35,012 bases of DNA, taken from contig CAKZPB010000013.1 of NCBI GenBank assembly GCA_937138395.1, forward strand, positions 1 to 35,012, in the 5' to 3' direction. This document shows positions 1 through 35,012 of the stretch, one piece after another; the first letter of the stretch is position 1, and every line of letters begins with the position of its first letter. The stretch is from an uncultured Pseudomonadota bacterium. Its GTDB lineage: Bacteria > Pseudomonadota > Gammaproteobacteria > Xanthomonadales > Wenzhouxiangellaceae. Below the pieces are notes generated by a model. It was given only the letters and a program-made list of their open reading frames with translations. It made no database searches and was not told the DNA's origin. Position numbers and translations under genes: made by a program.

Positions 1-921
<921 letters not shown>

Positions 922-1025
922 ATAACACCAAAGCCAACTTTTACTGAGATTTGACGCTAGACACGACACGTTCTTGAACAGAATTCCAGACCTTTACGGA
1001 AACGTATTGGTCAACTGGTTTGCTT

Positions 1026-1143
1026 TGCCTGGTGGCAATAGCGCTGTGGAACCACCCGATCCCATTCCGAACTCGGAAGTGAAACGCAGTTGCGCCGATG
1101 GTAGTGTGGGCTTCCCATGTGAGAGTAGGTCACCGCCAGGCAT
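1026..1143 (+). rRNA. rrf: 5S ribosomal RNA
   Basis: This is a 118-nt 5S gene about 105 nt after the 23S end. The 5' end TGCCTGGTGGCAATAGC pairs with the 3' end ACCGCCAGGCAT to form helix I. Internal signatures CCGAACTCGGAAGTGAAACG and GCGCCGATGGTAGTGTGG are standard bacterial 5S. No tRNA lies in the 23S-5S spacer. The last 13 bases (1131-1143) recur at 1320-1332 in the downstream repeat. Confidence 0.97.
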
Positions 1144-1154
1144 TATATTTAGAA

Positions 1155-1186
1155 ACCTCGATGTTGAAAGACATCGGGGTTTTTTT
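1155..1186 (+). terminator. rrn operon terminator 1
   Basis: A 10-bp stem (arms 1155-1164 and 1171-1180, one T-G wobble, loop TGAAAG) runs straight into seven Ts. It starts 11 nt after the 5S 3' end, the normal place for the intrinsic terminator of an rRNA operon. Confidence 0.9.
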
Positions 1187-1344
1187 ATGCCGGGAGTTTG
1201 ACGGTGGATTGTCATTTGCGCTATGCCTCCGCAGCGCGCAAAGGGCCCGAAGGGCCAGAACGTGCGGATTGGCATGCAATCCGCTGGATTTGATTTGCGG
1301 GTACACGCACCCGCAGGCGCACCGCCAGGCATTTAATTCAAAAG

Positions 1345-1376
1345 CCCTGATGCAAAAATGCATCGGGGTTTTTTTT
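1345..1376 (+). terminator. rrn terminator 2, in second repeat unit
   Basis: A 9-bp stem (CCCTGATGC at 1345-1353, GCATCGGGG at 1360-1368, one T-G wobble, loop AAAAAT) is followed by eight Ts. It is the counterpart of the terminator at 1155-1186 and would act as a back-up for rRNA transcription. Confidence 0.85.
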
Positions 1377-1518
1377 ATGTCTTGAGTTTGGCGGTGGATG
1401 TTTATTCTCGCTACGCCTGCTGCGCTCGAAGGCCTTTCAGGCCATTTTGCGCAGATTGAATTCAATCCGCTGGATTTGATTTGCGGGTACACGCACCCGC
1501 AGGCGCACTTTCAGGCAT

Positions 1519-1829
1519 GTATCCAGTCAACTTGAATTCATTAACAAAGGAAGGGATGTGTTTTTCAGAAGCAACAACGGAGCCCACATTGCCGATGTGC
1601 GCACAAAGCTGTGAATAACAAACTTGAATCCAGTCGGATAAATCTGGTCTCAGTTCTTGACGCTGACGTAAGGAATAAACTGATCAACAGCTGCGTTGGA
1701 GAAAAGCAGATCGAGCATTCCGCAATAAATCAGCTGTAATCTCTCAGAAACTCATTAAAGATGAGAATAAGGGTTACCAGGCCACAGACTAGGCAATTGT
1801 AAATCCTGATCCCGTACCCGGGTTCTGGT
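1519..1829. other. Intergenic, no feature recognised
   Basis: About 310 nt between the rrn repeat and the stop codon of the minus-strand membrane protein. I see no convincing ORF, tRNA, strong hairpin or promoter on either strand. Confidence 0.6.
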
Positions 1830-2156
1830 TCATACCGCGTACAGTGTCATCCATACCAAGGCATAGGCTGAAAGCAAAAGGACCCATCGTGTGCGGTCCG
1901 CGGTGGGCGGATTGGAGGCCCCGGCCCGATTCCAGGTTGCCAGGCGGTAGCCAATTGCAGCGGCGAGTACGCTGATTCCGCTGCTGGCCAGAAACGCCAA
2001 TGCAACTAAAACTTCCATGGGGTCGCCCCATGCGCCGATCGCGGTGAACAATGGCAGGAAGGACACCAGCAACCAGGTGCCGAGAATGGGCGTTGCGATA
2101 CACCAGACAATCAATTGTTCATAGGTGCTTTTTTCTTTGACGTTTTCATGGGTCAT
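1830..2156 (-). CDS. Small three-helix membrane protein, unknown function
   Basis: A 108-residue protein beginning MTHENVKEKSTYEQ. I do not recognise a family. It shows a short hydrophilic N-terminus and three hydrophobic segments at about residues 14-38, 48-72 and 90-108, so nearly all of it would sit in the inner membrane with the C-terminus ending inside or just after the last helix. The frame is open upstream to an ATG at 2213, but those 19 residues are basic and unlike a membrane-protein start. The shorter start has a weak AAGG about 12 nt upstream; neither has a strong ribosome binding site. It faces the rrn operon tail and is probably its own unit, since the next minus-strand gene ends 160 nt upstream. 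Confidence 0.6.
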   Translation of the reverse strand: MTHENVKEKSTYEQLIVWCIATPILGTWLLVSFLPLFTAIGAWGDPMEVLVALAFLASSGISVLAAAIGYRLATWNRAGASNPPTADRTRWVLLLSAYALVWMTLYAV

Positions 2157-2314
2157 CGGACGAGCTGCCTTGATCGTTGTTTGAAATGACCGTCGGCACC
2201 ATGCATTCGGCACCGTTAGTCAATATGAGGTCGGCAAGTTACGAAAATGCGCGTCAGCAACTCGTGAACAGGCAGTGAAAACCGTTCACAATTCGAATTG
2301 AGTCGAGCTGAACC

Positions 2315-3613
2315 TTAGGCGCTTTGTGGCTTTGTTTCAGCCGAGTCTTTGCGGCTGCCGTAGTACACCGACTCATCCAGCTCACCTTCGGATTTGGCCA
2401 CGATACAGGTGATGGTGGCGTCGCCACTGACGTTGACCGCAGTGCGCGTCATATCGAGCAGACGATCCACGCCCAGGATCAAGGCGATTCCTTCGGCCGG
2501 CAGGCCGACCGAGGCGAGGACGCCAGCCAGCAGAATCAGGCCCACGCCCGGCACACCGGCCGCACCGACCGAGGCCATGATGACCATCACAACGACCATC
2601 AGGTATTGTCCCAGCGTCAGGTCAACGCCGAAATACTGCGCAATAAAGCCCGTTGCAATGCCCTGCATGATGGCGGTGCCGTCCATATTGATGGTCGCGC
2701 CCAGTGGAACCGTAAATGACGCCACCTTGTTATCGGCGCCAAGGCGTTGTTCGACCGTGCGCAGCGTGACCGGGATCGTGGCGCCGGACGACGCGGTCGA
2801 AAACGCAAACGCCAGCACGGCGCGCATTTTCTTGAAGAATACGATCGGATTCAGTCCGGCCAGCACTTTCAGCAATATCGAATAGGTCACGCTGGCATGA
2901 ATCACCAGCATGACCAGCACCAGGACCACGTATTTCAAAACGCCCAGGAACGTCTCCCAGCCGGTCGTTGCGCCGAGCCCGGCGATCAGGCAGAACACGC
3001 CATACGGTGCCAGCAGCATGACAAACCCGACCAGGCGCATGATGACTTCGTTGAAGTCTGCAAATAAATCACCGATTCGTTGGCCACGCGTGCCGGACAT
3101 GGCAATGGAAAGCCCGAGCAGCACCGCAAAGATGATGATCGGCAGCATGTCGCCGTTGGCCATGGCTTCGACCGGGTTCCGTGGGATCATTTCGATCAGC
3201 ACCTGGCCGAACGAGGGCTGTTCGGCAATTTCACGCTCGACCACTTCGGTCGGGTTGGCCCCCACCCCGGGTTTGACGATAATCGCAGCAGCCAGGGCCA
3301 GCGTGATGGCAATACCGGTGGTCAGCATGTACAGCCCCACGGCCTTGCCGCCGACCCGACCGAGTTTCTTCGGATCGCTGAGCGATGACACGCCGGTAAT
3401 CAAAGAAACAAACACCAGCGGTACGACCAGCATGCTCAGGAATCGGATGAAGATTTCACCGACCACGGCCAGCACACCATCAATCAGAAACGCCTTGGCC
3501 CAGTCCTGATCGGCGACGGTCAGGTTCAGCAAGACGCCAAACACCAGCCCCAGCACCAGGCCCAGCAGGATCCGGTTGGATAATTTCTGATGGTCGAAAT
3601 CGGGATCGGTCAT
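2315..3613 (-). CDS. Dicarboxylate/amino acid:cation symporter (DAACS family)
   Basis: A 432-residue inner-membrane secondary transporter of the glutamate/dicarboxylate (SDF) fold, which couples uptake of acidic substrates to Na+ or H+. The family signatures are present: the HP1 serine-rich loop STASSGATIPVT, the TM7 motif ATINMDGTA, the HP2 loop with GVPGVG, and TM8 DRLLDMTRTAVNVSGDA. By alignment with GltPh the TM8 motif keeps D390, D394, R397, T398, N401 and D405. The arginine favours an acidic substrate over neutral amino acids; the exact substrate is open. The frame extends upstream to 3724, but those 37 residues are not membrane-protein-like and would run to within 21 nt of glnS, so I start at MTDPDFDHQK. 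Divergent from glnS. Confidence 0.93.
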   Translation of the reverse strand: MTDPDFDHQKLSNRILLGLVLGLVFGVLLNLTVADQDWAKAFLIDGVLAVVGEIFIRFLSMLVVPLVFVSLITGVSSLSDPKKLGRVGGKAVGLYMLTTGIAITLALAAAIIVKPGVGANPTEVVEREIAEQPSFGQVLIEMIPRNPVEAMANGDMLPIIIFAVLLGLSIAMSGTRGQRIGDLFADFNEVIMRLVGFVMLLAPYGVFCLIAGLGATTGWETFLGVLKYVVLVLVMLVIHASVTYSILLKVLAGLNPIVFFKKMRAVLAFAFSTASSGATIPVTLRTVEQRLGADNKVASFTVPLGATINMDGTAIMQGIATGFIAQYFGVDLTLGQYLMVVVMVIMASVGAAGVPGVGLILLAGVLASVGLPAEGIALILGVDRLLDMTRTAVNVSGDATITCIVAKSEGELDESVYYGSRKDSAETKPQSA

Positions 3614-3744
3614 GCGGCTCTGATTCGATGAACAACCCGCAGAGTAACCGAATCCAAGCTGCTTTCGCAAACAATTAAGAAGCTGCAAAACCGCTGGCCC
3701 TGAATCCGCTACACTGCCAGCCATTCAAACCAGAATGCAGCAGC

Positions 3745-5466
3745 ATGAGCAAACAGCAGAACGACAAAGATACTTCAGCCCATTCCGAACACGAAGGTGA
3801 GACCGGTCCGGCGCACTTTATCCGCAATCGGATCCGGCAGGACATGGCTGCAGGCCATCTTGAGCAGGTGATCACCCGGTTTCCGCCAGAACCCAACGGT
3901 TATCTGCACCTGGGCCACGCCAAGTCGATTGTGCTGAATTTTGCCATGGCCAATGAGTTTGGCGGCTATACCAATTTGCGCTTTGACGACACCAACCCGA
4001 TCAAGGAAGAGCAGCGCTATATCGATGCGATCCGTGTTGATGTGCGCTGGCTGGGCTATACATGGAAAAATGAATGCTACGCATCGGATTACTTCGAGAC
4101 CTTGTATCAGTATGCGCTGTACCTGATCGAACATGAGCTGGCCTATATCGACAGCCAGGATGCCGAGGCCATCCGTGTCCAGCGCGGCACGTTGACCGAA
4201 CCCGGTCAAAACAGCCCGTTCCGCGATCGACCGGCCAGCGAAAGCCTGGATCTGTTCAAGCGCATGCGTGCCGGTGAATTCGAGGACGGCAAGCACGTGC
4301 TACGCGCCAGGATCGATATGGCTGCACCGAATATCAACCTGCGCGATCCGGTGCTGTATCGGATCCGCCATCAGCATCATGCGCGGACCGGCGATGACTG
4401 GTGCATCTATCCCAATTACGACTTCGCGCACGGCCAGTCCGATGCGATCGAACACATTACGCATTCGCTGTGTACGCTGGAATTCGAAGATCATCGGCCG
4501 CTGTATGACTGGTTGATCGAACACCTGCCGGTTCCGTCGCAGCCGCAGCAGATTGAGTTTTCCAGACTGAATCTCGATTTCACGGTCTTGTCCAAGCGCA
4601 AGCTGGCGCAGCTGGTCGACGAGGGACACGTGGCTGGTTGGGATGATCCGCGCATGCCCACACTGGCCGGCATCCGGCGACGAGGCTACACCCCGGAATC
4701 CATCCGCGCATTCTGTACCGAAATCGGCGTGACCAAATCGGAAAGCATCATCCCGTTCGGCGTGCTCGAAAACGCGCTGCGCAATAATTTGAATCCGATC
4801 GCACCGCGACGCCTAGCGGTACTGAAGCCACTGAAGATCGTGCTGACCAATTTTCCGGAAGGCGAAACCGAGTGGTTAGAGCTGCCGAATCATCCGCAGC
4901 ATCCGGACCAGGGTACGCGCAAGGTGCCGATCACGCGCGAGCTCTATATCGAGCAGGATGACTTCATGCTCGAAGCGCCGCGCAAATTCTTCCGGCTCAA
5001 GCCCGAAGGCGAGGTCAGGCTTCGCGGTGCATTCATTATTCGCTGCGACGAGGTGATTCAGGATGATGACGGCAACGTGCTCGAATTGCATTGTTCGCTG
5101 GATCCGGAGTCACGCTCCGGTCAGCCGGGCTCCGAGCGAAAGGTCAAAGGCACCATTCACTGGGTATCGGCCGAGCATGCCGTGGATGCCGAAGTACGCC
5201 TCTACGATCGCCTGTTCTCGGTCCCGAATCCATCGGCCGACAAGGACAAGGACTTTACCGAATTCTTGAACCCTGAATCGCTGGTGACCCTGCCGAATGC
5301 AAAACTTGAACCGATGCTGGCTGAATTGAATTCTGGCGAGTTGGTGCAGTTCGAACGCACTGGCTACTTTACGCCGGATATCGACAGTACGTCCGAGCAT
5401 CGGGTTTTTAATCGCGCGGTGACGCTGCGCGATGGCTGGGCCAAGATCGAAAAACAGTTCAGCTGA
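3745..5466 (+). CDS. glnS: Glutaminyl-tRNA synthetase
   Basis: A cytoplasmic class I aminoacyl-tRNA synthetase that charges tRNA-Gln with glutamine using ATP. It has 573 residues against about 554 in E. coli; the extra length is a hydrophilic N-terminus of some 20 residues. The Rossmann catalytic domain carries PPEPNGYLHLGHAKSI with the HIGH-type motif HLGH at residues 55-58. The KMSKS-type motif is VLSKR at 281-285, as in GlnRS (VMSKR). The C-terminal half is the two-barrel anticodon-binding region, ending DGWAKIEKQF. GlnRS rather than GluRS is supported by the GlnRS-type KRK motif and the barrel domains. The start codon has only a weak Shine-Dalgarno. The ABC permease follows 14 nt after the stop and may be co-transcribed. 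Confidence 0.97.
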   Translation: MSKQQNDKDTSAHSEHEGETGPAHFIRNRIRQDMAAGHLEQVITRFPPEPNGYLHLGHAKSIVLNFAMANEFGGYTNLRFDDTNPIKEEQRYIDAIRVDVRWLGYTWKNECYASDYFETLYQYALYLIEHELAYIDSQDAEAIRVQRGTLTEPGQNSPFRDRPASESLDLFKRMRAGEFEDGKHVLRARIDMAAPNINLRDPVLYRIRHQHHARTGDDWCIYPNYDFAHGQSDAIEHITHSLCTLEFEDHRPLYDWLIEHLPVPSQPQQIEFSRLNLDFTVLSKRKLAQLVDEGHVAGWDDPRMPTLAGIRRRGYTPESIRAFCTEIGVTKSESIIPFGVLENALRNNLNPIAPRRLAVLKPLKIVLTNFPEGETEWLELPNHPQHPDQGTRKVPITRELYIEQDDFMLEAPRKFFRLKPEGEVRLRGAFIIRCDEVIQDDDGNVLELHCSLDPESRSGQPGSERKVKGTIHWVSAEHAVDAEVRLYDRLFSVPNPSADKDKDFTEFLNPESLVTLPNAKLEPMLAELNSGELVQFERTGYFTPDIDSTSEHRVFNRAVTLRDGWAKIEKQFS

Positions 5467-5480
5467 AGTTTGCTTGACTG

Positions 5481-6428
5481 ATGAAGGGTTTGCTTGTTGC
5501 ACGATTGCTGCAATTGTCTTTGCTGCAATCACTTCGATCCATTCCTGCTCATCCGATTGAAGCCCTGGTTCGATCGGTATTGTGGGTCGCAATCTTGATT
5601 TCATCGGCTTGGTGGGCAAGTGTTGCACCTGACACTATGGTGCTGTTGATCACCCTGGCAGTATCCATTGGCTGGATCAGGGTGCGTTTACCCGCCATCG
5701 CACACCAAAACAATCAAGGTTGGTTGGCGACACTTGCGATCAGTCCGGTCACCCGAAAACTGATTGTTGTGATTCAGACTGTTTTGCCGGTGTTGGTCAT
5801 GCTTTGGTTGACTTTGGCGCTTGCCTGGATCTGGGGTGCTGACAGTGAGGTTATTTTATGGAGCGCGTTGATCGGTTTGATGGGTGCGTTTGTTTCCGCT
5901 GTGTTCCCTCATCAGGCTAGCCGGCGACCTTACCCTGACTCACGCTACAGGCGTGGTCTGGTGGATCGCCAAGCCGGGGCCAGCCTGAAGCCCATCCAAA
6001 GCGATTTGCATGCGTTCGTCGCCGCACGAATGCGGCCCGAAGTGCTGGCTAAAATATCCGTACCGTTTCTATTGGTGATGCCCAACGAGGTGTCTCTATT
6101 GACTGTGCTGGTGCTTTTCCTGATCGTCTCAGCTCTGGTGTATCTGGGTCTGTTGTTTTCAGCACTGCCGGATTTCTTTCGTGCAAGTCAAGATTGGCTG
6201 GCGAGCGCACCGCTCACGTATTATCAGTTGGCCAAGTCGTTTAGACACACGACCTGGCCACGGCTCGGGATCACTTCAGCGTGTGCCGTGCCGTTTCTGA
6301 CCTATACGATCGGGCCTATTCCGGGTTTGTTGCTTGCAGTACTGGTGTTGATGGGCTGCATAGTAGCCATCGAAATCCTGATACGTATCGGTTTGGACGG
6401 GCAATTGACGCCCTGGTTGAAACCATGA
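5481..6428 (+). CDS. ABC transporter permease-like membrane protein
   Basis: A 315-residue integral membrane protein with about six hydrophobic segments (roughly residues 28-50, 52-70, 95-120, 122-140, 205-230 and 270-305) and a charged cytoplasmic loop between the two halves (about 145-190). I do not recognise a named family. Its role as a permease is inferred from the next gene, an ABC ATPase whose ATG overlaps this stop codon (ATGA), implying translational coupling. No periplasmic binding protein is present, and the ATPase resembles ABC-2-type subunits, so export or membrane remodelling is more likely than import. Start at the ATG 14 nt after glnS; no strong Shine-Dalgarno. Confidence 0.7.
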   Translation: MKGLLVARLLQLSLLQSLRSIPAHPIEALVRSVLWVAILISSAWWASVAPDTMVLLITLAVSIGWIRVRLPAIAHQNNQGWLATLAISPVTRKLIVVIQTVLPVLVMLWLTLALAWIWGADSEVILWSALIGLMGAFVSAVFPHQASRRPYPDSRYRRGLVDRQAGASLKPIQSDLHAFVAARMRPEVLAKISVPFLLVMPNEVSLLTVLVLFLIVSALVYLGLLFSALPDFFRASQDWLASAPLTYYQLAKSFRHTTWPRLGITSACAVPFLTYTIGPIPGLLLAVLVLMGCIVAIEILIRIGLDGQLTPWLKP

Positions 6429-7153
6429 GTAATTCTGATCATCACGTTGTTCTACAGACCCGCAACCTTGCCGTCGGTTTTGATCAACCGATACTTTCAG
6501 ACGTGAATCTGGAGATACCTTTGGGTGAATGGTGGACGGTGTTGGGCCCGAACGGCTGTGGCAAAACCACGCTACTGGATACATTGTCTGGTCGATTGCC
6601 GCCATTGTCGGGACACATCGATATTGCCGGTCACAGTCTGCTCGATGCGCCACTGCAGGCTCGTCAGCGACTCGGTTACGCCGTGCCGCCTGATCGCCTG
6701 CCAGCCCGCTTGACCGGGCGTGAATGCCTGAATGTATTCAATCAGGCTCATGAAGCCATAGCGGACGTCGAGCAAGTCCAGTTTTTGATCGAGGCCTGGG
6801 ACTTTTCTTCTGGACTCAACCAGTTCGTTGACCGGATGTCACTTGGTATGCGCCAGAAAACGGGTCTGCTGTTGGCTTTTGCCGGACAGCCTGAACTCAT
6901 TATTCTCGATGAGTCACTGAACGGGCTTGATTCTGCCAGCGCCGTGCAGCTGAAACGGTTTCTCCAGAATGGGATCAATCTCAAGTCGTTCTCGGTATTG
7001 ATGGCTACGCATTCCATGGACGTAGTCAGTCAGTATGCCGATCAGGCACTGGTATGCCATGAGGGCCGCGTAGCGATTCGCCTGACTCAAGAAGAGTTGC
7101 GTGAGGCCGATCAGCCGCTGGACCAACTGATTGCGCAACGACTCCTGAATTGA
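6425..7153 (+). CDS. ABC transporter ATP-binding protein
   Basis: A 242-residue nucleotide-binding subunit that should power the preceding permease from the cytoplasmic face. It shows Walker A GPNGCGKT at residues 41-48, the signature MSLGM at 138-142 (SLGMRQ form, common in ABC-2 ATPases), Walker B LIILDE at 158-163, a D-loop NGLDSAS and the switch histidine in ATHS (H196). Oddities: the Q-loop region reads GYAVPPDRL with no clear glutamine, and the stretch after Walker B is DESLNGLD instead of the usual DEPTNGLD. The frame is open to an ATG at 6281, but that would overlap the permease by about 150 nt; the ATGA overlap at 6425 is preferred. Confidence 0.88.
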   Translation: MSNSDHHVVLQTRNLAVGFDQPILSDVNLEIPLGEWWTVLGPNGCGKTTLLDTLSGRLPPLSGHIDIAGHSLLDAPLQARQRLGYAVPPDRLPARLTGRECLNVFNQAHEAIADVEQVQFLIEAWDFSSGLNQFVDRMSLGMRQKTGLLLAFAGQPELIILDESLNGLDSASAVQLKRFLQNGINLKSFSVLMATHSMDVVSQYADQALVCHEGRVAIRLTQEELREADQPLDQLIAQRLLN

Positions 7154-7270
7154 GGCGTGGAACATAGTAGTAATCGCGGTTTGCTTCAGCGCTCAAGCAA
7201 AGTAAACAATCGGTCTGCACAATATTAAGGACGATCTTTGACCGCTCGAAATCATCAAGGGCAATGGAGG

Positions 7271-9016
7271 TCAATTGCTCATACGCCAGATATCGCTTTG
7301 CTCGACGAAACGGCTGCGATGCATGATGAGCCATTCGCTGTGTTCGTCGAGCGCGGCCCGGCCCAGCGCTCGAAGAATCTGTCGTTGCTCCCGCTCACTT
7401 ACGGAATGATCGATGCGGAGCTTCGCGTTGGAGAACAGGCTCGACATGAAACGATATTGTTTGATGAGTTCCTTCTCTGCCAGTGCAAAAGCATAGCCTT
7501 GTCGAATACCGTAGATCAGCAGCAGCGCACCCATTGCGGCCAGCAGCGGCCCAATCCATTGTTCAGGAAGACGGTGTCCAGCGAAAACAACGCCTGCGAT
7601 CATTAACACACTGGTCAATAGACTCAGAATACCCAGACTTTCTGTGATCCGATTCTTGCGTTCACGATCTCGGGTTCGAGCCGAAAAATAGCCTAGCTGG
7701 CCGCGTTGCTTATCGCCGATCCATTCTCGCAGTACAAATTCCAGACCGGATTTCTTGTTCCATCGTGCGGCATTGGTCCGAAGCCCGGCAACGCGCATGA
7801 CATTTCGAATCCAACCCACTTCTGATTCCTGTGAACGAAGAAAGTTGTCGTGTGGAAATTGATATTCATTTTCGTCGCGGACTCCGGCTGCGGCCCAGTA
7901 GAACTGGACACGCAGCCCCTCTGCAAGCGCTCGATAATCGAGATATTTCCGGTGCCAGCTGCGTCGCTTGGCAATGCTTTGTATGACCGCTGATACAAGA
8001 AAAAAACACAGAAACGCAACCATGAACGCACGCTCTGTCTCAACATCGGCATAAAAAATGAAACTCAGACCCATACAAAAGGCCAGGATGTGCGTGATAC
8101 GAAGTGTTTGAATGACTTTTCGCTGATAGTGCATGGCCAACACATCGGCAGCGCAGAACGTCGTATTGATGGCTTCTACCTGCTCCGGTAAAGATGCGCG
8201 GTCGTTCGCAGTGATCAACGGATATGCTGCCGTTTGGATCAAGTCCTGATACCGGATCGAGTCACGACTGAACTCGGCGCTACGAGCAAAAATGGTCTTG
8301 TGCTGAACAGGCATTGTGTTGCTGCGTGGTTCGTCGACGTCTTTACTGAACCACCAGGTCTCGAGTGGATTCAGCCCTGCCGCCGGTTGCCCTTCATCGC
8401 GATCGCGTGAACAAACGATGTGATAGACAAGGTCGCTCTCGTCATCAATCAGCATTTGCTGAGTGGCAAAAACGGAGTCGGTGTAACCAGGCATGGCGTT
8501 GTCGTGATGGAAATGGACAACGTCAGCAGTGCCGCCCATGTGGTCGCTGGTTTTTCCGTCCCATATCGCCAGCAAGATGTGACAGTGCGCAGCCAGGAAA
8601 ACCCCCAGTTGGGCATATTGGGCATCCCTGTTCGGTCCCTGATGTTCTATTTCCTCTGCACTTACGCCATGCGCAGGCAACAGCTCGATTGTTTCTGCTG
8701 CCAGTTTCAGACACTGTTCGAATTCGCGTTTGCTGGATTGATGCTTAAAATCCGTTCGATAAGTCTGAACATCCATCGGCAGCACCGCAATCACATCAAG
8801 GCCAAGTTCATGCGCGACTTGTGCGGCAAGCTGGTCGGACCCCTCAGCCAGTGCGGAATAAAGCTGTATACGACGGTCAGGGTTCTGCTCGACCATCTCT
8901 TCCAAAAAAGTCTTGACAGCTGCCGTAATTGCTGGTTTTTCCCGATCGACCAGGTCGCGATGACCGGTCACTGCAATAACCAGCGGGATTTTTTCTCGTG
9001 CCATCGTAGGAATCAT
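7271..9016 (-). CDS. SLOG-like domain fused to SLATT-like 2TM effector domain
   Basis: A 581-residue protein with two parts. Residues 10-210 look like a SLOG/TIR-like Rossmann nucleotide-binding domain: VIAVTGHRDL at 13-22, SALAEGSDQLAA at 54-65, HILLAIWDG at 146-154 and GGTADVVHF at 161-169. The C-terminal 300 residues look like SLATT (SMODS/SLOG-associating two-TM) modules. Helix pairs lie at about 305-346 and 459-503, separated by RKYLDYRALAEGLRVQFYWA (356-375). After the second pair come ALAEKELIKQYRFMSSLF (511-528) and a tail HSEWLIMHRSRFVE (559-572). SLOG-SLATT proteins have been proposed as nucleotide-sensing membrane effectors in bacterial conflict systems. The gene stands alone, convergent with the ABC pair. 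MAREK (start 9004) is an alternative; the frame also stays open 49 codons upstream without a standard start codon. Confidence 0.8.
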   Translation of the reverse strand: MIPTMAREKIPLVIAVTGHRDLVDREKPAITAAVKTFLEEMVEQNPDRRIQLYSALAEGSDQLAAQVAHELGLDVIAVLPMDVQTYRTDFKHQSSKREFEQCLKLAAETIELLPAHGVSAEEIEHQGPNRDAQYAQLGVFLAAHCHILLAIWDGKTSDHMGGTADVVHFHHDNAMPGYTDSVFATQQMLIDDESDLVYHIVCSRDRDEGQPAAGLNPLETWWFSKDVDEPRSNTMPVQHKTIFARSAEFSRDSIRYQDLIQTAAYPLITANDRASLPEQVEAINTTFCAADVLAMHYQRKVIQTLRITHILAFCMGLSFIFYADVETERAFMVAFLCFFLVSAVIQSIAKRRSWHRKYLDYRALAEGLRVQFYWAAAGVRDENEYQFPHDNFLRSQESEVGWIRNVMRVAGLRTNAARWNKKSGLEFVLREWIGDKQRGQLGYFSARTRDRERKNRITESLGILSLLTSVLMIAGVVFAGHRLPEQWIGPLLAAMGALLLIYGIRQGYAFALAEKELIKQYRFMSSLFSNAKLRIDHSVSEREQRQILRALGRAALDEHSEWLIMHRSRFVEQSDIWRMSN

Positions 9017-9455
9017 TGCGCCATGCTGGTTCGTGTCAAGCTCGGCCAGTCTCTCGCCCAGACGGATGAAGACGGGATGGTCTTGTTCGAATAACTGTTC
9101 ATTACGTTCACATAGGTTGCGGTGTAGCGCGTCGAAAGACCCTCCTCTTAGACGCTTGTCAGTCTAGCTGTTTGTCGAGGTTGTTGCGTCAGTTCCGACC
9201 TTGCATGGAATGAACAATCGAGTTGGTGCAATCAGGTATCGCACGAATCTTGATGAACGTTCTAAGCAATCAAAACGCTGACAGTAATGGGCTGACAATC
9301 ATCCCACTGTAAAGATCATTGGACACCATGGCAATGGGCCGGCGGACTGGATGCGAGGTGCATGAACATCCAAATTGACAGCTCCTGACCTCGAACATTC
9401 TGTTTAACGTGCGCTCCACACAGCGAATCGAAGCGTGGTGACGCAGACTCTTGCA
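9017..9455. other. Intergenic region upstream of the SLOG-SLATT gene
   Basis: About 440 nt between the SLOG-SLATT gene start and the XRE gene stop. The part nearest the SLOG-SLATT gene (9017-9163) is an in-frame open extension of that gene on the minus strand, with a GAGGAGGG purine run at 9147-9140 but no ATG, GTG or TTG in frame. The rest (about 9167-9455) shows no convincing ORF, terminator or promoter. Confidence 0.55.
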
Positions 9456-9671
9456 TCAGGTTTCCGTCCAGTCGAACACTTCATCCACGGTTCGTGAGAA
9501 TTCACGTGCAATACGAAATGCGGTTTCCAGCGACGGGGAGTAGCGGTTCTGCTCGATTGCAATGATCGTCTGGCGCGTGACGCCGACGGCATCAGCCAGT
9601 GCGGCCTGGGTCAGGCCATGCGCTTTTCGCAGATTGGCGATCTGATTGTCGATCGGATGTTTTTTGCCCAC
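9456..9671 (-). CDS. XRE-family helix-turn-helix regulator
   Basis: A 71-residue DNA-binding protein that is almost only one HTH domain: NQIANLRKAHGLTQAALADA, then VGVTRQTIIAIEQNRYSPSL, then FRIAREFSRTVDEVF. This matches the small Cro/C1-type regulators (YozG/YgzD-like) that end shortly after a DEVF motif. I start at the GTG at 9671, five nt after the stop of the upstream membrane-protein gene; a second GTG at 9707 would give 83 residues and a 31-nt overlap. Neither has a clear Shine-Dalgarno, so translational coupling is likely. It is probably co-transcribed with the membrane protein, and the inverted repeat at 10145-10174 is its likely operator. Confidence 0.85.
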   Translation of the reverse strand: MGKKHPIDNQIANLRKAHGLTQAALADAVGVTRQTIIAIEQNRYSPSLETAFRIAREFSRTVDEVFDWTET

Positions 9672-9676
9672 GGTGT

Positions 9677-10096
9677 TCAGCGCGTCCGGTACAGCACAAT
9701 CTGGCACGCGTACTCGACAATCGTGCTGACAATCAGGCTTGCAAAGACGGCGTAAAACAGCAAGTGCCCGTTATAGGTGAACAGGTACAGTGCAAGTGAA
9801 AAAATCACGCCGGCACCGATGACCAAGCCCGACCAGTGGCCAGCCCGCTGGTGAATCAATCGCTCGCGCTCGTCAAGCGGTGCATTGGCATCTTTCGGAC
9901 TGAACAAGGCGATCAGGAGGTGCCCAACGACGGCGATGACAATCAGTGCAACGGTATAAATCACGATCAACGGCAATAACGGCGGGGCCAGTTGGCCCAG
10001 TTTGTTGGACAGCGAAACGATGACGGCAAAATACATTCCGCTGGTACCGAGCAATGCTGTGGTCATGATCCATGCAGATTTTTCATGAAAGGGCAT
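9677..10096 (-). CDS. Four-helix membrane protein paired with XRE regulator
   Basis: A 139-residue inner-membrane protein starting MPFHEKSAWIM. Four hydrophobic segments lie at about residues 10-32, 42-67, 92-110 and 114-133. A hydrophilic loop between the second and third contains PLDERERLIHQRAG. The same loop motif (DERE..I) occurs in small uncharacterised membrane proteins encoded next to XRE regulators; I know no function for them. The frame is open to an ATG at 10183, but that would place the promoter inside the gene, so the ATG at 10096 is chosen, about 32 nt after the -10 box. First gene of a two-gene unit with the XRE regulator. Confidence 0.75.
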   Translation of the reverse strand: MPFHEKSAWIMTTALLGTSGMYFAVIVSLSNKLGQLAPPLLPLIVIYTVALIVIAVVGHLLIALFSPKDANAPLDERERLIHQRAGHWSGLVIGAGVIFSLALYLFTYNGHLLFYAVFASLIVSTIVEYACQIVLYRTR

Positions 10097-10127
10097 GATA
10101 GAAGTTCCGATGTAAAAAATTTCATAC

Positions 10128-10156
10128 ATTATGCTTTGTGCATCACGATATGTCAA
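10128..10156 (-). promoter_or_regulatory. Sigma-70 promoter of the membrane protein/XRE unit
   Basis: On the minus strand a perfect -35 TTGACA (10156-10151) is followed after exactly 17 nt by CATAAT (10133-10128), five of six matches to TATAAT. It lies about 32 nt upstream of the ATG at 10096. Confidence 0.8.
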
Positions 10157-10174
10157 ATATTTTTTACATATCGT
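10145..10174. promoter_or_regulatory. Inverted repeat, candidate operator over the -35 box
   Basis: The arms ACGATATGT (10145-10153) and ACATATCGT (10166-10174) are a perfect 9-bp inverted repeat with a 12-nt AT-rich spacer. The left arm overlaps the -35 hexamer of the minus-strand promoter, so a bound dimer would block RNA polymerase. The XRE protein of the same unit is the obvious candidate binder (inference). Confidence 0.65.
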
Positions 10175-10283
10175 AAATTTCATTTCAATGCTCGCAAGGA
10201 CCGCTTGCTCTATAAACCCGAATCGAGCTGTACGCGTGGATTCGGCTAAACTAAGCCTTGTTCATTAATTTGGAGTGATTCTG

Positions 10284-10868
10284 ATGGAATGGATTTTCCT
10301 CGGGCTGCTGGTTGCAGCCGCGCTCTATGCGGTCGGGATTTACAACCGTCTCGTGTCGGCGCGCAATATGTACAAGAATGCGTTTGCGCAGATCGACGTT
10401 CAATTGACGCGTCGTTATGACCTGATACCGAATCTGGTCGAAGTGGCCAAGAAGTACATGGCACACGAGAAAGACACGCTCGAAGCGGTGATCCAGGCGC
10501 GTAATGCTGCTGTCGGTGGATTGAAGCAGGCTTCAGCCGACCCGACCGATCCCAAAGCGATGCAGCAGCTGGAGCAGGCCGAACAGGGTTTATCTGGCGC
10601 ACTGGGCCGTCTGTTTGCCTTGTCGGAAGCCTATCCGGATCTGAAGGCCAATGAAAACATGATGCAGTTGTCTGAAGAAATTACGGCAACTGAAAACAAG
10701 GTGGCGTTTTCTCGCCAGGCCTATAACGATGCAGTCATGCAGTACAACATTCTGCGCGAGACCGTGCCGAACAACTTCATTGCCGGCCCGTTCGGATTTA
10801 CCCCGGCACAGTTGCTGGAAATCGAAGACCCGGCCAAGCGCGAAGCCGTTCAAGTCGATTTTGGCTGA
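10284..10868 (+). CDS. LemA family protein
   Basis: A 194-residue protein anchored by one N-terminal membrane helix (about residues 1-20, FLGLLVAAALYAVGIYNRLV). The helical-bundle LemA domain follows, with the family signature YNRLVSARNMYKNAFAQIDV and QLTRRYDLIPNLVEVAKKYM, then the conserved tail FPNNFIAG-like NNFIAGPFGF. LemA proteins have no settled biochemical role; in bacteria they often sit next to membrane metallopeptidases or TPM-domain proteins. The start ATG at 10284 has TGGAG eight nt upstream; a GTG three codons earlier is less likely because it overlaps that site. The M48 peptidase gene starts 40 nt downstream, so the two probably form an operon. Confidence 0.93.
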   Translation: MEWIFLGLLVAAALYAVGIYNRLVSARNMYKNAFAQIDVQLTRRYDLIPNLVEVAKKYMAHEKDTLEAVIQARNAAVGGLKQASADPTDPKAMQQLEQAEQGLSGALGRLFALSEAYPDLKANENMMQLSEEITATENKVAFSRQAYNDAVMQYNILRETVPNNFIAGPFGFTPAQLLEIEDPAKREAVQVDFG

Positions 10869-10908
10869 ACGCTGTGCGGTCGAATGAGCCGCACCGGTAA
10901 GTGAAGCC

Positions 10909-12840
10909 ATGAATTTCTTCGAGAATCAGGCCCGGGCACGCCGCCAGTCAAAACGACTGGTAGTGTTATTCAGCCTGGCCGTGCTGTTCACGATGGTGGC
11001 AATGACCCTGGTTGCCATCCTCATTTTCGGGCGGGTCAATGTCGAAGCCGGCTGGTTTTCGGCAGAGTTCTGGTCAAACAATGGCCACATCATTCTGCTG
11101 ACCAGTATTGCCACCGGCGGCGTGATTGCTGTCGGCAGCCTTTTCCGGACGTTGGATCTGCGCGATGGTGGTCCCCAGGTCGCCCGTGAGTTGGGCGGTA
11201 CCGAGGTGGATGGTTCGACCACCGATCCGCTGCGTCGGCGATTGCTGAACGTGGTTGAAGAAATGGCTATTGCTTCTGGCGTGCCGGTACCGGCGGTATT
11301 CGTGCTGGAACACGAGGAGGGCATCAATGCGTTTGCGGCGGGCTGGTCGCCGTCCGACGCGGCCGTAGCGGTAACCCGAGGGGCGCTGGAAAGTCTTTCC
11401 CGGCACGAGCTGCAGGGCGTGATCGCGCACGAGTTCAGCCATGTATTCAATGGTGATATGCGGCTGAATATTCGTTTGATGGGCGTACTGTTCGGCATTT
11501 TGATGCTGGCACTGATCGGCCGCAAGATGATTCACGGCATGCGCATGAGCAGCAATCGAGATGGTGCCGCTTTTGCGTTGGTGGGCGTGGCGATTCTGGT
11601 GGTTGGCTATATCGGGCTGTTTTTTGGTCGCTGGATCAAGTCAGCCGTATCGCGACAGCGCGAATACCTGGCCGATGCGTCAGCCGTTCAGTTCACGCGC
11701 AGCAAAGATGGCCTGGGCGGTGCGCTGAAAAAAATCGGAGCGCTGACCACCGGCTCGCGCCTGGTCGTCAATACCGAAGAAATTGGCCACATGCTGTTTG
11801 CAACGGGTTTCAATGCCCAGATGTTCGCGACCCATCCGCCCCTGGTCCGGCGGATCCAAGCCGTTGATCCGGCTTTTCACCCCACCGAATTCAAGCAGAT
11901 TGGCGAGCAGATGCTCGAGGACCGTCGTGCCCGTCGCTTTGCCCGTGAGCAGCAGGCCCTGGAGGAAGAAGAGCAGCAGGCGATTGCAGACCGTGGACCG
12001 GGTGGCTTGCCGCTGGATCCAGATACCCTGATCGATCAGATCGGGCAGCCAAACGCAACGCAGCTGATGCTGGTCGCTGCACTGCTGGCTGAGGTGCCCG
12101 AGCCGCTTGAAAAAGCCGCACACTCGGACGAATGGGCCGTCGATGTATTGTTGTATCTGCTGTTGTCACATGACATTGAGCAGCGGGAAGACCAGTTGTT
12201 ATTGATTGCCGAGCAGCGCGGTAGCGAGAGCGAACAGCAGGTCAACGCTTTGTTTCAACTGCAGCCAGAACTCCCGGTGCGGCTGCGTCTGCCGATCATG
12301 GAAATGGCTTTTCCGAATCTGCGACGACGGCCGGAGGCGGAATTGGTTGCGCTGATGAATCTGATTGAACAGCTGATTGATATCGATGGCCATGTGGAGG
12401 TGTTCGAGTATGTCATGGCCCGACTATTGAATCGCGAAATCGAGGACAGCCTGACGCCAAGTCACTCACGGCCATCCGGCGATGCGAGGCTGAATGACTA
12501 TCAAGCCGCCTGGTCGGATCTGCTGGCGATAGTTGCCATGCACGGGCAGGAACACGAGGTTGGCGAAGCCCATGCAGCCTATCAAAAGGCGGCAAAGTAC
12601 ATTTCGAGTGATCAGGCTGAAGCCCCGGAAATCGAATTCAACCAAATCATGCAAGACTGGCCGCAGCGCCTGGACCAGGCATTTTTGGCGTTGGCTCGAT
12701 TGAAGCTGGAAGATAAACAGACCTTGATCGAGGCATTGCTGGAGTGTGTTCGTCATGACGGCAAGATCGTCACGGTCGAATACGAGTTGCTGCGCCTGGT
12801 TGCCGGCGTGTTGCGGGTGCCGCTGCCCATCGCGGCCTGA
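10909..12840 (+). CDS. M48 family membrane zinc metallopeptidase with long C-terminal extension
   Basis: A 643-residue HtpX-like inner-membrane peptidase. Two N-terminal helices (about 17-40 and 60-80) precede the catalytic domain with the HEFSH zinc motif (H174, E175, H178). Two more helices follow (about 188-206 and 220-240), then REYLAD (251-256) with the third zinc ligand. HtpX-type enzymes are near 290 residues; here some 300 extra residues follow. They are acidic, Gln/Glu-rich and probably helical. The last 60 (YELLRLVAGVLRVPLPI region) with ALLECVRHDGKIVTVEYELL resemble a TerB-like helical bundle (low certainty). It follows LemA by 40 nt; the pair may act in membrane protein quality control. 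Confidence 0.92.
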   Translation: MNFFENQARARRQSKRLVVLFSLAVLFTMVAMTLVAILIFGRVNVEAGWFSAEFWSNNGHIILLTSIATGGVIAVGSLFRTLDLRDGGPQVARELGGTEVDGSTTDPLRRRLLNVVEEMAIASGVPVPAVFVLEHEEGINAFAAGWSPSDAAVAVTRGALESLSRHELQGVIAHEFSHVFNGDMRLNIRLMGVLFGILMLALIGRKMIHGMRMSSNRDGAAFALVGVAILVVGYIGLFFGRWIKSAVSRQREYLADASAVQFTRSKDGLGGALKKIGALTTGSRLVVNTEEIGHMLFATGFNAQMFATHPPLVRRIQAVDPAFHPTEFKQIGEQMLEDRRARRFAREQQALEEEEQQAIADRGPGGLPLDPDTLIDQIGQPNATQLMLVAALLAEVPEPLEKAAHSDEWAVDVLLYLLLSHDIEQREDQLLLIAEQRGSESEQQVNALFQLQPELPVRLRLPIMEMAFPNLRRRPEAELVALMNLIEQLIDIDGHVEVFEYVMARLLNREIEDSLTPSHSRPSGDARLNDYQAAWSDLLAIVAMHGQEHEVGEAHAAYQKAAKYISSDQAEAPEIEFNQIMQDWPQRLDQAFLALARLKLEDKQTLIEALLECVRHDGKIVTVEYELLRLVAGVLRVPLPIAA

Positions 12841-12865
12841 GTCGGCGACTGCCGACCCATCAACA

Positions 12866-12890
12866 AACGGCCTGACTGGATCAGGCCGTT
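12866..12890. terminator. Hairpin between convergent genes, probable bidirectional terminator
   Basis: A perfect 10-bp stem (AACGGCCTGA at 12866-12875, TCAGGCCGTT at 12881-12890, loop CTGGA) lies 25 nt after the M48 stop and 16 nt from the stop of the facing His-rich gene. The T-tract is poor on both strands, so it is only a probable terminator. Confidence 0.6.
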
Positions 12891-12906
12891 GGTCTACCTG
12901 GTCGCG

Positions 12907-13452
12907 TTAATGACGACGTCGATGGGGCCCGTGATGGCCCTGTGAGTGTTGACCACGGTAGTGACCAGAATAATGACGGCTGAGGCGCCCATCGTGTCGA
13001 AGCTGGTTCAGCTTCCGATCCCGCTTGCGGATTTCGCTGCGGATCTTGTCGGGTCGGGCATCCATCGCCCAGCGGAAATGCCGCTTGTAGCCGGTACGCC
13101 AGCGCGGGTGGTCTGAATAGTAACCGTACCATCGTGCTTCCCGGGCCTGATCCACTGCCCTTGACGCGTAACGATGCGCACGATTCCGACGTTCGGCTTG
13201 CCAGACATCATGCCGTCGATTCTTTTGGCCATGATGGTGACGATCGCGGTAATGGTCTCGTCGCCAGTATTCATTTTCAGGGTAACCATAGCCTGGTCCA
13301 TAACCGCGCTCATGATGAGCGGGCTTGTGCCCATGGTGCCCCTTCGCCTCAGTGACTCCAGGACCAATGGCCACCAGTCCTGCGACCATCGCGAATAGCA
13401 TCCATACGCGGGGTAAGGCCGGTTTGTTTGTATTGACATGAATCGTATGCAT
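12907..13452 (-). CDS. Exported His/Arg/Tyr-rich basic protein, unknown function
   Basis: A 181-residue protein of no family I recognise. Residues 1-36 form a signal peptide (basic start, hydrophobic WMLFAMVAGLVAIGPGV, likely cut after VTEA). The mature part is low-complexity: HHGHKPAHHERGYGPGYGY, DRHHHGQKNRRHD, a central Tyr/Trp/Arg segment, a charged helix-like stretch (PDKIRSEIRKRDRKLNQLR) and a His-rich tail ending HGPHRRRH. Such composition is compatible with metal binding or with binding polyanions, but that is inference. The start is well supported: AAGGAG sits 7 nt upstream of the ATG at 13452. Convergent with the M48 gene; no close partner. Confidence 0.72.
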   Translation of the reverse strand: MHTIHVNTNKPALPRVWMLFAMVAGLVAIGPGVTEAKGHHGHKPAHHERGYGPGYGYPENEYWRRDHYRDRHHHGQKNRRHDVWQAERRNRAHRYASRAVDQAREARWYGYYSDHPRWRTGYKRHFRWAMDARPDKIRSEIRKRDRKLNQLRHDGRLSRHYSGHYRGQHSQGHHGPHRRRH

Positions 13453-13727
13453 CTCGCGCTCCTTTTGGTTGAGTGCGGGTCCAGTATCAATACATGGGTT
13501 AAATCCAGGCTGAACTGAGGATTCATCAGGGGTTCAGATAAAAATTTCGATGTAAATAGAAAAGCTGTGGTCTTTTAGTTGAATGCAGTTCGTCATTGAT
13601 TGCTGACCTGTGAATGATTCAATCGTCGAAAGCATTTCGCCGCTTGCCTTCGGCGGCTAATGACTGGCTATTTAATTTGCTCTAAAGTCAATGGCAGTTC
13701 CGCCGCCCGCTGTGCGGGCTGATGCGT

Positions 13728-13751
13728 CCTACTTTTGTGATCAAAAGTAGG
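13728..13751. repeat. Perfect 10-bp palindromic hairpin CCTACTTTTG/CAAAAGTAGG
   Basis: Arms 13728-13737 and 13742-13751 with loop TGAT. Just before it is a GCCCGC/GCGGGC hairpin (13705-13719) and just after it a CCCGGC/GCCGGG hairpin (13777-13791). I recall similar motifs in intergenic regions of other gammaproteobacteria, which suggests a repeat family. Confidence 0.7.
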
Positions 13752-13808
13752 CAAAACTCTTTCCGTGACTTCACCGCCCGGCTGCGCCGGGTCCCCTGCA
13801 GTGCTCAG

Positions 13809-13884
13809 CTTGTTATGACAATCAGGCGGGGCGAAAAGAACTCGCTAACGCTCAGACACCTTTTCGCCCGATTGTCATCACAAG
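13809..13884. repeat. Long imperfect inverted repeat
   Basis: The left arm 13809-13838 (CTTGTTATGACAATC then GGCGAAAAG) matches the reverse complement of the right arm 13860-13884 over about 24 positions, with one mismatch and a 5-nt insertion in the left arm. The loop is 21 nt. It would fold into a strong hairpin as RNA or as a cruciform. Confidence 0.7.
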
Positions 13885-14152
13885 CGCCGCCCGTCTCTCC
13901 GCGCGTCGGCGGATCACACGCTCATTATGGTCAAAAGCAAAGTCAAAACCAATCAAGATTCTTGCTCAAGTCGAACGGTCAGTCTTTAATCGCTTTTAGT
14001 TACAAACCAACTCAAAAGCCAAGCTTATAAGCCAAACAGGTTAAGCGATTGCATCCCACGATCCGAAAAGCGTAAACAAAGGCACGAACCGAATGATTGC
14101 CCTGATCCGATAGAAAGCACACCCGATGGCTGTTTAAAAGCGAATTTTTTTG

Positions 14153-14182
14153 CTGACTTTTTTGGCAAGACAAAAAAGTCAG
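14153..14182. repeat. Perfect 11-bp inverted repeat CTGACTTTTTT/AAAAAAGTCAG
   Basis: Arms 14153-14163 and 14172-14182, loop GGCAAGAC. It has the T-tract character of a bidirectional hairpin but no gene ends close by, so it is listed as a repeat rather than a terminator. Confidence 0.65.
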
Positions 14183-14367
14183 TCGCATCAGCTCACGCAG
14201 TGAGCGGCGAAACGCCTTAGATTTTGAATTTCTCCACTTAAGCAATTGAAGCTGCTATTAGCTTCAAAAGCGTTAGGCGAAAGGATTTTGTTTTCAGAAG
14301 CAATCTGAAAATGCTGGTAGTTTGCCTACTAAGCCACCCGCAGAATCTGTCTAAGAAAAGAATATAG

Positions 14368-15336
14368 TTATGGTGTTTCTGTTATCACGCGCCCACGGTT
14401 ACGTGCGCGAAGCGTGATCCACAAAACGCCCAAAATAACCAGTCCACCACCGACCAGCAAGCGCGGTCCCGGGCGATCGCCCCATAACCATATGCTCAAT
14501 CCAACGGCCAGGATCGGTACGGTTAACAGATAGGGTGTAATTCGATTGACTTCATGTCGCTGGATCAGCCAGTAAAACAGACCATGCCCAATAATCGAGG
14601 CACCGATTGCAGAATACAGAAGTCCTTTCCAGGCTGAAGTCTGAAACACCTTTGCCGGGTCATTCAAAAACCCGGGCTCCAACAGCCAGCCGGCAAAGGC
14701 CAGTGGAAAAATTGACAGCAACGCATTCCATGCCTGGAAGCTGAGCATGCCGACGCCTTGTATCCGGCGCATGAAGATGGTGCCCAGGGCTAGGCAGAAG
14801 GCCGAGGCCAGCACCAGTAGGACGACATCGAGTTGTGTCAACACCAGCGGGTCCAAGCCGACGATCAGCACACCAAGAAAAGCCAGGCTAATGCCGCTAC
14901 TGGTCCGCCAGCCGATGCGCTCCTTGAGCATGATCACGGCCAGTAGCGTGGTCAGCGGCACATAGACTTGCATCAGAATCGCAATCGATGCGATATCCAC
15001 GGAACGGTCCAGTGCCATGAAAACGAGTCCGAAATGCAATGCACCCATCCCGAGGCAGGCCATCGTCAAGTTGAACCATTGGCCTGATACCGGCCTGCGA
15101 ATCCAGGGCAAGAGCAGCGCCAGCACAACAACAAAACGCAGCAACGTGAATTCTAGACCGGATAAATATTGCACGGCACTGGCCGCGGCGATGAAATTCC
15201 CGGCCCAGATCAGGCAGATCAGAGTTAGTGCCAGTGTGTGCAGGGCAGGCATTGCTTGTCGTGTTCTCTGATCGTCCAATAGAAGGGGCGGGAGCGGTGC
15301 CGGTGTGATTTCAGTCCCGGCGTACAGCCCGCTCAT
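14368..15336 (-). CDS. EamA family (DMT superfamily) transporter
   Basis: A 322-residue inner-membrane protein with ten predicted helices in two five-helix EamA repeats. Typical features are IWAGNFIAAASAVQYLSG in the first helix, FTLLRFVVVLALLLPW, LKERIGWRTSSGISLAFLGV at the end of repeat one, and in repeat two GHGLFYWLIQRHEVNRITPY and GGGLVILGVLWITLRARN. The family exports metabolites and amino acids; the substrate cannot be told. The ATG at 15336 has GAGG a few nt upstream and gives a 28-residue Pro/Leu-rich leader; the ATG at 15252 (MPALHTLALT) matches the usual EamA start and is a fair alternative. It ends at the hairpin-rich region. Divergent from the small ORF at 15571. Confidence 0.92.
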   Translation of the reverse strand: MSGLYAGTEITPAPLPPLLLDDQRTRQAMPALHTLALTLICLIWAGNFIAAASAVQYLSGLEFTLLRFVVVLALLLPWIRRPVSGQWFNLTMACLGMGALHFGLVFMALDRSVDIASIAILMQVYVPLTTLLAVIMLKERIGWRTSSGISLAFLGVLIVGLDPLVLTQLDVVLLVLASAFCLALGTIFMRRIQGVGMLSFQAWNALLSIFPLAFAGWLLEPGFLNDPAKVFQTSAWKGLLYSAIGASIIGHGLFYWLIQRHEVNRITPYLLTVPILAVGLSIWLWGDRPGPRLLVGGGLVILGVLWITLRARNRGRVITETP

Positions 15337-15570
15337 TTTGCCTCAAACGAATCGGTTGAAGTGACCAATCAAGGAATCGAGTTGACCGAAAGTGTCACTT
15401 CAGCACAGCTGTTGGACGTTGAATGGGCATATAAGTTATTGATTTTTCGTTTGAAAGAATCCTGTCTCGACGTTTGGTCCGATTTTTGCATACACAGGCT
15501 GAACCCAACAAGTTCGTCAAACGACATGTTGAAAAGAAATCATCTTAAACAAGCACAGGAGCGGCCGGAC

Positions 15571-15708
15571 ATGGAACTCAACAGTATCGAAATGAGCACA
15601 TTGGACGCCATGGTAGTTGAGCAGGATTTACTGGAGTGGCTGCAGGACGATGAAGACGTGGAAACGTACGAAGAAGCCAATGTCCAGGCGATCGCAGGCC
15701 ACGCCTGA
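15571..15708 (+). CDS. Small acidic protein, 45 residues, unknown
   Basis: The ATG at 15571 is preceded by AGGAG with a 9-nt spacer. It encodes a 45-residue, strongly acidic peptide (MELNSIEMSTLDAMVVEQDL, then LLEWLQDDEDVETYEEAN), probably helical and cytoplasmic, with no signal peptide or Cys. I recognise no family. The frame is open upstream to a GTG at 15361, but the 70 added residues look random. A strong intrinsic terminator follows at 15812. Good ribosome binding site plus terminator supports a real gene; lack of any known homologue keeps it tentative. Confidence 0.5.
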   Translation: MELNSIEMSTLDAMVVEQDLLEWLQDDEDVETYEEANVQAIAGHA

Positions 15709-15811
15709 GCCGACAGGCTAACGAAATACTACGGGGAAGGGGAACCTGAGAGTCGCGGCCGAAGTGGGGTTCGGGCTGCAACTGCCTGGCAAGTATTGCA
15801 GGCCAAGGAAG

Positions 15812-15844
15812 AAACGCGCCATCCTAGCTGGCGCGTTTTTTTAT
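15812..15844. terminator. Bidirectional terminator between the small ORF and glmS
   Basis: A 10-bp stem (AAACGCGCCA 15812-15821, TGGCGCGTTT 15829-15838, loop TCCTAGC) runs into nine Ts on the plus strand (15836-15844). It abuts the glmS stop on the minus strand, where the hairpin is followed by TTTCTTCCTT, so it can serve both directions. Confidence 0.88.
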
Positions 15845-17658
15845 TCTACGGTGACGGATTTGGCCAGGTTGCGGGGCTGGTCGACATCGGTGCCACGGAT
15901 CACGCCGACATGGTAGGCCAGTAGCTGCAGGGGCACGACCTGTACGATCGGCGAGGCAATCGAATGATTGAGCGGCAAGTGCATCACGTGCATATCGTCA
16001 TTACTGTCGAGCGTTACGGCGCGATCGGCAAACACGATCAACTGGCCACCGCGCGCCTGGACTTCACGCAGGTTGGATTCCAGCTTTTTCAGCAACTCGT
16101 TGCTGGATGCCGTGACGACAACGGGCAATGACTCGTCGACCAGCGCCAACGGTCCATGCTTCAATTCACCGGCCGCGTAGCCTTCCGCATGAATATAGGA
16201 CACTTCTTTCAGCTTGAGTGCACCTTCCAGCGCGATCGGATATTCAGCGCCGCGCCCAAGAAACAACGCGTGCTGTTTATCGGCCAGTCGATAGGCCAGC
16301 GCCTCGATCTGGTCTTCGAGTGCAAGCACTTCACGCGTTTGCTGGGCGACCTGTCCCAATGCATCGAGGACTTCGGCAATGCGGGATTTTGGCTTGTCTT
16401 GAGCTTGCGCCAGGGCCGCGGTAAACAACAGCAACACCGTCAATTGCGTAGTGAATGCCTTGGTCGAGGCTACGCCTACCTCGAGACCGGCGCGAGTCAT
16501 CAACGCGTGATCACAGGCGCGGGTCAAGGCGCTTTCCGGCACATTGCACAAGCCGATCGTGGCCAGGTAATTCAATTCGGAAGCCAGCTCAAGCGCAGCC
16601 AAGGTATCAGCGGTCTCGCCGGACTGCGATATTGCAAGCATCAGCGTGTGTTCCGGCACCGCAGGCCTGCGATTTCGAAATTCGCTGGCGACTTCAACTG
16701 AAACCGGTATGCCGGCCAACGATTCGATCCAGTATTTTGCTGTCAATCCTGCGTGGTAGCTGGTACCGCAGGCCAGGATATGGATGGCGCGGACCTGGCT
16801 GAGCAATTCGGCCGGTAGCGATGGAAGAATCCGCGTGCCATTCAAGCAACCATCCAGCGTTGCTGAAATGACAGCCGGCTGCTCATGAATTTCTTTGAGC
16901 ATGAAATGACGATAGTGGCCGCGCTCGCTGCTTTCCGGGTCCAGGTTCGAGCGCTGAATCGTTCGCTCGATCGGTTTGCCCTGCTGGTCATAAAGCGCTG
17001 CTTGATCGCGCCGGATGGCGACGATATCGCCTTCCTGGAGGTACATCATCTGTTGAGTCAGCGGTACAAGCGCAGCCGCATCCGAGGCCAGAAAATGCTC
17101 GCCCACGCCCACACCAACCACCAGCGGGCTACCCTTGCGCAGGCCCCAGATGGTGTCGGGGTGCTGTTGATCCAGCACTGCAATGGCATACGAGCCTTGC
17201 AGTTGTTGCTGCACTTCAACCAGGCAATCAAGCATGGATTGCCCCTGGGCCAGCAAGTGATCAATCAGATGCACAATGGCTTCGGTATCGGTTTCAGACG
17301 TGAAGGTAGCGCCGTGCTCGATCAGCTGTTTGCGGATCGCCTGTTCGTTTTCGATGATGCCGTTATGCACCAGCGCCAAGCGCTCAGAGGCTGTATGCGG
17401 ATGGGCATTGTGTTCAGTAGGCCCGCCGTGCGTGGCCCAACGCGTGTGGGCCAATCCAAGATGGCCCGGTCGTTCTGAGTCAATCCGATCGGCCAGTGCC
17501 TGGACTTTACCGGCTGAACGTATCCTCTGAAGCTGGTTTGCTTCATCGATGAATGCAATGCCGGCAGAATCATAGCCGCGGTATTCGAGTCTGCGCAGGC
17601 CATCGATCAATAACGGAACGATATTCCGTTCTGCGACTGCTGCAACTATTCCACACAT
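15841..17658 (-). CDS. glmS: Glutamine-fructose-6-phosphate aminotransferase (isomerizing)
   Basis: A cytoplasmic enzyme that makes glucosamine-6-phosphate from fructose-6-phosphate and glutamine, the first step of amino-sugar synthesis for peptidoglycan and lipopolysaccharide. It has 605 residues, the usual length (about 609). The class II amidotransferase domain begins MCGIVAAVAE with the nucleophile Cys2, then RRLEYRGYDSAGIAF and TRWATHGGPTEHNAHPH. Two SIS domains follow with ILACGTSYHAG, SQSGETADTLAAL and VASTKAFTTQ. It ends PRNLAKSVTVE as expected. The start at 17658 has AGGTGG eight nt upstream; the frame is open to 18009, but that would overlap the divergent secreted-protein gene and add unrelated residues. 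No glmU is adjacent. A glmS ribozyme is not expected in this class and was not seen. Confidence 0.97.
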   Translation of the reverse strand: MCGIVAAVAERNIVPLLIDGLRRLEYRGYDSAGIAFIDEANQLQRIRSAGKVQALADRIDSERPGHLGLAHTRWATHGGPTEHNAHPHTASERLALVHNGIIENEQAIRKQLIEHGATFTSETDTEAIVHLIDHLLAQGQSMLDCLVEVQQQLQGSYAIAVLDQQHPDTIWGLRKGSPLVVGVGVGEHFLASDAAALVPLTQQMMYLQEGDIVAIRRDQAALYDQQGKPIERTIQRSNLDPESSERGHYRHFMLKEIHEQPAVISATLDGCLNGTRILPSLPAELLSQVRAIHILACGTSYHAGLTAKYWIESLAGIPVSVEVASEFRNRRPAVPEHTLMLAISQSGETADTLAALELASELNYLATIGLCNVPESALTRACDHALMTRAGLEVGVASTKAFTTQLTVLLLFTAALAQAQDKPKSRIAEVLDALGQVAQQTREVLALEDQIEALAYRLADKQHALFLGRGAEYPIALEGALKLKEVSYIHAEGYAAGELKHGPLALVDESLPVVVTASSNELLKKLESNLREVQARGGQLIVFADRAVTLDSNDDMHVMHLPLNHSIASPIVQVVPLQLLAYHVGVIRGTDVDQPRNLAKSVTVE

Positions 17659-17790
17659 AGAAGGTCCACCTGAATGAACGACACGCCCTTGATCACTGGT
17701 GACCAGTGATGACTGCTCACCGCTAACATGCATAATAACGGTTTCGAAATTCAAACGCTCAGGCCTGATGGTCTTGATCGCAAACAACAA

Positions 17791-18621
17791 ATGACCAAGA
17801 ACGCATTCATCGCCGGGCTCCTGTTTCTCCTTTGGCTTGATCCAGCCAGCGCGGAGTCGCCGTTTATCCGTCTGGCTCTGAACGAACAAGGCGATGCGAT
17901 GGCGCTGCAGGTTTCCATTGCACGCTACCGCAATCAAGCAGGCGTGGAGCTGGATCTGGTCAGTGCTGTGCATGTTGGTGATGAGGGCTATTTCGAGGCG
18001 TTGAACCACCAGTTTTCAAGCTACGACTCGGTGCTCTACGAACTGGTCACGAATGATCCCGAAGCCGATCTTGACGCATCTACGCCCGCTTTTTCAATGA
18101 TCGGATTCATGCAGGGTGGAATGAAGGAGGCCCTTGGATTGAGTTATCAGCTCGATGTCATTGACTATTCACAATCCAATTTCGTGCATGCCGATATGAC
18201 CGTGGCTGAATTTCAGCGCAGCATGGACGACCGAGGGGAATCGATGTTCAAGCTGTTCTTGCGCGCCTGGAGTGTATCGATGGCGCAGCAATCGGCGGGA
18301 CCAAGCACCCCCCAGCCCAGTTTGTTGGGATTATTGTTTGCAGCCGACCGGCAGCAAAAACTCAAGCAGATCATGGCCGAGCAACTGGCGAATCCGGATC
18401 AGCTGGACATGCTGCTCAATCCCGAGGGTGGATCAACACTGATTGCGGGGCGCAATCTGAAAGCGCTGGAGGTTATGCAGCAGCGCATCAGCGCCGGTGA
18501 TCAGTTGCTCGCAATCTTCTATGGTGCCGGCCACATGCCGGATTTCCATGACCGGCTGATCAATGAGCATGATTTCGAGCCGGTTTCAACCCAATGGATC
18601 AATGCCTGGCAGTTGAACTGA
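17791..18621 (+). CDS. Secreted TraB/GumN-like protein
   Basis: A 276-residue exported protein. The signal peptide MTKNAFIAGLLFLLWLDPAS is cut after ASA (about residue 22). The mature part carries the TraB/TIKI pattern: a buried strand then LVSAVHVGDEGYFEAL (GTxH-like VHVG), SYDSVLYELV with the conserved Glu, and near the C-terminus IFYGAGHMPDFHDRL (GAGHxP motif). Animal TIKI members are metalloproteases, and the bacterial GumN/TraB proteins are presumed periplasmic or outer-membrane hydrolases of unknown substrate. Start chosen at the ATG that opens the signal peptide; an upstream ATG at 17728 adds 21 non-hydrophobic residues. Divergent from glmS with about 130 nt between; the peptidase lipoprotein follows 90 nt later. 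Confidence 0.7.
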   Translation: MTKNAFIAGLLFLLWLDPASAESPFIRLALNEQGDAMALQVSIARYRNQAGVELDLVSAVHVGDEGYFEALNHQFSSYDSVLYELVTNDPEADLDASTPAFSMIGFMQGGMKEALGLSYQLDVIDYSQSNFVHADMTVAEFQRSMDDRGESMFKLFLRAWSVSMAQQSAGPSTPQPSLLGLLFAADRQQKLKQIMAEQLANPDQLDMLLNPEGGSTLIAGRNLKALEVMQQRISAGDQLLAIFYGAGHMPDFHDRLINEHDFEPVSTQWINAWQLN

Positions 18622-18711
18622 AACGCGATGTCTTGCTGCTCGACTTGAGTCGCAAACGGTCGCAGTTTATGATGATCGGCTTGACTCAAATATCGCTTCC
18701 AGGAATTCTTC

Positions 18712-20958
18712 ATGAAGGCTATGAATATTACGCCGCTATCCACGCTGCTATCTGCTCGAATATTGTCGCTGAAAATTCTGCTCCTGTCGTTTTGTCTGTT
18801 ATTTTTGATTTCAGGATGTTCAGGTCAGCATGACGCGCCAGCTGAAGAAGCTGAAAACCGCGAAGCGGCGGCCGCAGCAGTCCGGGGTGCAATTACGTAT
18901 CCCGAAACCGCAACGGTCGATGTCAGCGATAACTATCACGGCACCATGGTGGCTGACCCGTATCGCTGGTTGGAGGACGACGTCAGGGAATCCGAGGCGG
19001 TTGCCGACTGGGTACAGGCTCAGAATGCAGTCACCAATACGTATTTAGAGTCACTCGACGCTCGCAGTGCCTTTCGCGAGCGCATGGCCGAGCTGTGGAA
19101 CTACGAACGGGTCGGTTTGCCGGTCAAGCGCAATAATCTGTATTTCTTCACTCGTAACGACGGCCTGCAGAACCAGTCTGTGCTGTACGTGCAGGCCGGC
19201 CTGGATGGACTGCCGCGTGAGCTGATTGATCCCAATGAATGGTCGGAGGACGGCACCGTCAGTCTGGCCCAGTGGGTCCCGGGTCCCGAAGGTCGGTATC
19301 TGGCCTATGGCATCCAGGATGGTGGCTCTGACTGGCGTACCTGGCGAATCCTGGACGTCAGCACCGGCGAGTTGCTGGAGGATGAATTGAACTGGCTCAA
19401 GTTCACGTCCGTGTCTTGGGATGCAGCTGGCGAGGGCTTTTACTACAGTCGCTACCCGGCTCCTGATTCTGACGCCAAGTTCCAGTCGCTGAACCTGAAT
19501 CAAAAAATTTACTATCACCAGCTCAATAGCCCACAGTCCGAGGACGTGCTGATCTATGAGCGACCTGACCAGCCGGAGTGGAGCCTGTCCTCAAGCGTGA
19601 CCGACGACGGCCAGTTTTTGATCATCACCATGTATGTGGGTACCGACAACCGGTATCAGGTGGCCTTCAAAGCCCTGGGTGGTGATGGCGCCGAAGTGCA
19701 GATGCTGATTGAAGGATTCGATAATGAATACAGTTATGTCGCCAATGATGGCCTGGATTTCTACTTCTACAGCAATGATGGGGCACCGCGCTATCAGCTG
19801 GTCAAGATCAACCTGACGCAGCCGGAGCAGCGGACCGTCATCATTCCGGAGAGTGAACACGCCTTGCAGGCTGTAGAGCGTGTCGGCAACTATTTTGCCG
19901 CTAGCTATCTGGTCGATGCGCGCAGCGATGCACAGGTATTCAATCTGGAAGGTGAGCTCGTGCGCAGCGTCGATCTGCCTGGTCTTGGCTCGGCAATTGG
20001 ATTTGACGGGCAGCCCGATGACAGCGAAACGTTTTTCAGTTTTTCAAGCTTCAATCGGCCAGTCACGATTTATCGCTATGACGTCGACACCGGCGCTCGT
20101 GAAATCTGGCGTCAGGCCGAGGTCGAGTTCGATCCCGCAGACTTTGTTGTTCGTCAGGTGTTCTACACCTCAAAGGACGGTACTGAAGTGCCGATGTTTA
20201 TCGCGCATCGCCGCGACGTAACACCGAACGGAAGCACGCCCACCTTGTTGTACGGTTACGGCGGATTCAATATTTCGCTGCCGCCAAGGTTTGCGGTTCA
20301 GAACCTGGCGTGGATGGAGGCCGGGGGGGTCTATGCGCAGGCCAACATTCGCGGTGGCGGTGAGTATGGCCGCGAGTGGCATCAGGCAGGAACCAAGCTG
20401 AACAAGCAGAACGTCTTTGATGATTTCATAGCGGCTGCCGAGTATCTGATTGCCGAGGGCATTACCCAGCCGGAGCAACTCGGTATCTACGGCCGTTCGA
20501 ATGGCGGTCTATTGGTCGGCGCGGTGGTCAATCAGCGGCCTGATCTGTTTGCTGCCGGCCTGCCGGCGGTTGGCGTCATGGATATGTTGCGCTTTGATCA
20601 ATTCACGGCCGGACGATTCTGGGTCGATGATTACGGTTCGTCGTCCAACGCAGATGAATTTGCCGCGCTGTATGCTTATTCGCCGGTTCACAACGTGGCC
20701 GATGATCAGGTCTACCCTGCCATGCTCGTGACCACTGCCGATACCGACGACCGTGTGGTACCCGGCCATTCGTTCAAGTATGCGGCCGAATTACAGAACA
20801 GCACGATTGGGCCTGCCCCGCAGTTGATTCGTATCGAGACCCGTGCCGGACATGGTGCGGGGACGCCGGTTTCGATGCTGATCAATCTGTATGCTGATCA
20901 GTGGGCTTTTTTGGCTGAGCACACCGGGCTCGAGGTCGATTTTACCGACCCGCTTTAA
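18712..20958 (+). CDS. Prolyl oligopeptidase family serine peptidase (S9A), lipoprotein
   Basis: A 748-residue exported peptidase likely anchored by a lipid at C36 (lipobox LISGC after a hydrophobic segment). The N-terminal part PYRWLEDDVRESEAVADWV is typical of S9A enzymes, followed by a seven-bladed propeller region (about 120-460). The alpha/beta-hydrolase domain has YGYGGFNISLPPRF, ANIRGGGEYGREWHQAG and the nucleophile elbow YGRSNGG (S596). The Asp is in TTADTDDRVVP (about 677-680) and the His in RAGHGAG (H714). It should cut short peptides after proline in the periplasm or at the outer membrane. AGGAA lies six nt upstream of the first ATG; an internal ATG at 18721 is an alternative. A hairpin without a T-tract follows at 20988. 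Confidence 0.95.
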   Translation: MKAMNITPLSTLLSARILSLKILLLSFCLLFLISGCSGQHDAPAEEAENREAAAAAVRGAITYPETATVDVSDNYHGTMVADPYRWLEDDVRESEAVADWVQAQNAVTNTYLESLDARSAFRERMAELWNYERVGLPVKRNNLYFFTRNDGLQNQSVLYVQAGLDGLPRELIDPNEWSEDGTVSLAQWVPGPEGRYLAYGIQDGGSDWRTWRILDVSTGELLEDELNWLKFTSVSWDAAGEGFYYSRYPAPDSDAKFQSLNLNQKIYYHQLNSPQSEDVLIYERPDQPEWSLSSSVTDDGQFLIITMYVGTDNRYQVAFKALGGDGAEVQMLIEGFDNEYSYVANDGLDFYFYSNDGAPRYQLVKINLTQPEQRTVIIPESEHALQAVERVGNYFAASYLVDARSDAQVFNLEGELVRSVDLPGLGSAIGFDGQPDDSETFFSFSSFNRPVTIYRYDVDTGAREIWRQAEVEFDPADFVVRQVFYTSKDGTEVPMFIAHRRDVTPNGSTPTLLYGYGGFNISLPPRFAVQNLAWMEAGGVYAQANIRGGGEYGREWHQAGTKLNKQNVFDDFIAAAEYLIAEGITQPEQLGIYGRSNGGLLVGAVVNQRPDLFAAGLPAVGVMDMLRFDQFTAGRFWVDDYGSSSNADEFAALYAYSPVHNVADDQVYPAMLVTTADTDDRVVPGHSFKYAAELQNSTIGPAPQLIRIETRAGHGAGTPVSMLINLYADQWAFLAEHTGLEVDFTDPL

Positions 20959-20987
20959 TTGAAACCTTCAGCGACCGGCGCGCCGGG

Positions 20988-21012
20988 TTCGAGGCGCCGG
21001 CAGCGCCTCGAA
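20988..21012 (+). terminator. Strong hairpin after the S9A peptidase, weak terminator
   Basis: A perfect 10-bp GC-rich stem (TTCGAGGCGC 20988-20997, GCGCCTCGAA 21003-21012, loop CGGCA) starts 29 nt after the stop codon. There is no T-tract, so it may end or stabilise the transcript only in part. Confidence 0.45.
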
Positions 21013-21383
21013 GTTCACAAGCTGGATCGTTGAGAAGCCCTTTGGTTGATCTACAGGCCTGATTTCAACTGAATTGAACCCCTCATGACTACTGGCTGGC
21101 AGCAGGCGATGGTCAGCCGATGAGCCAGCCCAAAATCCAGCGCGCAGGCAGTGCGCTTCGCTGGCGGATTGGAGCCGTGCACTGAGCGAATGCTCTGCAC
21201 CAAGCGGGTCCTTCGGCAAGCAGCGTCGCCAAGCGCGCAGTCCATCGTGCTCTTCGCCAGCCGAGTCCGGATCGTTGCGCTGGTCGATATACACCTCATT
21301 ATTACCTTCGCGGGTTCATCGGGTGATCAGGCCCTTGAAGAAACCGATGCTGGGCTTCAGTTTCGACGATTGTCATATTTTTG
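21013..21383. other. Intergenic region before the TonB operon
   Basis: About 370 nt with ORFs of 82 to 108 codons on the minus strand and 97 on the plus strand. None has a ribosome binding site or a family I recognise, and the translations change character along their length, so I take them as chance ORFs or decayed sequence. The operator-like repeat at 21384 begins the promoter region of the operon. Confidence 0.5.
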
Positions 21384-21406
21384 TCATATCAGGGTCACTG
21401 ATATGA
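21384..21406. promoter_or_regulatory. Inverted repeat, candidate operator of the TonB operon
   Basis: The arms TCATATCAG (21384-21392) and CTGATATGA (21398-21406) are a perfect 9-bp inverted repeat with a 5-nt spacer, 77 nt upstream of the first operon gene. The left half is preceded by a direct repeat TTGTCATAT (21370, 21381), so several binding sites may overlap the promoter. It does not match the Fur box consensus. The binding protein is unknown. Confidence 0.5.
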
Positions 21407-21482
21407 AACCTCCCGGCACTAGATTTCGATACCTCGGAAAGTGATTTCTAGCAGGCCCTGCCCGCAACGTTTTGGAGGTTTC

Positions 21483-22271
21483 ATGTCGATTCATTTAAGC
21501 CGGGCGGGCTTTGCAGCCACCCTGGTCATCGCCCTGTTCGGATCTGCACCGGTTCCGGCTCAAGCTCAGGATTCACTGGAGGCACTCGGCCAGGAACTGG
21601 TACGAATGCGCGGAGAAGTCGAATCATTGAACGCGGAGCTGACCCGTATTCAAGAGCAGCATCGGGCCGAAATGAGTTCACTGTCCGCGCAGAAGGGAGA
21701 CCTGGAAGCGACTCGCCGTCGCGAAGACCTCCGGATCCGTCAGCTCGAGCAGGACCTCGCTGATAATCGCGAACGTGCCGAAGCGGCGGGTGTTGCCGGC
21801 GAATCACTGATCCCGGTCGCCGCCGACGCCATTACCCAGCTTGAACTGCACATTCAGCGCGGTTTGCCGTTCAAGGTCGACGAGCGCTTGGATGCACTGG
21901 CAGAAATTCGGAATCAGCTGGAATCCGGGGCGCTGGCGCCGCCACGGGTGATCAACCGGCTTTGGAGTTTCTACGAGGATGAGCTTCGGTTGACCCGAGA
22001 AAACGCGCTGTATAGCCAGATCATTCCTCTGGCCGGTGATCGCGTGCTGGCCGACGTTGCCAAGATTGGCACTGTAGCAATGTATTTCCAAACGCGTGAC
22101 GGACGCGTGGGCTTGACCGAGCGAAGCGGCATTGACTGGCAATTTGTCGAGGTTGATGGGCGCGAAGATCAGCAACAGATCGAAATACTGTTTGACTCAC
22201 TGCAAAAGCAGATCCGAACCGGGTTTTTTGAGGTTCCCAACGGCAGCATCCAGTTGGAGGCAGGCTCATGA
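21483..22271 (+). CDS. DUF3450 periplasmic coiled-coil protein of TonB operon
   Basis: A 262-residue exported protein. The signal peptide ends at about residue 29 (PVPAQAQDS). A coiled coil at about 30-95 (SLEALGQELVRMRGEVESLN, later DLEATRRREDLRIRQLEQDL) precedes a conserved globular part with LHIQRGLPFKVDERLDAL, RLWSFYEDELRLTREN and a C-terminal EILFDSLQKQIRTGFFEVP. This is the DUF3450 pattern. DUF3450 genes occur just upstream of TtpC/ExbB/ExbD/TonB sets in Vibrio, Shewanella and relatives; a periplasmic helper of the motor is the common guess. GGAGG is placed four nt before the ATG. Its stop overlaps the next start (ATGA). First gene of the operon. Confidence 0.88.
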   Translation: MSIHLSRAGFAATLVIALFGSAPVPAQAQDSLEALGQELVRMRGEVESLNAELTRIQEQHRAEMSSLSAQKGDLEATRRREDLRIRQLEQDLADNRERAEAAGVAGESLIPVAADAITQLELHIQRGLPFKVDERLDALAEIRNQLESGALAPPRVINRLWSFYEDELRLTRENALYSQIIPLAGDRVLADVAKIGTVAMYFQTRDGRVGLTERSGIDWQFVEVDGREDQQQIEILFDSLQKQIRTGFFEVPNGSIQLEAGS

Positions 22272-23734
22272 CTGGTTTTAGCCGCCCGACGGACTACTTC
22301 AGGGTCCTGTTGCTTGTGCTGTTGGCTGCAGGGCTGTTGTTTTCCCAAGTGCTGATGGCGCAGGACGAAAATGCCCAGGCCACGACTGCCGAGTCGGAGA
22401 CCGCTGCAAGTGAAGCCGTCGTCGAGGAAACCGAACCACTTTCACCTGTCCAGCAGCAGCCCTCGCTGGAGCAGGCCTATCAGCGTGAATTTGCTTTCCT
22501 GCAAAGTCAGCGACGCGACCTGCAGCAGCGCCTGAACGACCTGGAGGCGCGCATGCAGCAGGAAAAGGCCGGCCTGCAGTCGGAAATCCAAACGCTGGAG
22601 CGCGACGTGGTGGCCATGGGCGGACGGGCGGATCGACTGGATGATCTGGTGTTCGAGTCCGAGCTATCAGTTGACCGGGCCCGTGAAAACACCGACTTGC
22701 TGGCGTCGACGTTCATGCAGGCCGATTTTACGCTCGAAGATTCCTGGGAAAACGAGCTGGGGTCGGAAGCACCCGGCGCCGATGATGTCGCCTCGCTGTT
22801 TGCAGCCGCTCGTCAATTCCTGGCTGAATCCAGCCGGGTCCGGCGTGAGCCGGGAGAATTCTTTCTCAGTGACGGTGCCCGCGTCAGCGGCGACATCATC
22901 CGAGTCGGCAGCATCGCGGCCTACGGCATCAGCGATCGCGGCACGGGCGCACTGGCGCCGGCTGGTGATCAGGACCTGAAGCTCTGGAATGTCGACGCCG
23001 AACAGGCCGCGCGTGAAGTAGCCACCGGTGCCATGCCGGACCAACTACCCATCTTCATTTATGAATCGCTGACCAACGAAATCGAAACCAAGGCTGCAAA
23101 AGGCATGTTCGATGTGATCAGCAGCGGTGGTGTCATTGGCTGGATCATTTTCGGGCTCGGCGTGTTGGGATTGATTCTGGTCAGCCTGCGCGCCATCTTC
23201 CTGCAGCAGGCCAGCTCTTCCACCGATCGCGTGATGGATTCGGTCTCGGCGCACGTGCGGCGGGGTGATCGCCAGGCCGCACTGGATGTGCTGAAGAAGA
23301 AAAAAGGCTCCACATCCCGGGTGATGTCAGCGGCGATTCGAAACCTCGACCGAGACCGTGAGCATCTGGAAGACATCGTTTCTGAATCGATTCTTCACGA
23401 GAGCAGTCACTTGAACCGATTTGGCGCATTCATTCTGGTCATCGCTGCGGTATCGCCCTTGCTTGGGCTGCTCGGCACCGTGACCGGCATGATTTCGACG
23501 TTTGATGTGATCACTGAATTTGGCACGGGCGATCCGAAGCTGCTGTCGGGCGGAATCTCGATTGCCCTGGTCACGACCGAGCTGGGTCTGATCGTGGCGA
23601 TCCCGTTGTTGCTGTTGGGCAATCTGCTGTCCGGCTGGGCCGAAGGCATCAAAGACAATATGGAAAAAGCCACGCTGCGCATCATCAACCAATATTCGGC
23701 CGGTCAATCGGGCGCTGAGGCCGAACTTACCTGA
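22268..23734 (+). CDS. TtpC-like MotA/TolQ/ExbB proton channel protein with periplasmic domain
   Basis: A 488-residue inner-membrane protein. A signal sequence (about 11-31) leads to a long periplasmic region with a coiled coil at about 65-150 and a small domain at about 170-280. The MotA/TolQ/ExbB channel domain follows, with helices at about 289-310, 385-405 and 430-456 and the conserved SPLLGLLGTVTGMISTF (396-412). This arrangement is that of TtpC, an extra ExbB-like subunit needed by TonB2-type systems in Vibrio. It likely works with the next three genes to pass proton-motive force to TonB. Its ATG overlaps the DUF3450 stop and the exbB ATG follows its own stop by two nt, so translation is coupled. 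Confidence 0.9.
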   Translation: MTGFSRPTDYFRVLLLVLLAAGLLFSQVLMAQDENAQATTAESETAASEAVVEETEPLSPVQQQPSLEQAYQREFAFLQSQRRDLQQRLNDLEARMQQEKAGLQSEIQTLERDVVAMGGRADRLDDLVFESELSVDRARENTDLLASTFMQADFTLEDSWENELGSEAPGADDVASLFAAARQFLAESSRVRREPGEFFLSDGARVSGDIIRVGSIAAYGISDRGTGALAPAGDQDLKLWNVDAEQAAREVATGAMPDQLPIFIYESLTNEIETKAAKGMFDVISSGGVIGWIIFGLGVLGLILVSLRAIFLQQASSSTDRVMDSVSAHVRRGDRQAALDVLKKKKGSTSRVMSAAIRNLDRDREHLEDIVSESILHESSHLNRFGAFILVIAAVSPLLGLLGTVTGMISTFDVITEFGTGDPKLLSGGISIALVTTELGLIVAIPLLLLGNLLSGWAEGIKDNMEKATLRIINQYSAGQSGAEAELT

Positions 23735-23736
23735 CC

Positions 23737-24348
23737 ATGTTCAATGCACTGATCGACGACCTGATGCTGTATTTCCAGATGGGCGGCTACGTTATGCCGC
23801 CGCTGGTACTGGGTACAGTCGTACTGTGGTTTGCCATTGGCTACCGTTTTGCAGCCCTGCGGCGCGGGACCAAGCGCAGCGTTCGAGCGCTGCTGGATAA
23901 GCATCAGGGTGGCTTCAAGCATGAGCCGCGCGGCCTGATCGAATATGCGGTTTCGCGCGGTCTTGAACTCGAACAGCAACATCCAGCTGATCTACGGCAC
24001 TGGCTGGATGACGCGTTCAATGATCTCGAAAATTCAACCAAACGCTACCACCGTTTGATCCTGACGATCGTGACTGTAGCGCCACTGCTGGGGCTGCTTG
24101 GCACGGTATCCGGCATGATCGAGACCTTCGATTCACTGGGAGACATGTCGCTGTTTGCTCAATCGGGTGGCATTGCCGGCGGTATCTCCCAGGCCTTGTT
24201 CACCACGCAGATGGGCCTGGCAGTGGCCATCCCGGGTCTGATTGTCGGTGGCTTGCTCGACAAGAAGGCATTTGTACTCAGGCATGAAATGGCACAGGTC
24301 AAGGATCTCCTGTGCGCCCGAATTCAACAGCCGGAGGCAACGACATGA
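23737..24348 (+). CDS. exbB: ExbB-like biopolymer transport protein
   Basis: A 203-residue inner-membrane channel subunit (MotA/TolQ/ExbB family) with the short TonB2-type architecture. The first helix is near 18-36, then a cytoplasmic domain, then a helix with the family motif APLLGLLGTVSGMIETFDSL (about 113-132), and a third with TTQMGLAVAIPGLIVGGLLD. It forms the proton path with ExbD and energises TonB. Most ExbB proteins of the E. coli type are longer (about 244) with a signal-like N-terminus. The stop overlaps the exbD start (ATGA). Confidence 0.93.
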   Translation: MFNALIDDLMLYFQMGGYVMPPLVLGTVVLWFAIGYRFAALRRGTKRSVRALLDKHQGGFKHEPRGLIEYAVSRGLELEQQHPADLRHWLDDAFNDLENSTKRYHRLILTIVTVAPLLGLLGTVSGMIETFDSLGDMSLFAQSGGIAGGISQALFTTQMGLAVAIPGLIVGGLLDKKAFVLRHEMAQVKDLLCARIQQPEATT

Positions 24349-24755
24349 GATTCCGTGAACGCAGCGATGCCGAGCAACGCATCGACATCTCGCCATTGAT
24401 CGACATGGTGTTCATCCTGCTGATCTTTTTCATGGTCTCGACCACGTTCGTCAAGGACATGAAGCTGGAGCTGGATCGTCCGACTGCATCGTCGGCTGCG
24501 CCTGCGTCCACGCAGGCCATTCGGCTGTATATCGACAATGCCGGTGATACTTATTTGGACGGTCAACCGATCCGGGTCTGGGTGATTCAGAGCCGCTTGC
24601 GTGACCTCTTGTCCGGATCGGGCCAGGAATCCGTACTGGTTGTGACCGACGATCAGGTACCGGCCGGACGTCTGGTGGAAGTGGTTGACCAGGCCCGCCG
24701 CGCAGGTGCCCAGGACGTCGGCGTGGCCACCGTAGACGAGGCTGGAGCCGGCTAG
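24345..24755 (+). CDS. exbD: ExbD-like biopolymer transport protein
   Basis: A 136-residue protein with a short cytoplasmic N-terminus, one membrane helix containing the essential Asp (ISPLIDMVFILLIFFMVSTT, D20, equivalent to D25 of E. coli ExbD) and a periplasmic domain of about 90 residues (TYLDGQPIRVWVIQSRL, later VVDQARRAGAQDVGVAT). It is the ExbB partner in the proton-driven motor. The start at 24345 overlaps the exbB stop and has GGAGG eight nt upstream. A 40-nt gap to tonB is the widest among the motor genes. Confidence 0.95.
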   Translation: MRFRERSDAEQRIDISPLIDMVFILLIFFMVSTTFVKDMKLELDRPTASSAAPASTQAIRLYIDNAGDTYLDGQPIRVWVIQSRLRDLLSGSGQESVLVVTDDQVPAGRLVEVVDQARRAGAQDVGVATVDEAGAG

Positions 24756-24795
24756 CGCCGAACGCGCCGAGACAAGCAAGAATCAAGGAGTAGTT

Positions 24796-25440
24796 ATGAA
24801 TATCGAACAAAGCCATCGACCCATTCGTCTGGTATCCGGCGTGGCCTTCATGCTGCTGGGCTCAGTCACTGTTATCGGTACGCTGCTGATGATCAACAAC
24901 CTGGCCAAAGGGCCGGATGACGTCGAAACAACGACATCAACTTCGTTTGCGGTCGAGAAGAAGGTTGAGCCACCGCCACCGCGTGTCCGTCCGCGAACCC
25001 CGCCGCGTCAGCAACGCGCACGCCCGACGGCACCGCCGATGGTCAGCCTGGATACCAACCTTTCAGGCATCGACTTCGGTATTCCAGGCCTGACGGCGTC
25101 TGATCTGGGCGATATGAAAAATGAGCTACTTGGTGATACCGATAATGTCGTCATGACCGACGATTCGGTCGATTCACCGCCGCGGCCGACGTTTCAGGCA
25201 CCGGTGGCCTATCCTCGAACGGCGCGCGCCCAGGGCGTTCAGGGCTATGTTGTGCTGTCGCTATTGATCAGCGCCGCCGGTGAAATTGAAAAAGTCCAGG
25301 TGCTGGAAGCCGAGCCGGCCGGCATTTTTGAACAGGCTGCCCAGGAAGGCGTCCGAAATTGGCGTTTCGAGCCGGCACAATATCAGGGTCGCAACGTCAA
25401 GGTCTGGGCCAAGCAGCGCATTCGCTTCGATTTGACCTGA
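24796..25440 (+). CDS. tonB: TonB energy-transducing protein
   Basis: A 214-residue protein anchored by one N-terminal helix (about 13-34). A Pro/Arg-rich periplasmic linker (EPPPPRVRPRTPPRQQRARP) is followed by a C-terminal TonB domain: FQAPVAYPRTARAQGVQGYV, then SLLISAAGEIEKVQVLEAEP, then NWRFEPAQYQGRNVKV. It spans the periplasm and contacts TonB-dependent receptors; the receptor two genes downstream is the likely partner. The length is that of TonB2-type proteins, shorter than the E. coli TonB (239). Start has AAGGAG seven nt upstream. Confidence 0.95.
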   Translation: MNIEQSHRPIRLVSGVAFMLLGSVTVIGTLLMINNLAKGPDDVETTTSTSFAVEKKVEPPPPRVRPRTPPRQQRARPTAPPMVSLDTNLSGIDFGIPGLTASDLGDMKNELLGDTDNVVMTDDSVDSPPRPTFQAPVAYPRTARAQGVQGYVVLSLLISAAGEIEKVQVLEAEPAGIFEQAAQEGVRNWRFEPAQYQGRNVKVWAKQRIRFDLT

Positions 25441-25464
25441 TCACACGTCCAGCTATTCGTCGAC

Positions 25465-26631
25465 ATGGATTCCATAGCCGTAAAACCGGTGCTGCTGGGC
25501 TTGCTTTTGCTGCTGTGCGGCGCAACGGGTCTGACCTTCGCTGAGGAACCGGAAGACGACCTCGAATACCTGTCGCTGGCGGCCCTGCTGATCGGTGATG
25601 GCAACTACGAACGTGCGCAACAAGCACTGGCCAGTGTCGACACGGACGATGAAACCGTCGATCTGATCCGCTATCACACGTTGTCCGGGCTGGTTGCGCT
25701 GAACCTGAACGAACTGCCAAGGGCTGTGTCCGAATTCGAAGCCGCGATCGACGCTGGCCAGACTGAACCGATTGTCTGGTTGTATCTGGCCCAGGCCCAT
25801 TTCGGTCAACAGCAGTATCAGGAAACCTTGAGCGCACTCGACCAGGCCGGCGAACAGGCCACACAACTGCCGTCTGTGTACATGATGCGGTCCCAGGCGC
25901 ACTGGGAACTGGGAGACTATGAGAGTGCCTGGCAGGTGTTGGGTCAGGGCCGCTTGCAGTTCCCGGACCGGGCCGGTGATTTTGCCCGTCGCCAGGTATT
26001 TTTACTGGTCGATCAAGGCCTGTATCAGGCAGCTGCGGAGCAGGGTCGAATGTTTCTCGAAACCCAGCAGGCCGATACCGATGATGCGATTGCTATCGGC
26101 AATGCGCTACGTCAGAGCGGGCAATACGACGAGGCCGCGCGTATTCTGGAAATGGCCCGTCTCGAAGCATTGGACAACACTACGCTGGCTCAGGTGCTAT
26201 CGCATACCTATCTGGACCAGAACATGCTGTTGCCGGCAGCCGATGTCATGAATCAGGCCTCGGCATTCGATCCGGGGCTGGTTGCCGAGGCAGCAGAACT
26301 CTACCGTCGCGCAGGCTGGTTGATGCAGGCGCTGACCCTGAATGGTCAGGTCATCGATCAGGAACGCAAGTTCAAGCAGCGCTTGGCGATATTCATCGAA
26401 ATGGGCCGATTTGATCAGGCAGCCGGCATGCACAATGATCTGGCCAGGGTCGGACTCCTGAACGACGAGGATATCCGCTATGCGCTGGCCTTTGCCTACT
26501 TCCGGATCGGTAACTTCGAGGCTTCCGAGGCGCAGCTGGTCCAGTTGACGCGAGCGGACCTGTTCCGCAAAGCCACTGAACTTCGTCGCGTCATGGAGCA
26601 GTGTGCAGAGGAGCCCTGGTTGTGCGCATGA
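25465..26631 (+). CDS. Exported TPR-repeat protein of TonB operon
   Basis: A 388-residue protein with a signal peptide (about 1-26, ending LTFAEEP). Several TPR helical repeats fill the rest: YERAQQALASVDTDDETVDL, TEPIVWLYLAQAHFGQQQYQ, SVYMMRSQAHWELGDYESAW, NALRQSGQYDEAARILEMAR, and a last one near EDIRYALAFAYFRIGNFEAS. TPR proteins follow tonB in the TtpC-type systems of Vibrio and relatives and are thought to bind or stabilise TonB or the receptor; no direct biochemical role can be read here. It starts 24 nt after tonB, and its stop overlaps the receptor start (ATGA). Confidence 0.9.
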   Translation: MDSIAVKPVLLGLLLLLCGATGLTFAEEPEDDLEYLSLAALLIGDGNYERAQQALASVDTDDETVDLIRYHTLSGLVALNLNELPRAVSEFEAAIDAGQTEPIVWLYLAQAHFGQQQYQETLSALDQAGEQATQLPSVYMMRSQAHWELGDYESAWQVLGQGRLQFPDRAGDFARRQVFLLVDQGLYQAAAEQGRMFLETQQADTDDAIAIGNALRQSGQYDEAARILEMARLEALDNTTLAQVLSHTYLDQNMLLPAADVMNQASAFDPGLVAEAAELYRRAGWLMQALTLNGQVIDQERKFKQRLAIFIEMGRFDQAAGMHNDLARVGLLNDEDIRYALAFAYFRIGNFEASEAQLVQLTRADLFRKATELRRVMEQCAEEPWLCA

Positions 26632-29600
26632 ATCTGCCGCTGTCCGGGCTAAGGACCTGTCCAGCCTGTGCAATCGTGCCGGTGTTCTGTTTCATGCTCT
26701 GCAGCATGTCGCTGGCCCAGGTCATCAATGAGGGCGAATCCGATGCTGTCCCAACGGCCGCTGCAGCTGAACTGCCTGCCCAACTGACCATCCTGGTCTT
26801 CGAGGACGGTCGTCCGCAATCCGACCTGATCATCCGGCTCGACGACCTGGTCGGACGCACCGACGAAAACGGCACCTGGATGGATGAGGTGGCTCCGGGT
26901 CCGGCACGACTCACCCTGTTTGATGCGGCGCAGCCGCTGACCGCACTTTCACTGGATTTCAGCGCGGGTGAAATCGCTCAAATCATTGTGACGTTGACCG
27001 GGCCGCAACGACGCGCTCAAGTCAGCATTGAAAGCTCCCATTCGGTTGAAGGCAATGTGCCGGAGCTGCCAACGGCGGCCAGTGAAGCCGAGGGTAGTGG
27101 TGTACTGGCAGGACAGGTGGTGTCGAGTGAAGACGGCGAACCCATCGTTGGCGCGCGGCTGTTTGTTTCCGGAACACCGGTCGAAGCGCGTACTGATGAT
27201 GCGGGCAACTACCGGATCGAGCTGCCCGCCGGTGAATACTCGGTTTCGGTGCTGCACAGTGAATTTGCCACTCGCACGATTGATTCGGTGGGTGTTGAAA
27301 AGGATCAACAGACCGCACGCGACTTCGAGCTGCCGCCTGCCGGACTCGAGCTGGCCGAGTTTGTCGTTGTCGAACCGTTTATCGAGGGCAGCCTGACCGC
27401 GGTTGCAGCGCTCCGTCGTGAATCCACAGCCGTAACGGACGTGATCAGCGCTGAGCAGATTTCACGTGCCGGCGATGGCGATGTGGGTTCGGCATTGAAG
27501 CGCGTCACCGGGCTGACCCTGGTTGGCGGCGAGTTTGTCTATGTGCGCGGTCTGGGCGAGCGGTACTCCAGCGTGTTGCTGAATGGCGCAAATCTGCCCA
27601 GCCCGGACCCGACCCGTCGCGTACTGCCGATGGGGTTGTTCCCGACCGATATCATCAGCCAGATCGTGGTGCAGAAAACGTCCGACGCCTCGATGCCGGG
27701 TACGTTTGGTGGCGGTACCGTGCAGATGGCAACGCTGGGCTTTCCGGAAGAGTTTCTGTTCAACGTCAGTTTGAGCACGGCCTACAACAGCGAATCGACC
27801 TGGCAGGATGGTCTGACCTACGATGGCGGCGGTCGGGACTGGACCGGCTACGATGATGGCATCCGGTCAGTGCCACCGCTGTTGAACGATGTGATTGGAG
27901 ACGGTACGTTTCTGCGCTTGCGCAATCGCTTCAATCCGGAAGGCGTCGAACCTGAAGAGCTGGAGGCTATCAGCGAGGAACTGGCGCTGCTGACCGATTA
28001 CAACAGCAGTGAAAAGGAGCTGCCGGCCGACCGCGGGTTTGGTATTTCGATCGGCAACTCATTGCAATTGAACCCGGACATCAGCACCGGTTTCCTGGCT
28101 TCGATTCAGTACGGCGACCAATGGCGTCAGCGCAATGAAGCACGGAATGATTATGCGGCCACCTCGGCCGGGCTCGAACTGAGAAATGATTTTCTGGTTG
28201 CCCGAACGCTGCGTAATATCGATTTCAGTGCCTTTTTGAATACCGGTATCGAATTTGGTGACTGGACCAGCCTGGGCTTGAACCTGATGCTGCTGCGTCA
28301 GTCTGAAGACGAAGTCGAAATTCAGGATGGCCGTCAGGAAGCGCAACGCTTCCAGCGCATACAGCATGAATGGACGGAAAATGAACTACTGACCCTTCAG
28401 TTGTTGGGCGAGCACAAGGTGCCGTGGACCAACACCGAAATCAACTGGCAATTCTCCGAGGGCAAGGCAACGCGAGATGACCCCAACGTTGTCGAATTTC
28501 GTCGTGATGACGGTGACGGTGACGGGGTATTCACGTTCTCGAGGCGCGGCGACAGTAATTCGCAGTTCTGGGCTACGGTGGATGACGACTTGTCCGACTG
28601 GTCGGTTCAAATCAAGCAGCCACTGCCCGAGTGGGGTCCAGTCGCGTTCACTCCCAGCGTTGGTGCAGGTGAAACGATACGGGATCGTATTGCTGGTCGG
28701 CGAAGCTTCAGTTTTCTCGGCCCGGTTGCGGGTGGCGATGATGAATTGTCACAAAACGATTTGCTGACCCCTGACTTTATCGGCGAAGGGGGGTTGCTGC
28801 TGCGCGAGGACACTCAGGCTACGGACAATTTTACGGCCGAGCAGGAACTGACGACCCTGTTTGCCATGCTCGAGACCAACATTTTCGACAAGGTACAAAT
28901 CGTGGCCGGGATCCGGTTTGAAGACAATTTCCAGCAGATTGTTACCGATAATCTGAGCAGCCCGACAGCGCCGCCGTTGATCTCGGAAATTGACGAGCAG
29001 GACGAACTGCTGTCGGGTTCGATCACCTGGCAAACGACCGAGGATATTCAGCTTCGATTCGGCTACTCCGAAACGCTTTCGCGGCCCGATCTCCGCGAAA
29101 TTTCACCGGCCCCGTTCGTCGATCCGATTCTTGACTTACGGACGGTCGGCAACCCAGACCTGCTGGTGACTTCCATCGAAAACGTCGATGCACGAATCGA
29201 ATACTACTTCAATGAAACCGACAGCATCTCGTTTGCCTACTTCACCAAGGACTTGACCAATCCGATCGAAAAAACCGTATCAGCCGGTGCTTCCGGTACG
29301 ACCATTTTCCTGCGGAATGCACTGGGCGCTGACGTTGAAGGATGGGAGATCGACTTTTATCGCGGCCTTGGGTTTGTCAATGAGTGGGACTGGCTGGACT
29401 CGATTCATATGGGCTGGGTTCGCTCGATTGGTCTGGAGAATTTTTACCTGGCTGCCAACTATGCCGACATTTCAACCAGCGTTGATCTGGACCCGGATGC
29501 CGGTAATCAGACCAATCTGAATCGCGCGCTCGAAGGTGCATCGCCCTGGGTTATCAATGCGCAGCTGGGGTACACCAGCGCGAACGACGGGTTGGAATGG

Positions 29601-29849
29601 ACGCTGCTGTACAACAGCTTTGGTGAGCGTATTTCACGGGCTGGTGCCCTGGGCCAGCCAGATATCTTTGAAGAGCCGTTCGCGCAGATGGATTTCGTTG
29701 CACGCTATAAGTTCAAGGATTACTGGTCCGTCAAACTCGAGCTTGAAAATATTCTTGATTCCGAAGTCGAATTTACCCAGGGCGGCCTCCCTACACGTAC
29801 CTTCAAGCCCGGGGTAACCATTGGTCTCGGGCTTCAATTCGCGCTGTAA
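26628..29849 (+). CDS. TonB-dependent outer-membrane receptor
   Basis: A 1073-residue outer-membrane transporter. A signal peptide lies at about 1-31. Two Ig-like carboxypeptidase-regulatory-type domains follow, a diverged one at about 52-125 and a clear one at about 158-238 (GQVVSSEDGEPIVGARLFVS, AGNYRIELPAGEYSV). EFVVVEPF (244-251) may be the TonB box. The plug has DVGSALKRVTGLTLVGGEFV, VYVRGLGERYSSVLLNGANL and SDASMPGTFGGGTVQM. The beta barrel runs to the end (GVTIGLGLQFAL). It is longer than siderophore receptors (about 700-800) and resembles SusC-like or Caulobacter-type receptors for larger substrates; the substrate is unknown. Start overlaps the TPR gene stop, so it belongs to the motor operon. 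Confidence 0.95.
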   Translation: MNLPLSGLRTCPACAIVPVFCFMLCSMSLAQVINEGESDAVPTAAAAELPAQLTILVFEDGRPQSDLIIRLDDLVGRTDENGTWMDEVAPGPARLTLFDAAQPLTALSLDFSAGEIAQIIVTLTGPQRRAQVSIESSHSVEGNVPELPTAASEAEGSGVLAGQVVSSEDGEPIVGARLFVSGTPVEARTDDAGNYRIELPAGEYSVSVLHSEFATRTIDSVGVEKDQQTARDFELPPAGLELAEFVVVEPFIEGSLTAVAALRRESTAVTDVISAEQISRAGDGDVGSALKRVTGLTLVGGEFVYVRGLGERYSSVLLNGANLPSPDPTRRVLPMGLFPTDIISQIVVQKTSDASMPGTFGGGTVQMATLGFPEEFLFNVSLSTAYNSESTWQDGLTYDGGGRDWTGYDDGIRSVPPLLNDVIGDGTFLRLRNRFNPEGVEPEELEAISEELALLTDYNSSEKELPADRGFGISIGNSLQLNPDISTGFLASIQYGDQWRQRNEARNDYAATSAGLELRNDFLVARTLRNIDFSAFLNTGIEFGDWTSLGLNLMLLRQSEDEVEIQDGRQEAQRFQRIQHEWTENELLTLQLLGEHKVPWTNTEINWQFSEGKATRDDPNVVEFRRDDGDGDGVFTFSRRGDSNSQFWATVDDDLSDWSVQIKQPLPEWGPVAFTPSVGAGETIRDRIAGRRSFSFLGPVAGGDDELSQNDLLTPDFIGEGGLLLREDTQATDNFTAEQELTTLFAMLETNIFDKVQIVAGIRFEDNFQQIVTDNLSSPTAPPLISEIDEQDELLSGSITWQTTEDIQLRFGYSETLSRPDLREISPAPFVDPILDLRTVGNPDLLVTSIENVDARIEYYFNETDSISFAYFTKDLTNPIEKTVSAGASGTTIFLRNALGADVEGWEIDFYRGLGFVNEWDWLDSIHMGWVRSIGLENFYLAANYADISTSVDLDPDAGNQTNLNRALEGASPWVINAQLGYTSANDGLEWTLLYNSFGERISRAGALGQPDIFEEPFAQMDFVARYKFKDYWSVKLELENILDSEVEFTQGGLPTRTFKPGVTIGLGLQFAL

Positions 29850-29897
29850 ACTCCACCGCATCAGTATTGACTGAAAAGAAACTGTAACCAACCTGAT

Positions 29898-29983
29898 AAG
29901 GAGTAGTCATATTGGTCGACTACTGTATCTCCTTCAACGTTCTTGTTGATCGTTTCATTACGCATATCTAAAGTTCAGGAGAT
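29898..29983 (+). promoter_or_regulatory. Leader with competing Shine-Dalgarno pairings
   Basis: ATCTCCTT at 29927-29934 can pair in two exclusive ways. One is with the upstream AAGGAG (29898-29903), helped by TAGTC/GACTA (29904-29908, 29918-29922). The other is with AGGAGAT at 29977-29983, which is the ribosome binding site of the next gene. The second pairing would hide the site; the first would free it. Seen by eye; not folded. Confidence 0.35.
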
Positions 29984-29990
29984 TCTCCCA

Positions 29991-31787
29991 ATGTTTAGAA
30001 AACCTTTAGTTGTCGGGCTTGCCATGGCTGGCGCGCTCGCATTTAATTCTGCTTCAGGCGCCATGAAGCCAGGTGAATACCTGGATGGCTTGTGGTTCAG
30101 CCCGACCGAATCTGGTCGGGGTATTTCGGTCGATTTCATTCCGTTTGCCGAGGGTGGCGGTGAAATTTTCGGTGCTGTTTTCAGCTACAACGATACCGGT
30201 GAAAACCAGTGGGTCACACTGCAGGCGGGTATCGAAGAGCATGAGTTCACAGGCAGCGGCAATATTTTCCTAAATACCGGCGGCACTTTCGGCTTTCCTT
30301 TCACACCGCCCCAGCAAGTTGATATTGGTGATATCACCGTCACACTGAACAATTGTGCTTCGGTTGAATTCGACCTGGACATCGTCGCTGAGGGCACGGG
30401 CTACGAGGACGTCGTACTGGATCTGATTCCGTTGTCTGGCGCAGGCTCAGCTCAATGCGTATATGAACAGTCGTTTTCGGGCTGCCCTGATTTCGCGACT
30501 GACACCGGTGGTGGTTTACGCGAATGCCTGATCAGCGGCCAGATTCTGGATCAAGACATTACGCTGACCAATGATATTACCTGGGTGCTGGACGGCCTGC
30601 TCGAAATCGGTGCCCCGAACGAGAGTTCGTCAACGCTGACCGTCGAGCCAGGTACGGTCATTACGTCGGTGCCGGGCACGAATAACACGTTTATCTATGT
30701 GCATGCCGGGTCGGAAATTCAGGCCAACGGCCTGCCGTACGCGCCGATTGTCTGGACCAGCGCCGATGATGGTTTCGGCACAGCGCGGGCGCCGCAGCCG
30801 GGTGATACCGGTGGTCTGGCCGTCGCAGGTCTGGCCCCGTGCAACAGTGCACCAGGTGTTGAGCTGGGCTGCTTCTCCGAGTTTGCCAGCGCCGGCCAGG
30901 TACTGCCCTATGGCGGAACTGACGAAAATGACAGCAGCGGTTCGATCACCTACATGCAGATCCGCTACGCCGGTATCGTGGTGGGCGTCGATGCTGAGGT
31001 CAACACCTTCTCGATGCTGGGTGTCGGTCGCGGTACTCGAATCGAATACATCCAGGCCTACCGTTCGCTGGACGATGGGTTCGAAGCGTTTGGCGGCAAC
31101 GTGAACGTCAAGTACTACACGGCAGTAGACGGCCTGGATGACTACTTCGACTGGGACGAGGGTTGGTCGGGTCAGGCCCAGTTCGGTCTGCTGGTGGTCA
31201 ACGATGAAGCCGGTTCCGGTGCAGGTTTCGAGGGCGCCAACAACGGCGATGGGTTCGACGCCTTGCCCCGAGCCACTCCGATCTTCTCGAACTACACGGT
31301 GGTGAGCCGAAACAACACCGCTGACGCTGCGTTCCTGCTCAAAGAGGGTACGGGCGCTCAGATCTGGAACTCGATTGGTGCCGGTTATGGCGGCCAATGT
31401 GTCCTGATTGAAGATCAGGCCACGATTACTGCGGCCGGACCTGCGGCGACTCCAACCGGGACCATTGCGTTTGCCGGAACGTTCGTCAATGACTGTGGAA
31501 CGTTGTTTGAATCACCGGATCAGCCTGGCTACGCCCAGGACTTGTTCAATTCACCGGCTTTCCTGGGCACGAACTCAACTGCGAATCCGATGCTGGATCC
31601 GGTGAGCTTGCAGCCGATGGATGGATCACCAGTCTTGAACAGTGCTGTGCCTGTATTTGATCTGGCCGAAGGACTGGGAAGCGATAACAACCAGTTCTTT
31701 ACGCCAACCAACTATAGCGGTGCTTTTGACCAGGGCGCACGCTGGATCGACGGTTGGACGTATGATCCATATGGTGTTCAGAACTGA
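29991..31787 (+). CDS. Secreted beta-helix-like protein, TonB-operon partner
   Basis: A 598-residue exported protein with a signal peptide (about 1-24, ending NSASGA). Residues 25-145 form a beta-rich domain with GLWFSPTESGRGISVDF, a motif seen in exported proteins of Xanthomonadales and Wenzhouxiangella. After a Cys-containing linker, residues 160-598 resemble right-handed beta-helix proteins: ITWVLDGLLEIGAPNESSST, LTVEPGTVITSVPGTNNTFI, EIQANGLPYAPIVWTSADDG, ITYMQIRYAGIVVG, RGTRIEYIQAYRSLDDGFEA. No catalytic residues are evident. A similar beta-helix family occurs beside TonB-dependent receptors in other bacteria, so a surface protein for substrate capture is plausible (inference). AGGAG is 9 nt upstream. 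It lies 141 nt after the receptor and ends at a strong terminator. Confidence 0.85.
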   Translation: MFRKPLVVGLAMAGALAFNSASGAMKPGEYLDGLWFSPTESGRGISVDFIPFAEGGGEIFGAVFSYNDTGENQWVTLQAGIEEHEFTGSGNIFLNTGGTFGFPFTPPQQVDIGDITVTLNNCASVEFDLDIVAEGTGYEDVVLDLIPLSGAGSAQCVYEQSFSGCPDFATDTGGGLRECLISGQILDQDITLTNDITWVLDGLLEIGAPNESSSTLTVEPGTVITSVPGTNNTFIYVHAGSEIQANGLPYAPIVWTSADDGFGTARAPQPGDTGGLAVAGLAPCNSAPGVELGCFSEFASAGQVLPYGGTDENDSSGSITYMQIRYAGIVVGVDAEVNTFSMLGVGRGTRIEYIQAYRSLDDGFEAFGGNVNVKYYTAVDGLDDYFDWDEGWSGQAQFGLLVVNDEAGSGAGFEGANNGDGFDALPRATPIFSNYTVVSRNNTADAAFLLKEGTGAQIWNSIGAGYGGQCVLIEDQATITAAGPAATPTGTIAFAGTFVNDCGTLFESPDQPGYAQDLFNSPAFLGTNSTANPMLDPVSLQPMDGSPVLNSAVPVFDLAEGLGSDNNQFFTPTNYSGAFDQGARWIDGWTYDPYGVQN

Positions 31788-31828
31788 TCCATTCGGTTTG
31801 GTTTGAAACCGTATCAAGCAATACCCCA

Positions 31829-31859
31829 AGGCGCTGACTTCGGTCAGCGCCTTTTTTTT
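31829..31859 (+). terminator. Intrinsic terminator of the TonB/beta-helix block
   Basis: A perfect 10-bp stem (AGGCGCTGAC 31829-31838, GTCAGCGCCT 31843-31852) capped by a TTCG tetraloop runs into eight Ts. It lies 41 nt after the beta-helix protein stop. This is the strongest terminator in the window. Confidence 0.95.
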
Positions 31860-31892
31860 GCGATCTTTGCCTGGCTGTGGTTCAATCAACTC

Positions 31893-32054
31893 ATGAAAAA
31901 AGCTGATTTGCCAAGCAAGATCTGCGTTGTGTGTCAGCGCCCGTTCAACTGGCGAAAGAAATGGCAGGATTGTTGGGAGGAGGTACGATACTGCTCCGAG
32001 CGCTGTCGCCGGAACCGTAATCGAAAGCCCGGCGATTCTGTCAAGGTTCGTTGA
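31893..32054 (+). CDS. DUF2256 zinc-ribbon-like small protein
   Basis: A 53-residue basic protein matching DUF2256: KKADLPSKICVVCQRPFNWR, then KKWQDCWEEVRYCSERCRRN. The CxxC and CxxxC-type cysteines (ICVVC, YCSERC) probably bind zinc. Function unknown; it is often found as an isolated gene. The ATG at 31893 matches the usual start; the open frame further up crosses the terminator at 31829 and is rejected. No clear promoter or Shine-Dalgarno was found in the 34 nt after the terminator, so it may depend on read-through. It converges with the ABC ATPase gene, 10 nt apart. Confidence 0.85.
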   Translation: MKKADLPSKICVVCQRPFNWRKKWQDCWEEVRYCSERCRRNRNRKPGDSVKVR

Positions 32055-32064
32055 GCGAATGATC

Positions 32065-32868
32065 TCAGGGGTTGCCTGGTCCGGCAATGGCAAATACCGT
32101 TTGCTGCTCATCCTGGATCACACGGATATTGCACTGATACAGCTCGCTAAGCATGGTCTCGTTCAACAGTTCGCCGGCCTTGCCAGCCCGCCAGCGGCCA
32201 TTGCCGAACAGCATCAGAACATGCGTGCAATAGCAGGTTGCAAGGTTGATATCATGCAGCGCCATGAACTGCGCGCGCGCGCTGTTCTTTACTCTGCGCC
32301 ACAAGCAATTCAGGATCTCCAGTTGATGTGCGGGATCCAAATGGTTGGTTGGCTCATCGAGCAGTAACACATCCGGATTCTGGGTCAATACCGTTGCAAG
32401 CGCCAACCGGCGTTGCTCACCGCCCGAGAGTTGCGTGCAGGAACGAGCCGACAGATGGGCCAGGCCCAGTTGTTCGAGCGCGGCACGGGCCTGCATTCGA
32501 TCGCCTTCAGTTTCCCCGGACCAGCTGCCCAGATGGGGGTGTCGTCCACTCAGGGCCGTCTCCAGGCAGTCAGCGTCAAACGCAAAGCGGGTATTTTGAG
32601 TCAGCATGCCCAGCTTTTTTGCAATGGCCTTGCGCGTCATGCGATCCATGGGCTGGTCATTCAAGCGGATCGTGCCCTGGTCGGCAGAACGTATTCCGGC
32701 CAGCGTGCTCAGCAGCGTGGTCTTGCCAACGCCATTGGGTCCGAGCAATCCCCAGGATTGACCGGGCCACAACGCTAACTGCAGGCGATCGACCACATGG
32801 CAGGCGTCAATTGAAACCGCAAGATCGGTTACATGCAGCAGTGGAGACGGTTGACTACTGTTGCTCAT
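32065..32868 (-). CDS. FecE/BtuD-type ABC transporter ATP-binding protein
   Basis: A 267-residue ATPase of the iron-siderophore/heme/vitamin B12 importer class. It has Walker A GPNGVGKT (43-50), Q-loop Q91 (LGMLTQNTRF), signature QLSGGEQRR (146-154), Walker B VLLLDEPTNHLD (167-178) and a switch histidine in ALHDINLA. It pairs with the FecCD permease upstream, whose stop overlaps this start (ATGA), and drives import through it. The substrate is not identifiable: no binding protein and no TonB receptor gene lies beside it. Confidence 0.93.
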   Translation of the reverse strand: MSNSSQPSPLLHVTDLAVSIDACHVVDRLQLALWPGQSWGLLGPNGVGKTTLLSTLAGIRSADQGTIRLNDQPMDRMTRKAIAKKLGMLTQNTRFAFDADCLETALSGRHPHLGSWSGETEGDRMQARAALEQLGLAHLSARSCTQLSGGEQRRLALATVLTQNPDVLLLDEPTNHLDPAHQLEILNCLWRRVKNSARAQFMALHDINLATCYCTHVLMLFGNGRWRAGKAGELLNETMLSELYQCNIRVIQDEQQTVFAIAGPGNP

Positions 32869-33830
32869 GCGACATGACGTCCGGATCGGTACAGCAGGAT
32901 CAGGAAAAGAACGACGCCAATGATCGCGGTGACAACGCCAACCGGTAACTGTCTTGGGCTCAACACCGTCCGGGCCAGGGTATCGGCCAGCACCAGAAAG
33001 GATGCGCCGAACAAGGCTGAGGCAGGGATCAACCAGCGATGGTCATTGCTGATGATCAACCGCACAAGATGAGGCACGACCAGGCCGACAAAGCCAATGC
33101 TGCCTGCAATCGAAACCGCCAATGCAGTCAACAATGAAGCTACAAGATAGAGCTCGAGGTGGCGACGCTGGGTATTTTCTCCAAGTAACGCGGCCTGTGT
33201 TTCACCCGCTGTCATGATGTTCAGGCTGCGACCTCGCAATGCAAGTATTAGCGTGACGCCCAGCATCGGTAGCAGCCACCAGGCCGATAATCCGGCGTAG
33301 CTCAGGTCGCCCATCAGCCAATACAGCATGCCACGCAGGCTTCGGTCCGGTCCGAGCGCCAACAGCAGCGTGATGATGGCACCCCAGCCAGCCGCGATGA
33401 CCACACCGGTCAGCAGCATCCTGAGTGAGGACCATGGCCCCGGTCCACGGCCCAATACAAATACAATCGCCATGGAAATACAAGCGCCGCAAAAGGCCAG
33501 TAAGGGCACCGGCAGCCAGGCAAGACCCAACAGGAACCCGGTCAACACGAACGCGCTGGCGCCCCCCGAAACGCCGAGCACATACGGGTCGGCTAGAGGA
33601 TTTCTCAGCAACACCTGCATCAGTGCCCCGGCGATGGCCAGCAATCCGCCAGTGATCGCTGCAGCCACGGCACGCGGCCAGCGCAACTCGAATACGATCG
33701 TGTGATGCGCCGGGTCCAGCGGCCAAAGCCAACCGCTGCTGCCGAAGGCGAGTGAGAACAACAGGCTAGACCCCAGCAAAATCGCCAGAGCGAGTAAAAA
33801 CCAGCTGCGATAGGCGCCGGGAATCGGCAT
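32865..33830 (-). CDS. FecCD/BtuC-type ABC transporter permease
   Basis: A 321-residue inner-membrane permease with about ten helices and the family motifs RNPLADPYVLGVSGGASAF (about 74-92) and GLVVPHLVRLIIS near the C-terminus, together with GSIGFVGL. It forms the channel for iron-siderophore, heme or cobalamin import with the next ATPase. The first in-frame start is a TTG at 33833, directly followed by ATG at 33830; I use the ATG. The 120-nt gap to the divergent rppH gene holds no cobalamin riboswitch that I could see and no clear Fur box. Confidence 0.93.
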   Translation of the reverse strand: MPIPGAYRSWFLLALAILLGSSLLFSLAFGSSGWLWPLDPAHHTIVFELRWPRAVAAAITGGLLAIAGALMQVLLRNPLADPYVLGVSGGASAFVLTGFLLGLAWLPVPLLAFCGACISMAIVFVLGRGPGPWSSLRMLLTGVVIAAGWGAIITLLLALGPDRSLRGMLYWLMGDLSYAGLSAWWLLPMLGVTLILALRGRSLNIMTAGETQAALLGENTQRRHLELYLVASLLTALAVSIAGSIGFVGLVVPHLVRLIISNDHRWLIPASALFGASFLVLADTLARTVLSPRQLPVGVVTAIIGVVLFLILLYRSGRHVA

Positions 33831-33898
33831 CAAACCCGGGCTTTGTGGTGGCAGTATTGCGGTGAATTGATTACCATGGACGACAGTTACTTATTCAA

Positions 33899-33932
33899 GC
33901 GTGAAACGGTAGCACAGGCGCTCCGTTCACGC
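33899..33932 (+). promoter_or_regulatory. Hairpin in the rppH leader
   Basis: The arms GCGTGAAACGG (33899-33909) and CCGTTCACGC (33923-33932) pair over 10 bp with one bulged base and a 13-nt loop. It sits 17 nt before the rppH start, between the divergent permease and rppH genes, so it could be a leader hairpin or a protein-binding site. Confidence 0.4.
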
Positions 33933-33949
33933 GTAAGGATCGTCTGAAC

Positions 33950-34441
33950 ATGATTGATGCCGATGGCTTTCGCCCAAACGTGGGCATTGTGCTGGCACGC
34001 GAAGATGGCAAGGTGTTCTGGGCGCGACGCGCCGGTCAGGATGGCTGGCAGTTTCCTCAAGGCGGTATGAACACGGATGAAACGCCGATCGAGGCCATGT
34101 ACCGGGAATTGACCGAGGAAACCGGGCTGCAGGGGGATCACGTGGACGTGCTGGGTTCGACACCGGGTTGGCTGCGCTACCGCCTGCCGCGTAGAATGCG
34201 ACGAAGAAACCAGCACCCGGTGTGTGTTGGTCAGAAACAGGTCTGGTTCTTGCTCCAGTTCAAGGCCGATGATTCGGCGTTCCAGCTGGATGTGGCCGAC
34301 AAACCGGAATTTGATCACTTCCGATGGGTTGATTTCTGGTATCCGCCAAAGCACGTCATCGCGTTCAAGCGCCGTGTTTATGAACGAGCGCTGAAGCATT
34401 TTGAGCCGCTGATGCACCGTGTGAATTCAAATGACGTTTGA
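33950..34441 (+). CDS. rppH: RNA pyrophosphohydrolase (Nudix)
   Basis: A 163-residue cytoplasmic enzyme that removes pyrophosphate from triphosphorylated mRNA 5' ends, opening them to RNase E decay. The N-terminus [15 protein letters not shown] is diagnostic of RppH. The Nudix box is perfect: GGMNTDE then REL-T-EETGL (G38, E44, R52, E53, E56, E57, G59). The RppH-type tail contains [20 protein letters not shown], as in E. coli (176 residues). AAGGA is about 10 nt upstream. In E. coli ptsP is adjacent; here a MarC-family gene follows 24 nt later. Confidence 0.97.
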
Positions 34442-34465
34442 ACGCGCTTTGAAAGGGCTCAGCCG

Positions 34466-35012
34466 ATGGATCTGATCAGCGCCTTTGTGTTGCTGTTTGT
34501 GGTCATGGACCCACTTGGCAACATCCCTATCTTCCTGTCAGAGCTCGATCGTGTCAGCCAGGCGCGCCGATATCGTGTGCTGATCCGTGAATTGGTGCTG
34601 GCGCTGGTCATCCTGTTTGCTTTTTTGCTATGCGGTCAATATGTGCTGGCATTTCTTCATCTGAGTCAGTATTCGATCAGCGTGGCCGGTGGCATCGTGC
34701 TGTTTCTGATTGCGTTGAAAATGATCTTCCCGGTTTCTCGCACGCGCGACGAAGCCGACCTGGACGATGACGACGAGCCGTTCCTGGTGCCACTGGCGGT
34801 GCCGCTGGTCGCAGGCCCCAGCGCAATGGCGATCCTGCTGCTACTGACCACGGGTCAGCCAGATCAGCTGGGCTTGTGGTCGCTGGCGCTGTTCCTGGCC
34901 TGGGCAGCAACCGCACTGATTCTGATGATGGCGCCGCTGATTCAGCGCCTGCTTGGTAAACGCGGCCTGATTGCGACCGAGCGACTGATGGGCATGCTGC
35001 TGGTCGCCATCT
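34466..35012 (+). CDS. MarC family integral membrane protein, 5' part (cut by window end)
   Basis: The open frame from the ATG at 34466 to the end of the window gives 182 codons with no stop, so the gene is truncated at the right edge. It begins MDLISAFVLLFVVMDPLGNI, the MarC/YhgN signature, followed by helices with YSISVAGGIVLFLIALKMIF and VPLAVPLVAGPSAMAILLLL. The family has about six helices and no confirmed transport substrate; it is not a proven antibiotic exporter despite its name. It starts 24 nt after rppH and is probably co-transcribed with it. AAAGGG lies about 10 nt upstream. Confidence 0.9.
   Translation, partial: MDLISAFVLLFVVMDPLGNIPIFLSELDRVSQARRYRVLIRELVLALVILFAFLLCGQYVLAFLHLSQYSISVAGGIVLFLIALKMIFPVSRTRDEADLDDDDEPFLVPLAVPLVAGPSAMAILLLLTTGQPDQLGLWSLALFLAWAATALILMMAPLIQRLLGKRGLIATERLMGMLLVAI

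Follow-up and report, generated by a model that had tools for sequence, protein, structure and literature searches.

In Vibrio vulnificus, the TonB2 system is encoded in the order ttpB2-ttpC2-exbB2-exbD2-tonB2-ttpD2 and has a Fur site and iron control (PMC6957404). In Caulobacter, PhoB controls several TonB receptors (PMC11208175), and ElpS (CC0170), a protein induced by phosphate starvation, is encoded beside the receptor CC0171 and genes of the type II secretion system (T2SS); the receptor next to elpS is constitutive by RT-PCR, according to a statement of the authors for which the data are unshown (PMC2996285). The PUSIV locus of Flavobacterium johnsoniae comprises phoBR, the TonB-dependent transporter Fjoh_0545, and Fjoh_0546 (FII). 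Low phosphate strongly induces both Fjoh_0545 (8.02) and Fjoh_0546 (9.91; first columns of the published table, read here as log2), and Lidbury and colleagues suggested that FI and FII bind or hydrolyse plant walls (PMC8115612). In Myxococcus xanthus, Oar is required for export of the protease PopC, and the CarboxypepD_reg-type architecture is found in 28% of all TonB-dependent transporters (PMC6434023). Low-phosphate TonB-dependent receptors with ElpS/FII partners are already known, then, in Caulobacter and Flavobacterium; the accessible text of these papers names no motor for them.

The locus described here lies in a window of 35,012 nucleotides (the whole stretch of DNA that was analysed) from an uncultured Pseudomonadota bacterium, most likely a member of the Wenzhouxiangellaceae. 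It consists of eight genes, two promoters, and a terminator:

21370..21425, + strand: Pho-type promoter of the motor operon (matrix score 17.3, no shuffle as high)
21483..22271, + strand: DUF3450 protein, TtpB-like (PF11932, 95 bits)
22268..23734, + strand: TtpC-like MotA/TolQ/ExbB channel protein with a long N-terminal part (PF01618; tree)
23737..24348, + strand: ExbB (PF01618)
24345..24755, + strand: ExbD (PF02472)
24796..25440, + strand: TonB (PF03544, TonB_C)
25465..26631, + strand: TPR protein, TtpD-like (TPR_19)
26628..29849, + strand: TonB-dependent receptor, 1073 aa, with two N-terminal domains, plug, and barrel
29871..29926, + strand: second, weaker Pho-type promoter, that of BHX (four-half-site score)
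29991..31787, + strand: BHX, secreted right-handed beta-helix protein, 598 aa, ElpS/FII-type
31828..31853, + strand: intrinsic terminator with an 11-pair stem and T-tract (terminator scan)

Open reading frames and Pfam domains place all eight genes at the positions given by the initial annotation, in the order DUF3450-TtpC-ExbB-ExbD-TonB-TPR-receptor-beta-helix. The three ATGA overlaps that it described join DUF3450 to TtpC (22268), ExbB to ExbD (24345), and the TPR gene to the receptor (26628), and the terminator that it placed after the beta-helix gene is the strongest terminator-like site in a scan of the window (31828-31853). The scan returned 17 such sites against 15.0 expected, so the site count itself carries no meaning. 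The full eight-gene set occurs together in 30 of 39 stretches from relatives (the incomplete locus of L104 reflects a contig end); given this frequency, the grouping is more than chance. A Pfam domain search recognised no phosphatase, nuclease, or carbohydrate enzyme genes within the block.

The motor genes are the same six, in the same order, as those of Vibrio TonB2, which assigns the motor to the TonB2 type. The iron (Fur) control of that system was looked for and not found, the best Fur-consensus matches being 11 of 19 upstream of the motor (p 0.50) and 12 of 19 upstream of BHX (p 0.19). In a tree of 11 of the 33 block rows and sampled generic TonB2-type motors, the block TtpC branches separately from the two further motors of this type in its genome. 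Those two other motors have no receptor or BHX within stretches of 17 and 19 kb, and no Pho box. Among 61 genomes, the block-type motor is confined to genomes with the receptor (35 of 35); among 160 genomes, 50 of the 51 with the motor also have BHX, on the assumption that both counts come from the same genome draw. The early suggestion of a dedicated TonB2-type unit is supported by these distributions. The accompanying remark that roles were not established is outdated for two of the proteins it named, DUF3450 (TtpB2) and TPR (TtpD2), both of which are essential in V. vulnificus TonB2 (PMC6957404).

By Pfam, the receptor is a TonB-dependent transporter with CarboxypepD_reg (PF13620), plug (PF07715), and barrel (PF00593) domains. 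Its N-terminal domains lie at about residues 51-136 and 157-235, the second being the CarboxypepD_reg domain. Residues 252-1073 form the plug and barrel, for which alignment to BtuB, Fiu, and FecA gives Z scores of 30-33. The description of a very large receptor holds for its length, but much of the excess consists of the two N-terminal domains, and the idea of a possibly large substrate draws no support from a plug and barrel of this kind.

BHX carries a signal peptide and is putatively secreted. With no cysteine in its first 45 residues it lacks a lipobox and does not qualify as a lipoprotein; several BHX relatives of Bacteroidota and Alteromonadales have a lipobox-like N-terminus. The AlphaFold model has pLDDT values mostly of 80-97 across about residues 161-590 (4 of 43 ten-residue blocks are at 61-79) and aligns to solved right-handed beta-helices with Z up to 22.8 and rmsd of 3.3-3.9 over about 280 residues, in agreement with the original beta-helix-like label. 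Its fold neighbours are alginate epimerases, PL6 lyases, and polygalacturonases. Conserved acidic residues of BHX are D361, D362, E365, D383, D384, and D387. An extra N-terminal beta domain at about residues 32-147 has only weak lipocalin-like matches in the Foldseek list for the PDB. Searches by sequence return little: Pfam and NCBIfam give no match at E 0.1, the only match of the single sequence to solved structures is an antibody at E 0.29, and the BHX profile finds none among solved-structure sequences at E 0.1. Foldseek finds nothing below E 0.001 in the PDB or the viral library. Seven BHX-family members have no Pfam model above cut-off, and at least 28 of 30 further members are without a Pfam match at E 0.01. 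The family occurs in several phyla, with 80 named loci kept of 541. Distant BHX relatives also occur in plasmid records, with Pseudoalteromonas accounting for 12 of 21.

BHX and the receptor share the same 39 of 61 genomes and are not adjacent in a few of them; homologous receptors with the beta-helix gene absent, which would have spoken against the pairing first proposed, were not found. Linkage to phosphate genes recurs among relatives. The genes phoB or pstS lie within about 20 kb of BHX in 10 of the 38 relatives having BHX, and in one of these genomes (G015) the block sits between phoBR and pstSCA. Across the named BHX loci, pst genes are present at 9 of 80, in four phyla. In an Alteromonas locus (L190), phoB, phoR, and pstS precede BHX, receptor, and motor, and a Latescibacterota locus (L235) reads receptor-BHX-pstCAB-phoU, with a gap of 27 nt from BHX to pstC. 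The locus of Flavobacterium hibernum (L250) contains a phosphate porin (PF07396), a kinase, a PhoB-like regulator (217 bits with TIGR02154, its best model, below the 296 cut-off), a receptor, and a BHX relative that scores 284 bits with the BHX profile and, at 393 aa, is shorter than the window BHX. A BHX-receptor-gsp layout is found at 6 of the 80 named loci (L180, L185, L195, L203, L212, and L239); GspD and GspE of L180 were confirmed.

Both promoters of the block have the layout of a Pho box, in which 7-bp direct repeats recur every 11 bp and the last one stops 10 nt short of a -10 element. The motor promoter has four 7-bp half-sites with an 11-bp period (21370-21409), followed after 10 nt by the -10 TAGATT (21420-21425); the BHX promoter has four half-sites (29871-29910), 10 nt, and the -10 TACTGT (29921-29926). 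For the BHX box, a fraction of 0.001-0.002 of shuffles score as high over four half-sites, and the two-half-site score is non-significant (p 0.069). The window genome carries phoB and pst genes, but the box of its own pstS is degenerate, with 9 of 14 at best. This genome by itself gives 31 Pho-pattern matches when at most one mismatch is allowed, compared with 14 when the pattern is reversed, and six flanks inspected by eye held no clear Pho genes; such patterns are uninformative alone, and comparison across relatives is needed.

Among the 31 relatives with DUF3450, L101 (upstream region too short) and L111 (no start assigned) were dropped. GTCAY pairs at 11-bp spacing occur upstream of 16 of 30 operon heads, and any other spacing at no more than 2. 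The same pair is present in 11 of 30 pstS promoters of relatives and in 9 of 411 other upstream regions, namely those of eight BHX genes and one pstS. On the reverse strand, a stricter pattern occurs at spacing 11 at 4 of 30 operon heads, divergent genes included. A matrix trained on pstS sites gives p<0.05 at 29 of 30 operon heads and 32 of 40 BHX genes (the other 8 lie above this value) against 20 of 355 other genes; shuffles for this score preserve base content only, and the Fisher p-values ignore phylogeny. The training set was the 22 of the other 29 pstS sites that scored at least 10 of 14, so the matrix leans to the E. coli-type consensus. The pstS of L170, which runs off its contig, is left out of the matrix yet counted among the 30 pstS promoters. 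The six of 355 control genes at p<0.001 are phoB, a pstS, the DUF3450 gene of L111 (which slipped past the exclusion list), two genes that flank the intergenic region of the block and run divergently from it (L093 and L097), and one unrelated gene. In five loci (L088, L090, L091, L096, and L103), BHX and DUF3450 are divergent and share a single intergenic region, so their promoters are not independent. In 26 of 29 operon promoters and 26 of 32 BHX promoters, the box is followed by a TANNNT -10 at a distance of 10, 21, or 32 nt; none of those 29 and 32 promoters has one at 9, 20, or 31 nt. Independent transcription of the beta-helix gene, named at the outset as grounds for refutation, is partly upheld, in that a promoter-like box of its own precedes 32 of 40 BHX genes; but this box is of the same Pho type as that of the operon, and BHX and the operon therefore look co-regulated. 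The initial annotation drew no link to phosphate, although it listed phosphate limitation among its suggested checks. Repeats of this kind are also bound by other OmpR-family regulators, and PhoB is the probable regulator.

The block is best explained as a PhoB-controlled phosphorus-acquisition system for phosphate starvation with its own motor, a reading given a probability of about 0.74. It draws on computed gene content and order, fold, Pho-box geometry and conservation, phoB/pst linkage, co-occurrence, and kinship of BHX with proteins in FII and ElpS layouts. At low phosphate, PhoB would bind both Pho boxes and switch on the motor-receptor operon and the BHX gene. The six motor proteins would form a TonB2-type energy unit for the receptor whose gene follows theirs. 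BHX would be exported by means of its signal peptide, pass to the surface or medium, and there capture or cleave a phosphorus-bearing molecule, so that its role may be catalytic or binding; the receptor would pull the product through the outer membrane, and phosphate freed in the periplasm would be carried inward by PstSCAB. Transport would run in the direction of uptake; the candidate substrates are organic phosphates and phosphorylated polymers, an iron chelate being less likely.

TonB-driven protein export is an unlikely alternative, in which the receptor and its private motor would push BHX outward across the outer membrane during phosphate starvation, as with Oar and PopC, and uptake would be secondary or absent. 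The receptor and BHX co-occur without exception in the 61 genomes, the window BHX has no lipobox, and the receptor shares its N-terminal domain, PF13620, with Oar; but an architecture shared by 28% of TonB-dependent transporters is weak evidence for export (PMC6434023). The lipobox-like N-termini of Bacteroidota and Alteromonadales relatives suggest other surface routes, type II secretins are encoded in the window genome itself, and pst linkage favours import. If true, export would identify the route, independent of the T2SS, that has been reported for ElpS, and outward TonB transport would be a widespread part of the Pho response.

It is quite improbable that BHX is a pectate-lyase-like enzyme whose oligosaccharide products the receptor imports, with Pho control reflecting the scavenging of plant or algal walls. 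The fold neighbours of BHX and the plant-wall proposal for FI and FII (PMC8115612) point that way, but the beta-helix is a common scaffold, Foldseek gives no hit below its E threshold, and the block has no recognised carbohydrate enzyme. Glycan uptake partly overlaps with the phosphorus-uptake reading if the glycan is phosphorylated. A Vibrio-like iron or siderophore TonB2 system with an accessory protein is very improbable, since the exact Vibrio order of the six motor genes, DUF3450 first and TPR last, is set against the lack of a Fur box upstream of a block with conserved Pho boxes, the phoB/pst linkage, and a TtpC that branches separately from the genome's other motors of this type.

Phosphorus acquisition by this block points to a separate energy unit that some bacteria reserve for outer-membrane phosphorus uptake. 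One tree further suggests that the combination of receptor, BHX, and motor was assembled at least twice, as the block type and as an Alteromonadales type. The BHX family, spread across several phyla and hardly covered by Pfam, gains a testable role. Among the literature matches listed, with subscription journals mostly outside coverage, none connects the Pho response with a motor of the TonB2 type.

Each known system resembles the block in part. Vibrio TonB2 has the six motor genes in this order, with DUF3450 and TPR proteins essential there, but it is a six-gene operon under Fur and iron, whereas the block has Pho boxes, a receptor, and BHX (PMC6957404); the block TtpC also stands apart from the generic TonB2-type motors sampled, in a tree without the Vibrio sequence. 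Oar resembles the receptor in pairing a CarboxypepD_reg domain (PF13620) with a secreted protein but serves protease export, with no phosphate link stated in the accessible text (PMC6434023). ElpS, compared by gene layout rather than by its sequence, is likewise a low-phosphate secreted protein adjoining a TonB-dependent receptor; in contrast to the window BHX, which has no lipobox and an extra N-terminal beta domain, it is a lipoprotein, and the accessible text names no motor (PMC2996285). PUSIV has a receptor and a pectin-lyase-fold protein beside phoBR, both induced by low phosphate, and F. hibernum has the same layout with a BHX relative; no motor genes are named for PUSIV, ExbB and ExbD being absent from the main text (PMC8115612). 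FII is annotated as a lipoprotein, unlike the window BHX, and is linked to BHX through the F. hibernum layout rather than the FII sequence. By sequence, BHX is related to proteins encoded in gene layouts like those published for ElpS and FII; it is a putative member of their family. The block joins an ElpS/FII-type pair to a motor of the TonB2 type, which in Vibrio serves iron.

The block lies in a 2.84-Mb genome assembled as 142 contigs. The initial annotation had described three ATGA overlaps between its genes and a terminator closing it, and both are borne out by the window sequence. The block and the features around it are listed by position; BHX denotes the secreted right-handed β-helix protein.

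1131–1521: a stretch of about 190 bases present in two staggered copies, whose direct repeats measure 53–62 nt and are 79–92% alike; no clear gene was recognised there
21370–21409: four 7-bp half-sites at an 11-bp period upstream of the DUF3450 gene, then 10 nt, then TAGATT
21483–31787, forward strand: the block, encoding a DUF3450 protein, a TtpC-like channel protein, ExbB, ExbD, TonB, a TPR protein, a TonB-dependent receptor and BHX
29991–31787, forward strand: BHX, 598 aa
31828–31853: terminator closing the block
32065–33833, reverse strand: ABC transporter genes (ABC_tran ATPase, FecCD permease) converging on the block

Among 61 genomes, BHX and the receptor occur in the identical 39, and block-type TtpC is confined to 35 of these. 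BHX and receptor are separated in G055 and G050 (two contigs, and a distance of 62 kb) and lie on different contigs in G007. A wider survey of 160 genomes of the order, each at least 90% complete, yielded the motor in 51, BHX in 61 and both in 50; the motor occurs without BHX only in G079. Of the 39 stretches fetched from relatives, 30 contain all eight genes of the block, and contig ends cut three further ones (L087, L088, L104). The motor is missing from three stretches that carry receptor and BHX (L079, L084, L098; one TonB match in L084), and the block-type motor is absent from the entire genomes behind them. BHX lacks a receptor within the stretch in three (L081, L082, L113), and is oriented away from the motor operon, not behind the receptor, in L088, L090, L091, L096 and L103.

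The pairing extends to named genomes beyond the order. Among the best 80 of 541 BHX loci, a receptor lies on the same strand within 1.5 kb in 61 and elsewhere in the locus in nine more (in seven of them behind the motor; the other two are L220 and L248); the ten with no receptor include three on short or cut contigs (L192, L205, L206). In L210, L227, L240, L247 and L253 the locus encodes a BHX-like protein but no recognised receptor; most of these five proteins begin differently (LWQLK...HFNTLL), and the start in L113 is similar.

Phosphate genes recur near BHX. In 10 of 38 BHX-bearing relatives, phoB or pstS lies within about 20 kb (G008, G009, G012, G013, G015, G043, G044, whose PhoB match is slightly below the model cut-off, G045, G051, G053), and in G015 the block sits between phoBR and pstSCA. 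The phoB and pst genes of the window genome are on a separate contig, C64, where two PhoB-family regulators exceed the TIGR02154 cut-off with 341 and 304 bits (G000:C64:17313-17990 and C64:76492-77181); a second match of 280–301 bits occurs in five other genomes of the family, four of the same genus. Nine of the best 80 named-genome loci contain pst genes (L177, L179, L180, L190, L197, L204, L214, L221, L235), spanning Pseudomonadota, Bacteroidota, Fibrobacterota and Latescibacterota; the identities of PstS in L177 and L190 and of PstC in L235 were confirmed. At blast thresholds, 14 of the 80 have some pho or pst match; a match to PhoB alone could come from a different regulator. The order in Salinimonas (L204) is phoB-phoR-pstS-BHX-receptor-motor; in Alteromonas abrolhosensis (L190) it differs by a single oxygenase gene that separates pstS from BHX, and the motor ends with a TPR gene.

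In 30 operon-head promoters (upstream of DUF3450; the window and 29 relatives), a GTCAY pair at 11-bp spacing occurs in 16 and at every other spacing in at most two; on the reverse strand, under a stricter pattern, four have spacing 11. The relatives' pstS promoters, as positive control, have the pair in 11 of 30, and upstream regions of other genes in 9 of 411, eight of them BHX genes and the ninth pstS. At p<0.05, a Pho-box matrix built from 22 pstS sites finds a site in 29 of 30 operon heads, 32 of 40 BHX promoters and 20 of 355 control genes. TANNNT follows the best box by 10, 21 or 32 nt in 26 of the 29 passing operon heads and 26 of the 32 passing BHX promoters; no passing promoter has it at 9, 20 or 31 nt. 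Scored on two half-sites, the BHX promoter of the window is weak (p 0.069); it has four half-sites in register, 10 nt before TACTGT, and 0.001–0.002 of shuffles score as high. No Fur box was found at the block promoters. In L093 and L097 a gene divergent from the block (L093:2766-3407, L097:2777-3424, minus strand), methyltransferase-like by eye, may be another Pho target, given that a Pho-type box oriented with the gene scores high (19.5 and 18.1).

Residues about 165–590 of BHX form a right-handed β-helix in the predicted model (mean pLDDT 81.7), which matches alginate epimerases and NosD with Z up to 22.8 and PL6 lyases and polygalacturonases with Z about 18–20. D361, D362, E365, D383, D384 and D387 are invariant across 30 aligned sequences, in two acidic clusters 22 residues (about one coil) apart that possibly form a metal or active site. 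The first 45 residues contain no cysteine, unlike the lipoprotein-like N-termini of relatives in L190, L204 and L197. The GspD cut-off is exceeded at two loci of the window genome, so BHX could leave the cell through type II secretion. The receptor has the canonical plug and barrel of a TonB-dependent transporter and, in addition, two N-terminal domains.

These data probably reflect a scheme in which PhoB would switch on motor, receptor and BHX; BHX would act outside the cell on a phosphorus-bearing molecule; the receptor, powered by its own motor, would import the product; and Pst would then take the phosphate up. We infer the substrate, the direction of transport and the activity of BHX. Low-phosphate induction of relatives is published (PMC8115612). 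Against the scheme, the window genome's own pstS box is degenerate, and PMC2996285 reports Caulobacter cc0171 as constitutive. The reverse direction, with receptor and motor pushing BHX outward as described for Oar/PopC (PMC6434023), is improbable.

The window genome has two more TonB2-type clusters (C3, C77), with no receptor or BHX within the 17- and 19-kb stretches read and no Pho-type box (scores 5.5 and 1.2 versus a 95% shuffle level of 8.7). A midpoint-rooted TtpC tree with 29 members, including 11 of the 33 block rows, has partly open inner forks and ten rows of skewed composition; in it the block type forms a supported group (99/99) with BHX-linked motors of Methylothermaceae, Myxococcota and Planctomycetota. 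This group stands apart from the C3 and C77 paralogues and from BHX-linked motors of Alteromonas, Salinimonas, Pseudoalteromonas, Aestuariibacter and Tamilnaduibacter; judged from these sequences, acquisition of a motor by the receptor–BHX pair therefore seems to have happened at least twice.

The individual parts of the system are already known; none of the literature matches listed joins a distinct TonB2-type motor to an ElpS/FII-type protein and a receptor under probable Pho control. The six motor genes have the gene order of the Vibrio vulnificus tonB2 operon, whose DUF3450 protein TtpB2 and TPR protein TtpD2 are both essential for iron uptake (PMC6957404). BtuB1 with its lipoprotein BtuG1 (8blw) is a solved structural neighbour of the receptor and, as a receptor with a surface partner, a useful analogy. 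In L180, L185, L195, L203, L212 and L239, BHX and receptor precede type II secretion genes, a layout shared with Caulobacter cc0170 (elpS)–cc0171–gsp (PMC2996285). Flavobacterium hibernum (L250) has a phosphate porin, kinase, PhoB-like regulator, receptor and BHX in that order, resembling by layout F. johnsoniae Fjoh_0542–0546, whose receptor and FII are induced by low phosphate (8.02 and 9.91 in the first table columns, read as log2); according to the Flavobacterium authors, FI–FIII are 31–36% identical to the Caulobacter lipoprotein at 50–54% coverage (both from PMC8115612).
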